Source: Paraburkholderia sp. Tr-20389 (lineage in GTDB: Bacteria > Pseudomonadota > Gammaproteobacteria > Burkholderiales > Burkholderiaceae). Taken from it: a stretch of DNA of 64,000 nucleotides. The stretch spans positions 62,001 to 126,000 of the forward strand of contig NZ_JAAGPD010000014.1 in the NCBI RefSeq assembly GCF_017104565.1, given 5' to 3'. The stretch's first letter is position 1; the number at the start of each line of letters is the position of its first letter. Below, in pieces: positions 1-64,000 of this stretch. Both the position numbers and the translations under genes were made by a program. The notes beneath the pieces are model-generated. The model saw only the letters and a list, made by a program, of their open reading frames with translations. It did not search any database and had not been told where the DNA came from.

Positions 1-630
1 GGCATCCGTCGCGCCTTCGAAAGGCACGGCACCCGTCAGCAGTTCATAGAAGATGCAGCCCAGCGAATAAAGATCCGCGCGCTCGTCCACCTGTACGTTC
101 ATTCGCGCGCCGAGTTCGGGCGCCATGTAGATGAAGCTGGCCTCGCTCCATTCAAAGTCGGCATCGTGCAGGTTCGCCGTGTCTTTGCAGGTACACGAGC
201 CGAAGCCGAAACCCGTGAGGTACGCGCGCCCTTCGTCATCGATGAGAAAACTGGCTGGCGTCAGCGCCCGATGCACCACACCCGCCGCATGCATCGCGCT
301 CACCGCAGCAGCGAGGCTCACGGCCAGTGCGAAGAACGACCTCAGTCCTGCCGAACGCGTTGCGTCTGCTCGCAACGGTTCGCCGCCCGGGTCGGCCAGG
401 ATCAGCAACGCGCCATTGCCGTGCGGCTGCAGCGCGACAGGCACGGCGCACCAGGCTTCGTGCAACGCGTCGCGCAACGCATATTCGCGTTGCAGCGCCG
501 CCAGTTCGGCCGGCGTCGCGTTGGTACGGCCGGCGACGAGAACGGGCGCCGCTTCGCTGGCTACCGCTCTTTGCAGACGGGGCGCTCCCGCACCCAGTTC
601 AATGAAGCTTCGGTTGGAAAGATCGATCAT
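1..630 (-). CDS. Serine/threonine kinase-like protein, N-terminal part (runs off the left edge)
   Basis: Reading leftward from an ATG at 630-628, 210 codons stay open to the window edge. The frame gives a protein-kinase fold: a small N-lobe, a catalytic-loop region near residues 118-128 (VVHRALTPASF), a LTGFGFG segment at 138-144, then YMAPELGAR and YSLGCIFYELLTGAVPFEG of the C-lobe. Key residues are substituted: the catalytic Asp of HRD is Ala122, the following Lys and Asn are Thr and Ser, the DFG Asp is Gly140, and the AxK Lys appears as Gln. This suggests a pseudokinase. In Burkholderiaceae such a domain often begins a large kinase/ATPase/histidine-kinase fusion; that is inference, since the rest lies outside the window. 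The start is the first ATG of the frame; I saw no strong ribosome-binding site. Confidence 0.75.
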   Translation of the reverse strand, partial: MIDLSNRSFIELGAGAPRLQRAVASEAAPVLVAGRTNATPAELAALQREYALRDALHEAWCAVPVALQPHGNGALLILADPGGEPLRADATRSAGLRSFFALAVSLAAAVSAMHAAGVVHRALTPASFLIDDEGRAYLTGFGFGSCTCKDTANLHDADFEWSEASFIYMAPELGARMNVQVDERADLYSLGCIFYELLTGAVPFEGATDA

Positions 631-662
631 GCGAAAGACGTGACAGCCTCGGCGATAGGCGC

Positions 663-691
663 AACAGGCCCGATACTGTACCGTGCCTGTT
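663..691. promoter_or_regulatory. Inverted repeat upstream of the kinase-like gene
   Basis: Arms AACAGGC (663-669) and GCCTGTT (685-691) flank 15 bases, in the 141-base gap between the kinase-like start (630) and the hydrolase stop (772). The placement fits an operator for the leftward gene. No regulator can be assigned. Confidence 0.3.
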
Positions 692-771
692 ACATATCAA
701 CCCCTGTATGTGACGCCCGCCTCAGATTGCAAAATGCGCGGCCCGCATGGAAACGACCGATCGGTCGGAAC

Positions 772-2043
772 TCATCGCAACGGCCTGAACCCCGCCCGCA
801 CTTCCTGAGCGAACAGCAGCGGCTCTTCCCACGCCGCAAAATGGCCGCCCTTGTCGACCTCGTTGAAATAGATCAGATTGTGATACGCCCGTTCGGCCCA
901 GCTGCGAGGCGCCTGATAGATCTCGCCGGGGAAGACCGTAATCGCGGCCGGCAGGGAGATATCGACGGCATTGAAGTTGTTCGAGTGATCTTCCCAATAG
1001 ATCTGTGCCGACGACGTAGCGCTGTCGGTCAGCCAGTACAGCGAGATGTCGTCGAGAATCTCGTCGCGCGTGAGCGAACGTTCGGGAACGCCGCCGCTAT
1101 AGGTCCACTGCGAGATCTTGTCGTACATCCACGCGGCCTGGCCCACGGGCGAATCGGCGAGCGCATAGCCGACCGTCTGCGGACGCGTGACCATCATCGC
1201 CGCGTAGCCGCAATTGTCGCGATAGAACACGGCGAGCTTCTCGTAGGCTGCCTTCTCTTTTGGCGACAACCCAGCGGGCGCGGGCGCGTCGAGCGCCAGC
1301 GAACGCGCGATGTCGGGCGGCACCGTCGCGGGCATGTTCACATGAATGCCGATCAGCCCCTTCACGTGCTGCATCGCCATCCGGTGAGAGACCACGGATC
1401 CGCAGTCGCCGCCTTGCGAGACGAAGCGTGTGTAGCCGAGCCGCTCCATCAGCACGCCCCATGCGCGCGCAATGTGGTCCGAGCCCCAGCCGGGTTGCGT
1501 CGGCTTGCCCGAAAAGCCGAAGCCGGGCAGCGACGGCACGACCACATGGAACGCGTCGTCCGCGCTGGCGCCGTAGGCAGTCGGATTCGTGAGGGGGTCG
1601 ATGGCGTTGACGAGTTCGAAGATCGAGCCGGGCCAGCCGTGCGTCATGATCATCGGCATTGCATTCTTGTGGCGCGAGCGCACGTGAATGAACTGGATAT
1701 CGAGTCCGTCTATTTCCGTCATGTACATCGGCAACGCATTGAGCTTTGCTTCGCCCTTGCGCCAGTCGTATTCGTTGCCCCAGTATTGAACGAGCTGCTG
1801 CATGCGGGCGAGACGAACGCCTTGCGACTCGTCGGAGACTGTTTCCTTACCCGGCCAGCGTGTATTGGCAAGACGCCGGCGTAGATCGGCTAGCAGGCTG
1901 TCGGGGATATGGGCTTTGAATGGCCGGATATTTTCCGCGTCGTTTGCGGCATAGATCGCTTCGGGGAATAGCGCGAATGCGCCGGCCGCGACGGTTGCGG
2001 CAAGCACGTTGCGCCGCATCGGCGAAAACGGTGTAGAAGACAT
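772..2043 (-). CDS. Exported epoxide hydrolase-like alpha/beta hydrolase
   Basis: Predicted 423-residue hydrolase of the microsomal epoxide hydrolase type, which opens epoxides through an Asp nucleophile. After an N-terminal export signal (MRRNVLAATVAAGAF, ending near FPEAIYA) comes the epoxide-hydrolase N-terminal region (IRPFKAHIPDSLLADLRRRL, TRWPGKE), the oxyanion-hole motif HGWPGS, and the nucleophile elbow SQGGDCGSVVSH with Asp as nucleophile. The C-terminal catalytic His is in GGHFAAWEEP. The start at 2043 has AGGACGA upstream; an ATG at 2079 would add 12 residues in front of the signal. It is a single gene, co-directional with the kinase-like gene. The natural substrate cannot be told. 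Confidence 0.85.
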   Translation of the reverse strand: MSSTPFSPMRRNVLAATVAAGAFALFPEAIYAANDAENIRPFKAHIPDSLLADLRRRLANTRWPGKETVSDESQGVRLARMQQLVQYWGNEYDWRKGEAKLNALPMYMTEIDGLDIQFIHVRSRHKNAMPMIMTHGWPGSIFELVNAIDPLTNPTAYGASADDAFHVVVPSLPGFGFSGKPTQPGWGSDHIARAWGVLMERLGYTRFVSQGGDCGSVVSHRMAMQHVKGLIGIHVNMPATVPPDIARSLALDAPAPAGLSPKEKAAYEKLAVFYRDNCGYAAMMVTRPQTVGYALADSPVGQAAWMYDKISQWTYSGGVPERSLTRDEILDDISLYWLTDSATSSAQIYWEDHSNNFNAVDISLPAAITVFPGEIYQAPRSWAERAYHNLIYFNEVDKGGHFAAWEEPLLFAQEVRAGFRPLR

Positions 2044-2518
2044 GCGGTGTCGTCCTGTTTCGGATGATGGGCAGGGCAAGGCCCGACTGGCTTGCGGAGT
2101 GTCTGGTCCGAAGCGTCCCGCTCATTAGAAACGGCGAATGTATCTCGCGTTTGTCTGTGGTGTAGTTGTTCGTAACTATCAGTGCTTTGGCTGTGTTCGC
2201 TGGCGTCCGCGTTTTGTTTCTGGTTTGCCGGCGTTGCCCCTGTGCGGGGCGGCACCTACTTTTCTTTGCAGCGGCAAAGAAAAGTAGGCAAAAGAAAGCC
2301 GCTCACACCGCCAGTTCTGGTTATTACCCGCGGGCTCTCTACGTCCCCGTCCTTCTCGCGGCAACTTGCTGATTCAGGCCCCTTGCCAAGGTTCTATCAA
2401 TCTTGAAGTTGCGTCGGGGAATTGTTAAAGCGCCGGTCGTGACTATCATACGTTCGTTTGGATTGACCCGTTTCCGCATAAAAGCGATTATTCCCGCGCA
2501 CGCAAAACAAGGAATCCG
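2044..2518. other. Intergenic region with a Burkholderia-type palindromic repeat
   Basis: 475 bases between two divergent genes. It must hold the hydrolase promoter and the promoter of the cNMP/thioredoxin-reductase fusion. The middle (about 2235-2400) is occupied by the palindromic element listed separately. Short open frames here have no coding character. Confidence 0.6.
2255..2288. repeat. Perfect 15-bp intergenic hairpin (CCTACTTTTCTTTGC palindrome)
   Basis: Arms 2255-2269 and 2274-2288 are perfectly complementary around an AGCG loop. The flank continues with AAAAGAAAGCCGCTCACACC. From memory this sequence occurs in many copies between genes in Paraburkholderia and related genera. It could act as a terminator or as a REP-like element. 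Confidence 0.65.
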
Positions 2519-4246
2519 ATGACTCAACATCGACACGACAACGTAGATCCGCATACTGGCCGTCCGTCCGGTGCAGACGTACGTCCGGATTCCAGTGCGC
2601 CCTCTCACGCCAACGCCTCGGCGCACGATCGTTATCCACGCTTCAGCAAGGCCGACGTCGACAAGATGATGCGCTTCGGCATCATCGAGCGCTGGCGCGA
2701 GGGCGACGTGATGTTCCGCATCGGTCAGCCGGGGCTCGGCATGCGCGTGCTGCTGAGCGGTCGCGCAAGGCTCTCGCGGCGCGACGGGCTCGGCCGGTCG
2801 CAGACCATCGTCGAACTGGGCGAAGGCCAGTTCCTCGGCGAAGTCGCACAACTCACAGGCAAGCCCGCGCTCGCCGACGGCCTCGCACTCGACGACGTCG
2901 AAGCACTGATGATTCCGCCCGAACGGATACGCGACATGCTCGTGGCCGAAGCGCAGCTCGGCGAGCGCATCATGCGCTCGCTCGTGCTGCGCCGCTTTGG
3001 TCTCGTGCGCGACGGCGCGGGGCCCGTGCTGATCGGACGTTCGAGCGACCTGAGACTGCTCGCTCTCGAAGGCCTGCTGCACCGGCTCGATCACCCTTAT
3101 ACGGTCGCCGATCCCGCAACGGACTCCGACATCCGCGCGCTGCTCGAAGAATGGGGCCTGTGGCAAGACGACGTGCCCATCGTGATGCTCGCGGACGGCA
3201 CGCCGCTGCGCAATCCCGACGGACGCGAACTGGCCGCACGGCTCGGCCTGCTGCCCGAACTCGACTCGGCGCGCACCTATGACGTCGCCGTGGTCGGCGC
3301 CGGGCCCGCCGGTCTCGCTGCAGCCGTCTACGCAGCATCCGAAGGCCTGTCGGTGATCGTGTTCGACAGCCATGGTCCCGGCGGACAGGCAGGCGCGAGC
3401 GCGCGCATCGAAAACTATCTCGGCTTCTCGACGGGCGTATCCGGCCGCGAACTCGCAGCCAACGCATTCGCGCAAGCGGTCAAGTTCGGCGCCGAAGTCG
3501 TGATCCCGACGCGCATCGACAGACTCGATTGCGCGCAGTCGCCGCTGCAACTCGAAATCGAAGGCGGTCAACGCATCGCGTCGCGCACCGTCGTGATCGC
3601 AACGGGCGCCGCGTACCGGCGGCCAGCCATCGAAGGCCTCGACGACGTCGCGGGCCCCGGCGTCTACTACTGGGCTTCGTCAGTCGAAGGCCGGCTGTGC
3701 CGTGGCGCGGAAGTGGTACTGGTCGGCGGCGGCAATTCGGCGGGACAGGCTGCCGTGTTTCTGGCCTCGCAGGCAAGCCGCGTCCACATGCTGATTCGCA
3801 GCGACAACCTCGATAAGAGCATGTCGCGCTATCTGATCGACCGCATTGCATCGCTCGGCAACGTGGAGCTGCATACGCAGACCGTCATCTCGTCCGTCAG
3901 AAGCGATCAGTGGGGACTCGAAGCCGTGATCTGCAATACTCCCGAAGGCGAGCGCGTGTTCGACACGCGGCATCTGTTCCTGTTCACGGGCGCCGATCCC
4001 AACACGCAGTGGCTGCGCGATTGCAGCGTCGAAATCGACGAGCGCGGTTTCGTGAAAACGGGACTGGCGGCAGGCGTGCGCGCCGATACAGCCTGCTTTG
4101 CGTTGCAGACGAACGTGCCCGGCGTCTTCGCGATCGGCGATGTGCGCAACGCATCGGCCAAGCGCGTCGCGGCTGCCGTGGGCGACGGCGCGGCTGTCGT
4201 GGCCGAGATCCATCAGTTTCTGAGCGCGCCCTCACCTGTTGCGTAA
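2519..4246 (+). CDS. Cyclic-nucleotide-domain / thioredoxin-reductase-like flavoprotein fusion
   Basis: A 575-residue fusion. Residues about 40-155 form a cNMP-binding fold (REGDVMFRIGQPG, then GEGQFLGEVAQLTGKPALA). Residues 165-245 look thioredoxin-like. Residues 253-575 are a thioredoxin-reductase-type FAD/NAD(P)H protein with an FAD motif VVGAGPAGLAAA (258-269), GPGGQAGASARIENYLGF, a second nucleotide site VLVGGGNSAGQAA, and a C-terminal FAIGDVRN. The redox CxxC of true thioredoxin reductases is absent (YYWASSVEGRLC at that position), and the phosphate-binding Arg of the cNMP cassette appears replaced (PALA rather than PRxA). It is probably a ferredoxin/flavodoxin-reductase-like or regulatory oxidoreductase. 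AAGGA precedes the ATG at a proper distance. Confidence 0.88.
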   Translation: MTQHRHDNVDPHTGRPSGADVRPDSSAPSHANASAHDRYPRFSKADVDKMMRFGIIERWREGDVMFRIGQPGLGMRVLLSGRARLSRRDGLGRSQTIVELGEGQFLGEVAQLTGKPALADGLALDDVEALMIPPERIRDMLVAEAQLGERIMRSLVLRRFGLVRDGAGPVLIGRSSDLRLLALEGLLHRLDHPYTVADPATDSDIRALLEEWGLWQDDVPIVMLADGTPLRNPDGRELAARLGLLPELDSARTYDVAVVGAGPAGLAAAVYAASEGLSVIVFDSHGPGGQAGASARIENYLGFSTGVSGRELAANAFAQAVKFGAEVVIPTRIDRLDCAQSPLQLEIEGGQRIASRTVVIATGAAYRRPAIEGLDDVAGPGVYYWASSVEGRLCRGAEVVLVGGGNSAGQAAVFLASQASRVHMLIRSDNLDKSMSRYLIDRIASLGNVELHTQTVISSVRSDQWGLEAVICNTPEGERVFDTRHLFLFTGADPNTQWLRDCSVEIDERGFVKTGLAAGVRADTACFALQTNVPGVFAIGDVRNASAKRVAAAVGDGAAVVAEIHQFLSAPSPVA

Positions 4247-4482
4247 GCCCGGCCGGCGCGGTTTACAGGGGCAACCCGGGCCCGCACCTATACGAACGTA
4301 TGCGGTCGCCCATCCATTGGAATCAACTGCCTAGCTGCAGATTGTATGGAACACATGGACCCCACAGTCTAACCTTTGCACATCGATGCAATGAAGCGGC
4401 AACGGCACGATGCGCTCCTGTAGCGAACGGTCGTCCGAACGGCTCTGAAAAGAAAATCTGCATGACAAAAAAGGAGAACGCA

Positions 4483-5526
4483 ATGCAAGACACGGTGAAT
4501 CTGCGTCGCCGCCGGCTAGTGGGAACGACGGCAGCGGGCCTCGGACTGCTCGAACTCGGGCTCGGCAATCTCGCGTTCGCACAGACGTCGAAAAGCGCCC
4601 ATGCCACGAAGAAAGCCGCGCACCATACGTCGTTCGACGCGATCAACCAGATCGACGCGGGCACGCTGAACATCGGCTACGTAGACACGGGTCCGAAAGA
4701 CGGGCAATCCGTCATCCTGCTGCACGGCTGGCCTTACGACATCTACAGCTTCGTCGATGTCGCGCCGATCCTCGCTGCGGCGGGCTATCGCGTGATCGTG
4801 CCTTATCTGCGCGGCTACGGCTCGACGCGCTTCCTGTCCAACGAGACGCCGCGCAACGGCCAGCAGGCCGCCGTCGCCGTCGACATCATCGCGCTGATGG
4901 ATGCGCTGAAGATCGATCAGGCCATCTTCGGCGCGTTCGACTGGGGCGCGCGCACCGCCTGCATCATCGCCGCCCTGTGGCCGCAGCGCTGCAAGGCGCT
5001 CGTCTCCGTGAGCGGCTATCTGATCGGCACGCCGGAAGCGAACCGCAAGCCGCTGCCGCCGAAGGCCGAATTCGAATGGTGGTATCAGTTCTACTTCGCG
5101 ACCGAACGCGGCGAAGCGGGCTACACGGCCAATCGCAACGACTTCAACCGGCTGATCTGGGAACTCGCTTCGCCCAAGTGGCATTTCGACGACTCCACGT
5201 ATCAGCGCACGGCGGCATCGTTCGCGAATCCCGATCATGTGGCCGTGGTGATCTCCAACTATCGCTGGCGCCTCGGCCTCGTGCAGGGCGAGCCGCAATA
5301 CGACGAGATCGAGGCCCGCATCGCGAAGCTGCCGACCATCTCCGTGCCGACCATCACGATGGAAGGCGACGCGAACGGCGCACCGCACCCGCCCGCAACC
5401 GCCTACGCAAAGATGTTCACGGGCAGGTATCAGCATCGCGACGTGAGCGGCGGCATCGGTCACAACCTGCCGCAAGAAGCGCCCAAGGCGTTCGCCGATG
5501 CCGTCATGCAAGTGGCACGCCTGTGA
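4483..5526 (+). CDS. Exported alpha/beta hydrolase with Asp nucleophile (epoxide hydrolase/dehalogenase type)
   Basis: Predicted 347 residues. The start at 4483 is fixed by AAGGAG at 4471-4476; an in-frame ATG at 4462 lies upstream of that site. A twin-arginine-like signal (LRRRRLVGTTAAGLGLLELG ... AFAQ) directs export. The fold shows the oxyanion motif LLHGWPYD, the elbow GAFDWGAR with Asp as nucleophile, an acid segment MEGDANGAPHPP and the catalytic His in GGIGHNLPQEAP. The Asp-Trp-Gly elbow is typical of epoxide hydrolases and haloalkane or haloacetate dehalogenases, not esterases. It lies 54 bases upstream of a response regulator and is probably co-transcribed with it. Confidence 0.85.
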   Translation: MQDTVNLRRRRLVGTTAAGLGLLELGLGNLAFAQTSKSAHATKKAAHHTSFDAINQIDAGTLNIGYVDTGPKDGQSVILLHGWPYDIYSFVDVAPILAAAGYRVIVPYLRGYGSTRFLSNETPRNGQQAAVAVDIIALMDALKIDQAIFGAFDWGARTACIIAALWPQRCKALVSVSGYLIGTPEANRKPLPPKAEFEWWYQFYFATERGEAGYTANRNDFNRLIWELASPKWHFDDSTYQRTAASFANPDHVAVVISNYRWRLGLVQGEPQYDEIEARIAKLPTISVPTITMEGDANGAPHPPATAYAKMFTGRYQHRDVSGGIGHNLPQEAPKAFADAVMQVARL

Positions 5527-5580
5527 TCCCGGACGCGTTCAACCCATGCCGCGCAATCCGTCGCATTTCGACCTGACATC

Positions 5581-6336
5581 ATGGACAAACCCGACCACGT
5601 TCTGATCGTCGACGAGGATCGCGGCGTACGCGAATTCGTCGCTGCCTATCTGGAGAAAAACGGCATGCGCATCACGCTCGCGTCGAGCGGGCGCGACATG
5701 CACGCCGTGCTCGAACGGGACACGCCCGATGTGATCCTGCTCGACCTGATGCTGCCCGGCGAAGACGGTCTCGCGCTGTGCCGCTGGCTGCGCGCGGGCC
5801 GTCATCGCGCGGTGCCTTTGCTGCTGCTCACCGAGCAGTGCGACGAAATGGACCGCATCATCGGACTGGAGATGGGCGCAGACGACTTTCTCGCGAAGCC
5901 GTTTGCCGTGCGCGAGCTACTCGCCCGTATCCGCGCCGTACTGCGCCGCACGCGCATGCTGCCGCCCGGCATGCTGATCGCGGAGTCGTCGGAGATGCTG
6001 GGTTTCGGCGAGTGGCGGCTCGACACGACGGCCCGCCATCTGCTCGACCACGACGACGCCGTGGTCGCGCTGAGCGGCGCCGAGTATCGGCTGCTGCGCG
6101 TGTTTCTCGATCATCCCAACCGCGTGCTCACGCGCGACCAGTTGCTGAATCTGACACAACGGCGCAATGCCGAACCATTCGACCGGTCGATCGATCTGCT
6201 CGTCAGCCGGCTTCGTCAACGGCTCGGCGATGTCGCGCGCGTGCCGCGCTACATCAAGACGCTGCGCAACGAAGGCTATGTGTTTTCTTCGACTGTGAAG
6301 GCCGTCGAGGAAGTCCGCGAAATGCAGCACGCCTGA
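5581..6336 (+). CDS. OmpR/PhoB-type response regulator (paralogue 1)
   Basis: 251 residues: receiver domain 1-120 with the acidic pocket DED (11-13), phospho-acceptor Asp55 (VILLDLMLPGEDG), Thr84 and Lys106 (FLAKPFAV), followed by a winged-helix DNA-binding domain (about 140-240; LSGAEYRLLRVFLDHPNRVL, YIKTLRNEGYVF). It should act as a phosphorylation-dependent transcription factor. No histidine kinase is adjacent, so the partner is unknown. It is strongly similar over its whole length to the regulator at 10813-11583, including the linker around RTRMLPPGM. Confidence 0.93.
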   Translation: MDKPDHVLIVDEDRGVREFVAAYLEKNGMRITLASSGRDMHAVLERDTPDVILLDLMLPGEDGLALCRWLRAGRHRAVPLLLLTEQCDEMDRIIGLEMGADDFLAKPFAVRELLARIRAVLRRTRMLPPGMLIAESSEMLGFGEWRLDTTARHLLDHDDAVVALSGAEYRLLRVFLDHPNRVLTRDQLLNLTQRRNAEPFDRSIDLLVSRLRQRLGDVARVPRYIKTLRNEGYVFSSTVKAVEEVREMQHA

Positions 6337-6371
6337 CTCGACGGCGGCCTTTCCGTTCGTGTTGCCGTCTT

Positions 6372-6450
6372 TGTATCGCCATGTATCCGGCGCGCGCCGC
6401 CGATACATCGCGATACGCAAACCCCACCTTCCTGACATTCGCCGGATACA
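6372..6450. promoter_or_regulatory. Cluster of TGTATC/GATACA boxes upstream of dipZ
   Basis: TGTATC occurs at 6372-6377 and 6382-6387, its complement GATACA at 6402-6407 and 6445-6450, and GATACG at 6412-6417. Several are spaced by 10 or 20 bases, so they lie on the same face of the helix. Such phased boxes are typical of OmpR-family binding regions. Similar boxes lie upstream of the paralogous regulator. Binding is inferred. Confidence 0.45.
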
Positions 6451-6536
6451 TGCGCAGCCTCTAATGCTGCACAAGGGCACGCGCTGCGCGTGCCAACCGG
6501 TTGAATCCATCCATCGCGGATCAGGAGGTCGATTTC

Positions 6537-8282
6537 ATGTTACTCATCGTCATTGCGTTTCTCGGCGGGGTGCTCACGATACTGAGCCCCTGCATTCTGC
6601 CCGTCGTGCCGTTCGTCTTCGCACGCTCCGACAGGCCGTTCGTCACGGGCCGGCTGCCGCTGCTCATCGGGCTCGCTGTCACGTTCGCGGTCGTCACGGG
6701 TGTCGGCGTGGCCGGCCTCGCGGGGGCCGCGCAACTGAGCCATTACGGCCGCTGGGTGTCGCTCGCGCTGTTTGCCGTGTTCGGCCTGTCGCTGCTGTTC
6801 CCGGCGCTGTGGACGCGCGTGTCGCGTCCCTTCTTCGACATCGGCAACCGTGTCGAGGCGTTGTCGCATGCACAGGGCACGCGCTTCCAGGTCATCTCCG
6901 CGCTGTTGCTCGGCGCAGCGACGGGCTTGCTGTGGGCGCCCTGCGCCGGGCCGATCCTCGGCCTGATCCTGACGGGTGCCGCGCTGCATGGCGCAAGCTG
7001 GACGACGGCGGCAGCGCTGACGGCCTATGCGTTCGGCGCGGCCAGTTCGCTCGCCGTGGTCTCGGGACTCGGCAAGCAGGCGCTCGACGGCCTCAAGCGT
7101 TCGCTCGGCTTCGGCGAGCGCGTGCGCCGCTTCATGGGCGCGCTGGTGCTGCTGAGCGTCGTGGGCATCGGCTTCGGCTTCGATACGCGCGCCCTCGCTC
7201 ACGTGCCGTCGACCTCGACGACGGGCGTCGAAAGCCGTCTGGTCGGCTTGCTCTCCGCCGATCGCAGCAATCGTCCGCACGTGCAGCGCATAAGCCTGCA
7301 GACGCCGTCGAAGCTGCCGGTGGAAGGCACGCTGCCCTCGCTCGAGGGTGCCGAAAGCTGGATCAACTCGCCGCCGCTCACGGCCGATGCGTTGCGCGGC
7401 AAGGTCACGGTCGTCAACTTCTGGACGTATTCGTGCATCAACTGCCTGCGCACGCTGCCGTATCTGAAGACGTGGTCGGACCGCTATGGCAAGAACGGTC
7501 TCGTGGTGGTCGGCGTCCATACGCCGGAGTTCGCGTTCGAGCACGATCCGTCGAACGTGAAGCGCGCCGTGGGCGATCTCGGCATCCACTATCCTGTCGC
7601 GATCGACAACGGCTACCGCATCTGGCAGGCGTTCGGCAACCAGTACTGGCCGGCGTTCTACATCGTCGATGCGCAAGGCCGCATCCGTTATCACCATTTC
7701 GGCGAAGGCGGCTATGGCGAAGCGGAACAGGTCATCCAGCAGTTGCTGGCCGACTCGGGACATACCATGCAGGCGCACGATCTGCCGCCCATCCACGGCT
7801 TGGGCGCGCAGGCGGCTGCCGATGCGTCGAATGTCGAATCGGGCGAGACCTACGTCGGCTATCAGCAGGCGCGCGGCTTCGCATCGCCGCAAGACATTCG
7901 TCCCGACGATGCCGCCGCGTACAGCATCCCGTCGCAGTTGCCGCTCAATAGCTGGGCGTTCGGCGGCAAATGGATCGTCGGCGGCGAAGCGGCCGTGGCG
8001 AGCGAAGCGAATGGGCGCATCGCGTACCGCTTCCATGCACGCGACCTGCATCTCGTGCTCGGACCCAGTGCGAATGGCAAGCCCGTGCGCTTTCGCGTAA
8101 CGATCGACGGTGCCGCGCCCGGCGATTCGCACGGCGCCGACGTCGCGGCCGACGGCAGGGGCGTGGTGACGAGCGCGCGGCTGTATCAGCTGGTTCGTCA
8201 GCGCGATGCCGTACGCGACCGGACCTTCACGATCGAATTCCTCGATCCGGGCGTACAGGCTTTCTCGTTCACATTCGGCTGA
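6537..8282 (+). CDS. dipZ: DipZ-type fused CcdA / thioredoxin-like redox protein
   Basis: 581 residues. The N-terminal part is a CcdA-like membrane domain (about 1-215) with the paired Cys motifs SPCILPVVP (Cys19) and APCAGPI (Cys136), which carry electrons across the inner membrane. Residues about 250-420 are an extracytoplasmic TlpA-like thioredoxin domain with the active site CINC (300-303) in FWTYSCINCLRTLP. The rest is a beta-rich C-terminal module as in other DipZ proteins. The role is delivering reductant to periplasmic disulfides or defending against oxidative stress. AGGAGG at 6523-6528 fixes the start at 6537 rather than an earlier ATG at 6501. It follows response regulator 1. Confidence 0.9.
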   Translation: MLLIVIAFLGGVLTILSPCILPVVPFVFARSDRPFVTGRLPLLIGLAVTFAVVTGVGVAGLAGAAQLSHYGRWVSLALFAVFGLSLLFPALWTRVSRPFFDIGNRVEALSHAQGTRFQVISALLLGAATGLLWAPCAGPILGLILTGAALHGASWTTAAALTAYAFGAASSLAVVSGLGKQALDGLKRSLGFGERVRRFMGALVLLSVVGIGFGFDTRALAHVPSTSTTGVESRLVGLLSADRSNRPHVQRISLQTPSKLPVEGTLPSLEGAESWINSPPLTADALRGKVTVVNFWTYSCINCLRTLPYLKTWSDRYGKNGLVVVGVHTPEFAFEHDPSNVKRAVGDLGIHYPVAIDNGYRIWQAFGNQYWPAFYIVDAQGRIRYHHFGEGGYGEAEQVIQQLLADSGHTMQAHDLPPIHGLGAQAAADASNVESGETYVGYQQARGFASPQDIRPDDAAAYSIPSQLPLNSWAFGGKWIVGGEAAVASEANGRIAYRFHARDLHLVLGPSANGKPVRFRVTIDGAAPGDSHGADVAADGRGVVTSARLYQLVRQRDAVRDRTFTIEFLDPGVQAFSFTFG

Positions 8283-8622
8283 GCGCTGAAACCGCGGGCT
8301 TCATCCCACGCCACTGCGCTATCGAAGCGCAGTGGCGTTTGCATTTGCGAAGCCGCGAAGAATCCCTTGAATGCAAACGCGCCTGCAAAACTGCCGCCAT
8401 TTGTACCTGAATGTATATAACGGCGATCGAGAAATACTGGCTTACATTCCAGCGCGTTCTGGAAACAAGCCAGATACGTCAGCGGGTTCAAATAACGACA
8501 CGCAAGGTTGATTCATGACAGTGCGAACTGACCGGGCAAACAAGGCATCGCGACCGCCAGGTGCAAAGCGCGAAGCCCCCGGATGAAGTCAACGCAGTCC
8601 ATTCATCTACTGGAGAAATCTC
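8283..8622. other. Intergenic region between dipZ and the DUF4148 gene
   Basis: 340 bases holding the dipZ terminator (8309-8337) and presumably the promoter of the next gene. An AT-richer stretch (about 8408-8455, containing TGTATATAA) is the likely promoter area, but no clear -35/-10 pair was found. Confidence 0.4.
8309..8337 (+). terminator. Rho-independent terminator of dipZ
   Basis: An 11-bp perfect stem, CGCCACTGCGC (8309-8319) with GCGCAGTGGCG (8327-8337) and a 7-base loop, followed directly by TTTGCATTT, 27 bases after the dipZ stop. Confidence 0.75.
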
Positions 8623-8952
8623 ATGAAACTCGTTCAATCCCTCGTCGTTGCAGCATTGATCGCCGTTCCCGCCGCGTCGTTCGCACAGTCGAACCAGCCG
8701 TTGACCCGCGCGCAGGTTCGCGCCGAACTGGTTCAGTTGCAGCAGGCCGGCTACAACCCCGCCAGCGACAACACGCAATACCCGAAGAACATCGAAGCCG
8801 CACTGTCGCACATCCAGGCGCAACAAGGCTCGGCATACGGCGGCGTTGCAGCGGGCCAGTCGAACTCGGGCGTGCGTCGCGACACCGCGCAAACGCCCGC
8901 TCCGCAACAGCAGGACGTGCTCGGTCTCGAACCGGTCTACGCGCACTCGTGA
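8623..8952 (+). CDS. DUF4148 exported protein
   Basis: A small 109-residue protein with a Sec signal peptide (MKLVQSLVVAALIAVPAASF, cleaved after AQ), then the DUF4148 core (LTRAQVRAELVQLQQAGYNP). The family is abundant in Burkholderia-type genomes and has no established function; it is presumed periplasmic. CTGGAG lies 8-9 bases before the ATG. It is flanked by hairpins on both sides, so it is probably a single-gene transcript. Confidence 0.85.
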   Translation: MKLVQSLVVAALIAVPAASFAQSNQPLTRAQVRAELVQLQQAGYNPASDNTQYPKNIEAALSHIQAQQGSAYGGVAAGQSNSGVRRDTAQTPAPQQQDVLGLEPVYAHS

Positions 8953-8959
8953 TCGCCAC

Positions 8960-9002
8960 GGCCTGGTTGCAGACACGGCACGCAGCCGTCTGCAACCAGG
9001 CC
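8960..9002 (+). terminator. Long hairpin after the DUF4148 gene
   Basis: GGCCTGGTTGCAGAC (8960-8974) pairs perfectly with GTCTGCAACCAGGCC (8988-9002). The 13-base loop can pair further (CGGC/GCCG). There is no immediate T-run, so it may be a terminator or an mRNA-stabilising stem. Confidence 0.55.
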
Positions 9003-9051
9003 ACGCAACACGCGCCTTTTCATCGATAACGTGGTACTCAGGGGCAACACA

Positions 9052-9831
9052 ATGACAAAAACCTTCCGGTCCTTTCTCGCGTTCGCCATCATGTTGTGCG
9101 GACTCTTCGCCATTCAGACTTCACACGCGGCCTCGCAAGCCGATCTCAAAGGCACGAACGTCGTGCTCGTGCACGGCGCGTTCGCCGACGGCTCCAGCTG
9201 GAACCGCGTGATTCCGCTGCTCGAAGCGCATGGCCTGCATGTCGTCGCCGTGCAGAATCCGCTCAGCTCGCTCGCCGACGACGTCGCGGCGACGAAGCGC
9301 GTGATCGATCAGCAGAAAGGCCCCGTCGTGCTGGTCGGTCACTCGTGGGGCGGCGTCGTGATCAGCCAGGCGGGCAACGACGACAAGGTCAAGTCGCTCG
9401 TGTACGTCGCCGCGTTCGCGCCCGATGCGAACCAGTCGATCGCGGATATCACGCAAGGCATGAAGGCGCCCGCATGGGCCAACGAACTGCAGAAGGACTC
9501 GGCGGGTTATCTGACACTATCGGACAAGGCTGTGCGCGACGACTTCGCGCTCGATCTGCCCGCGGCCCAGCAGCGCATCGTCGCCGCGACGCAAGGCCCG
9601 TGGTTTTCCGGCTGCGCAGCCGACAAGGTGACCCAGGCTGCATGGCACGAGAAGCCGTCGTACTTCGTGATTCCCGGCCGCGACAAGATGATCGATCCGC
9701 ATCTGCAGGACAAGATGGCGAAAGATATTCACGCGCAGGTCACGCATGTCGACGCGAGCCACGTCGCGATGCTGAGCCAGCCCGAAGCCGTCGCCAACGC
9801 GATTCTCGCGGCGGCACGCAACGCGCACTGA
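9052..9831 (+). CDS. Exported alpha/beta hydrolase (Ser nucleophile)
   Basis: Predicted 259 residues with a signal peptide (FLAFAIMLCGLFAIQTSHAA). The mature part shows VVLVHGAFADGSSWNRVIP, the serine elbow VGHSWGGVV, and the catalytic His in VDASHVAMLSQPEAV. It belongs to the EstC/salicylate-esterase-like group of small hydrolases. The start at 9052 is preferred over 9031 because AGGGG lies 7-8 bases upstream and the signal begins there. It is followed after 16 bases by a quinone oxidoreductase, probably in one transcript. Unlike the two Asp-type hydrolases earlier, this one has a Ser nucleophile. Confidence 0.85.
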   Translation: MTKTFRSFLAFAIMLCGLFAIQTSHAASQADLKGTNVVLVHGAFADGSSWNRVIPLLEAHGLHVVAVQNPLSSLADDVAATKRVIDQQKGPVVLVGHSWGGVVISQAGNDDKVKSLVYVAAFAPDANQSIADITQGMKAPAWANELQKDSAGYLTLSDKAVRDDFALDLPAAQQRIVAATQGPWFSGCAADKVTQAAWHEKPSYFVIPGRDKMIDPHLQDKMAKDIHAQVTHVDASHVAMLSQPEAVANAILAAARNAH

Positions 9832-9847
9832 GCCGGGAACGCACGAC

Positions 9848-10816
9848 ATGAAGACAATCGTGATGGACGGTCCGGGCGGGCCGGAGGTGCTGCGCGTCGC
9901 CGAGCGCGACGAACCCGTCGCCGGACCCGGCGAAGTGCTCGTCGAAGTGGATGCCGCAGGCGTCAACTTCATGGACATCGGCGTGCGGCGCGGCGGCATC
10001 TGGGCGACGATGCCGAACCCAAAGACGCTCGGCGTCGAAGGCGCGGGCCGCGTGCTGAAGGTCGGCGAGAACGTGGCGGATATCCGGCCGGGACAGCGCG
10101 TCGCGTGGGTCTATGCACCCGGCAGCTACGCGCAGCGCATCGCGATACCCGCCGCCTCGCTCGTGCCCGTTCCCGACGCAATCGATCACACCACCGCCGC
10201 TGCCGTGATGATGCAAGGCCTCACGGCGAGTCACTTCGCGACTGACTTCTATCCCGTGCGCCAAGGCGATATCGCGCTGGTGCATGCGGCAGCGGGCGGC
10301 CTCGGTTTGCTGCTGACGCAGATCATCAGGCTGCGCGGCGGCATGGTGATCGGCCGCGTGTCGCACGAAGACAAGATCGAAGCCGCGCGGCATGCGGGCG
10401 CCGATCATGTGATCGTCGACAGCGAAGGCCATTTCGCCGACGAGGTCATGCGCCTCACCGACGGCGAAGGCGTGCATGTCGTCTACGACGGCTCGGGACC
10501 GGCGACGTTTCAGGGCTCGCTCGCGTCGCTGCGCCGTTCGGGCACGTTCTGCTGGTATGGGCCCGTGCTGGGCGATGCGGGGCCGATCCACATCATGAGC
10601 CTGCCGAAGAGCATCAAGATCGGCTATGCGACCTTCATGGATCACATCCCTACGCCTGCGCTGCTGCGCGCGCGGACGAAGCAGTTGTTCGACTGGATCA
10701 TCGCGGGCGTGCTGGAGGTCAGGATCGGCGGCGTCTATCCGCTGGCGGACGCGGCGCGCGCGCATGCCGATATGGAAAGCCGCCGCACGACGGGCAAGCT
10801 GCTGCTCGTGCCCTAG
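9848..10816 (+). CDS. Zinc-independent quinone oxidoreductase (MDR family)
   Basis: 322 residues of the NADPH:quinone reductase branch of medium-chain dehydrogenases. It has the N-terminal GroES-like fold (VDAAGVNFMDIGVRRG, LGVEGAGRVLKVG) and the nucleotide motif HAAAGGLGLLLTQ. The catalytic-zinc ligands of alcohol dehydrogenases are absent. Expected reaction: NADPH-dependent reduction of quinones or reactive enones in the cytoplasm. Its TAG stop (10814-10816) overlaps the TAG stop of the convergent regulator within the palindrome CTAG. Confidence 0.9.
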   Translation: MKTIVMDGPGGPEVLRVAERDEPVAGPGEVLVEVDAAGVNFMDIGVRRGGIWATMPNPKTLGVEGAGRVLKVGENVADIRPGQRVAWVYAPGSYAQRIAIPAASLVPVPDAIDHTTAAAVMMQGLTASHFATDFYPVRQGDIALVHAAAGGLGLLLTQIIRLRGGMVIGRVSHEDKIEAARHAGADHVIVDSEGHFADEVMRLTDGEGVHVVYDGSGPATFQGSLASLRRSGTFCWYGPVLGDAGPIHIMSLPKSIKIGYATFMDHIPTPALLRARTKQLFDWIIAGVLEVRIGGVYPLADAARAHADMESRRTTGKLLLVP

Positions 10817-11583
10817 GCGCAGCAGGCGGACATGGGCGCGCGCGACGCGTGGTTATCGACGGCCGTCACCGTCGCGGAGAACAGATAGCCTTCGTTGCGC
10901 AGCGTCTTGATGTAGCGGCCGTCGCGCACGCCGTCCTGCAAGCGCTGACGCACGCGGCTCACGAGCAGGTCGATCGAACGGTCGAGCAGATCGGCGTGCC
11001 GTCCCTGCGTCATGTTGAGCAACTGGTCGCGCGTGAGCACGCGGTTCGGATGATCGAGAAACACGCGCAACAGCCGGTACTCGGCGCCGCTCAGCGCAAC
11101 CATCGTGCCTTCTGCATCGAGCAGATGACGGGCGCCCGTGTCGAGCCGCCAGTCGCCGAAGCGCAGCATCGCCGCCGACTCCGCGATCTGCATGCCGGGC
11201 GGCAGCATATTCGTGCGGCGCAGAACCGCGCGAATGCGCGCCAGCAGTTCGCGGATCGCAAACGGCTTGGACAGGTAGTCGTCGGCGCCCATTTCGAGGC
11301 CGACGATCCGGTCCGCTTCTTCGTGGCGCGCGGACAGCATCACGATGGGTATTGCGTGAAAATCGCCGGCACGCAATTCGCGGCACAGCGACAGGCCGTC
11401 GGTGTCCGGCAATCTCACGTCGAGAACGATGAGATCGGGCCGGTCGAGGACGAGCGCAGCGCGCATCGCGCGTGCGTTGGCCGCATGCGAGACCCGCATG
11501 TCGTTGCGTGCCAGATAGGCGGCGACCAGTTCGCGGATCTCTCGATCGTCGTCGACGATCAGGACGTGTTCGAGCTTCTTCAT
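10813..11583 (-). CDS. OmpR/PhoB-type response regulator (paralogue 2)
   Basis: 256 residues with the start at 11583 (MKKLEHVLIVDDD). Receiver: DDD (11-13), Asp55 (LIVLDVRLPDTDG), Lys106 (YLSKPFAI). Output: winged helix with the same LSGAEYRLLRVFLDHPNRVL block as paralogue 1. The longer frame back to 11937 lacks coding character. No cognate kinase is near. The two regulators bracket a block of exported hydrolases and redox proteins and are probably a local duplication. The C-terminus (SRAPMSACCA) carries two adjacent cysteines. Confidence 0.92.
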   Translation of the reverse strand: MKKLEHVLIVDDDREIRELVAAYLARNDMRVSHAANARAMRAALVLDRPDLIVLDVRLPDTDGLSLCRELRAGDFHAIPIVMLSARHEEADRIVGLEMGADDYLSKPFAIRELLARIRAVLRRTNMLPPGMQIAESAAMLRFGDWRLDTGARHLLDAEGTMVALSGAEYRLLRVFLDHPNRVLTRDQLLNMTQGRHADLLDRSIDLLVSRVRQRLQDGVRDGRYIKTLRNEGYLFSATVTAVDNHASRAPMSACCA

Positions 11584-11923
11584 GACAGGTTCTTCGACTA
11601 CGGATACGGCGAAATACTCAGGCTGCTGCTTCCACTGACGGCGCGGTGCCCTTGCGCTGCAAAGCGAGACCGCCGCGTCTGTATGCGCAGGTATCCCGTC
11701 TTCACGCGGCGATACATGCCGTTGCACGCGAAACCATTCCAGACACGCGGCAGATACATCCGGCTGCTCAAATGAACCTCGACGATGCGCGCCAGTGCGG
11801 CCTCGACGATCTCCGTCGATGTGCCGCGCATGGTGGCAGGAACGCATGGGCAACACAACAGCAACAATGCGCACTCCCTGTTGCCTTCTGGTCAACACTC
11901 GAGAATTCACAGGTCCGACAACG
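11584..11923. other. Divergent promoter region between response regulator 2 and the LysR gene
   Basis: 340 bases. GATACA occurs at 11711-11716 and 11753-11758 (42 bases, four helical turns apart), with GTATCC at 11691-11696. These match the boxes upstream of dipZ and suggest autoregulation of the regulator. No clear sigma-70 hexamers were recognised. Confidence 0.45.
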
Positions 11924-12862
11924 ATGCGAACAATCAATCACCAGCGCCTGAGGTATTTCCACGCTGTGCTCGCGCACGGCTCGATACGTGGTGCCGCCGA
12001 CGACATGAACACGTCCCCTTCCGTCATCACGCGGCAGATCCGGCTGCTCGAAGAAGAACTGGGCGTCGCGCTATTCGAGCGCGGTGCGAAAGGCGTCCGG
12101 CCGACGGAGCCGGCCACGCATCTGCTGGAATTCTGGGAAGGTTGCCAGTCTCAGCAGGAGAAGCTCGAAGACCGGCTGCATGCGTTTCGCGGCTTGCGGC
12201 ACGGCCGCGTGCAGCTTGCCGTCAGCGAGGGTTTCGTCGATACGCTGACTGAGGATGTGCTCGTGCCGTTTTGCGCGAAGTACCCTGCGCTGACGATCGA
12301 AATGAGCATGCTGGCGCGCGATGGGATCGTCGATGAAGTCGCCGGCGATCGCGCGCATATCGGGCTTGCCTATAATCCGCCGCCGCATCCGCGCCTGCGC
12401 TGTCTCGCGAGTTCGCTCCAGCGCGCGGTGCTGCTGTTGCGCCGCGAACATCCGCTCGCGCAGAAGAAGCGGCCCGCCACCGTGCAGGACCTGCGTGCCT
12501 TTCCGCTCGCGCTGATGCCGCAGTCGTTCGGCATCGGTCATGCGGTGAAGATGCTCGAAATCGCCGAAGGCATGCAGATCCAGCCCGCGATGACGAGCAA
12601 TTCGCTAGCCGTGCTCAAGCGCATGGTCGCCGCCGGCAACTTCGTCACGCTGATCGGCGAGTTCGCAGCGCGACGCGAAGTGGCGAGCGGCGAGTTGACC
12701 ACCGTGCCCGTCGATCATCCGCTGCTTCAGGGCACGCACGCCAGGCTGCTCGTGAAATCGAGCCGCGCGCTCACACCCGGACCGCTGGAACTGCTGCGTT
12801 GGATCCAGCAGCGGCTTTCGGTCTTCGCGGTGGGGAAAGCGGTTGCGGGAGTGACGGTGTAG
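11924..12862 (+). CDS. LysR-family transcriptional regulator
   Basis: 312 residues beginning [20 protein letters not shown]. Residues 1-65 are the LysR winged helix ([40 protein letters not shown]); residues 95-300 are the type-2 periplasmic-binding-like sensor domain. In-frame ATGs back to 11795 precede any recognisable LysR sequence and were not chosen. It is divergent from response regulator 2; the effector and targets are unknown. Confidence 0.9.
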
Positions 12863-13105
12863 CGCCGTCGTGAGTCCAAGCCTCGCCCTGCCCATGCAGG
12901 ATCAACGCACGCGTTGCGAGCGGCGCGAACTATGCAGCAAACTATCGCAACGTCGATGGGATCATGGTGCCGATGTCGCGTCGCGTTTTTGCGTACGACG
13001 AGTCGCATCGCAAGATCGACGAGCCTTTGCTGGTTTCCATCGACTTTCAGGAGATCGCGTGGCGCAAGGCTTAGGTGCAAATCGAACGGAAGCGCGCTGG
13101 CGGTT

Positions 13106-16100
13106 TCAGGTCGCCGGCCCTGTTTGGTTCGCGTGATCCGCAAGCGCGGCGTCGATTGCCGACAGCGCATACAGGAAACCGAGTGCTGCGCCCTCTTCCC
13201 TGATGCGCCTGAGTTCGCCCGAGGCTGCCGCGCTCCGCTTGCCTCTTCCGTGAGCAATGAGCACACGGGCCCGTGCGAGGACGAAGCCCGAAAACGGCGA
13301 CGGTTCGCGGCACACGTATCGTTCGAGCGCGGCGGCGTGTACCGCGGCCGCATCCCACTGTCCGCGGTCGAGACACGCTTCGATTGCATCGCGTCGAAAC
13401 AGATAGTGATTGTGGCTCACCGCTCCGGCGGCGAGCACAGCTTCGCCCTCCTCGATAGCGCGTTCGAACACGGCACGTTCATGCGTTACGCGCGCAAGCG
13501 TGCCGAGATAGGCCGCGCCCAGATAAGCCATGCCCGTCTCCCGGCTGATCGCCAGCGCCTCGCCGATATCGTCGAGTGCTTCGCGCCGACGCCCGGCCAC
13601 CCGCTGCAACTCCGCGCGAAGGGCTAGCGCCTCGCCTTCGAAGCGCCGCGATTTCAGATCACGCGCGCACTGCAGCGCAGGGCCGACATGCTCCCACGCA
13701 CGATCCCACTGCGCGAGATCGTGAAAGCAGTGCCAGGCGGCATGATGCGCGACAGCGAGCGCGCGTAGATGACCGACCTTCTCCGCCGCAGCGATGCTGG
13801 CGTGAGCGGTATCGACTGCCATGTTCGTCTTGCCCGCGAACCATGCCGTAATCGCAAGCATGGGCAGGTTCGCCACTTCTATTCGTCCAAACCCGTGGAG
13901 CCGGCACAAATCGATGCAGCGGCTGAAGGCGTGATGCGCACTGATCATTCTCCCGCGCATGTATTCGCCGTCGCCGAGTCCACCCAGCGCGGCCGCCTCC
14001 TGTTCGAAGTCGCGGGCCTCGCGTGCTATCGCGAGGCTGCGCTCGTGTTCGCGGACACAACCGTCGATCTCGCCGCGCGGAAAGCACAGATTGCCGCGCA
14101 AAAAGTGAATGCGCGCCTGCTCGCGCAGCAGACCGTCGGCCGTAGCGGCGGCAGCCGCGCAGTCGAGATCGGCCCACGCACCATCGAGATCGTCGACGAT
14201 CCGCTTCACAGTGGCACGCCCGATCCACGCCTGACAGCGCTCTGTATCCGTCGCGGCAGCCGCGAGCGCGGTTTCGAACGCGCCGAGCGCCGCCGGCATG
14301 TCGCCGGTGTCGTGCAGGATGTCGCCGCGCAGGCATTCGAGCGCCACGCGGTCGCTCTGGGCCGATGTCAGTTCGAGCCCGCGTTCGACGAGCCGCAGCG
14401 CGAATTCATAGCGATATCCCGCGGCCTGCGTTTGCGCCGCGTCGCAATAGGCGCGTGGCGCCTCGACGTCGGCTGCGCGGTCGAGATGTTCGGCCCGCAG
14501 AACGGCGTCGCGCTGTGCATACCATTGCGCGGCACGGCGATGCAATTCGCGGCGCTGGCTTTTCAGCAGCCCGTCGTAGATGGCGTCGCGAATGAGTGCG
14601 TGATGGAAGCTGTAGCCGCTGCCTTGCTGACGCAGCAGGCGGCCGGTGATCAAGGGCTCCAGTGCCGGAGCGGCGCCGTCGAGCATATGGCCGACCGCCT
14701 CCTTCTCGAAGAACTGGCCGAATATGGAGGCAACCCGCAAGACGTTTTTTTCCACGGGATCGAGCCCATCCAGCCGCGCCTGCACGAGGCTTTGCACCGA
14801 ACCCGGCACGCCCGCATTTGCCGTTTTCTCCGCGTTGCTGAGCAGTTGTTCGAGAAAGAGCGGATTGCCGGCAGCCCGTTCGATGCAACGTTCGGCCAGT
14901 TCGTCTGCGCAGGGAAACGATCCGGCCATCAGACGTGCATCGCTGTCGTTCAAAGGGCCGAGATCGAAGAACGAGCACGCTGCGTTCGACGCGTTGTCGA
15001 GCGGATCGTCTCGAGGCCGCGTCGTCAGCACCAGCACGGCAGGACTTTCCGCCGCCGCCGAGGCGAGTTCGGTGAGATCCTGGCGCGTCGATCGGTCCGA
15101 CCAGTGTATGTCTTCGACGACCAGCAAGCGGGGTTGCTTGCGGCTCGCGCTTTGCATCAGCCGGATCATCGCGTTCTGCCGGCCTCGCACACGCATCGCA
15201 TGGTTCATGGCCTCGTACACCGCGCGGCCTTCGGGCGGCTGCGGCACATCGATCAGGTCATCGACGAACGGCGCGTCGCCGGCATCGATCAGACCATCGG
15301 CAATGGCCCGCGTCACGGCGAGCGTGGCGGCATCGGCGTTGCTCGAATCGTCGAGCGCGAGAAGGCCGCGCACCAGCGACCGGATGGCGTCGCGGCCCGC
15401 TCCCGATCCGAAGTCGAGCACGAACGCGTGATGGCAGGCGAACCCCCGCTCGGTCGCCTCGCGCTGAAACGCCTCGGCGAGACGCGTCTTGCCGATGCCG
15501 GCCTCGCCGCGAATCTGCACGATGCCGCCGCGTGCGGCTTCACGGCACGATCGGAGTATGTCGCGGAAGCGGCTCAGTTCGTCGAGCCTGCCGATCAACG
15601 GCCGACTCGGCGCCGAACGCCGGAGGCCGTCGAGACGCCACACCGAAACGGGCTCGGCGAAACCCTTCACGGCCAGCGCGCCCCGTGCCGCGCAGTCGAG
15701 GCGATCGGCCAGCGCGCGCCACACCGCTTCCGAGATCAGTATCTCGCCCGGTCCGGCCGCGTCGGTGAGACGCGACGCGAGATTGACTGTGTCGCCCGTG
15801 ACGGTGTATTCCCTGTGCGCCGTGCTGCCCATGCCGCTGGCCACGACCTGACCGACGGCGATGCCGACGTGAATGGAGAGCGGACGCGCAAGCGTACGGG
15901 ACAACGCCGGTATCGCGTCAATCATCGCGAGCGCGGCGCGCACGGCGCGTTCCGGATCGTTTCCATGCGAACGCGGCGCGCCGAACACCGCCATCACGCA
16001 GTCGCCCACATGCTTGTCGATGTGCCCGCCGTGCCGCTCGACAATCGCATCGACCTGCTCGAAGTATCCATCGAGCACGACCAGCAACTCCTCGGGATCG

Positions 16101-16399
16101 AGTTTGCGGCTCAGGTCCGTGAAGCCGCACAGATCGGCGAACAGAACGGCGACCTGCCTGCGCTCGTCGGCCGGTGTGCCGACGGCGCGCACGGACACCT
16201 CGGCGCCGCCCGCGCACGTCAATTGCGCGATCGCCGCCAGCAGCCGCTTGCGATGCCCGAGCGAACGCACGCCGAGTTCCTTTAGATCCGCGTCGGTGAG
16301 CCGAGGCAGCATCGACGCGTCGATGTCGTTGTCGGCAAACGACTGCGTGTACCGCTCGAGCCCGAGTCCGTCGAGCCACGGTTCGATATCCATCGTCAT
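13106..16399 (-). CDS. SAM-domain class III adenylate cyclase with AAA ATPase and TPR region
   Basis: 1097 residues. A sterile-alpha-motif domain (1-62; WLDGLGLERYTQSFADNDID) is followed by a class III cyclase (80-235): metal Asp89 (LFADLCGFT) and Asp133 (HVGDCVMAVFG), Lys129, Asn206 and Arg210 (GDTVNLASRL), so the catalytic set looks complete for cAMP synthesis. Next come an AAA_16-type P-loop (GEAGIGKT, 298-305), a Walker B region (LLVVEDIHWSD), and several hundred residues of TPR-like helices. This SAM-cyclase-ATPase layout is a known family of large signalling cyclases. An internal ATG at 16393 is an alternative start. It is divergent from a transporter that carries a cNMP-binding domain. 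Confidence 0.9.
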   Translation of the reverse strand: MTMDIEPWLDGLGLERYTQSFADNDIDASMLPRLTDADLKELGVRSLGHRKRLLAAIAQLTCAGGAEVSVRAVGTPADERRQVAVLFADLCGFTDLSRKLDPEELLVVLDGYFEQVDAIVERHGGHIDKHVGDCVMAVFGAPRSHGNDPERAVRAALAMIDAIPALSRTLARPLSIHVGIAVGQVVASGMGSTAHREYTVTGDTVNLASRLTDAAGPGEILISEAVWRALADRLDCAARGALAVKGFAEPVSVWRLDGLRRSAPSRPLIGRLDELSRFRDILRSCREAARGGIVQIRGEAGIGKTRLAEAFQREATERGFACHHAFVLDFGSGAGRDAIRSLVRGLLALDDSSNADAATLAVTRAIADGLIDAGDAPFVDDLIDVPQPPEGRAVYEAMNHAMRVRGRQNAMIRLMQSASRKQPRLLVVEDIHWSDRSTRQDLTELASAAAESPAVLVLTTRPRDDPLDNASNAACSFFDLGPLNDSDARLMAGSFPCADELAERCIERAAGNPLFLEQLLSNAEKTANAGVPGSVQSLVQARLDGLDPVEKNVLRVASIFGQFFEKEAVGHMLDGAAPALEPLITGRLLRQQGSGYSFHHALIRDAIYDGLLKSQRRELHRRAAQWYAQRDAVLRAEHLDRAADVEAPRAYCDAAQTQAAGYRYEFALRLVERGLELTSAQSDRVALECLRGDILHDTGDMPAALGAFETALAAAATDTERCQAWIGRATVKRIVDDLDGAWADLDCAAAAATADGLLREQARIHFLRGNLCFPRGEIDGCVREHERSLAIAREARDFEQEAAALGGLGDGEYMRGRMISAHHAFSRCIDLCRLHGFGRIEVANLPMLAITAWFAGKTNMAVDTAHASIAAAEKVGHLRALAVAHHAAWHCFHDLAQWDRAWEHVGPALQCARDLKSRRFEGEALALRAELQRVAGRRREALDDIGEALAISRETGMAYLGAAYLGTLARVTHERAVFERAIEEGEAVLAAGAVSHNHYLFRRDAIEACLDRGQWDAAAVHAAALERYVCREPSPFSGFVLARARVLIAHGRGKRSAAASGELRRIREEGAALGFLYALSAIDAALADHANQTGPAT

Positions 16400-16592
16400 C
16401 GCCCGAATCTGGTTCCCGTTGAGCGCTTAAGAAATACGACGACGCGCGCCTTTTCCAGTGTAGGTGCTGCGCCCGTCGACGGATGGCGGCGCTGCTCGCC
16501 TGCCGGCCGTTTGACAGGCGCGAGAACCGCGGCGGATACTGGCTCGCGCGGCCTCCGCCTGCACCGGGCGCCGCGCGTTCCGGGAGAGCGCC

Positions 16593-18860
16593 GTGAAGCA
16601 GGGTGCTACAGGTTCTACGTCGGAGTCGGAGTCGGAGTCGGAGTCCGCGTCCGCATCGACGTCTCGAGGCGCGAGCGCGCCACGCGTCGCCGGCTTGCTC
16701 GGCGACCTGACGGCGGGCGCCGTCTCGACGCTCGTGATGCTCTGCTACGCGATGAGCCTCGGCACGCTGATCTTCAGCGCCGACCTCGCGCGCTACGCCG
16801 AACTCGGCGTGCCGACCGCGCTGATCAGTTGCATCGTCACCGCGCTGGTGATCGCGCTGACCAGCTCGATGCGCCTGAACATCGCCGGGCCCGACAGCAA
16901 CGCAACCGCCTTTCTCGCGGGCGTCGCGGCAGGCGTCGCGAGCAGCGTGCATGCCGACGGCGGCTCGCCGCAAACCATTCTCTTAACCGTGCTGATCGCG
17001 ATCGCGCTGTGTTCGGTGCTGACGGGTATCGTGCTGTTCGCGATCGGCTCGTCGAAGCGCAGCCGTTCCCTGCAATTCCTGCCGTATCCCGTCGTAGGCG
17101 GATTTCTGGCAGGCACGGGTTATCTGCTGCTGGCGGGTGCGTTCCGCGTGCTGACGGGGGAATCGCCGCAGTGGCACACGCTCGGTCTGCTCACGCATCT
17201 GCACTGGCTCGCGTGGACGCCGGCGCTGTTCATCGGCGTGCTGACGACCGTACTCACGCGCGGACGCCAGCACATCGCCGCGTTGCCGTTCGTGCTCGTG
17301 TGCGGCATCGCGCTGTTCTATCTGGCGCTGCACCTCGCGGGACTCTCGATCGACGATGCGCGCCGCCTGGGCCTGCTGCTGCCCCAGGTCAGGTTGCACG
17401 TGTTCCCCGATCTGCACGTGCCCACATCGCTCGCGCAGAGTGCGATCGACTGGTCCGCGATCGCGGCGCACCTGCCCGAGTCGCTGATCGTGACGTCGGC
17501 GTCGGCGATCACGATCCTGATGAACTCCACTGCCATTGGCGCCGCAACGGGCGAGGACATCGATCTGAATCGCGAAATGCGCGCGGCGGGGCTTGCCAAT
17601 ATCGCGAGCGGATTGCTGGGCGGGATGGTCGGCTATCAGTCGTACAACCGCTCGATGCTCAATGCGCGCGCAGGCGCCACGAGCCGGCTCGCGGGCGTGT
17701 TCGCCGCGCTCGCGTGCCTCGTCGCGCTCGCGGCATCGCCCGATCTGGTGGCGCTCTTTCCCGTCCCCGTGCTGGTCGGGCTGCAACTGTTCATGGGACT
17801 GCGGCTGATGCTGCAATGGCTGGTCGGCGCGTATGCGAGGCTCAACTGGTACGAGTACGCGCTCGTGCCGGGCATGCTCGCCGCCGTCGCGCTGTATGGC
17901 GTGGTTGCGGGCGTGATCGCGGGCGTCATCGCCGCGTGCGTGATGTTCGCACTGCTGTACGGGCGCGTCAGTTGCGTGCGCATGGAGTTCGATGCCTCCA
18001 CACGCACGTCGTCGGTCGAGCGCAGTATCGAGGATTCCACGCATCTGCGTGAATGCGGCGCGCAACTGTGCGGTCTGTGCCTGCAAGGCTTTCTGTTCTT
18101 CGGCACCGCGAATTCGATCCTGCAGCGCGTGCGCGAGCGGCTGAAGGCCAACGGCGCCGTTCCCGTGCGCTATGTCGTGCTCGACTTCGCATCGACCAAC
18201 GGCATGGATGCGTCAGTATCGATTGCGTTCGTCAAGCTGCGGCAACTGTGCGCGTCGTCGGGCGCCGACCTCGTGCTCACTGCATTGCCCGCGCGTTCGC
18301 GCAACCTGCTCGCGAAGTCGGGCACGCTCAACTTGCGCATCCACGAGTTCGCGACACTCGATGCCGGACTCGAATGGATCGAAGATCGCCTGCTCGAATC
18401 GTGCTCGCTCACGCAACCATCGGGCGAACAGGATCTACGTGCGACACTCGCGCCGCATTTCACGCCTTCCGCGCTGTCCAGGCTGTGCGCGTGCCTCGAA
18501 GTGCGCGATCTCGACGCCGGCGAGCCGCTCTTCCTGCATGGCGACCCCGGCGACGCGCTCTATATCGTCGAACGCGGACGCGTCGCCGTGTCGCTGCCGC
18601 TATCGGGCGGCCGGCTCGTGCGGCTGCGCTCGTTCGGACCCGGCACGGTCGTCGGCGAAATGGCCGTGTACACGCAGACCCCGCGAAGCGCCGACGTCAT
18701 CGCCGAAGCACGGACGCGCGTGCACCGTCTGTCGGTGCCTGCGCTGTTCGCGCTCGAACGCGAAGACCCGGTCGCCGCGCAGCAGTTTCATCGCTTCCTG
18801 ATCAAGACGATCGCGTCGCGGCTCGCCGTCGCCGACGAGGCGCTGCGCGCCGCGTATTGA
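16593..18860 (+). CDS. SulP-family anion transporter with C-terminal cNMP-binding domain
   Basis: 755 residues. The start is GTG at 16593 with GGGAGAG upstream. Residues 1-30 are a Ser/Glu low-complexity tail. About 32-460 form the SulP/SLC26-type membrane domain (LNIAGPDSNATAFLAG, LQFLPYPVVGGFLAGTGYLL). Next comes a STAS-like domain (YVVLDFASTNGMDASVSIAF). The last about 140 residues are a cNMP-binding domain with a canonical phosphate cassette (VVGEMAVYTQTPRSADV: Glu, Pro-Arg and Ala present). Predicted role: uptake of sulfate, bicarbonate or a carboxylate, gated by a cyclic nucleotide. It is divergent from the adenylate cyclase 193 bases away, which is suggestive of one circuit. Confidence 0.9.
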   Translation: MKQGATGSTSESESESESASASTSRGASAPRVAGLLGDLTAGAVSTLVMLCYAMSLGTLIFSADLARYAELGVPTALISCIVTALVIALTSSMRLNIAGPDSNATAFLAGVAAGVASSVHADGGSPQTILLTVLIAIALCSVLTGIVLFAIGSSKRSRSLQFLPYPVVGGFLAGTGYLLLAGAFRVLTGESPQWHTLGLLTHLHWLAWTPALFIGVLTTVLTRGRQHIAALPFVLVCGIALFYLALHLAGLSIDDARRLGLLLPQVRLHVFPDLHVPTSLAQSAIDWSAIAAHLPESLIVTSASAITILMNSTAIGAATGEDIDLNREMRAAGLANIASGLLGGMVGYQSYNRSMLNARAGATSRLAGVFAALACLVALAASPDLVALFPVPVLVGLQLFMGLRLMLQWLVGAYARLNWYEYALVPGMLAAVALYGVVAGVIAGVIAACVMFALLYGRVSCVRMEFDASTRTSSVERSIEDSTHLRECGAQLCGLCLQGFLFFGTANSILQRVRERLKANGAVPVRYVVLDFASTNGMDASVSIAFVKLRQLCASSGADLVLTALPARSRNLLAKSGTLNLRIHEFATLDAGLEWIEDRLLESCSLTQPSGEQDLRATLAPHFTPSALSRLCACLEVRDLDAGEPLFLHGDPGDALYIVERGRVAVSLPLSGGRLVRLRSFGPGTVVGEMAVYTQTPRSADVIAEARTRVHRLSVPALFALEREDPVAAQQFHRFLIKTIASRLAVADEALRAAY
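16621..16644 (+). repeat. (CGGAGT)4 hexanucleotide repeat in a coding start
   Basis: Four perfect CGGAGT units, followed by degenerate units, encode the SESESE run near the transporter N-terminus. Copy-number change by slippage would stay in frame and alter only the length of the acidic tail. Confidence 0.8.
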
Positions 18861-19062
18861 TCGCGCGGCACGCTTCAGGCTCTCAGCGCGCGAAGTCGAG
18901 AACGATGTCGATTTGAGCCTGCGATGCCGGTCGAGAAAGGTCTTGAGTACGGGCAGCACATGCAGCGCGCGAAGGTCACGGCCGGGCAGATGCGCAACTT
19001 GCTGGAAAGTCCTTCGGAAGAACAGGCCTTACGCATCATCGGAGTACACGCAACGCCCGCTC

Positions 19063-20370
19063 TCAACGGGCGATATAGCGCTGCGCCAGCGCCTCGTACA
19101 GCGGCGGCGCAAACAGCTTCGACACCTGGCTCGAGATCAGCGCCGTCGCCATCAACGAAAGCACCAGCGCGTGTCCGTTGATCATCTCGATCACGATCAC
19201 AAATGCCGTGATCGGACTTTGCGTGACGGCAGCGAGATAACCGACCATGCCGAGCGCGATCAACATCGGCAATTGCATCTGCCCGAACACGAGATGCAGT
19301 GCGTTGCCGATTCCCGCGCCGATCGCCAGCGAAGGCGCGAAGAGTCCGCCCGGCGCGCCGGGCAAATACGAACCGACCATCGACGCCATCTTGAGCAGCG
19401 GATAGCTCGCGCCGAGTTGCGAGTTGCCTTCCAGCATGCCGCGCGCTTCGGCATAGCCGCTGCCGAACGTGTGACCGCCGGCGGCCACGCCGATCACGGC
19501 GATGAAGAGGCCGCACGCCGCGCCGAACGCAACGGGATGCACCTTTCTCCACGCGACGAGCCTGGCGGGCATCCAGCGTTCGGTATTCAGCAACAGCCAG
19601 CAGAACGCACCGCCTGCCACGCCCGTCACGACGCCCAGCAGCACGACGGCAACGGCCAGCAGATCCGGAAAATGGCCGTCGATATCGATCGTGCCGAAAT
19701 ACGTGTAGTTGCCCTGCAAGCCAAGCGAGACGATACCCGCGAAGATGATCGCCGTGATCAGCACGCCGCTGGTTCGCTGTTCGAAGCTGCGCGTCAGTTC
19801 TTCGATCGCGAACACGACGCCGGCAAGCGGCGCGTTGAACGCCGCGGAGAGCCCGGCGGCGGCGCCCGCCAGCGCGAGCTTGCGCTCCAGTTCGCCGCCG
19901 CGCAGGTTGCGCAAACGCGCCGGATAGAAGCGCCGCAGGCTGAACATCAGCGAAGCGCCGACGTGGATCGTCGGTCCTTCGCGACCTATCGTGAAGCCGC
20001 CGAGTATCGACAGAAACGATACGGCGATCTTGCCGGCCAGAATGCGCAGGTTCAGCAGACGCGGCCCGAGGTCGCGCCCATCGTGCAGCGTCGCGATGAC
20101 TTGTGGAATGCCGCTACCCTCCGCGCCAGGAAAGCAGCGCCGGGTAATCCAGACGCCGAACGCGCCGATGGCCGGCGTCAGCACCAGCGGCAGCCACCAG
20201 TGCTCAGCCGTGTAATGCAGGAACGTGTCGTAGCCGAAATCGATCAGCCGCGCATACATGACGGCGACGAGGCCGGTTGCGACCGCGCCCAGCCAGAACA
20301 CGCCGTAGTGAAGCCAGAGCCGCCTCGCGCGCAGCATCGCGCGACGGTCGAAAAATGCGGGAATGCGCAT
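19063..20370 (-). CDS. ClC-family chloride channel/transporter
   Basis: Predicted 435 residues from an ATG at 20370 (MRIPAFFDRRAML); in-frame ATGs at 20433 and 20415 would add up to 21 residues. The ClC signature motifs are all present: GAEGSGIP, GREGPTIHVGAS with the gating Glu, and GGLFAPSLAIGAGIG, with repeated hydrophobic helices through the length. No C-terminal CBS domains are present. It moves chloride across the inner membrane, as a channel or as a 2Cl-/H+ antiporter, possibly in acid resistance. A MarR gene on the same strand lies upstream. Confidence 0.92.
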   Translation of the reverse strand: MRIPAFFDRRAMLRARRLWLHYGVFWLGAVATGLVAVMYARLIDFGYDTFLHYTAEHWWLPLVLTPAIGAFGVWITRRCFPGAEGSGIPQVIATLHDGRDLGPRLLNLRILAGKIAVSFLSILGGFTIGREGPTIHVGASLMFSLRRFYPARLRNLRGGELERKLALAGAAAGLSAAFNAPLAGVVFAIEELTRSFEQRTSGVLITAIIFAGIVSLGLQGNYTYFGTIDIDGHFPDLLAVAVVLLGVVTGVAGGAFCWLLLNTERWMPARLVAWRKVHPVAFGAACGLFIAVIGVAAGGHTFGSGYAEARGMLEGNSQLGASYPLLKMASMVGSYLPGAPGGLFAPSLAIGAGIGNALHLVFGQMQLPMLIALGMVGYLAAVTQSPITAFVIVIEMINGHALVLSLMATALISSQVSKLFAPPLYEALAQRYIAR

Positions 20371-20460
20371 CGGAATGCTTGAGTGGTCGAAACGAAATAA
20401 GGCACATTGTGACATAAATGTGCGCTTCTCCATTTCGACTCGTGCGACCGGCTGCGGAAC

Positions 20461-20486
20461 GGTTACTCGTTCGGGTTACTCGTTCG
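20461..20486. repeat. 13-bp tandem duplication at the MarR stop codon
   Basis: GGTTACTCGTTCG is present twice in a row (20461-20473 and 20474-20486). The second copy includes the stop codon of the MarR gene; the first lies just beyond it. It looks like a recent slippage duplication with no effect on the protein. Confidence 0.75.
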
Positions 20487-20895
20487 TCTCGCCGAACACC
20501 CAGCCGAACGAGCCATAGTGCGCCTTGTGCTCGGCTGCGAGCTTGAGCAGACAGCGCTCGCCTTTGGGCGTCAGATGCACCTGCACCTGACGGCGATCGG
20601 CCGCGTCGGGCTTGCGCGTTACGAGCCCGGCCGATTCGCAGCGCGACACCAGCGCGGCCGTTCCGTTCGGCGCCGCCTGCAGACGTTCCGCCAGTTCGCC
20701 GACCGTGGCCCATTGGCGCCCCTCGAACCCGCGCACGTGCAGCAGCAACTGATACTGAAGCGTCGTGATGCCCGCCGCGTTGGAGATCTCCTCGGACACG
20801 CGCAGGAACTTGCGCAGTTCGTAACGGAATACCGACATCGCCTCCAGATCCTGTTTGGCTGGAACGCCACGTTTGGCTTGCCTGCTTGAACTCAT
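20476..20895 (-). CDS. MarR-family transcriptional regulator
   Basis: 139 residues with a winged-helix core: helices around ITTLQYQLLLHVRGFEGRQW, a recognition region VGELAERLQAAPNGTAALVS, and the beta-wing CESAGLVTRKPDAADRRQVQ ending in LTPKGERCL. It probably represses a nearby gene in response to a small ligand. It is divergent from the methyltransferase gene (183 bases apart), a likely target. The start is the ATG at 20895 (MSSSRQAKRG). Confidence 0.88.
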   Translation of the reverse strand: MSSSRQAKRGVPAKQDLEAMSVFRYELRKFLRVSEEISNAAGITTLQYQLLLHVRGFEGRQWATVGELAERLQAAPNGTAALVSRCESAGLVTRKPDAADRRQVQVHLTPKGERCLLKLAAEHKAHYGSFGWVFGETNE

Positions 20896-21078
20896 CTGTC
20901 GTCCCGGTGAAATGGCCTTGATGTTCGCGGATCATACACGCGCACGAGATGCGCTGAACTCAGCCTTTCGTCCGCCTTTCCGCTGCCTATACTTTGCATG
21001 GACGTCGCCCGCAACGTGCATGCATGGGCGGGCGCCCTTTTCGTCAGATCAATTCTGCCTTCGTCAAGGAGGTGGCAC

Positions 21079-22140
21079 ATGCAATACGACGAACAAAAGG
21101 TGCAGGACTTCATGAAACGCATGGTCGAAGAGTTCGGCGCCGTGGCGTCCGCGCCGCTGATCGCGCTGGGCGACCGGCTCGGCCTCTACAAGGCCATGAC
21201 CGAGCAAGGCTGGATGACCTCGGAGCAGGTCGCCGAACGCGCCGGTCTCGCCGAACGATACGTGCGCGAATGGCTCGCGGCGCAGGCCGCTTCACGCTTC
21301 ATCCGCTACGAGCCCGAAACCGCGCGGTATCAACTCGATAACGAAATGGCGATGTGTTTCGCGGAAGAAACGAGCCCGACGTTCATACCCGGCTTCGCCG
21401 ACTGCGCCGAAGCGATGTTCCGCAGCCTGCCCAAGCTCGAAGCCGCATTCCGCACGGGCCTGGGCGTCGGCTGGCATCAGCATCATCCGTCGCTGTTCAA
21501 GGGCACGGAGCGCTTCTTTCGTCCGGGCTACGCGGCGCATCTGGTCGATGACTGGATTCCCGCGCTCAACGGCGTCGAAGCGATACTCAAGGGGCGCGGC
21601 GCGAAGGTCGCGGATGTCGGCTGCGGACATGGCGCATCGACGATGCTGATGGCCGATGCCTATCCCGACGCGACGTTCGTCGGCTTCGATTATCACGAGC
21701 CGTCCGTGCAGAGAGCGCGCGAGCTTGCCGACGAAGCGGGCCTCGCCGAAAGAGTCACGTTCGAAGTCGCGAGTGCGCAAGCATTCCCCGGCAACGACTA
21801 CGACCTCGTCGCGTTCTTCGATTGCCTTCATGACATGGGCGACCCGACGGGCGCAGCGGCGCACGTGTTGCAGTCGTTGAAACCCGATGGGTCGTGGATG
21901 ATCGTCGAGCCGTTTGCGAACGATCGGCTCGAAGACAATCTGAATCCCGTCGGGCGCGTGTTCTATTCCGCGTCGACGATGATCTGCACGGGCGCGTCGT
22001 TGTCGCAGGAAGGCAGAAAGGCGCTCGGCGCGCAGGCGGGCGAAGCGCGGCTAAGAGATGTCGTGACGGCGGGCGGGTTCACGCGTTTCAGGCGCGCGAC
22101 GCAAACGCCGTTCAATCTGATTTTCCAGGCACAGGCCTAA
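21079..22140 (+). CDS. Class I SAM-dependent methyltransferase with N-terminal winged helix
   Basis: 353 residues. AAGGAGGT ends just before 21079, fixing the start; the longer frame from 20998 is non-coding. Residues 1-95 form a dimerisation/winged-helix domain (MTSEQVAERAGLAERYVREW) and about 150-340 a Rossmann methyltransferase with motif I VADVGCGHGAST, an acidic motif II GFDYHE, and FFDCLHDMGDP. It resembles the mycobacterial Rv2258c-type enzymes, probably a small-molecule methyltransferase. Its substrate is unknown. Confidence 0.88.
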   Translation: MQYDEQKVQDFMKRMVEEFGAVASAPLIALGDRLGLYKAMTEQGWMTSEQVAERAGLAERYVREWLAAQAASRFIRYEPETARYQLDNEMAMCFAEETSPTFIPGFADCAEAMFRSLPKLEAAFRTGLGVGWHQHHPSLFKGTERFFRPGYAAHLVDDWIPALNGVEAILKGRGAKVADVGCGHGASTMLMADAYPDATFVGFDYHEPSVQRARELADEAGLAERVTFEVASAQAFPGNDYDLVAFFDCLHDMGDPTGAAAHVLQSLKPDGSWMIVEPFANDRLEDNLNPVGRVFYSASTMICTGASLSQEGRKALGAQAGEARLRDVVTAGGFTRFRRATQTPFNLIFQAQA

Positions 22141-22169
22141 GCGGCCCGGCCTTTGCAAAATCGCAATAC

Positions 22170-22195
22170 AGCCGGGCGCGCACGCACGCCCGGCT
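22170..22195. terminator. Bidirectional hairpin between convergent genes
   Basis: AGCCGGGCG (22170-22178) pairs with CGCCCGGCT (22187-22195) around 8 bases, between the methyltransferase stop and the stop of the MXKDX protein. The T-runs are weak. Confidence 0.5.
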
Positions 22196-22211
22196 TCACA
22201 GCATGCGCTGC

Positions 22212-22445
22212 TTACTGCGACATCGCGCCCGATGCGGGATGATCCATCCCCATCGCATCGTGCTTCTTCATCTTGCTGTTTTTCTTCATCGTATCGTGCG
22301 ACATGTTGTCCTTCTTCATCGCATCATGCGACATGGCGTCCTTGCTCATCGCGTCGTTCCCCATCGCGCCGCTCGCCTGCGCAAATGCAGCCGTCGTGCC
22401 CATCGCCAGCGTTGCGACGAATACCGCCGTCATCAGTCGTTTCAT
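22212..22445 (-). CDS. Exported MXKDX pentapeptide-repeat protein
   Basis: 77 residues: a signal peptide (MKRLMTAVFVATLAMGTTAA, cleavage near AFAQA), then a short Met/Asp/Lys-rich tail of MSKDA, MSHDA, MKKDN, MSHDT and MKKNS units. Such proteins (named MXKDX-repeat proteins in annotation practice) are small periplasmic proteins of unknown function; the Met/His/Asp content would suit metal binding. AAGGAG precedes the ATG. It lies downstream of, and in the same direction as, the molybdoenzyme/cytochrome pair, 68 bases on, and may be part of that unit. Confidence 0.85.
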   Translation of the reverse strand: MKRLMTAVFVATLAMGTTAAFAQASGAMGNDAMSKDAMSHDAMKKDNMSHDTMKKNSKMKKHDAMGMDHPASGAMSQ

Positions 22446-22513
22446 TGCTCATCTCCTTGGTGGGTTGAAAGTGGTATCCGGCCATACCGGAACCAGAAAA
22501 AACAGAACAGCAC

Positions 22514-23290
22514 TCAGGAACCGCCGAACCAGTTGTAGCCCTGATCGACCCAATAGCCGCCGGGATACGTATTGGTCACGAAAATCTCGACGATGTGTTT
22601 CGGGTTCTTGTAGCCGAGCTTGGTCGGCATGCGCAGCTTCATCGGATAGCCGTATTTCGCGGGCAAACGCTCGCCGTCGTACTCGAACGTGAGCAAGGTC
22701 TGCGGATGCAGCGCAGTGGGCATGTCGATGCTCTCGTAGTAGTCGTCCGCGCAGCGAAAGCCGACATACTTCGCCGTCGTATCGGCGCCGATGCGGCGCA
22801 GGAATCCCGCGAACGGCGTGCCGCCCCAGCGCCCGATCGCGCTCCACCCTTCGACGCAGATATGCCGTGTGATCTGTTCAGCGTGCGGCAGCGCATACAG
22901 CTCCGGCAATGTCCACACGCGCTGCCCCGTCACGAGACCGCTGACTTTCAGGCGATAGTCGCTGCCGTCCACCTCGGGCACGTCGTCGATGCCATAGAAC
23001 GCGTTGAACGGAAACGGCCGCGTGATCTGCGCTTCCGTGTAAGTAGGCGCAAGTTCCTTCGGATCGAACAGCAATGCCTGCGCGCGGTCGTTTAGACGCG
23101 ACACCGCCGTCAAGAACTTGTTGACCGAGTCCTCGTCGGTGATCGAGCAGCCGGTCAACAACGACAGCCCTCCGAGGGTCAGCATGCGTTTGCCGAACAG
23201 ACGGCGCGAAGGCATCTCCAGTTCGCGGCTCGCATCGGCGAGAATCGCGGCACGATCGAGCTTCATGATCGGTTTGTCGCTGGTTTTCAT
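22514..23290 (-). CDS. YedY-like molybdopterin-dependent oxidoreductase, Tat-exported
   Basis: 258 residues from the ATG at 23290, with GAGGAG immediately upstream; the 454-residue open frame above it is an artefact. The signal SRRLFGKRMLTLGGLSLLTG has a twin-arginine motif and ends in a lipobox-like Cys. The sulfite-oxidase-fold molybdopterin domain shows the molybdenum-ligand Cys in RHICVEGWSAIGRWGG. The family includes MsrP, which repairs periplasmic methionine sulfoxide. The preceding cytochrome b is the natural electron donor, 20 bases away. Confidence 0.88.
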   Translation of the reverse strand: MKTSDKPIMKLDRAAILADASRELEMPSRRLFGKRMLTLGGLSLLTGCSITDEDSVNKFLTAVSRLNDRAQALLFDPKELAPTYTEAQITRPFPFNAFYGIDDVPEVDGSDYRLKVSGLVTGQRVWTLPELYALPHAEQITRHICVEGWSAIGRWGGTPFAGFLRRIGADTTAKYVGFRCADDYYESIDMPTALHPQTLLTFEYDGERLPAKYGYPMKLRMPTKLGYKNPKHIVEIFVTNTYPGGYWVDQGYNWFGGS

Positions 23291-23310
23291 GGGGTCTCCT
23301 CGTGCAAAGA

Positions 23311-23949
23311 TCAACGGCCGCGCAGCATGGTCAGCAGCGAACGCGGCACGAGCGCGACCATCGCGACGTGCACGACGACGAACGCCGCCATCACCGCCAT
23401 CGCGCAGAAGTGAACGATGCGCGCGTTGTCGTAGCCGCCCATCAGTTCGCGCAGCAGCGGAAACTGCACCGACTTCCAGATCGCGAGACCCGACAGCACG
23501 AGCACCACGAGATCGACGATGACGGCCAGATAGGCGAGCTTCTGCACCGCGTTGTACTGACGCAGATCCGCGTGAGACAGCTTGCCGCTCACGGCCGCGA
23601 TGAAGTCGCGCAGCACGGCACGCGGCGAAAGCGGAAAGAACTTTGCGACGAAGCGCCCGCTCGCGAGGTTGAGCGCGAGATAGACGATGCCGTTGAACAC
23701 CAGCAGCCACATCGCCGCGAAGTGCCATTGCAGTGCACCGCCGAGCCAGCCGCCAAGTGTGATCGACGGCGGAATCACAATGCCGCGGAAAACGGGCGAC
23801 GCGTCGTAGATGCGCCAGCCCGAGAACATCATGATCAGCGCGGCGAACGCATTGAGCCAATGCGTGACGCGCAACCACAGCGGATGAATGGGCGAACTGC
23901 GCGGAACGCTGTCGTGCGCCGGCGTGAGTGTCGCTTTTGTCGTGTCCAT
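23311..23949 (-). CDS. Cytochrome b561-type membrane subunit
   Basis: About 212 residues from an ATG at 23949 (MDTTKATLTP). Four membrane helices carry likely haem His ligands (LRVTHWLNAF, WHFAAMWLLVF, RIVHFCAMAV, VVVHVAMVAL). It would pass electrons from quinol to the YedY-like enzyme encoded next. An ATG at 23976 opens the frame, but it coincides with the start point expected from the promoter at 23982-24007 and would make the transcript leaderless, so 23949 (with GGTGA upstream) is preferred. Confidence 0.85.
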   Translation of the reverse strand: MDTTKATLTPAHDSVPRSSPIHPLWLRVTHWLNAFAALIMMFSGWRIYDASPVFRGIVIPPSITLGGWLGGALQWHFAAMWLLVFNGIVYLALNLASGRFVAKFFPLSPRAVLRDFIAAVSGKLSHADLRQYNAVQKLAYLAVIVDLVVLVLSGLAIWKSVQFPLLRELMGGYDNARIVHFCAMAVMAAFVVVHVAMVALVPRSLLTMLRGR

Positions 23950-23981
23950 GTCGATCACCATGACGGTCGGATACACGTCAA

Positions 23982-24007
23982 TTCGTCGGGGACACGCGCC
24001 GGGTTAC
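23982..24007 (-). promoter_or_regulatory. SigF/ECF-type promoter for cytochrome b - YedY
   Basis: On the minus strand GTAACC (24007-24002), exactly 16 bases, then CGAA (23985-23982). This equals the GTAACC-N16-CGAA element that I recall for Caulobacter SigF-type ECF factors. It faces the cytochrome gene, and its mirror partner faces the sigma gene. Confidence 0.75.
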
Positions 24008-24041
24008 AGCACAACGCGAAAAAAACTTTTTTCCGCAGGCT

Positions 24042-24067
24042 GTAACCGCCCGATGCGAAAGCGCGAA
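24042..24067 (+). promoter_or_regulatory. SigF/ECF-type promoter for the sigma factor (autoregulation)
   Basis: GTAACC (24042-24047), 16 bases, CGAA (24064-24067), the same element as the divergent promoter 40 bases away. Transcription would begin near 24074, ahead of AAAGGAGG at 24078-24085. Confidence 0.75.
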
Positions 24068-24238
24068 TTAACCCGTTAAAGGAGGCGGGTGACGACGATG
24101 GACGACGACCGCGTTATAGTGGCGCATCACGGCTTCGGCTATGCCGAAGCGCTCGATCTGAAGCTGGGCGCCCCGCTCGTTGCGGCGGCGAGCCACGCGC
24201 AAGCGTCACCGTCCCGTCGTCCCGCCCATCGAGGAGCC

Positions 24239-24787
24239 ATGTTGCAAGACGCGGAAAGCCGCCTGAAAGCGTTGTTCACCCGCGGTCTCGACGGCGACGC
24301 CGACGCTTATCGAAGCTTTCTTCAAGCACTCACGCGGCATCTGCGCGGATTTCTGCGCAGACGCATCCCGCAGTATCGCGACGACGTGGAAGACCTCGTC
24401 CAGGAGATCCTGCTCGCCGTGCACAACGCGCGTCACACCTACCGTCCGGACGAACCGCTGACGGCCTGGCTGCACGCGATCGCCCGCTACAAGCTGATGG
24501 ATTTCTTCCGTTCGCGCGCGCGCCGCGAATCCCTCAACGATCCGCTCGACGACCACGCCGAACTGCTCGCCGACACCGACGACGAACCCGCGCAAGCGCG
24601 TCACGATATCGGCAAGCTGCTCGATCATCTTCCCGACAAGCAGCGGCTCCCGATCGTCCACATGAAACTCGAAGGCCTGTCCGTCACCGAGACGGCGCGT
24701 ATCACGGGGCTGTCCGAATCGGCCGTCAAGGTCGGCGTGCATCGGGGTCTCAAGGCACTGGCTGCACTTATCCGGGGGCTGCGATGA
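24239..24787 (+). CDS. ECF sigma factor, SigF-like
   Basis: 182 residues from ATG 24239. Sigma region 2 is about residues 30-95 ([40 protein letters not shown]) and region 4 about 120-180 ([35 protein letters not shown]). The start is uncertain: the frame is open to GTG 24089 and ATG 24098, and the best Shine-Dalgarno (AAAGGAGG, 24078-24085) serves that upstream area, which would give 232 or 229 residues. The usual family length favours 24239, whose GGAG is only 2 bases away. The gene overlaps the anti-sigma gene by four bases (ATGA). Confidence 0.88.
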
Positions 24788-25425
24788 AGACCGACGATCT
24801 CATTGGCCTCCTGTCGAATCAGGTCACCCGCATCGAGCGCGGCGCGGTCGCACGACGTTTCGTCAAGGCACTGCTGCTCGGCGGATTGGGCTCGCTGATC
24901 CTGATGAGCGTGGTGTTCGGCGTGCGCCACGATCTGGCGAGCGTCGCGCGCACCACCATCTTCTGGGCCAAGATGGCGTATCCGCTCGCGATTGCGGTCG
25001 GCGCGATGCTGGCCGTGATGCGGCTCGGCCGTCCGGGCGCGCGCACAGGTTACTCGTGGGCGCTGATCGCGCTGCCGTTCGTCGCGGTATGGGCGGCGAG
25101 CATGTTCGTGCTGGACGGCGCGGCACCGGGCGGACGCTGGGCGCTCGTGCTCGGTCACACCTGGCGCACGTGTCCGTTCAACATCATGCTGCTGTCGCTG
25201 CCGACCTTCCCCGCCGTGTTCTGGGCCGTCAAATCGCTCGCGCCGACGCAGCTGCGGCTTGCTGGCGCCGTCGCCGGTCTGCTCGCGAGTTCGACGGCCA
25301 CGATCGTGTACTGCCTGCATTGCCCCGAGATGAGCCCGGCGTTCTGGAGCGTGTGGTACGCGATCGGCATGCTGGTGCCGGCGGGCATCGGCGCGTGGCT
25401 GGGGCCGAAGTTGCTGCGGTGGTAG
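24784..25425 (+). CDS. NrsF-type (DUF1109) membrane anti-sigma factor
   Basis: 213 residues with about six membrane helices and a short cytoplasmic N-terminus ([20 protein letters not shown]). DUF1109/NrsF proteins hold SigF-type sigma factors inactive at the membrane and release them on redox or metal stress. Cysteines in HTWRTCPFN and [10 protein letters not shown] are the sort that could sense this. Translational coupling to the sigma gene (start codon overlapping the stop) supports a stoichiometric partner. Confidence 0.85.
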
Positions 25426-25468
25426 CGCCGCTCGAAAACTGAAACGCAGTGTTGTCGCGAGGCACGGG

Positions 25469-25503
25469 TTGACATCCATTTAGATGATGACTACCATCTA
25501 AAT
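25469..25503 (+). promoter_or_regulatory. Promoter and overlapping operator of the TetR gene
   Basis: TTGACA (25469-25474), 17 bases, TACCAT (25492-25497) form a sigma-70-like promoter. Overlapping it, ATTTAGATG (25478-25486) and CATCTAAAT (25495-25503) form a perfect 9-bp inverted repeat with an 8-base spacer. The TetR start follows 25 bases later, so self-repression is the natural reading. Confidence 0.7.
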
Positions 25504-25527
25504 AACCTGTTACGAAGCGATACGATC

Positions 25528-26100
25528 ATGAGGAAATCGAGAGCGGAAACGGCCGATACGCGCCGCAAGATCGTCGAGGTCGCGGCGCGGGAATTCCGCG
25601 CCAACGGCATCCAGGCAACCGGCCTGGCCGATCTGATGGCCGAAGCGGGGCTGTCGCACGGCGGCTTTTACCGGCATTTCGATTCCAAAGATCAACTGGT
25701 CGCGGAAGCGTGCGAGACGGGGCTGAGCGCGATCATCCACAAGCTGGACACCGCAGCGGGCGAAAGCGCCGGACACGACGGTTTCAAGGCGATCGTCGAC
25801 GCCTACGCCTCCACCTCGCATCGCGACGAACGGGCCGACGGCTGCCCGCTTGCCGGCATGGGCAGCGAGCTTGCCCGCGCCGACGAACAGACGCGAGCCG
25901 TAGCGGCACGCGGGTTCGACGATCTCGTCGAGGTCCTCGCCAGGCGATCGAAACGCCGGCAGAAGACGACAGCCCGGTCGGAAGCCATCTTCGCGCTCTC
26001 GGCCATGATCGGCGCGGTCACGATGGCGCGTATCGTCGAAGACCCGGAAGCGTCGGCCGCTATTCTGCAGAACGTCAGGGAACATCTCACCGCGATGTAG
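25528..26100 (+). CDS. TetR/AcrR-family regulator
   Basis: 190 residues. The N-terminal helix-turn-helix (TRRKIVEVAAREFRANGIQA, LADLMAEAGLSHGGFYRHF) is canonical; the C-terminal part is a ligand/dimerisation domain with the CPLAGMGSELARAD segment often seen in regulators of small oxidoreductase genes. It is followed on the same strand by an NmrA-like reductase 154 bases away, the likely target. Confidence 0.9.
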   Translation: MRKSRAETADTRRKIVEVAAREFRANGIQATGLADLMAEAGLSHGGFYRHFDSKDQLVAEACETGLSAIIHKLDTAAGESAGHDGFKAIVDAYASTSHRDERADGCPLAGMGSELARADEQTRAVAARGFDDLVEVLARRSKRRQKTTARSEAIFALSAMIGAVTMARIVEDPEASAAILQNVREHLTAM

Positions 26101-26254
26101 ACGCCCCAACCGTTGAATTCGAACCCATCACGCACGCGCTGATATGTGCGTATGCACTTTCATTAGATATCGAAGTGAAGTTCCGATCGCGGCGATATCT
26201 GACAGTCCCCTGCACTCATGTCGAGTGCTCATACGTTAGATTGGAGAGTCCATC

Positions 26255-27136
26255 ATGCAGCAACACAAATACCTCATCACTGGCGCCACCGGCAAAACGG
26301 GCGTCCATACCATCCGGCATCTGTTGAACGACGGGCATGCCGTTCGCGCGTTCGTTCATAGCGAAGACGAACGCAGCGCGGCGTTGCGCGCTCAAGGCGC
26401 CGAAATCGTCGTCGGCGATCTGCTCGAACACGATGATGTGCGACGCGCAATGGACGGCGTCACGGGCGCCTACCTGTGCTATCCCGTGCGGCCGGGCTTC
26501 ATCCAGGCCACGTCGTACTTTGCGGACGCGGCACGCCGCGCAGGCGTCGAGGTCGTCGTGGACATGTCGCAGATCTCCGCGCGCGAAGATTCGAAGAGCC
26601 ATGCCGCACGCGATCACTGGATCGCGGAACGCGTGCTCGACTGGTCGGGCGTGCCGACCGTGCACATTCGTCCCACCTTCTTTTCCGAATGGCTGGTGTT
26701 CCCGTGGGTCCGCGATCAGATCGTGCAGGAAGGCAAGATCACCCTGCCCTACGGCGAAGGACGTCATGCGCCGATCGCAGGCGAGGATCAGGCCCGTCTC
26801 ATCGCCGCCGTGCTCGCGCAACCGTCAGGGCATATCGGGAAGACCTATCCGCTGCTTGGACCTGTCGAAATGAACCAGCAGGAAATCGCCGATGAGATCG
26901 GTGAAGTGCTCGGCCGCAAGATCAGCTACCGTCCGTCGACCATCGAGCAATACCGCGCCCATCTCGAGCGTTATCAACTGCCCGAGTTCATGATCCAGCA
27001 TTTTCTTGCGATCGCGATCGACTATCAGAACGGCATTTTCTCGGGCGCGGACGGTGTGATCGGTGAAATTACGGGGCTTGCGCCGCAAACCGTCAGCGAC
27101 TTCGTGAAAGCGAATCGCCAGGCATTCGAGCAGTAA
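26255..27136 (+). CDS. NmrA-like NAD(P)-binding reductase
   Basis: 293 residues of the atypical short-chain dehydrogenase group: dinucleotide motif ITGATGKTGVHTIRHLL at the N-terminus, a conserved acidic GDLLEHDDVRRAM, and the C-terminal NmrA pattern (PVEMNQQEIADEIGEVLGRK). Relatives are NAD(P)H:quinone oxidoreductases or redox-sensing proteins. GGAGAG precedes the ATG. It is probably controlled by the TetR protein encoded just upstream. Confidence 0.85.
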   Translation: MQQHKYLITGATGKTGVHTIRHLLNDGHAVRAFVHSEDERSAALRAQGAEIVVGDLLEHDDVRRAMDGVTGAYLCYPVRPGFIQATSYFADAARRAGVEVVVDMSQISAREDSKSHAARDHWIAERVLDWSGVPTVHIRPTFFSEWLVFPWVRDQIVQEGKITLPYGEGRHAPIAGEDQARLIAAVLAQPSGHIGKTYPLLGPVEMNQQEIADEIGEVLGRKISYRPSTIEQYRAHLERYQLPEFMIQHFLAIAIDYQNGIFSGADGVIGEITGLAPQTVSDFVKANRQAFEQ

Positions 27137-27331
27137 TCGTCGATGCAAGCGGTTCGCGCTGGCGGGCCGCATGTGTGCGTGCGCTACGGCACCGCGAAGG
27201 ATTCAGGTTTAGGCTATAGGGAGGAGACGATCACCGATACCAAACGCTGTTGGCTGCCGCAGTGAATGTCTGACGAATGAAATGAACGAACGCGTTTCGC
27301 GGCGGGCTTGCAGTCCATACAAGGAGGCAAT

Positions 27332-28450
27332 ATGCACATCGGCGTTCCGAAGGAGATCAAGAACCACGAATATCGCGTCGGACTCACGCCGTCTTCCGTT
27401 CGTGAGATCGTCGCGCACGGACACACGGTGAGCGTGGAGGCGGGAGCGGGTGCGGGTATCGGCGCATCGGACGACGCATACCGCACGGCGGGCGCACAGG
27501 TCGCACCCGACGCAGGCGCCGTATTCGCGGCCGCCGACATGATCGTCAAGGTCAAGGAGCCGCAAGCGCCCGAGCGTGCGATGCTGCGCAACGGCCAGAT
27601 CCTTTTCACCTATCTGCACCTCGCGCCCGACCCCGCGCAATGCGCCGATCTCGTCAAGAGCAACGCAGTCTGCATCGCGTACGAGACGGTCACGCAACCC
27701 GGCGGCGGACTGCCCCTGCTCGCGCCGATGTCCGAAGTCGCGGGCCGCATGTCGATCCAGGCGGGCGCCTTCTGCCTGGAGCGCGCGCATGGCGGCAAGG
27801 GCATCCTGCTGGGCGGCGTGGCCGGCGTGCCGTCCGCGAAGATCGTGATCCTCGGGGCGGGCGTGGTCGGCAGCAATGCCGCGCAGATCGCCGTCGGCAC
27901 GGGCGCGCAGGTCGTGGTGATCGACCGTAATGTGGATGCGCTGCGGCGCATGGACCGGCTGCTCGGCGCGCGCGTGATCACGGTGTATTCGAATCAGGAC
28001 AATATCGAGCAGCATGTGCTCGCGGCCGATCTCGTGATCGGCGGCGTTCTCGTGCCGGGCGCCGCCGCGCCGAAGCTCGTCACGCGCAAGATGGTCGAGG
28101 CGATGAGCCCGGGTTCGGTGATCGTCGATGTCGCGATCGATCAGGGCGGATGCTGCGAAACGGCCAGGCCCACGACTCACGCGGCGCCCACGTACAAGGT
28201 CGGCGAGGTCGTTCACTACTGCGTCGCGAACATGCCTGGGGGCGTGCCTCGCACATCGACCTATGCATTGAACAACGCGACCCTGCCCTTCGTGCTGCAG
28301 ATCGCGGACAAAGGCTGGCGCAAGGCGCTCACCGACGACGAGCATCTGCGCCGCGGTCTGAACGTGGCGTTCGGCAAGGTGACCTGCCCCGAAGTCGCCG
28401 AAGCACTCGACTACACCTGCGAAGACGCGGGGGCCATTGCGGCCGAATAG
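27332..28450 (+). CDS. ald: Alanine dehydrogenase
   Basis: 372 residues, the usual length. The N-terminus MHIGVPKEIKNHEYRVGLTP is diagnostic, with the NAD site VILGAGVVGSNAAQIAVGTG and the catalytic region YLHLAPDP. It interconverts L-alanine and pyruvate plus ammonia using NAD. AAGGAGG sits just before the ATG, so an in-frame start at 27308 was not used. It stands alone; no Lrp-type regulator is adjacent. Confidence 0.95.
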   Translation: MHIGVPKEIKNHEYRVGLTPSSVREIVAHGHTVSVEAGAGAGIGASDDAYRTAGAQVAPDAGAVFAAADMIVKVKEPQAPERAMLRNGQILFTYLHLAPDPAQCADLVKSNAVCIAYETVTQPGGGLPLLAPMSEVAGRMSIQAGAFCLERAHGGKGILLGGVAGVPSAKIVILGAGVVGSNAAQIAVGTGAQVVVIDRNVDALRRMDRLLGARVITVYSNQDNIEQHVLAADLVIGGVLVPGAAAPKLVTRKMVEAMSPGSVIVDVAIDQGGCCETARPTTHAAPTYKVGEVVHYCVANMPGGVPRTSTYALNNATLPFVLQIADKGWRKALTDDEHLRRGLNVAFGKVTCPEVAEALDYTCEDAGAIAAE

Positions 28451-28462
28451 CAGCAGGCAGAA

Positions 28463-28491
28463 GACGGAGTGCGGCCGGCCACGCCTCCGTC
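28463..28491. terminator. Hairpin between ald and the convergent harpin-like gene
   Basis: GACGGAG (28463-28469) pairs with CTCCGTC (28485-28491), with GGCCGGCC in the loop able to pair on itself. It lies between two converging stop codons. Confidence 0.45.
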
Positions 28492-28512
28492 CTTCCGCGA
28501 TTTCGACGCCTG

Positions 28513-29850
28513 TTAGCCGACCTGCTGCGTGTTTCCGTTGCTGTTGTCGCCCGTCAGGTAGTTGATGGCGTCGTTTGCATGGTTCGCGTAGTCGTTGCTT
28601 TTGTCGACCAGTTTCGCGCCCTTCATCAGGCCGTTTACCGCACTGTCCGATGTGGTCCCGATCTTCGCCGCTTCTACGCCGCCGCGCGCCGCCATGACGC
28701 CTGCCTCGACTTCCGGCGCGGCCTCGGGCGCGACGACCATTGCCGCGTCGGTCGCTGCGCCGACGAACGCCTGTCCGAACTCCGACAATGCGCCTTTGAT
28801 GTTGCCGTGTACGAGATCGATCGCCCCGCCTACGGTATCGGTGACGGGCGATACGATCTGCTGCATGAAGTTTCCAGCCGAGTCTTCGATCTTGTTCCAG
28901 GTCTTCGACGCCGCACTCGATCCGCGATACAGCGTGTCGGTGCCGAACGCCTGCGCGAACTTCTGATCTTCCGTCGAATTGACTTTGCCTTTGCCGAGCG
29001 CGCCCACCTGGCTTCCCAACAACTGCGCATCCTGATCGCTGAATGTGTTGGGTACGGCGCCGCTTTGCTGCTCGTTCTTCAGGCTCACCATATCGTCGAC
29101 CATCGCGTTGCCATCGCCCTTGCTCGCGTCCTGCTGAAACTTCTGGGCAAGCATCGGATCCGCGGCCTGCATGTCGGCCATCGCACGCTGAACGCCTTGT
29201 GAAAGTGCGGGCTGCGCCGCAGAAAGAATATCTTCGGAGGGTTTCGAGGTCTTGTCCTTGACACCTTTGACGATCGCGCCAATGGGGTTGAAGCTCTCGA
29301 AGAACTTTGCAACGGCATGACCCGCCCGCGTTTGACCGCCCTTGATATAGCTTCCACCCAGCAAATCCTGCGCATCGCTTTTCACGTGCCCATTGATCTT
29401 GCCGCCGCCGTGATCGTTGGCCATTTTCTGCGCGCCGGATACTTCTTCGATCGCCTGCTGTCTGGTGATCGCGCCTTCCTTATAGGCTTGCAGTTCGTCT
29501 TCGACAAGTGCATTGCCGTCGCCGCTCTGCGCGTCTTTCATAGTTTTCGCAAACAGCGTGGGATCTTTGGCCTGCGTCGACGACATCGCGTTTTCGAGGT
29601 CCGTCCCACCTTGCTGCGCATTGACGCTTGACGTGCTGGCGGGTGTGGAAGATGTCGAAGCGCCGGATGCCGACGTTCCAGAAGGCAACGCACTCGCCGT
29701 GGCCGCTGTGCCCGGATTGAATGCGCGATCCAGCATCGGCGCCAGATCGTCGAGCAAGGCCTTGATTGCGTCTTCCTGCGAGGCATCGGGCGTTTGCGGG
29801 TCTCGCGCGATCGAGGTGACCAAACCGGTCTGGATACCGGACACGTTCAT
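28513..29850 (-). CDS. Cysteine-free secreted protein, harpin/HrpK-like (tentative)
   Basis: 445 residues with no Cys and one Trp, rich in Ala, Gly, Ser, Asp and Gln, with a Ser/Thr/Ala linker at about 47-77 and no Sec signal. Two internal copies align well: residues 88-126 (AKDPTLFAKTMKDAQSGDGN, then ALVEDELQAYKE) and 224-262 (AADPMLAQKFQQDASKGDGN, then AMVDDMVSLKNE). Composition and heat-stable look resemble type III harpins or translocator-associated proteins. No secretion genes are in the window, so this is tentative. GGGAGCG precedes the ATG. Confidence 0.6.
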   Translation of the reverse strand: MNVSGIQTGLVTSIARDPQTPDASQEDAIKALLDDLAPMLDRAFNPGTAATASALPSGTSASGASTSSTPASTSSVNAQQGGTDLENAMSSTQAKDPTLFAKTMKDAQSGDGNALVEDELQAYKEGAITRQQAIEEVSGAQKMANDHGGGKINGHVKSDAQDLLGGSYIKGGQTRAGHAVAKFFESFNPIGAIVKGVKDKTSKPSEDILSAAQPALSQGVQRAMADMQAADPMLAQKFQQDASKGDGNAMVDDMVSLKNEQQSGAVPNTFSDQDAQLLGSQVGALGKGKVNSTEDQKFAQAFGTDTLYRGSSAASKTWNKIEDSAGNFMQQIVSPVTDTVGGAIDLVHGNIKGALSEFGQAFVGAATDAAMVVAPEAAPEVEAGVMAARGGVEAAKIGTTSDSAVNGLMKGAKLVDKSNDYANHANDAINYLTGDNSNGNTQQVG

Positions 29851-30207
29851 GACTTCGCTCCCAAAGAGGCACGTTCAATCGGTTGCGCGGCGCTCGGGCA
29901 TCGTGCGTCGCCTCGCTGCATATGACCTGCGCGAATCTACGCGCCGATGCCTGCAAATTCGTAACGCACCTGAAGAGAGAAGCATGAAAGCGAAGCTAGC
30001 GCCCGCCTTTGCGCACAGCGGCCGACAACGCGGGCTGGACTATCCTGCTTCGGGATAGCGCCGCGACCGCCGCCTCCACGAGCGGATTGACCCGCTCCGT
30101 GGACCACGCAACCGCCGTCGACGGCTCGAGCCGCACAGTTCATTGAATCGGTGTCGGGCTGACAGGTAAGCGGCGACGTGCGCCCATAACGTGTTCGCGC
30201 GTCGCCG
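29851..30207. other. Intergenic region upstream of the harpin-like gene
   Basis: 357 bases between the harpin-like start and the antiporter stop. I looked for a TTCG-N16-TTCG Hrp box toward 29850 and found only TTCG-N16-CGAG. Nothing else recognisable was seen. Confidence 0.4.
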
Positions 30208-31380
30208 CTATCCGGGCTCACGACTCACGACCGGCTGCACGAACCGGCGATGCACGAGCAACAGCAAAGGCGTCGAAACCATCGAAAGCGCGACCACCAG
30301 TGTGACCAGCGACGACTGGCGCTGATCGATGACGCGTGCCGCCAGTGACGCGGCCATCACCACGAACGCGAACTCGCCGCCTTGCGACAGCAGAATGGCG
30401 AAGTAGCTGCGTTCCGATGCCGGCACGCCAAACCGGTTTGCAAGGAACCACTGCGCTATCGCCTTGATACCGACCACGGCCACGACAAGAACCGCGACAC
30501 GTACCGGCTCGCGCATCAGCACACCAAAGTCGATCGATGTTCCCACTGCAATGAAGAACAAACCGAGCAACAAGCCCTTGAAGGGCGCCATGTCGACTTC
30601 GACCTGGTGACGATAATCCGAATCCGCGAGCAGCACGCCGGCGAGAAAGGCGCCCAGCGACATCGACAGATGAACGCTCTGCATCAGCAACGCGATGCCG
30701 ACGATCCAGAGCAGTGCAAATGCGGTGAAAATCTCCGGAACGCCGATGCTGGTGATCACGCGAAGCACGACCTGCAACAGATAACGGCCGACCAGCGCAA
30801 CCGCAATCAGCATACCGAGCGCTTTCAGCGCAATGAGCCAGCCGGGCTCCGCTGCGGAGACGGGCACCGCCGGTCCAAGCAGCGGCAGGAGTGCGATCAA
30901 CGGGATAGCCGCCATATCCTGGAACAGCAGAATGCCGAACCCGGCGCGGCCGGTCGGCATGTCCATCAGCTTGCGCTCCTGAAGCTCCGACATCACCATG
31001 GCCGTCGACGACAACGAGAGTGCGAGCCCGCCCGCCAACGCAATCCGCCAGGGTAGCCCCAGCAGCATGAAGATCCCAGACAGCGCGGCGGCGCACACGG
31101 TCATCTGCATCGTGCCGTAGCCGAAGATCGTGCGACGCATCGCCCATAGCGTGTCGACCTGCATTTCGAGGCCGATCACGAACATCATCAGCACGATTCC
31201 CAACTCGGAAAAATGGAGGATCGCGTCGACGTCGGTCACGAGCCCCAGTGCCCACGGACCGATCATGATGCCCGCCACCAGATAGCCCAGCACCGAACCG
31301 AATCCGAGGCGGACGGTCAATGGCACGGCGATGAGCGCCGCCGCAAGAAAGATGACCACGTCGATGAGAAGCTTCGTCAT
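30208..31380 (-). CDS. CPA2-type monovalent cation/proton antiporter (Kef-like, without RCK domain)
   Basis: 390 residues from ATG 31380, with GGAGGA upstream; the frame further back is not coding. About 12 hydrophobic segments carry the Kef/CPA2 signatures (LGYLVAGIMIGPWALGLV, LSLSSTAMVMSELQERKL, GLLLGLFFIAVGTSIDFG). The cytoplasmic RCK/TrkA-N domain of full KefB/KefC proteins is missing, so potassium/proton exchange would need a separate regulator or be unregulated. A lipoprotein gene lies 67 bases upstream in the same direction. Confidence 0.88.
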   Translation of the reverse strand: MTKLLIDVVIFLAAALIAVPLTVRLGFGSVLGYLVAGIMIGPWALGLVTDVDAILHFSELGIVLMMFVIGLEMQVDTLWAMRRTIFGYGTMQMTVCAAALSGIFMLLGLPWRIALAGGLALSLSSTAMVMSELQERKLMDMPTGRAGFGILLFQDMAAIPLIALLPLLGPAVPVSAAEPGWLIALKALGMLIAVALVGRYLLQVVLRVITSIGVPEIFTAFALLWIVGIALLMQSVHLSMSLGAFLAGVLLADSDYRHQVEVDMAPFKGLLLGLFFIAVGTSIDFGVLMREPVRVAVLVVAVVGIKAIAQWFLANRFGVPASERSYFAILLSQGGEFAFVVMAASLAARVIDQRQSSLVTLVVALSMVSTPLLLLVHRRFVQPVVSREPG

Positions 31381-31447
31381 GCACTGTCCTCCTGCATCCT
31401 GCCCAGACCTTCGACCCGCGCCTCCCCTCGTCCCGTTCCTGCTGCGT

Positions 31448-31876
31448 TCAGCGCCCCATACGTCTGTCATAGCTGCGCGAAATGCGATCGAGCAGTGAGG
31501 GATCGCGTGCATTTTTCGAATCGAACTGTACGACGACACTGCCATCCGCTTGCTGCCGTACGCTCGCCTGCACGACACCTCCGTCGATTCCGCCGACGAT
31601 CGTGCCGCTCCCGGGATCCTGCACGGTAATCGCGAGGCCTTCGTCTTGCATCGCACCCGCTGCAGCGGAAAAAGACCGGTTGAAACTGGCGGGCGTGGTG
31701 ATCACGGTGCCTGGAGGAGGCACCGCGTAGTAGGGACAACCCGCCATGAGCGGCAGCGAGCCGCAGACCACCATCAGCAAGAGGCGCCTGAACGCGGCGA
31801 CCACGCCCGCATTGCGCTCGCCTCGAACACGCTCGCGCGTGACGGCATGAGACCGATCCGTTCCCCGTAGCATCAT
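31448..31876 (-). CDS. Small lipoprotein
   Basis: 142 residues. A hydrophobic signal ends in the lipobox LMAGC, so the mature protein begins at Cys and is membrane-anchored. The remaining about 90 residues (SFNRSFSAAAGAMQDEGLAI ... GGVVQASVRQQADGSVVVQF) form a small alpha/beta domain I do not recognise. Three consecutive start codons (GTG-ATG-ATG, 31879-31871) follow GAGGTGAG, so the exact start may shift by one codon. Confidence 0.72.
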   Translation of the reverse strand: MMLRGTDRSHAVTRERVRGERNAGVVAAFRRLLLMVVCGSLPLMAGCPYYAVPPPGTVITTPASFNRSFSAAAGAMQDEGLAITVQDPGSGTIVGGIDGGVVQASVRQQADGSVVVQFDSKNARDPSLLDRISRSYDRRMGR

Positions 31877-31960
31877 CACCGCTCACCTCGACTGAACACG
31901 ACTCTGCGCACTGCTTGCCGCCGGCGTTCGGGGCCGATACTCGATGTCGCGGGCCGCCTT

Positions 31961-32548
31961 CTACTGGGCCGCGCCAGGCGTAACGGTGATCGCCACGGCT
32001 TCGGTGTAGACAACCTGGACCTGATCGCCCTTGTGGACGTTTTTCATCTGCTCCGGATCCTCCACATGCACATCGACGAGGTTGCCGTGTGGTCCCTTCA
32101 GCGTGACCGTCTTCGCCTTCTGGTCGACCGCGACGACATCCGCCATCACCGTGATCTCCCGGCCGATCGTGCCGCCCGGTTTGGCACCCGGTTCTGCGCG
32201 TTTTTCGATCAGCCGCTGTGTCGCCGAACGCGGGCCACTGGTTTTCGACAGACTGAGCGACATCGCCTCCTGGTATTCGGTCGTGACGATATCCCCGATC
32301 TTGAGCTGGTCGAAGTTGCGCGCTTCTTCGCCGACCTGCAGTTCGACCATCTTGCCCTTCTTGTCTTTGAGCGTGACGGTGCGCGTCGACGGCTCGATCG
32401 CGACGATCGTGGCCGTCACCTTCGCCGTCCCCACCGCCGTGACACTGCCCGGTGCTTTCGTGACATCGACTGATGTCTGCGGCTGGGCAAATGCCGGGCT
32501 CACCGCCATCAGGACAGCCATTGCGATAACGAGGCGATTCGTTTTCAT
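31961..32548 (-). CDS. Exported protein of two repeated beta domains
   Basis: 195 residues with a signal peptide (MKTNRLVIAMAVLMAVSPAF). The mature protein contains the same unit twice: VTATIVAIEPSTRTVTLKD followed by KGKMVELQVGEE, and VMADVVAVDQKAKTVTLKG followed by HGNLVDVHVEDP. Each ends with KxGDxVxVxYxEAxxxxV. These look like small OB/SH3-type barrels; function unknown. The start at 32548 is chosen because the signal begins there. Confidence 0.75.
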   Translation of the reverse strand: MKTNRLVIAMAVLMAVSPAFAQPQTSVDVTKAPGSVTAVGTAKVTATIVAIEPSTRTVTLKDKKGKMVELQVGEEARNFDQLKIGDIVTTEYQEAMSLSLSKTSGPRSATQRLIEKRAEPGAKPGGTIGREITVMADVVAVDQKAKTVTLKGPHGNLVDVHVEDPEQMKNVHKGDQVQVVYTEAVAITVTPGAAQ

Positions 32549-32808
32549 TCCTGCCCTCACGATCAGATTGGAGAGATCAGCACCGATGACGCCCGCACTC
32601 ATCCACGCAACGCCCAAGGCCGGTGCTCTCACCCTCAGTCTAGGCACTGCCTGACAGCGAGAGTATTGGACTTTGGTCCCATACATGAGGGGGATTTCAG
32701 GGGGCGATTATTTTGTTGCCGTCGGCACGACTGGACTATTCTTCAGTGTGAACGGCGGTGGCGACCTCAATCCGGATAGCGGCTCTTTCAATTGCGACCA
32801 TCAGACAA

Positions 32809-34548
32809 ATGCAATCCGATCATCCAGTTCCTGAAGGCGGACAGGTTGCGGTCAGGGCGCCGGGATGGTTGCGCTGGCTGCCCGGCCTGATTCTGCTCAA
32901 AGAGTATCGTGCCAGCTGGCTGCCGAACGATCTGGCTGCCGGGCTGGTTTTGACCACCATGCTGGTGCCCGTCGGCATCGCGTACGCCGAGGCTTCCGGG
33001 GTTCCAGGTGTCTACGGTCTGTACGCGACGATCATTCCGCTGCTGGCCTACGCGCTGTTCGGCCCTAGCCGGATTCTCGTGCTCGGCCCCGACTCGGCGT
33101 TGGCCGCGCCGATTCTCGCGGTCGTCGTCGCCATCGCCGGCAGCGATCCGTCGCGTGCCATCGCGATCGCCAGCATGATGGCCATCGTCTCCGGCTTGTT
33201 CTGTATCGTGATGGGACTCCTGCGGCTCGGCTTCATCACCGAACTGCTGTCGAAGCCGATCCGCTACGGTTATATGAACGGTATCGCGTTGACCGTGCTG
33301 ATCAGCCAGTTGCCGAAGCTCTTTGCGATATCGTTCGATGATCGCGGACCGCTGCGCGATCTGCTGACGCTTGGCAGCGCGATCGTCGCGGGTAAAGCCA
33401 ACTGGTACAGCTTCGCGGTGGGTGCGGGAAGCCTCGTGCTGATTCTGCTGCTCAAGCGTTTCGAGAAGGTGCCGGGCATTCTGATCGCGGTGATTCTCGC
33501 GACGCTTAGCGTCACCGTGTTCAATCTGGACAGCCTCGGCGTGAAGGTACTGGGGAAGATTCCCCAAGGCCTGCCGTCCTTTGCACTGCCGTGGGTCGGC
33601 GACGTTGATTTCGTCAAGATCGTGCTGGGCGGCTGCGCGGTCGCGCTGATCTCGTTTGCCGACACGAGCGTGCTGTCGCGAACCTTCGCCGCGCGCTATC
33701 ACACGCGCGTCGATCCGAACCAGGAAATGGTCGGCTTGGGCGCGGCCAATCTGGCGGCCGGGTTCTTTCAGGGTTTCCCTATCAGCAGCAGTTCTTCGCG
33801 CACGCCGGTAGCCGAAGCAGCGGGCGCCAGAAGCCAGGTGACGGGCATCGTCGGCGCAATCGCGGTCGCCGTTCTGCTGATGGCCGCGCCCAACCTGATG
33901 CGCTACCTGCCCAATAGCGCACTGGCGGCCGTCGTCATTGCCGCGGCCATCGGGTTGTTCGAATTCGCGGACCTCAAGCGCATCTACCGCATCCAGCAAT
34001 GGGAGTTCTGGCTATCGGTGGTCTGCTTCGCCGGTGTCGCCGTCTTCGGCGCGATTCCCGGCATCTGCATTGCGGTGGTGCTCGCCGTGATCGAATTTCT
34101 CTGGGACGGCTGGCGCCCGCATTTCGCGGTGCTGGGCCGCGTTGAAGGTCTGCGCGGCTATCACGACGTCACGCGCTATCCGCACGCGGCGCGTATTCCG
34201 GGCTTGCTGCTGTTTCGCTGGGATGCACCGCTGTTCTTCGCGAATGCCGAACTCTTCCAGCAACGCCTGCTGGAAGCCGTCGACGCATCGCCATCGTCCA
34301 TCAAGAGAGTGGTGGTGGCCGCGGAACCCGTGACCAGCGTCGACGTCACCTCGGCCGATATGCTGCGCGAACTGAACCGGCTGTTCGACGAGCGTGGCAT
34401 CGCGCTGCATTTCGCGGAAATGAAGGACCCTGTGCGCGACAAACTCAGGCGCTTCGAGCTGTTCGACATCATCGGCGACGAGCGCTTTCACCCTACCGTC
34501 GGCAGCGCGGTCGATGACTACCTGGGTCGCGAAGACAGCGCGCGGTGA
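32809..34548 (+). CDS. SulP-family anion transporter with STAS domain
   Basis: About 579 residues. The membrane domain shows the SulP signature (VPVGIAYAEASGVPGVYGLY, GPDSALAAPILA) and a long helical series to residue about 440; the C-terminal STAS domain (LLFRWDAPLFFANAELFQQR, VVVAAEPVTSVDVTSADML) is present. Likely substrate sulfate or bicarbonate. The start is ambiguous: GTG 32758 would add 17 residues, and neither start has a good ribosome-binding site. Unlike the transporter at 16593 it has no cNMP domain. Confidence 0.88.
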   Translation: MQSDHPVPEGGQVAVRAPGWLRWLPGLILLKEYRASWLPNDLAAGLVLTTMLVPVGIAYAEASGVPGVYGLYATIIPLLAYALFGPSRILVLGPDSALAAPILAVVVAIAGSDPSRAIAIASMMAIVSGLFCIVMGLLRLGFITELLSKPIRYGYMNGIALTVLISQLPKLFAISFDDRGPLRDLLTLGSAIVAGKANWYSFAVGAGSLVLILLLKRFEKVPGILIAVILATLSVTVFNLDSLGVKVLGKIPQGLPSFALPWVGDVDFVKIVLGGCAVALISFADTSVLSRTFAARYHTRVDPNQEMVGLGAANLAAGFFQGFPISSSSSRTPVAEAAGARSQVTGIVGAIAVAVLLMAAPNLMRYLPNSALAAVVIAAAIGLFEFADLKRIYRIQQWEFWLSVVCFAGVAVFGAIPGICIAVVLAVIEFLWDGWRPHFAVLGRVEGLRGYHDVTRYPHAARIPGLLLFRWDAPLFFANAELFQQRLLEAVDASPSSIKRVVVAAEPVTSVDVTSADMLRELNRLFDERGIALHFAEMKDPVRDKLRRFELFDIIGDERFHPTVGSAVDDYLGREDSAR

Positions 34549-34611
34549 TCATGCACCACGCGCCGTCAGCCCGGTCCCGACAGGCGACCGGGTGACATGA
34601 GCACGACGAGA

Positions 34612-34911
34612 TCAATGCACGGTGTGGACGATGCCGATGGCCTCGTCATCGTCCTCTTCGGACGAGGCCTGCTCAAGGATCGCGCAGCGGAAGTCCAGCT
34701 TCACGCGAAGGATGGCCGATTCAATACGGACGTCGCCGCGATGGCCGCTCAGGCGGGTATTGATCGCCTCCTCGACGGCGAGAATCGCCTGCTCGATGCT
34801 CTCCGGATCATCGCAATCGAACCCGATTTCAACTTCGATGCTCTCCAGCAGGTTCAACGCGGTTGCAATGTCATCCGATGCGACGAATAGCGTCTTGGCG
34901 TCTTCTCTCAT
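34612..34911 (-). CDS. Small acidic protein of unknown function
   Basis: 99 residues beginning MREDAKTLFVASDDIATALN, with a strongly acidic C-terminal SSEEDDDEA. GGGGAGGG lies just before the ATG and codon use is gene-like. No signal, membrane helix or known motif is visible. It converges on the SulP gene. Confidence 0.6.
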   Translation of the reverse strand: MREDAKTLFVASDDIATALNLLESIEVEIGFDCDDPESIEQAILAVEEAINTRLSGHRGDVRIESAILRVKLDFRCAILEQASSEEDDDEAIGIVHTVH

Positions 34912-35378
34912 CTACCCTCCCCGTTCGGGTTGTCCAGCGTCTTCAGACAGGTGCGAGCTGCACGGCTATCGTTGCACATCCGGCGCAAACCTGCCGGGCG
35001 ATGACCGCAAGTGTTGGGTTTGAAACAACGGTAGGGTTGCGGTGCGTTGCGAAGCGTTTAGAATCGAAGGTTCCAGCCTGGCATCCGTGTCATCGCGGTC
35101 CGCCGCCAGGCTTTCGGCCATCGGCCGATATCGGCCGCTTGCACACCTTCCCGCTCCCGCCCTCTCTCGCTTCACTGCCAGGCTTCTGATCTCCACCAGC
35201 ACGCCTGGATGCGCACTTGCCGCCTGTAAAAACCGCCTCTTCTCTTTTCCGCGTTCGTCACCATCGGCACCGGCGGAATATTTCACAGCCCACTCACGTT
35301 TTATCACCGAGGTCCGCCCGAACGGACGATCACCCGTCGGTGCGTCCCAGCAGCAACACCGCCCTTGCGAGGAGAAAG
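34912..35378. other. Intergenic region between the small acidic gene and the cupredoxin gene
   Basis: 467 bases. TTGCGG (35037-35042), 16 bases, TAGAAT (35059-35064) is a plausible rightward sigma-70 promoter that would leave a leader of about 310 bases before the cupredoxin gene. No small gene within the leader could be supported. Confidence 0.35.
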
Positions 35379-35795
35379 ATGATGATCGACAGAAGGCATA
35401 CCGCGTACGTGCTGGCGATGGTCGCACTCGTTGCTCCGCTCAGCGCTCACGCGGACGAAATGATCCACGTCAAGCTCACGGACAACACGATTCAACTCGA
35501 TAGCGACACGGCAAAAGCCGGGCGCGTCACCTTCGAGGTGAACAACGCGGCGAACGGCAATACCGAACACGAGTTCGTGGTGCTGAAAACAGACGCGGAC
35601 GATGCGCATCTGCCCGTTCATAAAGGACTGGTTGCGGAAAACCGGTTCAAGAAAATGGGCGAGGTGGAGGACCTGGCGCAGGGCTCGACAAAACGCCTGT
35701 CACTGAAGCTTGCACCCGGGCGCTATGTGTTGATCTGCAACCGGCCAGGACACTATGAGATGGGTATGCATACGTCGTTTGTCGTCGCGCGCTGA
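35379..35795 (+). CDS. Exported plastocyanin-like copper protein
   Basis: 138 residues: a signal peptide (YVLAMVALVAPLSAHA), then a cupredoxin fold with the type 1 copper ligands His64 (NTEHEFVVL), Cys120, His125 and Met130 (CNRPGHYEMGMHTSF). It is probably a periplasmic electron carrier or copper-binding protein. GAGGAG lies 4-5 bases before the first of two ATGs. Confidence 0.85.
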   Translation: MMIDRRHTAYVLAMVALVAPLSAHADEMIHVKLTDNTIQLDSDTAKAGRVTFEVNNAANGNTEHEFVVLKTDADDAHLPVHKGLVAENRFKKMGEVEDLAQGSTKRLSLKLAPGRYVLICNRPGHYEMGMHTSFVVAR

Positions 35796-35911
35796 TGACG
35801 AGTCCGTCCGCATACCAGCGGGCGACAGCGCATGCGCTGATGTTTACGCCGTCGACGCCGCGCTCTTGCACGGTATCGACGGACGTGACATCGTCGCGTC
35901 ATGCGTTGGCA

Positions 35912-37084
35912 TCAACGTCCATCGGAGTCGAACGGCAGGCTCCAGTCTGTGATGTTCGGCACGTTGTCGTCGACGGCTGCAAAGTGCACGACGTCATTGC
36001 GCGGCTGCGAGAAGGCCAGGCCAAATGCGCCGCCCTGCGCCGCGTCCATCTGAAGCTCCGCGACGAAGCGCCCTTGCGGTGTGAACTCGGTGATCTCGCT
36101 CGGATGGTTCGGATCGCTATTGATCGCGTCGCCGTTGGCCGTGAAGAGATGGCCATTCGGACCCAGTGCAAGAGCGAGCGGCCCATGCAGGTGCGTGTTG
36201 TCCGCATATATCAGCACACCCTTGCCGCCGTCGTGTTGCGTGTTGCCAGCACCAAACACAGCAAAGATCGCGTTATCGACCGTTGACGCCACATAGAGGA
36301 CATCGCGCTGAGCATCGTAAGCGAGCCCCGTCGGCCCCACGACGAGCGCTGCCGAGTCGCCGCGAAACGGATAGCCGGATGCGATCTGCGTGCTTTTCCG
36401 AAGATGAACGCCGTTATCGTCGATCGCGACGTCGAGACGCACGACGGTCCCGTTCAGCACGTTCGACACGAAGACTTTCGCGCGATCGCCCATATCGAAG
36501 ATAGTCAGATCCCACGGCCCGTCGAGCCCGGCATTGGCGGGCGTCCATTGCGTGACGACACCGCCCGTCCGGTTCAGTACCAGAAGGGAGCCGGGCTTGA
36601 TGCTTGCAAACGTTCCGTCGTCGGCAGGCACATTGCCGACCAGCACGAAGCCTGCTCGTAGCACGCCGAGCGCCGTCGTCAGACCGAGTCCTTTCGGTCC
36701 CTGAAAGAAGACGGTCGGATTGCCGTTCGCGACGATCTTGACGATCGTCGTCCCCGTACCTTGCAGATTCTTTGCATTGTTGAAATTGGAAACAAGCAGA
36801 TCGCCTGCGGCGATAGTGCCGTAAGACGGAAATCCGCGCGGCACGAAGGCGACGCCATAAGGATTGAGGTCACCGTTCGGTGGCACGGTCGAAGAGGTGA
36901 CGGAAGGTGGCGGCAGCAATTGGGTATCGCCCGCGATCGCGGGAACGCTTGCGGCCATCATGAAGCATGTGCCGCACAGCATCTCGATCACGAGACCTTT
37001 GAATGCGTGGCCTTTTCTGTCAACTGCTTGCAAGCGAAGCCTGGGGTCGCCATCTGACGTAGGGCGTGAAACGACGCGATTCAT
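35912..37084 (-). CDS. Exported NHL/SMP-30-like beta-propeller protein
   Basis: 390 residues from ATG 37084, with GGAGAA upstream. After an N-terminal hydrophobic export segment (LVIEMLCGTCFMMAASVPAI), the protein is a series of blades (NPYGVAFVPRGFPSYGTIAA, GPTGLAYDAQRDVLYVASTV, GPLALALGPNGHLFTANGDA). Such proteins are usually called TIGR03118- or NHL-type. Possibly an extracytoplasmic lactonase or binding protein; no catalytic motif could be assigned. Confidence 0.75.
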   Translation of the reverse strand: MNRVVSRPTSDGDPRLRLQAVDRKGHAFKGLVIEMLCGTCFMMAASVPAIAGDTQLLPPPSVTSSTVPPNGDLNPYGVAFVPRGFPSYGTIAAGDLLVSNFNNAKNLQGTGTTIVKIVANGNPTVFFQGPKGLGLTTALGVLRAGFVLVGNVPADDGTFASIKPGSLLVLNRTGGVVTQWTPANAGLDGPWDLTIFDMGDRAKVFVSNVLNGTVVRLDVAIDDNGVHLRKSTQIASGYPFRGDSAALVVGPTGLAYDAQRDVLYVASTVDNAIFAVFGAGNTQHDGGKGVLIYADNTHLHGPLALALGPNGHLFTANGDAINSDPNHPSEITEFTPQGRFVAELQMDAAQGGAFGLAFSQPRNDVVHFAAVDDNVPNITDWSLPFDSDGR

Positions 37085-37378
37085 GGCAATTCTCCATTGA
37101 GGCCGCGGTGGCAGGAATGCGCAGCCATACCGCGAGCAGATCAGATCCTCCTGCATGACCGGCACGCCCCCGCGAGCGTGCGCTGGATCCGATTGCGCAG
37201 CGCCGACGAAGAGGCAATCGCCCTCTGCGGAAGGGCCAAAGGGAGAAACGTGTCCGATGTAGAGAGTCGCGTCGATTCACGTGATGATCGGACGGTGCCC
37301 TGTAAACGAGCACCGCGCGCCCGATATTCCGGGTTGGCGATAAAAGAGTGGGCCTGACCTCTCAGGCCTCTTGAGCCT

Positions 37379-38208
37379 GAATTAGCCTTCGATCGCGCAG
37401 CGGCCGGATACGGCGTATGGCGGCGCACGACGCTTGTGGAGCGCAGCGAAGCGTTGGTCCGTCTCGGCAAGGCAATTCGCGAGGATTCGCGCCGCATTGC
37501 AGAAACTTCCCGCTCTGGCAGGTGATCCGCGGACTCGTCCCCGCGCTTCTGGCAGGCAACACCTACGTGCTGAAGCACGCGCCGAACGTGATGGGGTCCG
37601 CGTATTTGCTGCGCGATGCAGTCGCTCGCACGTCGTTTCCAGACGGCACGTTCGAAGTCGTGAATCTGACCAACGATCTGGTGTCGGTCGCGATCGCCGA
37701 TGACCGTATCGCAGCGGTGACCGTCACCGGCGGCGTGCGTGCAGGTTCGGCGATCGGTGCGCAAGCGGGCGCCGCGCTGAAAAAATGCGTGCTCGAACTG
37801 GGGGGCTCCAACGCCTTCATCGTGCTCGCCGATGCCGATATGGATCTTGCCGTCGATGCTGCCGTGAAAGGCCGCTTCCAGAACACCGGACAGGTGTGCG
37901 CGGCGGCAAAGCGCTACATCGTCGAGAAAACCGTGTTGAAGCAGTTCACGGAACGGTTCGTCGCGGCCGTGCGCGAACTGAAGGCCGGCGATCCGATGGA
38001 CCCGGCCACCTATATCGGCCCGATGGCGCGATACGACCTTCGCGATGAGCTTGACCGGCAAGTGCAGCGTACCGTGGAAGATGGCGCGACCGTGCTTATC
38101 GGCGGCAGCAAGCTGGAAGCTGAAAAAAAGCGGCTTCGGTCGTGAACTGTCGCACTTCGGCGTTCGCGAGTTCTGCAATGCGCAAACGGTGTGGACCGAT
38201 CGCCGTTG
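37379..38208 (+). pseudogene. Aldehyde dehydrogenase remnant in three out-of-frame pieces
   Basis: Three pieces of an NAD(P)-aldehyde dehydrogenase of the succinate-semialdehyde type lie in order. About 37379-37500, frame 2: FDRAAAGYGVWRRTTLVERS and EALVRLGKAIREDSRRIAE. About 37505-38120, frame 1: NFPLWQVIRGLVPALLAGNT, LELGGSNAFIVLADADMDLA and GQVCAAAKRYIV, with the catalytic Cys. 38129-38208, frame 2: SGFGRELSHFGVREF and CNAQTVWTDR, then a stop. Compared with the family, roughly 90 residues are missing between pieces one and two and a further block between two and three. The gene is dead. Confidence 0.82.
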
Positions 38209-38356
38209 ATACCTTGATAGCGACATCGCACGGGGGCGCTGATCGCGGCGCCGCTCCCCGATCCGATTCAAATGCAAAAGCACGCCGGTTCTACCGAACA
38301 ACCTGCGCATACTGGCGGCCATGCGCCAAGTGGCCGTCATCCTCGTGGGGAGCGCG

Positions 38357-38371
38357 ATAGGTTCGACCTAT
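38357..38371. promoter_or_regulatory. ATAGGT-TCG-ACCTAT palindrome upstream of the CoA-ester catabolic unit
   Basis: A perfect 6-bp inverted repeat with a 3-base centre, 101 bases before the MaoC-type gene. Length and position fit a LysR-type T-N11-A site for the regulator at 43220-44173; binding is inferred. Confidence 0.4.
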
Positions 38372-38471
38372 GACCGCCACATGAATCTGGTATTTCCGCG
38401 CATCCGGACGTTCACATAGAGTCTCCGTATCGATACGAATATCGGCCGTCTGGCCGACGACGGAGACACGC

Positions 38472-39314
38472 ATGAACCAACAGAACGCTGACGTCGGCGG
38501 GCACACGGAATGCGCGAGCGACATTCTTGCCCAAACGTCTGCGGCAGCGCTAAGTGCGACGCTGGACTACGAAGTTCCTCCGCAATCCGGCGAAGCCCTT
38601 CCCCATCTTTGGCACTGGATCTTTTTCAGGCCGACCGTTCCGCACCATCTCATCGCTGAAGACGGGCACCCGCAAAAAGGCGGCTTTCTCCCTGACCTCG
38701 GACTGCCGCGGCGCATGTGGGCCGGCGGCCGCTTGCGCTTCCTGTCGCCACTGATCGTCGGCAAGGAGATCAGTCGCGAGTCGACGATCCTCGACATCAG
38801 CGAAAAGGAAGGTAGAAGCGGCAAGCTAGGCTTTGTCACCGTCAATCACCGGATCCGCTGCGCGGGCACACTCGCTGTCGATGAAGAGCAGGACATCGTC
38901 TATCGCGAGCCGGCCGTTCCGGGCACGCCGGCACCTGCGCCGACCGCCGCACCGGACGACGCGCAATGGAAGCGCGAACTCGTTCCGGACGAAGTGCTGA
39001 TGTTCCGCTACTCCGCACTGATGTTCAACGCGCATCGCATTCACTACGACAAGCCGTATGCGACGCAGACGGAGGGCTATCCCAACCTCGTCGTGCATGG
39101 CCCGCTCATCGCGACGCTGCTGATGGATCTGGTGCGCAGGCACCGCCCCGATGCCGCGGTACTCGACTTCTCATACAAGGCGATGCGCCCGAGTTTCATG
39201 GGTAACTCGCTTCATCTCTGCGGCACGCCTTCTGCCGACGGCACAACGGTCGAGCTTTGGTCACACGACCACGAAGGCTGGCTGACCATGACCGCGCGCG
39301 CGACCCTCGCTTAA
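38472..39314 (+). CDS. MaoC/HTD2-type hydratase, probable mesaconyl-C4-CoA hydratase
   Basis: 280 residues built of two hot-dog halves. The N-terminal half has HLWHWIFFRP and GGFLPDLGLPRRMWAGGRLR; the C-terminal half carries the catalytic-type FRYSALMFNAHRIHYDKPYA and HGPLIATLL. This layout matches fungal Htd2 and the mesaconyl-C4-CoA hydratase group, which adds water across an enoyl-CoA. Its neighbours (acyl-CoA dehydrogenase, CoA-transferase, CitE-like lyase) make hydration of mesaconyl-CoA to citramalyl-CoA the best guess. First gene of a four-gene unit. Confidence 0.8.
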   Translation: MNQQNADVGGHTECASDILAQTSAAALSATLDYEVPPQSGEALPHLWHWIFFRPTVPHHLIAEDGHPQKGGFLPDLGLPRRMWAGGRLRFLSPLIVGKEISRESTILDISEKEGRSGKLGFVTVNHRIRCAGTLAVDEEQDIVYREPAVPGTPAPAPTAAPDDAQWKRELVPDEVLMFRYSALMFNAHRIHYDKPYATQTEGYPNLVVHGPLIATLLMDLVRRHRPDAAVLDFSYKAMRPSFMGNSLHLCGTPSADGTTVELWSHDHEGWLTMTARATLA

Positions 39315-39336
39315 ACCTACCGACAGACGATTCCCC

Positions 39337-40500
39337 ATGTTCAACACGACAATCGACTCACACCAGGACATCCGCGAAGCCGTACGCGACCTCTGCCAAC
39401 AGTTTACGGGCGAGTACTTCCGCAAGGTCGACGAAGAGCGCGGCTATCCCGAGGCCTTCGTCAATGCGCTGACGCAAGCAGGATGGCTCGCTGCGCTGAT
39501 TCCGCAGGAATATGGCGGCTCGGGTCTTGGCTTGACTGAAGCGTCCGTCATCATGGAGGAGATCAACCGTTCGGGCGGCAATTCGGGTGCCTGCCACGGC
39601 CAGATGTACAACATGGGCACACTCGTGCGGCATGGTTCGACCGGGCAGAAACAGCGCTATCTGCCGAAGATCGCCACCGGTGAGTTGCGCCTTCAGTCGA
39701 TGGGTGTCACCGAGCCGACCACGGGCACCGACACGACGAAGATCAAGACGACGGCGGTGCGCAAGGGCGATCGTTATGTGATCAACGGTCAGAAGGTCTG
39801 GATTTCCCGCATCCAGCACTCCGACCTGATGATTCTGCTTGCCCGCACGACGCCCCTTTCGGACGTCAAGAAGAAGAGCGAGGGCATGTCCATCTTTATC
39901 GTCGATCTGCGCGAAGCGATCGGACATGGCATGACGGTTCGTCCGATTCTGAACATGGTGAACCACGAAACCAATGAACTCTTCTTCGACAACCTCGAAA
40001 TTCCGGCTGAAAACCTGATCGGCGAAGAAGGCATGGGCTTCAAGTACATCCTTGACGGCCTGAATGCGGAGCGCACGCTGATTGCAGCGGAGTGCATCGG
40101 CGATGGGTACTGGTTCCTCGACAAGGTCACCCAGTACGTCAAGGACCGCGTCGTCTTCGGCCGTCCTATCGGCCAGAACCAGGGTGTGCAGTTCCCGATC
40201 GCAAGAGCCTTCGTCAATGTCGAAGCAGCGAACCTGATGCGCTACAAGGCTTGCGAACTGTTCGACGCGCACAAACACTGCGGGGCGCAGGCGAATATGG
40301 CCAAGCTGCTCGCGGCCGATGCATCGTGGGAAGCCGCGAACGCCTGCCTGCAGTTTCACGGCGGGTTCGGCTTCGCGGCGGAGTACGACGTCGAACGCAA
40401 GTTCCGCGAGACCCGCCTTTACCAGGTGGCACCGATCTCGACCAACCTGATCCTGTCGTACGTCGCCGAGCACATTCTCGGTCTGCCCCGTTCCTTCTGA
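39337..40500 (+). CDS. Acyl-CoA dehydrogenase, possible methylsuccinyl-CoA dehydrogenase
   Basis: 387 residues with all family landmarks: an N-terminal helical domain, the FAD-binding LQSMGVTEPTTGTDTTKIKT, the substrate loop IGEEGMGFKYILDGLNAERT, and the C-terminal LQFHGGFGFAAEYDVERKFR. It oxidises a saturated acyl-CoA to the 2,3-enoyl-CoA and passes electrons to ETF, which is encoded by the convergent unit. It sits 22 bases after the hydratase gene. Substrate assignment is from context. Confidence 0.88.
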   Translation: MFNTTIDSHQDIREAVRDLCQQFTGEYFRKVDEERGYPEAFVNALTQAGWLAALIPQEYGGSGLGLTEASVIMEEINRSGGNSGACHGQMYNMGTLVRHGSTGQKQRYLPKIATGELRLQSMGVTEPTTGTDTTKIKTTAVRKGDRYVINGQKVWISRIQHSDLMILLARTTPLSDVKKKSEGMSIFIVDLREAIGHGMTVRPILNMVNHETNELFFDNLEIPAENLIGEEGMGFKYILDGLNAERTLIAAECIGDGYWFLDKVTQYVKDRVVFGRPIGQNQGVQFPIARAFVNVEAANLMRYKACELFDAHKHCGAQANMAKLLAADASWEAANACLQFHGGFGFAAEYDVERKFRETRLYQVAPISTNLILSYVAEHILGLPRSF

Positions 40501-40513
40501 CAGGTAGCCGATC

Positions 40514-41692
40514 ATGCGTCCGCTTCAAGGTATCAAGGTTGTCACCTTCGAACATGCGATCGCCGCGCCGTTTTGCACACGGCAGCTTGCCGACCTGGGC
40601 GCCCGCGTGATCAAGGTCGAACGGCCCGGCACGGGTGACTTCGCACGCAATTACGATGAACGCGTGTCGGGTCTTGCGTCCCACTTCGTGTGGACCAACC
40701 GGTCGAAGGAAAGCATCACGCTCGATGTCAAGCAGACGCAGGCACTCGACGTCGTGCACCGGCTACTCGCCGATGCCGATGTCTTCGTGCAGAACCTGGC
40801 GCCCGGCGCAACGCAAAGACTGGGCCTCGACTACGCGTCTCTCTGCGAGACGTATCCACGTCTGATTGTCTGCGACATCTCCGGCTACGGACTCGACGGC
40901 CCGTTCCGCGACAAGAAAGCCTACGACCTGCTGATCCAGAGCGAATCCGGCTTTCTCAGCATCAGCGGCTCCGAAGGCAAACCGGCGAAGGCGGGTTGTT
41001 CCATCGCGGACATCGCCGCCGGCATGTACGGCTACACCAACATCCTCGCGGCGCTGATCGAGCGCGGGAAAACAGGACGCGGCCAACACATCGACGTGTC
41101 GATGCTCGAAAGCATGGTCGAGTGGATGAGCTACCCGCTCTACTACTCGATCGATGGGCAGACGCCGCCTCGCCAGGCCGGTGCGTCGCATGCAACCATC
41201 TTTCCGTATGGTCCATTTCCGGCGGGCGACGGAAAGACGGTCATGCTCGGCCTTCAGAACGAACGCGAATGGAAGAGCTTTTGCGAGACCGTGATACAGC
41301 AACCCGAGCTTGCCACGGACGAGCGCTTCAGTTCCAACAGCCGGCGCGTCGGCAAATGCGACGAACTCACACGCATCATCGTCCGCGCGTTTGCGACGCT
41401 GACGGCAGCACAGGTGATCGAGCGGCTCGAGCAGGCGAGCATTGCGAATGCACGAATGAACGACATGCATGACGTGTGGGATCACGAGCAGCTGAAGGCA
41501 AGGCAACGATGGACGACCGTGCGAACGGCAGCCGGAGAGATTCCGGCGCTGTATCCGCCGGGTCAAACGGCAACCGACGAGCCGCGCATGGATGCAGTCC
41601 CCGCTTTGGGCGAAAACACCGACGCCATTCTCGACGAACTCGGCTTCACTGCATCCGACATCGAAGCGATGCGAACGGCGGGCGCCATCTAG
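40514..41692 (+). CDS. Class III (CaiB/BaiF) CoA-transferase
   Basis: 392 residues of the CaiB/BaiF fold: LGARVIKVERPGTGDFARNY, NRSKESITLDVKQ, and the catalytic Asp in SIADIAAGMYGYTNILAALI. It moves CoA between carboxylic acids, here probably from succinyl-CoA to the imported acid, starting the pathway. It lies 13 bases after the dehydrogenase gene. Confidence 0.9.
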   Translation: MRPLQGIKVVTFEHAIAAPFCTRQLADLGARVIKVERPGTGDFARNYDERVSGLASHFVWTNRSKESITLDVKQTQALDVVHRLLADADVFVQNLAPGATQRLGLDYASLCETYPRLIVCDISGYGLDGPFRDKKAYDLLIQSESGFLSISGSEGKPAKAGCSIADIAAGMYGYTNILAALIERGKTGRGQHIDVSMLESMVEWMSYPLYYSIDGQTPPRQAGASHATIFPYGPFPAGDGKTVMLGLQNEREWKSFCETVIQQPELATDERFSSNSRRVGKCDELTRIIVRAFATLTAAQVIERLEQASIANARMNDMHDVWDHEQLKARQRWTTVRTAAGEIPALYPPGQTATDEPRMDAVPALGENTDAILDELGFTASDIEAMRTAGAI

Positions 41693-41785
41693 ACCGCACA
41701 ACACCCGCAAGAAACAAGGGGGCATAAGTTCAAACAATCCCCCCTACTCGACGCTCTACAACAAGACTTCATTTCAGGAGACAAC

Positions 41786-43189
41786 ATGTCAGTAACGGTC
41801 AATGCTGCCGGGCGGCTCGATCGCCTGCCTATCTGCAGCTTTCACTGGAAGATTCTCGGCCTGATTGCAGGCGGCGCTTTTCTCGACGCGTTCGATATCT
41901 ATCTGGCAAACGGTTCCGTTGCAGCGATGGTGAAGGAAGGCTTCACGGACTTACGTCACGGCGCCTTCTTCGTATCGGCTACCTTCGTCGGCATGATGAT
42001 CGGCGCGTATGCGGCGGGCCACATCGGTGACAAGCTCGGTCGGCGCTACTCCTATCAGCTTAATCTCGGGATCTTCGGACTGGCATCGATTGCTGCGTGC
42101 TTTGCACCGAACATCGAATGGCTGATCGTGCTGCGCTTCATCATGGGCGTCGGACTGGGCGCCGAACTCGTCGTTGCAGCGGGCACGCTTGCCGAATTCG
42201 TACCGCCGGCAACGCGCGGCAAATGGGTTTCGCTACTGGCCATCATCATCAACAGCGGGCTCTTCGCGGCGCTCGCGGCGGGCTACTGGATCATCCCCAA
42301 TCTCGGCTGGCGCTATATGTTCGCGATTGCGGGCGTCGGCGCGCTGGTCGTCTGGTTCCTCCGTCATCGCATGCCTGAATCGCCGCGCTGGCTCGAATCG
42401 ACAGGCAAACTCGAAGACGCGGAAGCGACCCTCGCGGCCATCGAGCGCCAGGTCGAAGCGCGTGTCGGCGCGTTGCCCCCGGTGCAGAGAGTCGTCAATC
42501 TGCATGTCGGCGCCGTTCCGTTGCGCGCGCTGTTCGTGCCGGGCATGCGAGGCCGCACGTTCGTCGCAGCATTGACAGCGATTGGCGTCAATATCGGTCT
42601 CTATGGATTTATCGCGTGGCTTCCGACATTTTTTGTCAGCGAGGGCCTGTCCATCGTCAAGTCGCTTGGCTTCGTACTGTTGATGTCGATCGGCTCGCCC
42701 GTGGGCGGCCTCGTCGGCTACCTGATCGCAGATCGCATCGGGCGTGCAAAAGGGATCGTGTTTGCCGCGCTCGTCAGCATCGCGCTGGGCTGGATCTACG
42801 TGACGTTGCGCGAGCCCATGTATATCGTGTTCGTCGGCTTCTGCCTCGTCACCGCGATCTACACGATTACGACGCTCGGTCTGTTCGGCTACATCCCCGA
42901 ACTCTTTCCGACGGAAGTCCGTCTGCGCGGCACGGGTGTAGCAGGAACGGCTGGGCGTGCCGCATCGATAGCAACGCCTTATCTTGCGCTACTGCTTTAT
43001 CAGAATGTCGGCGTTTCCGGTGTCATCGCGATGGTGAGCATCGTGTTCGCGATCTTGTGTGCGGCCATTCTCGCGCTGCGCGTCGAGACGAGCCGCCATG
43101 CGCTCGAAGACGTCGCGCCGGGTACGAGCGACACGGCAACGCCCGCCCAGGCCCAGCATTCGACGACACACTCGTCGCAGAGCGCATAG
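41786..43189 (+). CDS. MFS transporter (metabolite/H+ symporter type)
   Basis: 467 residues with about 12 helices. It shows the DAFDIYL motif at helix 1, the loop motif GHIGDKLGRRYSYQLNLGIF, the central RHRMPESPRWLE and the repeat motif IADRIGRAKG, as in sugar-porter and acid-symporter MFS members. It probably imports the organic acid used by the preceding genes. The C-terminus is a Thr/Ala/Gln-rich tail. Confidence 0.9.
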   Translation: MSVTVNAAGRLDRLPICSFHWKILGLIAGGAFLDAFDIYLANGSVAAMVKEGFTDLRHGAFFVSATFVGMMIGAYAAGHIGDKLGRRYSYQLNLGIFGLASIAACFAPNIEWLIVLRFIMGVGLGAELVVAAGTLAEFVPPATRGKWVSLLAIIINSGLFAALAAGYWIIPNLGWRYMFAIAGVGALVVWFLRHRMPESPRWLESTGKLEDAEATLAAIERQVEARVGALPPVQRVVNLHVGAVPLRALFVPGMRGRTFVAALTAIGVNIGLYGFIAWLPTFFVSEGLSIVKSLGFVLLMSIGSPVGGLVGYLIADRIGRAKGIVFAALVSIALGWIYVTLREPMYIVFVGFCLVTAIYTITTLGLFGYIPELFPTEVRLRGTGVAGTAGRAASIATPYLALLLYQNVGVSGVIAMVSIVFAILCAAILALRVETSRHALEDVAPGTSDTATPAQAQHSTTHSSQSA

Positions 43190-43194
43190 ACAGC

Positions 43195-43225
43195 GAATGA
43201 CGCCGGCTGCTTGCCGGCGTCATTC
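43195..43225. terminator. Bidirectional terminator of the two convergent catabolic units
   Basis: GAATGACGCCGGC (43195-43207) and GCCGGCGTCATTC (43213-43225) form a perfect 13-bp stem with a 5-base loop. The right arm covers the stop codon of the LysR gene. Confidence 0.78.
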
Positions 43226-44173
43226 TCCCGCATCGGCCGTGCGTTCGCGTAGTGTCACGCCTTTCCATGAATCGCGCATCACCTGCTCTCCGATCAACTC
43301 GATCAGCGTTTCGCGTACGGCAATCGTCGCCGAATGAATGGGAACGCCATTCGGCCAGCAGATACTGGCGGGACGCCGGATGATCGGGTCGACGATCTTG
43401 CGCATCTTCGGAAGACGGGACTGGTCCCACTGCGCGACTGCCGAGCCGGGCAGTATCGTACATGCCCTGCCCGAATGTGCGATGAGCAGCAATGACGGCA
43501 GCGAGTCGATATCGGCCACGATATTGAGGTCGACCTTTTCTCTCAGGAACGTACGTTCGAGCAGAAGACGCAAACCGTTCGAGGCGCCCGGTGCAACCAG
43601 CGGGATCCCGCCGAGTTTCGCCAGAGAACACGTCATCGAGCGCGGCGAGACATCGCCACCGGGGTCGCCCAGCAAATACAGCGTCTCGTCCAGAACGGGC
43701 AGCGCCGTGATACCGGGTGTATCCGATTCACGAAAGAGAATGCCAAGGTCCAACCGTCCGTTCGCCAGCAATTCATTCAGGTAACCGCTCATGGTTTCGA
43801 AGAACTGCAAGCGGATGCCCGGATATCGATCCTGCACCCGCTCGAATAGCGGGACCGCGAGCACGGAGGCCATCGTCGTCGGCAGGCCTAGCGCCACTGT
43901 CCCCGACTCGGCGCCAGCACCCTTTGTGACTTCCTGCTTCAATTGCTCCATCTGCCGCAGGACCGTGCGTGCATGACGATATAGCGCATCGCCTTCGGCT
44001 GTCGGCGTGACGCCGTGATTGCTTCGCAGAAGCAGTGACACGCCCAGTTCCTCTTCGAGTCGCGCCATCTGCTGACTGAGGGACGGCTGAGCGACGAAGA
44101 GTTTTTCCGCTGCCTTGCCCAAGCTGCCGAAATCGACAATGCTTACGAAGTAGCGGAGCTGGCGAACGTCCAT
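43220..44173 (-). CDS. LysR-family regulator of the CoA-ester catabolic cluster
   Basis: 317 residues from ATG 44173 (MDVRQLRYFVSIVDFGSLGK). Winged helix 1-60 (KLFVAQPSLSQQMARLEEEL), effector domain 90-300. It is the last gene behind etfB-etfA-lyase and converges on the transporter gene. The start at 44296 was rejected because the LysR family begins at 44173. Its likely inducer is the imported acid or its CoA ester. Confidence 0.9.
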   Translation of the reverse strand: MDVRQLRYFVSIVDFGSLGKAAEKLFVAQPSLSQQMARLEEELGVSLLLRSNHGVTPTAEGDALYRHARTVLRQMEQLKQEVTKGAGAESGTVALGLPTTMASVLAVPLFERVQDRYPGIRLQFFETMSGYLNELLANGRLDLGILFRESDTPGITALPVLDETLYLLGDPGGDVSPRSMTCSLAKLGGIPLVAPGASNGLRLLLERTFLREKVDLNIVADIDSLPSLLLIAHSGRACTILPGSAVAQWDQSRLPKMRKIVDPIIRRPASICWPNGVPIHSATIAVRETLIELIGEQVMRDSWKGVTLRERTADAGE

Positions 44174-44252
44174 GAGAGGATTTGAACTGGCGGTGATAGA
44201 GATCGGCTGCTGATCGGAGCACTGAGGCACGCCGATCAGCGGGACACCAATT

Positions 44253-45092
44253 CTATACCGCGTCCGTTCCGGAGCGGGTCGACCGGTCCGCATCAAGAAT
44301 GCTCTGCGCCTTGAGGATCACAGGCCGGTCGACCATCTTTCCATCGACAGCCACTGCGGCGCCATTCGCGCTCCCGAACGCGTGAAGCACGCGCCGCGCC
44401 CATGCTAACTCGGACTCGCCCGGAGCAAAGGTGCGGTTGACGATCGACACTTGCCTCGGGTGAATGCACAGTTTCCCTGCAAACCCGAAGCGTTTGGCTT
44501 TTATCGTCTCTGCTTGCAGCAGTTCAGCGTCATCGATGGACGGCGTGACACCGTCGATGGGCGCATGAATGTCTGCCACCCTGGAGATCATCGTCAACTG
44601 AGCCCGAAACGTGTCCAGGCTGTCTCCGTCGGTCTCCATGTTCATGTCGGCGCCGAAATCCAGCGTACCGAACATGAGTTGATGGACGCATGGTGCCCTG
44701 GCAATCTCCAGCGCATTCCACATACCCTTCGCACTTTCGATCAACGGATAGACGGGAACCTGCCGCTTGATACGGGAGATCAGGTCAGTGACATCGCGCG
44801 CACTTTCGGCCTTCGGCAGTACGATGCCTGCCACCCCGCGCAGTTTTCCCAACTGCGCGTCCTGCTCATACCACGGCGTACTGGCCGGATTGATCCGAAC
44901 GAGAATCGCGCGTTCCGGCGCAAGCCATGCCGCAATGGTCTGCCTTGCCCCTTCTTTGTCTTCAGGGGCTACGGCATCCTCGAGATCGAGAATGACGGCG
45001 TCCGCGCCACTGTGCAGCGCTTTTTCAAACCGCTCCGGGCGCGAACCCGGAACGAACAGAAACGAGCGATACGGCTTGCTATTCTCCGACAT
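44253..45092 (-). CDS. CitE/HpcH-type CoA-ester lyase, probable citramalyl-CoA lyase
   Basis: 279 residues, a TIM-barrel lyase of the CitE family: RSFLFVPGSRPERFEKALHS, DLEDAVAPEDKEGAR, the active-site Arg in RINPASTPWYEQD, and the metal site FGTLDFGADM. Relatives cleave citramalyl-CoA or malyl-CoA to acetyl- or glyoxylate-type products. Alongside the hydratase and dehydrogenase, cleavage of citramalyl-CoA to acetyl-CoA plus pyruvate is likely. It lies 31 bases after etfA. Confidence 0.85.
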   Translation of the reverse strand: MSENSKPYRSFLFVPGSRPERFEKALHSGADAVILDLEDAVAPEDKEGARQTIAAWLAPERAILVRINPASTPWYEQDAQLGKLRGVAGIVLPKAESARDVTDLISRIKRQVPVYPLIESAKGMWNALEIARAPCVHQLMFGTLDFGADMNMETDGDSLDTFRAQLTMISRVADIHAPIDGVTPSIDDAELLQAETIKAKRFGFAGKLCIHPRQVSIVNRTFAPGESELAWARRVLHAFGSANGAAVAVDGKMVDRPVILKAQSILDADRSTRSGTDAV

Positions 45093-45123
45093 TGCTTTTC
45101 CCTGGAAACCAGTGGCGCGTTGA

Positions 45124-46056
45124 TTACAAGGTAACGGACAGATCCGGCACTGCCGTGAACAGATCGCCGACCAGGCCGTAATCCGCGACGCTGAAAATCG
45201 GCGCCTCTTCGTCCTTGTTGATCGCGACGATCACCTTCGAATCCTTCATGCCGGCCAGATGCTGGATCGCACCGGAGATGCCGACCGCGATGTACAACTG
45301 CGGCGCGACGATCTTGCCGGTCTGGCCGACCTGATAGTCGTTCGGCACGTAGCCGGCATCGACGGCCGCGCGCGATGCGCCCATCGCTGCGCCGAGCTTG
45401 TCGGCCAAAGGCTCCAGCACCTTTGTGTAGTTCTCGCCGCTGCCCAGTCCGCGACCACCTGAAACGATAATCTCGGCGCTAGTCAGTTCCGGACGGTCGA
45501 GCTTCGTCACTTCGCGGCTCACGAACTGCGAGAGGCAGGAGTCGGCCGCAGCTTCGATCTTCTCGACCGATGCACTGCCGCCTTCCGCCGCCACCGGATC
45601 GAAACCCGTCGCGCGAACCGTGATGACCTTGATGGCATCTTGAGATTGAACCGTAGCGATTGCATTGCCCGCGTAAATCGGGCGCTCGAAAGTATCGCCG
45701 CTGAGTACCGCAGTGATCTCGCTGATCTGTGCAACGTCGAGCTTCGCGGCGATACGCGGCGCGATGTTCTTGCCGTACGCCGTAGCGGGCGCGAGGATGT
45801 GCGAGTAGTCCTTCGCGATGTTCAGCACCGTCGCTTCGACATTTTCCGCGAGGCCTTCGGCCAGTTGCGGCGCATCGGCGAGCAGCACCTTCGCAACGCC
45901 TGCCACCTTCGCCGCCGCGTCGGCCGAGGCTTGTGCGTTGTGACCTGCGATCAGCACATGCACGTCGCCGCTAATCTTCTGCGCGGCAGCAACCGTGTTC
46001 AGCGTCGCTGCCTTGAGCGCCGCGTTGTCGTGTTCAGCAATTACCAGAATCGTCAT
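45124..46056 (-). CDS. etfA: Electron transfer flavoprotein alpha subunit
   Basis: 310 residues. The C-terminal FAD domain carries [20 protein letters not shown] and [20 protein letters not shown], which are diagnostic. With the beta subunit it accepts electrons from acyl-CoA dehydrogenases and passes them to ETF-quinone oxidoreductase. It follows etfB by 13 bases. Next to a pathway-specific dehydrogenase it may be a dedicated copy. Confidence 0.95.
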
Positions 46057-46069
46057 TTCGTCCCTCGCT

Positions 46070-46819
46070 TCACAAGACTTTGGCTTCTGTCTTGAGCTTC
46101 TCGACCAGCGTTTTCACGTCCGCCACCTTCACGCCGGCCGGGCGCTTCGGCGGCTCACTGACCTTCAGCGTCTTCAGATGCGGCGTGACATCGACGCCCA
46201 GGTCTCCGGGCTTCACGGTTTCGAGCGGCTTCTTCTTCGCCTTCATGATGTTCGGCAGCGTCACGTAGCGCGGCTCGTTCAGGCGCAGATCGGTCGTCAC
46301 GACTGCGGGCAGCTTCAGCGACAGCGTTTCGGCACCGCCATCAATTTCGCGCGACACCGTCGCCTTACCATCTGCCACGACGACCTTCGATGCAAACGTC
46401 GCCTGCGGCAGGCCAGCCAAAGCAGCCAGCATCTGACCCGTCTGGTTGGAATCGTCGTCGATGGCCTGCTTGCCCAGGAGAATCAGCGAAGGCTGCTCCT
46501 TGTCGACCAGCGCCTTGAGCAGCTTCGCCACAGCCAGCGGCTGCAAGTCCTCGTTGGACTCGATCAACACAGCGCGGTCCGCGCCGATCGCCAGCGCCGT
46601 GCGCAGCGTTTCCTGACATTGCGTGACACCGCAAGAAACCGCCACGACCTCACTAACCACACCCGCCTCCTTCAGACGCACCGCTTCTTCAACAGCGATT
46701 TCGTCGAACGGATTCATCGACATCTTCACGTTGGCGATGTCAACGCCGGATTGATCCGACTTCACGCGGACCTTCACGTTGTAGTCAACCACTCTCTTGA
46801 CTGGCACAAGAATTTTCAA
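46070..46819 (-). CDS. etfB: Electron transfer flavoprotein beta subunit (TTG start)
   Basis: 249 residues, the standard length, if translation starts at TTG 46819-46817 (reading [18 protein letters not shown] after the initiator). GGGAG lies 6 bases upstream of the TTG. Frame positions back to 46876 do not resemble the family. It carries the AMP-binding beta-ETF fold ([35 protein letters not shown]). First gene of the leftward unit etfB-etfA-lyase-LysR. Confidence 0.93.
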
Positions 46820-46959
46820 TGTCGTCTCCCAATGTTCGGCCCGGCCCGAAAACCTCCATTTGACGGCCAGCCACATGTCATTGCAAATACCAGTTTTTTC
46901 TGGCCGTCATAGGTTTTACCTAGGGCCGTCTTGCCGTTTCGAAAATCGAATTCGACGTA

Positions 46960-48159
46960 TCAGGCCGATTCACGCACCGTTGCATCGGCGCGAAGCTTGA
47001 TTTCGGGGCGAAGCGCCGTGCCAAGCCCGGGAAGAACGGGCGCCTGAACCATGCCGCGCTCGATGACGGGGAGTTCGGTGACCAGATCGCGATACCAGGT
47101 CGAAAGCGTCGCGCGAACGACTTCCTGGTAGATCGCCGTGGACGCATGCAGCGCGAGATGCAGTCCCGCCATCAGCGTGATGGGACCCGTGCAATCGTGC
47201 GGCGCCAGCGCGCGCCTGTGCGACTCGGCGATGGCCGCAATCTTTCGCGCTTCCGTCAGGCCGCCGCACCACGCAAGATCGAGCATCACGATGTCGATGG
47301 CATCGGCGGCCATCAGTTCACGGAATTGCGTGCTGCCCGACAACGTTTCGCTGCCGCAAATCGGCACGCGCACGCGCGAGCGCAGGTCTGCCAATGCCTC
47401 GACGTCGTGCATCTTGTTGATCGGATCTTCTGCCCAGAACACGCCGAAGTCCTCCAGCGCGCGACAGATGCGCTCGGCGGGCAACGCGCCCCACAAGCTG
47501 TGCAGTTCGCACATCACTTCGATATCGTCGCCGACTGCCTGGCGGATCTTCCTGAATGGATCGAGGCCTTTCTTGAGATCGGCAAGCGACAGCGTCTGCC
47601 CACCCGTTGCCGCCGCGAACACGTCGAATGGCCAGATCTTCATCGCGCGATAGCCCTCTTCCAGCAGGCTCATCGCAAGGCGTCCTGCGTCCCGATTGAA
47701 CGCGATCTGATCGTCATACGGGCCCTGCGATGCATCGTGTCCGGCGATCACGCGTCTTGCAATGTCATTGCTGTTGTACGAGTAGCCGGCACAGGTGTTG
47801 TAGGCCTGGATTTCGAGGCGGTTCGCTCCGCCAATGGCCTCGTGGACCGGAATGCCGTGACGCTTTCCCTTGATGTCCCACAACGCGATATCCACCGCAC
47901 TCGCCGCACGTATCTCCGCGCTCGCCCCTTGAAATCCCACGTACGGGCTGAGCAACTGGCGCGAGATCGCATCGATCCGCCGCGAATCCTGGCCGATGAT
48001 CTGCGGCGCGATCTGCTCGTGAATGACGGCTTCCACCGCCAGCGCGCCGCGAAATGTTTCGCCGAGGCCAATCAGTCCTTCGTCAGTTTCGACCTCGACC
48101 CAGATCAGGTTTGGCCTTTCGGCGATACGTATCGTGCGTAGCTTCGTGATGGTCGACAT
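46960..48159 (-). CDS. Mandelate racemase/muconate lactonizing-type enolase-superfamily enzyme
   Basis: 399 residues from ATG 48159. Capping domain 1-125 (LIWVEVETDEGLIGLGETFR), then a barrel with metal-site motifs CELHSLWG, FWAEDPINK and CGSETLSGS, and the His-Asp dyad in APHDCTGPITLM. The C-terminus closes with PVLPGLGTALRPE. Members are mostly sugar-acid dehydratases or racemases; the exact substrate cannot be read from sequence. It is divergent from a FadR-type regulator that shares its promoter region. Confidence 0.87.
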   Translation of the reverse strand: MSTITKLRTIRIAERPNLIWVEVETDEGLIGLGETFRGALAVEAVIHEQIAPQIIGQDSRRIDAISRQLLSPYVGFQGASAEIRAASAVDIALWDIKGKRHGIPVHEAIGGANRLEIQAYNTCAGYSYNSNDIARRVIAGHDASQGPYDDQIAFNRDAGRLAMSLLEEGYRAMKIWPFDVFAAATGGQTLSLADLKKGLDPFRKIRQAVGDDIEVMCELHSLWGALPAERICRALEDFGVFWAEDPINKMHDVEALADLRSRVRVPICGSETLSGSTQFRELMAADAIDIVMLDLAWCGGLTEARKIAAIAESHRRALAPHDCTGPITLMAGLHLALHASTAIYQEVVRATLSTWYRDLVTELPVIERGMVQAPVLPGLGTALRPEIKLRADATVRESA

Positions 48160-48232
48160 GGCTCTGTGCGCGGTTGTTGACGAGTTGTAGCGATGCTCGC
48201 AGGGCTTCCAGATCGTCGTCAAAGATTCGTGC

Positions 48233-48249
48233 AACCTGTATTACAGGTT
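48233..48249. promoter_or_regulatory. Palindromic operator AACCTGTA-T-TACAGGTT
   Basis: A perfect 8-bp inverted repeat around one base, centred in the 125-base gap between the two divergent genes, 36 bases before the FadR-type start. It is the obvious binding site for that regulator and could control both directions. Confidence 0.7.
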
Positions 48250-48284
48250 TAAGATGAAGCGAAGTTCGGCTCGGGTTCGCTACG

Positions 48285-48962
48285 ATGACTGTCTCTCCCC
48301 TCACAGACGTTGCATATCAAGGCATTCTGGCTTTCATCGACCGAAGCCGGCTGATGCCCGATGACAAACTGCCTGGTGAAAACCCCATGGCCGAATTGCT
48401 GGGCGTATCGCGACCTGTCGTGCGTCAGGCGCTGGCCCGGCTGAGGTCCGAAGGATGGGTGGTGTCGCGCAAAGGATCGGGAAACTATGTCGGTCAACCT
48501 CATTTGCGCAGCGCGCCGTTCGGTCCGATTCAAAGCGTCGACGAGGTGCGCGCGTTTCTCGAGTTTCGCTGTGTGATCGAAGGCGAATGCGCTGCATGGG
48601 CTGCCGTCAGCGAGGACCGCCAACTGCGCGATGAAATCAGCACACGCCGACGCATTCTCGAACTGGCGATCCGCCGCGGCACGGAAAGCATCGAGGAAGA
48701 CATCGCATTCCATGAAGCGATCGCGAAAGCCAGTGGCAACAAGTTCTATCTGATGACCATGATGGCCATCCGGGACCATCGGCGCATGGCGACGCATGTC
48801 ATACGCGAACGCTCAACTCAACCTCGACTGCGCCGGGTTCACGACATCCGTGAAGAGCATCTGCTGATCGACAAGGCGATTGCGAGAGGCGACCCGGACG
48901 AGGCGCGCCACGTCATGGTCTCTCACATCAGGAGCGGCATCGCGCGGCTGTTTGGGGAATGA
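48285..48962 (+). CDS. FadR-subfamily GntR regulator
   Basis: 225 residues: GntR winged helix 1-75 (DDKLPGENPMAELLGVSRPV, VRQALARLRSEGWVVSRKGS), then an all-helical FCD-type ligand domain with likely metal ligands (DIAFHEAIAKASGN, and His in DIREEHLLIDKAI and VSHIRSG). Such regulators sense sugar acids or organic acids. Divergent partner: the enolase-superfamily gene. Confidence 0.9.
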   Translation: MTVSPLTDVAYQGILAFIDRSRLMPDDKLPGENPMAELLGVSRPVVRQALARLRSEGWVVSRKGSGNYVGQPHLRSAPFGPIQSVDEVRAFLEFRCVIEGECAAWAAVSEDRQLRDEISTRRRILELAIRRGTESIEEDIAFHEAIAKASGNKFYLMTMMAIRDHRRMATHVIRERSTQPRLRRVHDIREEHLLIDKAIARGDPDEARHVMVSHIRSGIARLFGE

Positions 48963-49385
48963 TCGCGCGCCGTGTCCGGCTGCTCTGTCGATCGAGAAAT
49001 TCACCTGTAACTCGTCTGACTGAGGTGGCGCGCCGCGAGCCGCATTTCGCTTCGGTCAACGGTTTCCCCTTGAATTTTGAATACTCAAACAATACACAAA
49101 ATAAACATCTCCCCGATGCTTAACATGTGTGTTCAATACGGAGATGCGGCTCCCAGGAAGGTCACGTCTTGTGGTGAAAAGCCGCACGCCGACGCCCGTT
49201 TAACTTTAAATGTTGGTGCTGTTTGCACGACGACATGAATTAACCACCTTCTTTAATCAAAAGTACAAGTCAATTCGTGAATCGGGCATAACAGAACATT
49301 GGGACCTGATGGTTGCGATGAGGCGGCAACAATGGATTGTTGAGTTACCAGAACGTAACTATGTCACTGCCATGAGGGTAACAAG
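48963..49385. other. AT-rich left border of the accessory island
   Basis: 423 bases. From about 49070 composition turns AT-rich (TTGAATTTTGAATACTCAAAC, ACAAAATAAACAT), in contrast to the flanking chromosome. It must hold the promoter of the TIR/STAND operon; several AT-rich hexamers are possible and none stands out. A weak stem TGCGGCT/AGCCGCA (49145-49151, 49180-49186) is present. No tRNA or integrase remnant was seen. Confidence 0.5.
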
Positions 49386-50798
49386 ATGACCGTTCTAGCT
49401 GAATACGACCACGATATCTTCGTTAGCTACGCGCACCTCGACGATAAAGGTGCTCGTCCATGGGTGACAGCTCTGGTCACGACCCTCACGAACTATGGAT
49501 CGCAGAGACTCGGCCGCCCCCTTCGCGTCTGGATGGATCATGCGCTCGGCGGCAACCAGGCCATCACTCCCGAGATAATACAGGCGGTGCGGAGATCGGC
49601 GACGCTGCTCATCATCATGTCGCGCGGTTACCTGCAGTCGGAGTGGTGTCTCAAGGAACGCAACGCATTTTTGAATATCACCGCGGCTCGTATTGAAAAG
49701 CAACGTGTCTTTGTCGTCGATGCGTGGCGAACCGAGCGGAGTGAGATGCCCGTCGAACTTCGTGACCTGAAAGGCTTTGCGTTCTGGGTGCAAGACGACG
49801 GCGCGGGCGACATTGCGCGTCCGCTGGGTCTCATTGACGCACAGGAACGCCGGTATCACGAACGCCTTGTCGATCTGAGCGGTCAGTTGGCGAAGGCGCT
49901 GCAGTCGCTTGACTCAGCCGTAGCAAGTGATCAAGAGAACGTCGCCCCCTCTGCCGACGCAATCTTCATTGCACGCTCGACCGACGACCTGCTCGATCGT
50001 GAGGAGGAACTGTATGGTTACCTGAGCCAGGCGGGCATTGAGCGCCTGCCGCGAAAGTGGTATCCGGAGACGAGCGAAGATGCTTTCTGTGCCGCAATAA
50101 ATGCAGACTTACAACGTTCCTCGGTGATCGTGCAGTTGCTTGGAAAAACTCGCGGACGCAAGCCTGAATTCGGCGGCGAGCGCCGATACCCCGCGCTACA
50201 GAGCGACCTCGCCCTGGCAAGCGGAAAGCCTGTTCTGCGGTGGCGCGATCCGCGCGACGCTCCCTCCGACGTGAGCGACACCGTACATCGTGCATTACTG
50301 GAGGACGCTCGTTCATGCAGCTTCGAGGACTTTAAACGCGATGTCATCGAACTGGCGCGACGCGCGCCCCCGATGCAGAAGGCGAGAACTTCTGGCTTAT
50401 CGGTTTTTGTCAACGCGGACCATGATGACATGGAGGTGGCCCAACGGGTCGCGGAAATCCTCGCGGACAAAGGTGTGGAATGCGCTTGGCCCCTTCGTGA
50501 TGGAAGTCCCGAAAGAGTGCGACTCGATCTCGAAGAGAATCTGAAGGATTGCGATGGCCTGATTCTCGTGTATGGCGCGACTGAGCCGTCATGGGTTCGA
50601 GACCAGCTTCGGCAGGGGCGCAAGATCCTTAGCCAGCGCTCGCGCGCCCTGGCAGCGATGGCAATCTGCCTTGGTCCGCCGGACGAAAAGAAGGAAATCG
50701 CGATGGCCCTTCCCGGCCTGATCATGCTCGACGGCAGATCGAACCTAAGTGCAAACGCCTTGGAGACATTCCTGCTAAAGATGAGCGGTGGAGTCTGA
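49386..50798 (+). CDS. Protein with one intact and two degenerate TIR-like domains
   Basis: 470 residues. Residues 8-165 form a TIR domain: YDHDIFVSYAHLDDKGARPW, a central strand SATLLIIMSRGYLQ, and SEWCLKERNAF with Glu91 in the position of the catalytic Glu of NAD-cleaving TIRs. Residues about 190-325 (DAIFIARSTDDLLDREEEL) and 336-460 (SGLSVFVNADHDDMEVAQRV, DGLILVYGATEPSWVRDQ) repeat the fold without that Glu. Predicted role: effector of a defence or signalling system that degrades NAD+ or makes a nucleotide signal. GAGGG lies 7 bases before the ATG. The stop is followed after two bases by the STAND gene, so the two are translationally coupled. Confidence 0.85.
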   Translation: MTVLAEYDHDIFVSYAHLDDKGARPWVTALVTTLTNYGSQRLGRPLRVWMDHALGGNQAITPEIIQAVRRSATLLIIMSRGYLQSEWCLKERNAFLNITAARIEKQRVFVVDAWRTERSEMPVELRDLKGFAFWVQDDGAGDIARPLGLIDAQERRYHERLVDLSGQLAKALQSLDSAVASDQENVAPSADAIFIARSTDDLLDREEELYGYLSQAGIERLPRKWYPETSEDAFCAAINADLQRSSVIVQLLGKTRGRKPEFGGERRYPALQSDLALASGKPVLRWRDPRDAPSDVSDTVHRALLEDARSCSFEDFKRDVIELARRAPPMQKARTSGLSVFVNADHDDMEVAQRVAEILADKGVECAWPLRDGSPERVRLDLEENLKDCDGLILVYGATEPSWVRDQLRQGRKILSQRSRALAAMAICLGPPDEKKEIAMALPGLIMLDGRSNLSANALETFLLKMSGGV

Positions 50799-50800
50799 AC

Positions 50801-53800
50801 ATGACAACTGTCATCGAATTCAGCAACAGCCCTTATCCCGGTCTGCGCCCGTTTCGATATGACGAGTCCGACGTCTTCTTCGGGCGAGAAAGGCAGATCG
50901 ATCTACTCATCGAGCGGCTCGCGCGCAATCACTTTCTTGCAGTTATCGGTTCATCGGGTTGCGGAAAATCTTCGCTGGTCCGCGCGGGACTGCTGCCCGC
51001 ACTCAACGCGGGGTTCATGGCACAAGTCGGGTCGAGATGGCGAATCGTCGAGATGCGTCCGGGCGACCATCCTGTCCAGCGACTCACTTGCGCGCTAACG
51101 GATGCACATCTGTTTGGTCCAACACTTCCTGTCGAGGAAGCGAGCGCGTTCATCGAGGCCTGTCTGAGACGCGGACCACTCGGCATCGTCGAGGTCCTGA
51201 ATAGTGCTGATGCGCTGCGAGATCAGGCGCTGCTCCTACTGGTCGACCAGTTCGAGGAAACCTTCCGTTACAGCGAGCCCCGTCCCCTCGATGAGGCGGA
51301 AGCGTTCGTCGCGCTCATTCTTGCAAGCACCGCTCAACGGAATGTTCCGATCTATGTAGTTCTCACCATGCGCTCCGATTATCTGGGCGATTGTGCAGCT
51401 TTCCGTGATCTTGCCGAAGCTGTTAGCAATAGCCAGTATCTGACACCACGGCTCACCCGAGGCGAGCTAAAACTCGCCATCGAAGGTCCGGCCCGCGTTT
51501 TCGGCGGGCAGATCGATCCAAAGCTGCTGAATCGTCTCCTCAATGACTTCGACAACGAGGCAGACCAGTTACCTCTTTTGCAGCATGCGCTCGCCTGCAT
51601 GTGGGAACGGCAGGTCGATAGCGGTAGCGACTCGCCCCATCTCACGATGGCCGACTGCGAGGCCATCGGAGGCGTGCGCATGGCCCTCTCCAATCAGGCG
51701 GATGCGATTCTCGCGGAATTGCCATCTGATCAGCAGCACATCGCACAGGCAATGTTCAGGCGGCTCACGGGCTCCTCAAGCGGCCGGCGAGACGTGCGCG
51801 CACCCTCGCGCGTCGCAGAGGTGGCAGAGATCGCGTGCGTCGCGCCTGAAGAGGTCATCGCCGTTGTGGAGGCCTTTGCACGGACCGACCGCGGTCTCCT
51901 GCTCGTGCCCGAAGGACCACTTCGCGCTGACAGCATGCTGGACATCTGTCACGAGAGCCTGATCCGGCAGTGGACAAGACTGAGTGAGTGGTCCGAGAAA
52001 GAAGCGTTGTCCGCGGAGACATATCGGCTCCTCGAACAGACAGCCCGCCGCTGGAAGAAAGGTGAAGCGGCGCTTTGGAGTACGCCTGACCTCGAAAATG
52101 CCCTGGCGTGGGAGGCGAGGGAAAAGCCAACGGCCACGTGGGCGCGTCGCTACGGCGGCGATTTCGACCGCGCAATGGAGTTTCTCAGAGCTAGCGAAAC
52201 CAGACACCAGGCGGACGTGGCGGCGAAAGAGGCATCGCGGCGTCATCAACTGCGGCGCTACAGACAGACCGTTTATGGACTGATCGCCCTGCTTATTCTG
52301 ACCTCAGGCGCCGTTGCGATCTATTGGTATGCGACCCAAAGGGAATACGCAACCTATTACAACACGTTCGTTGAACATTGGGGCGTTCCACAGGGCTATG
52401 GGCGCCTCACTGAGGCGCAGGTGCGCGAGCGTCCACTGTCGATCAGGATCGTGACGCACGGCCGCTTCGGGCGCGTGTTGCGCATGGAAGCGGTGAACAG
52501 CTTCGGTGACTGCGAACCGGAAAACTCGATCACACAGCCGCTCGACAACGGCTCCGACAACAACCCGCTCACCAGCCAGAGAAGCCTTAACGAATGCAAA
52601 TGGGTCTACGTGCCCGATACGGACGAGCACGGCCTCATCTACGAGAAGGCGCTCAATCGTCACGACGAACTCGTTTGGGGATTGGCCTTTCCGCCACAAA
52701 CAGACAGGCAACATCAACAGGCGTACTACGTCGGTCCTGACGGCTCGCTAAAGGCACAAAAAAACATTCGCTTGCACAGCGTCGAGGTTGACTACGTGAT
52801 AGACAACAAAAACAGGCAACGTGACGGGCTACAGATTACTGAACGGTATTTCACGTACGCGGAAGGCGCCAAGAAGCCCGAGCCAGGAAAAGACAACGTA
52901 TATGGAGTCACGCGCGAACGGGACGCCAACGGGCTCGTCATTCGCGAGACGTCACTTGGAAGCGACGGGCGAACGATCGTGAACAATCAGGATGGCGTCG
53001 CTATTGAAACCGTGAAGCGCGACACGCTAGGGAATATGGTCGAGATCGCGGAGTGGGACAAATCCAGTCGCCCGGTGCTGTCGAAAAGCGGCTATCACCT
53101 GACGCGGATGACCTACGACGATAATGGCAATCGCATCTCTCAACGCTATTTCGGAACCGATGATCGTCCGGTGAGGCTCAAGGACGAAGGCTTTCATGAA
53201 ATACGGACCCGCTACGAACACGGGCATGCCGTCGAGAACGCGTTTTTCGACGTGGACGGTAGTCCGGTTCACGGCAACATGCTGGTACACAAGATCGTCA
53301 TGTCATACGACCGGGACCGTCTGATCGAAACGCGCATGTTCGATGTTCGCGGAAAGCCAGTAGCGGCTGCGGGAGGCACAGAGGCAGGTAAGCTCACTTA
53401 CGATCCCGACGGCAATATAGGGTCTGCATCGTTCGTCCATGCAGACGGGTCGCCTGCGTTCGATGTGATGGGTGTTCATCAGCGAATCTGGGTCTATGAC
53501 AGCAAGGGGCGTCCGGTCCGGGAAACGACGCTCGATATAGAGGGAAAACCCACTCGTGGAAAAGGCTGGACGATCGGCAGCAAAGTGTTGAGCTCTTTCG
53601 CGTACGGGACATTGCTTGGTTACGACGACCGCGGAGAAACGACGTCGATTGTGTTCATCGATCGAAACGGTGCGCCCCTATCGGGTAACCATCGTTACGC
53701 AAAAATGCGCTTCAAATACGATGATCGAGGCAATCAGACCGAGACTGCATATTTCGACGCGCTTGATCATCCCGTCCTGCTAAGCGAGACAGGATACGCG

Positions 53801-55453
53801 AAGATGGTGTCAACGTACGATGATCGACGCAATGTCATCAAGGAAGAACTGTACGATGAGTATGGTCAGCGGACGATTGGCAATAAGGGCTATGCCACGC
53901 TCGAGAAAACCTACGACGAACGCGACCGGATCGCCGAACTTCGCTATTTCGGCATGGACAACAAACCGATTCTACTGGGCGGCCGCTACGTCGCGTTGAA
54001 GAGGAGATATGACGGCCGCGACAATCTCATCGAGGAAACGCTTCTCGATATCGATCATCGCCCCGTTGCGCAGGGCCAAGCGGGCGTGCGATGGAAGTTT
54101 GACGACCGCGATCGCATGATCGAGGAAGCCTACTTCGATACGAACGGAAAACCGTTCGTCGCCGAGAAAGGCTACGCGATGTTGCGTAACATCTTCGACG
54201 CCGATGGCTCGACCTTCACCCAAAGCCAATTCGACGCTGACGGACATCACATCGCCGAACGCGACGGATGTTGGGCACTCAGATTCACGAAAAACGCACG
54301 CGGAAGCTTGCTCGACCAGACATGTCTCGGCGCCGATATGAAACCGGTCCGCTCTGCCAACGGCTTCAGTATCAGAACGGTCGAATATGACGCGCACGGG
54401 AACAGGACAGAGGATGCATACCGTGACGAGCATGGGCAACTACTGCAGCTTCCGAATGCGTATGCCGTGGCCGCTCAAACGTACAATCAGTTCGACGATG
54501 TCACAGGCCAGGATTTCCGCGCTACCGATGGGAAGCTGGTGATGCAATCGTTTGGTTACGCCAGCATGCGTAGTAAATATGACGGCACCAATCTGGTCGA
54601 AGAATCGTACTATGGCACTGATGAGAAGCTTGCGCTTCGACCGGACGGTTACGCAATGGCTCGCTATGCGTATGACGATCGTGACAACCAGATCGAAACC
54701 GCTTACCTCGGTACAGACGCGAAACCGCGGCTTCAGCCGGAAGGTTATGCGATCGTGCGTAGACAATTCGATCGCAACAACAATCAGACCGAACTGGCTT
54801 TCTATGATGAGATGGGGCGCTTGATTCAACAGTCCGACGGCTATGCGATCGAGCGTGGAAAATTCGACAGCCGGGGAAATCAGATCGAGTACGCGTACTT
54901 TGGGGTCGACGAAATGCCAGTGCAGTCGATACGAGGATACGCGTCTGTCAGATCGCACTACGACATGCACGATCACCAGATTAGCGAAGCATATTTCGAC
55001 CGATCTGGCGCGCGCACGTGTCCAGATATCGTCTACACACGATACTGCACGAAGGAGTTTGCCTATGACGCCATCGGCAGACTGAAATCAATACGGTACG
55101 TGGGCCCGAACGGGGATGTCCTCGTCACGGCGACATTTGATCTGGATGCAAATGAAAAAACACCCGCCGTGCGTTATGCAGGTACGCATGGTGAGGCGCT
55201 CGAATACCATGAGGTCGTGCTGAACGTCGACCCGAACAGTCAGGCGGAAAAGCTGCTTAAAAAAGGCGACATCATCGTGAGTTATGCCGGATTCCGAATC
55301 GAATCTTCCGAAACGATGACGCGCCTGACCCGTCAATCTCTAGGGGATTCCCGCGAGCTCAAGGTTCTCCGAGATGGCAAGCTGATCTCGCTGCAAGTCA
55401 AGCCGGGACGGCTCGGGTTCACCGATGGCACACAGCTTTTAGTTGCACGATAA
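50801..55453 (+). CDS. nSTAND1 NTPase - transmembrane - YD-like repeat - PDZ receptor
   Basis: 1550 residues. 10-30: the nSTAND1 entry motif NSPYPGLRPFRYDESDVFFG. P-loop GSSGCGKSS (50-58), Walker B LLLLVDQFEE (144-153), Arg/Ser sensor TMRSDYLGD, and the winged helix to about 470 ending in LDICHESLIRQWTRLSEW. One membrane helix at about 490-511 follows a basic stretch RRHQLRRYRQ, so the NTPase should be cytoplasmic. From about 700 to 1455 there are roughly 22 repeats of about 32 residues, consensus YDDRGNxIExAYFDxDGxPV and GYA. Residues 1465-1540 look like a PDZ domain (EKLLKKGDIIVSYAGFRI, ELKVLRDGKLISLQVKPG). It resembles a receptor that senses outside and signals to the coupled TIR protein. 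Confidence 0.85.
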   Translation: MTTVIEFSNSPYPGLRPFRYDESDVFFGRERQIDLLIERLARNHFLAVIGSSGCGKSSLVRAGLLPALNAGFMAQVGSRWRIVEMRPGDHPVQRLTCALTDAHLFGPTLPVEEASAFIEACLRRGPLGIVEVLNSADALRDQALLLLVDQFEETFRYSEPRPLDEAEAFVALILASTAQRNVPIYVVLTMRSDYLGDCAAFRDLAEAVSNSQYLTPRLTRGELKLAIEGPARVFGGQIDPKLLNRLLNDFDNEADQLPLLQHALACMWERQVDSGSDSPHLTMADCEAIGGVRMALSNQADAILAELPSDQQHIAQAMFRRLTGSSSGRRDVRAPSRVAEVAEIACVAPEEVIAVVEAFARTDRGLLLVPEGPLRADSMLDICHESLIRQWTRLSEWSEKEALSAETYRLLEQTARRWKKGEAALWSTPDLENALAWEAREKPTATWARRYGGDFDRAMEFLRASETRHQADVAAKEASRRHQLRRYRQTVYGLIALLILTSGAVAIYWYATQREYATYYNTFVEHWGVPQGYGRLTEAQVRERPLSIRIVTHGRFGRVLRMEAVNSFGDCEPENSITQPLDNGSDNNPLTSQRSLNECKWVYVPDTDEHGLIYEKALNRHDELVWGLAFPPQTDRQHQQAYYVGPDGSLKAQKNIRLHSVEVDYVIDNKNRQRDGLQITERYFTYAEGAKKPEPGKDNVYGVTRERDANGLVIRETSLGSDGRTIVNNQDGVAIETVKRDTLGNMVEIAEWDKSSRPVLSKSGYHLTRMTYDDNGNRISQRYFGTDDRPVRLKDEGFHEIRTRYEHGHAVENAFFDVDGSPVHGNMLVHKIVMSYDRDRLIETRMFDVRGKPVAAAGGTEAGKLTYDPDGNIGSASFVHADGSPAFDVMGVHQRIWVYDSKGRPVRETTLDIEGKPTRGKGWTIGSKVLSSFAYGTLLGYDDRGETTSIVFIDRNGAPLSGNHRYAKMRFKYDDRGNQTETAYFDALDHPVLLSETGYAKMVSTYDDRRNVIKEELYDEYGQRTIGNKGYATLEKTYDERDRIAELRYFGMDNKPILLGGRYVALKRRYDGRDNLIEETLLDIDHRPVAQGQAGVRWKFDDRDRMIEEAYFDTNGKPFVAEKGYAMLRNIFDADGSTFTQSQFDADGHHIAERDGCWALRFTKNARGSLLDQTCLGADMKPVRSANGFSIRTVEYDAHGNRTEDAYRDEHGQLLQLPNAYAVAAQTYNQFDDVTGQDFRATDGKLVMQSFGYASMRSKYDGTNLVEESYYGTDEKLALRPDGYAMARYAYDDRDNQIETAYLGTDAKPRLQPEGYAIVRRQFDRNNNQTELAFYDEMGRLIQQSDGYAIERGKFDSRGNQIEYAYFGVDEMPVQSIRGYASVRSHYDMHDHQISEAYFDRSGARTCPDIVYTRYCTKEFAYDAIGRLKSIRYVGPNGDVLVTATFDLDANEKTPAVRYAGTHGEALEYHEVVLNVDPNSQAEKLLKKGDIIVSYAGFRIESSETMTRLTRQSLGDSRELKVLRDGKLISLQVKPGRLGFTDGTQLLVAR

Positions 55454-55866
55454 GGGCGCAAGAAGGGCGCGGTGACTACGATATCCAGCTGGCAGACCGT
55501 GCAACGCGCCAGCGCTACCGGCTCGGCAGCCTGCGTTTTGGCGCCCCTGTCGCTATTACAAACGCCGATGCGCGACAAGGTCCAATCTATGCGCAAGACC
55601 GCGTGACAATCGGTGTGATTGTGCATGGCGACAGCACAGTTAGCGGCCACGGCCCAGGAGTAACACCTCTGCTCACCGGACCGTCGTCGCTGCTCAAGCC
55701 CATGCATGGGCCGCGATCGAATCTGACAGCTATTTTCCGCCTCCGAGCCATTCAAGCACCTTCTCTCCAACCGACGTTTATCGAACGGTCGCGGCGTACT
55801 GTCACTTCGCTGAGTCGCCAGGACTCACATCTTCGACCCAACGTTTTGATGGCTTTTCCCATCTGA
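55454..55866 (+). pseudogene. C-terminal remnant of a DUF4438 gene
   Basis: Frame 1 from the base after the STAND stop reads RAQEGRGDYDIQLADRAT, LGSLRFGAPVAITNADAR and GVIVHGDSTVSGHGPGVTPL, then LLTGPSSLLKPMHGPRSNLT, which I recognise as the C-terminal half of DUF4438 proteins. No start or N-terminal half is present, and the similarity fades by about 55740 while the frame runs to 55866. The homology begins essentially at the STAND stop codon, as if the island had replaced the 5' half of a resident gene. Confidence 0.6.
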
Positions 55867-56261
55867 ACAGCGATAACCAGTCATATCGGCTTCTATCTGG
55901 TGGGCACGGCGTAAAGAAATGGCAGTGTCGATTTCGGTCCTCTCGCAACACCCGTCATCCCGGCGCCGCTGGAAACGCCCGCTCGGCCGTCGCGGAAGTT
56001 CAGACTCCCCGTTTGCGAGGCCACTTCAAGTGCTTTTCTGTCGTTCGGACGTGCACGATCGCGAATTTCCCGGTTTGTGTCAACGAACGCGTACTCTCGA
56101 CCCGTTGCTGCCGGTCATTGACGCTGAAGGCATCGACCGCTTTCGAAGACAGAGCGGTCATCCACGCAGACACCGACAGCACCACTTCTGGGTCACCAAT
56201 CGCCGAAGTTTGTGAATACTGCATATTCGAAGCAACGCCCGCTCGAACGTTGTGTTAAGAA
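55867..56261. other. Non-coding debris between the DUF4438 remnant and the membrane gene
   Basis: 395 bases with broken open frames on both strands and no recognisable protein or RNA gene. It reads as decayed sequence. Confidence 0.5.
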
Positions 56262-56915
56262 TCAATTTGCAACGCTGGTTGTCCGTTGATTGGCAATGTG
56301 GGTGTGATTGCCAATATGCGTTCTCCCCTTCCAAAGAATAAGAATGCAAAAAAATAGGGTAAGGCTTCCTACCGCAACATGCTTGATGCTGAGAGGGTAT
56401 TCAAATCCCACGGTGTCCAAGGTGAAGTAGGCCAAAGCAAGCCAAATGCATAACGTAAACAAATTGACAATCTGATTTGTCTTTGATACGGAGATGTTGC
56501 TCGGCCCTGTGACATGCTTTTCAAAGAAACTGTCTCGCGATGGACGGACTAGAATAGTCTTGTAGAGCGGCCCTGTGACCTTATCTTCAAGAATGTCTAC
56601 GTGGTTTTCCCAATTCTCCTGCCATTTCTTGCTGCCGCGATTAACTTGAAACCAAGCGAATGTAAATAGAAATCCAATGCATGCAACGATAAAGGCCAAG
56701 AATTTCTTATCGTCCAAATTTTGCGCGTTCAGGATAATGAAATAACCAGCGAACGCAGCAGCAATAAGCGTCCAAAAATACGTCGCCCGCTTCCAATAGA
56801 GTTCGATCTCAAATTTTCGTATATCGAGGGCGTGTTCTAACGATGCTTTCAATTTTTCTTTGTTCTCCGGCTCGATGCCGAAGTCACTCTTATACTTTTT
56901 TTCGTCGATCTTCAT
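56262..56915 (-). CDS. Four-helix membrane protein (possibly RipA-like or SLATT-like)
   Basis: 217 residues from ATG 56915 with GGGGA upstream; an earlier ATG (56957) adds 14 residues. There are two pairs of membrane helices, about 45-64/70-88 (YFWTLIAAAFAGYFIILN, FLAFIVACIGFLFTFAWF) and 160-180/190-208, separated by a basic soluble stretch. The N-terminus YWKRATYFWTLIAAAF resembles, from memory, the RipA-type octameric membrane proteins; SLATT-type pore effectors are an alternative. Codons are AT-richer than the chromosomal average, suggesting acquisition. It lies downstream of, and in the same direction as, the deoxyribosyltransferase-like gene. Confidence 0.7.
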   Translation of the reverse strand: MKIDEKKYKSDFGIEPENKEKLKASLEHALDIRKFEIELYWKRATYFWTLIAAAFAGYFIILNAQNLDDKKFLAFIVACIGFLFTFAWFQVNRGSKKWQENWENHVDILEDKVTGPLYKTILVRPSRDSFFEKHVTGPSNISVSKTNQIVNLFTLCIWLALAYFTLDTVGFEYPLSIKHVAVGSLTLFFCILILWKGRTHIGNHTHIANQRTTSVAN

Positions 56916-57055
56916 GGATCCCCAGTCTTGATTTGGAACTGACTGGCATGCAGCCAATGCGTCATATTTCCGCTTTGAGAAGAATGCCTCAATAACTTCT
57001 TAAACTGACTATTGCATCCACCGATTAATAGACTATGCGATATCGCTTTAATTCG

Positions 57056-58021
57056 CTATAGAGGTTCGATTTCGCGCGGCTTACGATTCGTCAATTCGAT
57101 CAGTCTGTTTGTGAGTTTCTTGCGCAGATCTGTCTGATTGACGTATTCTGGGCAATTGTAGCCAGACAAATCGAAGTGAATCCCCGTCCCCGACTTCCGG
57201 AAAAGAATAACCCTTTTCCCTAACGCATGCGCATAGCCAACTTCGTAATAGACATTCGGTCGCGCCCCTGTGAGGTCCGCAAACAAGAATTCACTGGTCC
57301 GTATCTCGTTCAGGACTCGCTCACTGATCAACCCCTCGTGTTCGATGTCATCCGCGCGAAGAGCACGAACTTCAAATTGCTGGAATATATTGCGCACAGT
57401 TTCAACCGTATCTGTCAATTCCGGATTCGACGGGTCCATCCACATCATAATGAATGCGGTACCAATCCGATATTTCGAGCTGTCATTCTGCGTCCTGGAT
57501 ACCACTTGGCCCGCGCTAGCCGGAGATGCTTCGACCAGCTTTAGAACCAGACTTACCTTGTCCAGCTGAGCATAGAATTCCGATTCAGCTTGATCAGGAG
57601 GCAAACCTGATAACTCGGACTGGTCAGCGGGACGAAAACCAAGTACGACGTCTTCGTCGTGAATGACGCTTGCTTCCTGGAATATGTAGCGCCTAAGACG
57701 AAGAGCGGCGCGCATCGCCTTTGCGGCAATCTTCACGTCGAGTTGATCCTCGCTGCCGGTCAACGGCGATACTCGCGCTGCTTCTGCCAAGGCAGCGCAC
57801 GGGATCAGCAATCGATCCACCAACGCCATCGCAAGTCCACGAAGATCTTCAGACAACTGATCCCAATAAAAATTTGGGTCACTACTCGTGTAGCCTCCGC
57901 CGAAGGGCGTCGGGGCCTCTTGCGAAACGGCACATTTCCGAGCCTCATCAAAATACTTTGCAGCCGCATCCCACAGCTCTCGAAACTGCGTCCGAATCTC
58001 CGAACCCGCGACGTCGCTCAT
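57056..58021 (-). CDS. Nucleoside 2-deoxyribosyltransferase-like protein with helical N-terminus
   Basis: 321 residues. Residues 1-175 are mostly helical and unfamiliar. Residues 185-310 form a Rossmann-like domain of the nucleoside deoxyribosyltransferase/TIR-like group: YRIGTAFIMMWMDPSN, FLFADLTGARPNVYYEVGYA and HALGKRVILFRK, with Glu260 in the catalytic position. Such domains act on nucleotides or NAD-like molecules and are common in conflict systems. GGGGG lies shortly before the ATG. Gap of 140 bases to the membrane gene. Confidence 0.75.
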   Translation of the reverse strand: MSDVAGSEIRTQFRELWDAAAKYFDEARKCAVSQEAPTPFGGGYTSSDPNFYWDQLSEDLRGLAMALVDRLLIPCAALAEAARVSPLTGSEDQLDVKIAAKAMRAALRLRRYIFQEASVIHDEDVVLGFRPADQSELSGLPPDQAESEFYAQLDKVSLVLKLVEASPASAGQVVSRTQNDSSKYRIGTAFIMMWMDPSNPELTDTVETVRNIFQQFEVRALRADDIEHEGLISERVLNEIRTSEFLFADLTGARPNVYYEVGYAHALGKRVILFRKSGTGIHFDLSGYNCPEYVNQTDLRKKLTNRLIELTNRKPREIEPL

Positions 58022-58024
58022 AAA

Positions 58025-58303
58025 TTAGCCCCCATTCCGCCGTCCATTTAAAATCTCGATTTGACGCGCCAGAGCGTCACTGCCGATATAGTGTAGTAGA
58101 AGCGCGCGGGTGAGCGGTTTGTTTTCGGATACGAAGGCGCCGTTTGAATGTCGCATGAAGCGTCGAGACGAACAACGCTTCGTGGCCGACCAGCGCCCCC
58201 GGCGGAGCTCGATGATCGCCTCGGGTGCGCGATTCATGCAAAGGGCATAAAGCGACCCACTTCCGCCGTTCGAAACGATGCGCGTATAACGGACCGCTTC
58301 CAA
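58025..58303 (-). CDS. Small uncertain open reading frame upstream of the deoxyribosyltransferase-like gene
   Basis: Up to 92 residues from a TTG start; internal ATGs could give 70 or 43 residues (the shortest begins MRHSNGAFVSENKPLTRALL). It ends three bases before the next gene, and its last codons contain that gene's Shine-Dalgarno, a typical coupled layout. No domain recognised. It may instead be the tail of a lost gene. Confidence 0.35.
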   Translation of the reverse strand: MEAVRYTRIVSNGGSGSLYALCMNRAPEAIIELRRGRWSATKRCSSRRFMRHSNGAFVSENKPLTRALLLHYIGSDALARQIEILNGRRNGG

Positions 58304-58379
58304 GGTGTAGCGGCCGTTGTGGCATTCCTAGACTTCGGCTCTGCCAATGGCGGCGTTGCTGAAGATGCCTTTTATAAGG

Positions 58380-59318
58380 TCAAATCTTCTCCCACTTCAG
58401 CTTACTTCCATCTACCCAAAGCTTGCATAACGCCGTGCATGGCGCGCATTCAAGTGCCGTAGCAGTGATGATGACTACGCCGCCAACCTTGGGTAGCGTC
58501 GGAGGTCTCCAGAAATTTCCGCTAGGTGGCGCAGACAAGCTTATCCAATCCAACCCGGGCTGCTCCGATGAAATCGGTTCTCCGTACATGGCCAAACTAA
58601 CGAGCCTTTCCTCTCCCGGGTTAAGACTGAACGCGTCCATACGAAGCCATCGTTCGGGGCTGACAGCATTCATGCCTGTTGCCTCGAAGTGAATCTTGCA
58701 ATTCGTTAAATACGCGTTTCCAGTATTTTTTATCCCAACCAGTACGGTCTTCGTAATATTGACGGGGCCGTGTTTCTGAGCTTCCACATAGCTACCGTCC
58801 TGACCAATCACGATAGAAAGCTTATGTACTGTATTTACACGAGCTTGTGCCGAATCAGATTCGCCCATTTTGGCAATCTCGTCCGGACTCGCTTCGGCAG
58901 TAGAGGATCCGCGTCGTACGTACACTGTCCGGGCCGTCACCTTCCCGAAACCTTTCGGTAAATAGAACGGGCGAGCCTGCGGCGGAATCGTAAAAAGTCC
59001 GAGAGTCTGCCCTCTAAAGTCAACTGAGCGATATGCAAACTGTATAGGGCGATTGACTTTTGCATTTACGAACTGTTGCAGTCGAGAGTCGTCGATATCA
59101 TTGTCTAAGCCGACGATCTCCTTTGATCCGTCACGTACGCCGATCACGATATATGCTGTCGTTGTCCTCCATGCGTTGGCAAACGCCAAAATATCTTTCA
59201 GCAAGGAAGACTTGCTATCGTCGTCCGCGTTTTCGAACGGATACTGCTGAAGCTTGAAGTCCAGCGCATCGCCTTCGCTGCTGTAGAGCAACCTTTCTAT
59301 AAGGAAATCGTCTTCCAT
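58380..59318 (-). CDS. AlbA_2 (Schlafen-type) protein with C-terminal beta domain
   Basis: 312 residues. Residues 1-150 form the AlbA_2 nucleic-acid-binding domain: EGDALDFKLQQYPFE, LKDILAFANAWRTTTAYIVI and GVRDGSKEIVGL, ending in VYVRRGSSTAEASPDEIAKM. Residues about 165-312 are an Ig-like beta region (VLVGIKNTGNAYLTNCKIHF, NPGEERLVSLAMYGEP). AlbA_2 domains occur in transcription-linked and antiphage proteins. Single gene with its own upstream gap. Confidence 0.82.
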   Translation of the reverse strand: MEDDFLIERLLYSSEGDALDFKLQQYPFENADDDSKSSLLKDILAFANAWRTTTAYIVIGVRDGSKEIVGLDNDIDDSRLQQFVNAKVNRPIQFAYRSVDFRGQTLGLFTIPPQARPFYLPKGFGKVTARTVYVRRGSSTAEASPDEIAKMGESDSAQARVNTVHKLSIVIGQDGSYVEAQKHGPVNITKTVLVGIKNTGNAYLTNCKIHFEATGMNAVSPERWLRMDAFSLNPGEERLVSLAMYGEPISSEQPGLDWISLSAPPSGNFWRPPTLPKVGGVVIITATALECAPCTALCKLWVDGSKLKWEKI

Positions 59319-59544
59319 AGTGACCCTGTCCCGGTACCGAAGGTTAGTGTGTTGACGACACTATAGAGCAGCCATTCGTGTCGATTGATTTATGGCCGCC
59401 CGAACCCTCTTCGCGGCAGTAGGCGTGAGTTTGGAATTCGAGCTCATGGGAAATCAGCATGACCTGATTCCTCATTCTTTCACAGGCTCGCAACTTACGA
59501 ACGCGCGAACGTGCCAAAGCCGAAGATCGCGACACTTCGCGAAT

Positions 59545-60249
59545 TTAGTCCCGTTCGGCCTCTAGGAATCGCGTTTGAGCTGGGGTGTTAAGAAACGCAT
59601 ACGATTCATAGTGCTTTTCCAGCAACTCCACAAACAAGTCCACGGTGCGTCGAACGCCATCGAGTCGGAGTTCCAAGTCGGCTGAACGCCCTCTCGCTCC
59701 CACTGAAGCGGGGCTTACCCGACCATGAGCCACTTGATGACGCTTTTGGACCACCTCGTCAACGTAGAAGCGATCTGGACTGTTTATTATCGAATCGGTG
59801 GCAATGCCGAGATAGCTTGCGATATCGGCAATAGTCTCCATTTCGGAGTTTTGCAAATGAGGGGCGAAGACGGAACTCTCTATTCGACATGCACGGCCGT
59901 CATAGATGGCATCGACAAAATCCAACCGTTTTTTCCATTTTCTCTGCGACTGAGCCTCTGATAGAGCTTTAAACTGAGCATTCATGGCCGTAGGCAAGAA
60001 CCGCAGTGACAAATCCAAGTTTTGAAGCCCAAGGGCAGACGCAGATCGAAGAAAGCTCTCCGTAGCTTCGTTTAACGACTGCTCTAGTGCGCCGTATAGA
60101 TGGACATAAAACAGCCCGCGAAGAATTTTCACTTCTTCGGTATCTACTGGCGGCACATCAGCCGATTCGATCGCCTTGATATGGGACAATAACGTTCGTA
60201 TTTCCCGAAATCTTTCGGCCATCGGCGTGCGCGGAATTGACAGTGCCAT
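59545..60249 (-). CDS. HEPN-type putative RNase, MAE_28990/MAE_18760-like
   Basis: 234 mostly helical residues. The HEPN catalytic motif R-x4-H is present as RHQVAH (Arg170, His175), late in the chain. An N-terminal bundle (LRGLFYVHLYGALEQSLNEA) matches the MAE_28990/MAE_18760 family. Expected activity: RNA cleavage on infection. The ATG lies two bases after the DUF262 stop, so translation is coupled to its partner. Confidence 0.8.
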   Translation of the reverse strand: MALSIPRTPMAERFREIRTLLSHIKAIESADVPPVDTEEVKILRGLFYVHLYGALEQSLNEATESFLRSASALGLQNLDLSLRFLPTAMNAQFKALSEAQSQRKWKKRLDFVDAIYDGRACRIESSVFAPHLQNSEMETIADIASYLGIATDSIINSPDRFYVDEVVQKRHQVAHGRVSPASVGARGRSADLELRLDGVRRTVDLFVELLEKHYESYAFLNTPAQTRFLEAERD

Positions 60250-60251
60250 TT

Positions 60252-61307
60252 TTATAGCAAATAGTCGCGCACCAATTCAATCCTTCCACTCACCATTCGT
60301 TTGTTGTTCGTTCCGGCCGTTGTAAGCTTTTTCAGCTCTTTATTACTAACGAGGTCCCGTAATTTTTTTGTATCAGGGTCGATTCCGGCCTGAATGGCCA
60401 AGGCAGTTCCTACAGATAGCGCCTCAAAAAGATTGGCGGGCGTGATAGTGGACTGACCTCGTGTTATTCCCTTCGGAAAGGCTGTCGCTAAGGCCGACAA
60501 AACTTTCTTGAATAAGTTTATTTTGGAACTAGGGATGAGTTTGCTCGAATTTTCTTTCATATAGTTATTGAGAAAATCTTTGACGCTCTTTTCGAAATTA
60601 TTGTAGTTATAGAGATACGCAAAGTATCTGAGAACATACTCCTCAGAAGTGCCATTCTTAGTGTCACCCTCCCGTAGTCGCACTACCTGCTTGAAATCAT
60701 TAAGGGCCGCTATCTTTCTTAATGAATCATTGAAAGGTCCGCGATAGATACAGTTCCGTATCTCTTGGTTGGTCAAAAGAACGCCACCCGTATTCAGTCG
60801 CTCAAAAAGATCGAAGCGAACGTTGAGGTCGCTCTTGTCGTTAAGAACAGTGACTCGAATCGGTCGCGTCATAAACATGAGCTGCATCGATTTTGGAAGC
60901 TCGCTAAACGTCAGATCGTTTAATGCGCTCAGTTTTTCAAGACCAGCGACTCCAAGAGGGGCTTTTCGGTTAATGGTTCCAAGCAGCTTCGAGCTATCCC
61001 CGACAAAGTGGGCAATCGTCGATAGACGTTGAACCCCATCGACGATTTCCCATGTTGCGTCAGGATTCGTTGCCATAAACAGGCTCGGCACCGGGATTCC
61101 AAGGAAAATCGACTCTATAAGCTCCGATTCACGCGCCTCATCCCATACGAACTGCCGCTGGTACTCCGGCGGAACGAAGATAGCGCCCTCGACGAACATG
61201 TCGTAAATCTGCCGGATGGTCATGTCGTAACTGTCGAACGACACTAGGCGGCGTTCACTGTCCAGCTGCTGTTGGAGTTCCACGAAGGAGAAGGGCTTTT
61301 GTGACAT
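60252..61307 (-). CDS. DUF262 (ParB/Srx-like) domain protein
   Basis: 351 residues. The N-terminal half has the DUF262 motifs PPEYQRQFVWDEARESELIE and SIFLGIPVPSLF, and WEIVDGVQRLSTI, a variant of the DGQQR motif with Val in place of the first Gln. The C-terminal half is helical and lysine-rich. DUF262 proteins are NTP-dependent nucleases or sensors, seen in GmrSD-type systems and alone with HEPN partners. First gene of a two-gene unit with the HEPN protein. Confidence 0.85.
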   Translation of the reverse strand: MSQKPFSFVELQQQLDSERRLVSFDSYDMTIRQIYDMFVEGAIFVPPEYQRQFVWDEARESELIESIFLGIPVPSLFMATNPDATWEIVDGVQRLSTIAHFVGDSSKLLGTINRKAPLGVAGLEKLSALNDLTFSELPKSMQLMFMTRPIRVTVLNDKSDLNVRFDLFERLNTGGVLLTNQEIRNCIYRGPFNDSLRKIAALNDFKQVVRLREGDTKNGTSEEYVLRYFAYLYNYNNFEKSVKDFLNNYMKENSSKLIPSSKINLFKKVLSALATAFPKGITRGQSTITPANLFEALSVGTALAIQAGIDPDTKKLRDLVSNKELKKLTTAGTNNKRMVSGRIELVRDYLL

Positions 61308-61901
61308 ATGTTAACGATCTTGTAGTGTCAGTTTCTGCGTCCGCTTGACCTGTCGGTCTTTTGGGCTATATGTGACCAAGCATTATCTCTGGGCGTAGAA
61401 TAGCCGAAACAATACAACACCGGGCCGAACTGCACTAGGGGCGCATGGTGGGTGAAACGTCGGACGGGCGCCGCCCTTGCCAGCGTCTACGCAAACTGGG
61501 GAACGGCCGACGGATCGTCAGAGCGAATGACTGCCATCGGGGTGAACTTGCCGTTTGAATGACCATTTTCGCATACGGGCGACTGGCCGAATCTGGGCCG
61601 ATAATTGCCAATCCGTTTGCAATCGGCGAGCGCGTTGCGCGAGTGGCAGCGCACAACCCCACTCATTACCATCTGGGCGTATCCACTGCTCCGGTACTCC
61701 TTGGACTTGTAGCCCGAGAGAATCCCGTTCGAATGCCTGTCTGGCGTTTTCGCACTGTTATAGACGCGACCGGTAACGAGCGGCACGCCGAACGCAGCGG
61801 CGGATAGCAGCGATGGAATAGATCATCACGCCTGGCTGTTCTGGTAAAGCGAACCGCAGAGACGTCGCCCATTTGCGTGGTACCCAACCAGGATAGTCAT
61901 C
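61308..61901. other. Non-coding right border of the accessory island
   Basis: 594 bases between the DUF262 start and the DUF3455 gene. Short frames exist on both strands but none shows conserved protein sequence or a ribosome-binding site. The DUF262 promoter must lie near 61310-61400. No integrase, attachment site or tRNA was seen. Confidence 0.45.
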
Positions 61902-62465
61902 ATGTTTCCTTTTCGGTTTTGCGTGATTAGCGCCATTCGCTCGCTATGCGCTGGCGGGCCACGACAGCCCGCCGCTCAAGCCGCGGTAGTGGCCTGTGTT
62001 GCGCTGACGTCGCCCGTCGCAGCGAATGCGGCCGATCCCGCCCCACCCACACTCTCGCCTTCAGACGTCCAGACCTTCGCGGTCACGACGGCCACGGGCG
62101 TGCAGATCTATAGCTGCGAATACGACAGCAGCCGTCATCTTGGCTGGGTGTTCCAGCATCCGAAGGCCACGCTCTACGATGCAGCCGGACGAGTGTCCAT
62201 TCAGCATGACGCCGGCCCGTCCTGGGAAGCCGCCGATGGCAGCCGGATCGTCGGCCATGTGCTAGCGCAGGCACCGAGTGCCAACCCGAACAGTATTCCG
62301 CAACTGCTGCTCGAAACTCACACTACGGCTGAAGGCAGCCTGTCTGCCGTGCGATTCGTGCAACGACTCGACACCGCAGGCGGCACCGCGCCGACCGAAT
62401 CTTGCATCGACGAACATCAAACCGGTAGTTCCCCCTACTTTGCACGCTACATATTCCTGAGGTAA
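61902..62465 (+). CDS. DUF3455 exported protein
   Basis: 187 residues with an N-terminal export region (AVVACVALTSPVAANA). The core VQTFAVTTATGVQIYSCEYD, GWVFQHPKATLYDAAGR and GPSWEAADGSRIVGHV is characteristic of DUF3455. Function unknown; in other genomes these proteins are periplasmic or cell-surface. Cys residues in YSCEY and ESCID could pair. It marks the return to chromosome-like GC-rich sequence. Confidence 0.85.
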   Translation: MFPFRFCVISAIRSLCAGGPRQPAAQAAVVACVALTSPVAANAADPAPPTLSPSDVQTFAVTTATGVQIYSCEYDSSRHLGWVFQHPKATLYDAAGRVSIQHDAGPSWEAADGSRIVGHVLAQAPSANPNSIPQLLLETHTTAEGSLSAVRFVQRLDTAGGTAPTESCIDEHQTGSSPYFARYIFLR

Positions 62466-62827
62466 CGCTGCCGCGTTACATGCGCCGTTGCCGACCAATT
62501 CCGGCCTTAACGTCAGAACGTGGTAACTCCGCGCCTATTGCCGGCGTTGCGCATCTCGCACCGCGCCATGCTGGCGCTTCACGTCATCGAATCGTCGAAC
62601 CCGATGAGAGTCACATCGGATTTTTGTGTCGAGCGGCCGCATTCGGCTCGCCACGTCCACGCCCTCCCCGGCGTCGCCCGATATGCCCGCTCGTTGGCCA
62701 TAGCCGACGCTGGTGTGTCGACGCCGCCGAGCCTGCTTACGGCGCCGCAAGCGGAAGAGAATCGGAGAAGAGACAGTCCTGCAGGTCGGCTCGGCTATCA
62801 TGGCGATCCTCTCCGAAGTAGCTTCTT
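62466..62827. other. Intergenic region before the ABC-F gene
   Basis: 362 bases. TATCAT at 62796-62801 could be a -10 element for the ABC-F gene, without a good -35. Several open frames run through but none could be assigned to a family. Confidence 0.35.

Positions 62828-64000
<1,173 letters not shown>

Follow-up and report, generated by a model that had tools for sequence, protein, structure and literature searches.

The known STAND and TIR systems of bacterial immunity for the most part detect phage products intracellularly, and the pairing of STAND with TIR is typical of immunity. WD40 repeats are usually cytoplasmic modules, whereas teneurins, which are cell-contact receptors, have one helix with their repeats outside. 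YD repeats are common recombination material, and DPxG is the C-terminal core motif of Rhs proteins. In TIR domains, the glutamate of SxWCxxE has a catalytic role. The available parts of two accounts describe nSTAND1 conflict proteins in which the effector adjoins or is fused to the switch and the C-terminal sensors are exchangeable (PMC8195603, PMC10907252), with some sensors predicted to be periplasmic (PMC10907252). The locus studied here, within a window of 64,000 nucleotides (the whole stretch of DNA analysed), encodes the same NTPase family. The proteins in those parts carry FGS/CLec and NPCBM sensors, and a YD or PDZ sensor with TIR does not appear in them (PMC8195603, PMC10907252).

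The locus consists of two genes on one strand (Table 1), with two bases between the stop codon of P0001 (ending at 50798) and the ATG of P0002 (50801). The original prediction had coupled a TIR gene to the gene of a 1550-residue protein in this way, and had ordered the second protein as nSTAND1, one membrane helix, about 22 YD-like repeats and PDZ; both open reading frames lay at their coordinates and the domain order was borne out, the AlphaFold2 (AF2) count being 23 units. The host is a soil bacterium, and the pair looks like an inner-membrane-spanning receptor whose long repeat sensor faces outwards and whose NTPase switch lies inside together with an immune-type TIR protein. The pair had also been called a candidate undescribed system, in agreement with the lack of a model for it in PADLOC 2.0, where P0002 matched only P-loop stretches of mad3/mad8 (E 1.3e-4 and 1.1e-3); our literature search located no description of this receptor pair. 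P0002 shares a STAND switch with Avs but has no Avs match. Likewise P0001 is a TIR protein as in Thoeris, but its ThsB similarity is weak and its neighbour is the nSTAND1-TM-YD protein rather than a ThsA-type partner.

Table 1. Features of the two-gene locus and its surroundings in window coordinates (TM, transmembrane helix).
Feature	Coordinates	Strand	Basis
Gene 1, P0001, 470-aa TIR-family protein	49386..50798	+	ORF; TIR_2 E 7.6e-20
TIR domain 1, residues about 9-146	49410..49823	+	Pfam TIR_2 at 11-134; Glu91 codon 49656-49658
TIR-like domain 2, residues about 192-325, without SxWCxxE	49959..50360	+	AF2 secondary structure; weak DUF4062
TIR-like domain 3, residues about 339-469, without SxWCxxE	50400..50792	+	AF2 secondary structure
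Gene 2, P0002, 1550-aa nSTAND1-TM-YD-PDZ protein	50801..55453	+	ORF
nSTAND1 NTPase, residues 11-421	50831..52063	+	Pfam PF20703 E 1.3e-99; Walker motifs
Single transmembrane helix, residues 490-508	52268..52324	+	Mean Kyte-Doolittle 1.94
Helix and juxtamembrane domain, residues 492-577, YYxxFVExWGVPxG region	52274..52531	+	Juxtamembrane HMM
YD/RHS-like repeats, 23 units each about 32 aa long, residues 701-1444	52901..55132	+	AF2, unit HMM, RHS_repeat, Foldseek
Cys pair 1157/1175 within one repeat, proposed disulphide	54269..54325	+	Cys spacing analysis
PDZ domain, C-terminal, residues 1472-1534	55214..55402	+	PDZ_2 E 7.4e-6
Operon-containing interval that shares no DNA similarity with three 15-kb stretches from two genomes of the same genus	48956..61765	.	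DNA comparison; edges provisional

P0001 matched the Pfam TIR_2 profile with 72.1 bits (cut-off 28), and the Foldseek matches of its first domain included SPARTA TIR-APAZ, SARM1, TLR2, RUN1 and RPP1, plus non-TIR Rossmann-type matches. E91 of SxWCxxE was invariant in 5/5 aligned rows, window counted. By fold and profile, P0001 qualifies as carrying a TIR NADase-type domain, for which NAD+ cleavage is predicted. Its earlier description as a three-TIR protein stood as regards fold, with three beta/alpha, TIR-like domains in the AF2 model (mean pLDDT 72.3, pTM 0.41), and not as regards the Pfam TIR match and the glutamate, which were confined to the first domain; the DUF4062 match of domain 2 was weak (18.2 bits, below the cut-off of 24.7). 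P0002 matched nSTAND1 (PF20703) with 334.9 bits against a cut-off of 27.1. Together with Walker A (GSSGCGKS, 50-57) and Walker B (LLLVDQFEE, 145-153), the profile identifies it as an nSTAND1 STAND NTPase, with ligand-driven, ATP-dependent oligomerisation predicted.

The pairing was retained among relatives. A TIR gene lay directly upstream of the nSTAND1 gene in the window and in 8/8 close relatives examined (G054, G004, G073, G993, G272, G312, the Caballeronia SBC2 plasmid and Piscinibacter), in line with the pairing for which a survey had been proposed. Across the nine pairs, TIR and nSTAND1 distances co-varied (r 0.93; 0/5000 permutations as high), and nSTAND1 identity to P0002 was 37.6% for the Caballeronia sp. 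SBC2 plasmid and 46-49% for G004 and G054. Of three weaker nSTAND1 matches, one (G991) had a TIR-type gene just upstream (493 aa; TIR by eye), and none was found beside the second copies of G073 and G993, nor with the nSTAND1 relatives on Persicobacter and Runella plasmids. One helix followed the NTPase in the window and in all eight close paired relatives, six of which bear WD40 repeats with one helix between nSTAND1 and WD40. The view that a sensor behind a membrane helix sets P0002 apart from WD40-type STAND proteins was therefore abandoned, and the helix ruled out as its distinguishing trait. Since the WD40 relatives also place their sensor behind one helix, the variation in P0002 is its YD/PDZ sensor. 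The SBC2 pair (WP_165106803.1 / WP_165106800.1), for example, is alike in gene order, TIR length, nSTAND1 and the helix after the NTPase, but its sensor is WD40, whereas that of P0002 is a juxtamembrane domain followed by YD and PDZ. In the trees, 2/10 and 2/7 forks were starred, and because these leave the position of the window unfixed, no order is assigned to the WD40 and YD sensors. No full-length P0002 orthologue was found, only nSTAND1 and PDZ matches occurring outside the window genome, and the repeat region was present in 1/399 genomes of the order, namely the window's own.

The AF2 model of P0002 contained 23 consecutive two-strand units (residues 701-1434 by our count; pLDDT mostly 65-95), and a unit HMM scored 14 units above 8 bits. 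RHS_repeat reached 28.8 bits for the isolated repeat stretch (cut-off 22) and 20.7, below the cut-off, in the full-length protein. The top Foldseek matches were an Rhs/YD protein (E 2e-26) and a teneurin-like protein (E 2e-20), although TM-scores were low (0.14-0.25). P0002 thus resembles Rhs proteins and teneurins in its YD-type two-strand repeats, and differs in its 32-aa units, in its putative cytoplasmic STAND/TIR output and in lacking the Rhs core motif, DPxG[hydrophobic] having no match anywhere in the protein. The C-terminal PDZ_2 match (26.6 bits) fell 0.4 under the cut-off of 27, PDZ_6 was likewise below its cut-off, and the best NCBIfam matches, RseP and DegP, were far under theirs.

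Related sensors were surveyed in 49 YD loci, some with ORFs clipped by contig ends or with uncertain starts. TIR_2 was found in the first 330 residues of 19/49 (Microvirga included); other N-terminal outputs were Ser/Thr kinase (6/49) and FHA (1/49). YD repeats were also carried by polysaccharide transport-type proteins in 2/49 loci and by secreted Clostridia proteins, and a leader peptide preceded the repeats in at least 7/49 (by eye). Piscinibacter had the same two-gene form as the window and Microvirga a single TIR-nSTAND1-TM-YD chain. Single-chain TIR-TM-YD proteins (L077, L085 and others) share the TIR, one helix, juxtamembrane domain and repeats with the window pair but have no STAND switch. 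A regular expression for the juxtamembrane region missed many members, and an HMM was used in its place. Built from 13 TIR-type proteins only, all kept out of its test set, it detected 16 of the remaining 37 YD-type proteins (i-E < 1e-3), among them kinase, FHA and nSTAND1 versions, and 0/5 WD40 versions; P0002 was detected at i-E 5.5e-14 (Z set to 1000). Judged by these sequences, the helix, juxtamembrane domain and YD repeats, which are kept together in several phyla, constitute a transplantable cassette. The matches in G229 and G707 had the look of common RHS proteins and were set aside. The cassette also occurs on kinases and secreted proteins and is not necessarily immune, an observation that runs against the best reading given below.

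We lean towards reading P0001 and P0002 as a periplasm-facing two-gene inner-membrane receptor whose STAND switch would trigger TIR activity. P0002 would be anchored by its one helix, with nSTAND1 in the cytoplasm and the YD-type beta sensor and PDZ in the periplasm. The sensor may bind, or be disturbed by, envelope matter such as part of an entering phage, a protein delivered by contact, or wall or outer-membrane material after damage. nSTAND1 would then exchange nucleotide and oligomerise, and the oligomer would gather the co-encoded P0001, whose first domain would act on NAD+, halting or killing the cell. The gene order, the pairing, the conserved P-loop and TIR glutamate, the helix, the conservation of the cassette, and the charge and cysteine patterns are observed, whereas oligomerisation, TIR activity, the ligand and a purpose in defence are inferred. 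Counting against this reading are the nSTAND1 relatives that lack the TIR gene and the rarity of the repeat region in the order.

The topology required had already been part of the original prediction, which put the repeats beyond one membrane helix, and positive-inside charge, secreted versions and post hoc cysteine pairs support a sensor outside the cytoplasm. K and R numbered six in the 15 residues before the P0002 helix and one in the 15 after. Among 24 YD-type proteins (of 50, counting the window with the 49 loci; those with several helices, a leader only or no called helix left out), K/R were more numerous before the helix in 20, equal in 4 and fewer in none. Cysteine pairs 16-20 residues apart numbered 12 in 13 Pseudomonadota/Verrucomicrobiota ectodomains, where 1.6 were expected and none of 2000 shuffles exceeded 6, occurring in eight and absent from five; in 23 ectodomains from other taxa, mostly gut anaerobes, there were 13 where 11.1 were expected. 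Both groups were defined taxonomically once the spacing had come to notice, and the ectodomain starts were set by hand. That the hydrophobic stretch is not through-membrane, or is a mere anchor, with the repeats cytoplasmic as in ordinary STAND sensors, would suit the WD40 modules of the sister pairs and the WD40 relative L022, whose charge bias is reversed, but is very unlikely given the charge bias, the leader peptides of secreted versions, the cysteine pairing and a PDZ domain nearest to periplasmic ones. No helix is clear in L079, a TIR-YD protein (best mean hydropathy 1.16), which made the cytoplasmic alternative slightly likelier, and L091 and L104 have weak helices only; versions of the sensor that do not cross the membrane may therefore exist as well. 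A chance fusion of Rhs-like repeats to a STAND gene, with no selected function, would fit the rarity in the order and the recombining nature of YD repeats. We regard it as extremely unlikely, in that several phyla keep the helix, the juxtamembrane domain and the repeats as one unit, the architecture recurs in Piscinibacter, and the Rhs C-terminal core motif is absent.

The pair could also be a non-immune receptor for the envelope or for contact, its YD cassette sensing neighbours, wall state or surfaces, its output being whatever cytoplasmic module is fused (TIR acting as a signalling enzyme, kinase or FHA), and physiology, not the arrest of infection, being what is regulated in the window. 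The kinase and FHA outputs, the polysaccharide transport-type and secreted Clostridia proteins, and teneurins among the nearest folds, with their role in cell contact, speak for this. We consider it rather unlikely, as the window, Piscinibacter and Microvirga combine STAND and TIR outputs, a pairing typical of immunity, the distribution is patchy (1/399 genomes of the order), and the operon adjoins genes of Schlafen and HEPN/GmrSD type and a second TIR-like gene in low-GC DNA. The predicted run of other conflict genes was indeed present downstream, comprising an 8xMP membrane protein, a protein part of which is Nuc_deoxyrib_tr/CAP12-TIR-like, Schlafen AlbA_2, HEPN and GmrSD_N. DNA similarity to same-genus genomes ended at 48955 (G013) or 48794 (G020) and restarted at 61766 (G020, other contig), and GC was 0.50-0.60 in the interval between versus 0.63 in 1-48 kb. 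The comparison covered two genomes (three stretches of 15 kb), and since the flanking shared segments measured just 1-2 kb, no empty site is assigned to an island.

That the same sensor type occurs on TIR, kinase and other outputs in other bacteria points to a class of bacterial Toll-like receptors about which little is known. Tentatively, and with somewhat less than even confidence, we propose a broad, hitherto undescribed class of single-pass receptors in which a mobile cassette of helix, juxtamembrane domain and teneurin/Rhs-like YD ectodomain monitors the periplasm or the cell surface and controls TIR, kinase or TIR plus STAND outputs inside, the window operon being the STAND-gated form that senses invasion before DNA entry. 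The likeness to Toll-like receptors (a receptor in the membrane that has repeats outside and TIR in the cytoplasm) is an analogy only; their chain order is opposite, their repeats are LRR rather than YD, and shared ectodomain descent is not implied. If true, a periplasmic sensor with inner TIR/STAND output would mean that attack is detected at the envelope, in a layout counterpart of animal Toll receptors and an ectodomain-fold counterpart of teneurins. The recurrence of the cassette provides many natural variants for testing, among them one-chain TIR forms that are simple enough to be studied.

The repeats were also compared with viral and structural collections. Neither the phage collection searched with the P0002 repeats nor PHROGs gave a match, a PDB sequence search gave one non-significant match, and none was confirmed in viral contigs searched with the G598 ectodomain. 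Four weak loci (L073-L076, at 33%) were found when viral contigs were compared with the repeat alignment.

The original prediction of a two-gene unit, coding for a TIR protein and an nSTAND1-TM-repeat-PDZ protein with a gap of two bases between them, was confirmed, and both open reading frames were found head to tail in a genome of 9.0 Mb. In a plasmid collection, positions 20000-44000 of the window matched Paraburkholderia best, at about 87% across no more than 23% of the query, which makes that genus the most likely source. The TIR protein (P0001) matched the Pfam TIR domain with an E of 7.6e-20, and its AlphaFold2 model showed two further beta/alpha domains beyond it. Of the three TIR domains claimed, the three beta/alpha domains were thus present, but the SxWCxxE glutamate (Glu91), invariant in 5/5 aligned rows, was found in domain 1 only. 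In Foldseek, the P0001 model matched the TIRs found in SPARTA, SARM1, TLR2, and plant NLRs, mixed with general Rossmann-type matches. The second product (P0002) comprised nSTAND1 (E 1.3e-99), one helix at residues 490-508, 23 two-strand YD units, and a PDZ domain slightly under the Pfam cut-off.

Coordinates of the operon and of neighbouring genes in the window
Feature	Position	Strand	Remark
Gene 1, TIR protein P0001	49386-50798		470 aa
Gene 2, nSTAND1-TM-YD-PDZ protein P0002	50801-55453		1550 aa
8xMP membrane protein	56262-56957		downstream of operon
321-aa protein, C-terminal nucleoside deoxyribosyltransferase/CAP12-TIR-like part	57056-58021	-	PADLOC 'Effector' TIR, E 3.4e-10
HEPN (RiboL-PSP) and GmrSD_N/DUF262 genes	59545-61307	-	two bases apart

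Searching 99 related genomes with the whole of P0002 returned two nSTAND1 relatives of the same genus at 49%, in genomes G054 and G004. Each was immediately preceded by a TIR gene whose product aligned to P0001 along its length. The nSTAND1 profile matched 8 times at E <= 1e-40 across 399 genomes of the order, with the matches falling in 6 of them. The five strong matches (E <= 1e-118; the window, G073, G993, G272, and G312) had a TIR gene directly upstream in 5/5. Among the three weaker ones (E 8e-53 to 4e-51), G991 had a TIR-type gene upstream. G073 and G993 each had a second copy with no TIR gene in that position; the copy in G993 is a fusion that begins DUF4062-like and contains an internal stop. 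When G054, G004, G073, G993, G272, G312, a Caballeronia plasmid, and Piscinibacter sp. MQ-18 were counted as close relatives, the expected pairing of homologues held, with a TIR gene directly upstream in the window and in 8/8. The distances of TIR and nSTAND1 proteins over 9 pairs correlated with an r of 0.93, a value reached in 0/5000 permutations and one that shared species history would raise. Farther out, the Persicobacter and Runella plasmid relatives had no TIR gene upstream; the partner of nSTAND1 changes in more distant relatives.

A second pair in the window's own genome (G000:C77; locus L028, 6061-11411) consisted of a SIR2-like + TIR protein followed by nSTAND1-TM-WD40, and a pair judged by eye to resemble it was seen in G053 (L029, 3898-9145). 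The NADase-type partner seems exchangeable. G312 had a reduced pair (L139, 1708-4828 in reverse-complement coordinates) of a 352-aa TIR and a 689-aa nSTAND1-TM protein with a short charged tail alone beyond the helix.

WD40 was located beyond the helix in 6/8 close relatives (G054, G004, and G073 by Pfam, G993 and G272 by reading, Caballeronia by annotation), with almost nothing there in G312 and YD repeats in Piscinibacter. A helix before the sensor had been proposed to set P0002 apart from other STAND proteins. This distinction was lost, since the helix was found in 8/8 loci (seven non-YD close relatives, WD40 versions included, and the second locus of the window's genome) and is therefore the norm of the TIR/nSTAND1 family. 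What differs is the sensor, WD40 in the TIR + nSTAND1-TM-WD40 pairs and YD in P0002; sequence comparison indicates that the WD40 part of the family is replaced in the window by a different module. The operon is an effector-STAND pair, a kind already known, carrying a new sensor class. In keeping with its description as a candidate undescribed system, PADLOC held no model for P0002 past its P-loop, and no report of TIR combined with RHS or YD repeats appeared in the literature searched, a weak absence because subscription papers mostly fell outside its scope. Passages of PMC8195603 and PMC10907252 describe nSTAND1 proteins with sensors other than YD, some of them predicted to be periplasmic (PMC10907252).

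The repeat profile matched in 6 of 398 genomes of the phylum. The best match besides the window (G598) was one chain of TIR (by eye), TM, and repeats, whose ectodomain had the same start as the window's, helix region included; among its relatives were two further TIR-TM-repeat proteins (G914 and G921) and one leader-peptide version (G928). A scan of 84,980 species genomes yielded 49 YD loci, in whose first 330 residues Pfam detected TIR_2 (19/49), protein kinase (6/49), nSTAND1 (2/49), Polysacc_synt (2/49), FHA (1/49), and AAA_35 (1/49). Piscinibacter (L119) had the two-gene form of the window, the TIR gene ending at 4787 and the nSTAND1-TM-YD gene, with no PDZ match, starting at 4791, and Microvirga massiliensis had TIR, nSTAND1, helix, and YD repeats in a single chain. 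A helix + juxtamembrane profile built from 13 TIR-type proteins only (Z set to 1000) recognised 16/37 left-out proteins at i-E < 1e-3 versus 0/5 WD40 versions; its matches covered kinases (i-E down to 6e-29), FHA (1.5e-19), Microvirga (1.7e-18), the window (5.5e-14), Thiomargarita (2e-12), and Piscinibacter (1.3e-7). Judged by these matches, the YD sensor module is a transplantable cassette, and it may deserve more than the status of one new sensor on a known pair. YD repeats followed by PDZ also occurred in Thiomargarita and Smithellaceae sequences, both ending at contig ends.

In Bacteroidales-type MAGs (L100, L110, L111, L118, and L124), Ser/Thr kinase-type proteins carried the cassette's helix, juxtamembrane domain, and YD repeats, and they apparently form an unnamed kinase receptor group. 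The Microvirga chain was preceded, at a distance of about 200 bases, by a further TIR-type protein with one helix (L097, 3314-4375; 353 aa, by eye). In G759 (L035, 337-3171), a leader-peptide YD-repeat protein adjoined a PDZ + alpha/beta hydrolase protein (by eye), placing YD repeats and PDZ together again on separate chains. A Hyphomonadaceae protein (L079, 6246-9629) combined TIR, juxtamembrane domain, and YD repeats without a clear membrane helix, and in Lachnospiraceae (L094 and L105) a many-helix polysaccharide transport-type membrane part was fused to YD repeats.

STAND proteins work as oligomerising switches that are gated by a ligand and depend on nucleotide, and a TIR domain bearing this glutamate can cleave NAD+ once clustered. 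Given a periplasmic sensor, the simplest interpretation is that something happening in the envelope would drive assembly of nSTAND1 at the inner membrane, which is predicted to cluster P0001. The trigger may be a component of a phage, a contact weapon of a rival, or damage to the envelope. The one-chain TIR-TM-YD proteins indicate by their architecture that evolution also couples this sensor to TIR output without a STAND switch. The main rival is that P0002 serves as a contact or envelope receptor without an immune role.

The operon was also predicted to open an island of conflict genes, and conflict-type genes do lie downstream of it. DNA similarity to same-genus genomes ended at 48955 (G013) and 48794 (G020) and returned at 61766 on a different contig of G020. 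These data suggest a candidate island around the operon, with tentative edges because the flanking shared segments were only 1-2 kb. GC was 0.59 in the TIR gene, 0.60 in the STAND part, 0.55 in the ectodomain, and 0.50 in 56-61.8 kb, versus 0.63 in 1-48 kb. Downstream, the gene of the 321-aa protein lay near that of 8xMP, and a Schlafen AlbA_2 protein was encoded as well. The GmrSD_N member of the HEPN pair matched PADLOC NsnA (E 3.7e-69) and PD-T4-2_A (E 5.9e-51), and the pair is perhaps a separate two-gene defence unit.
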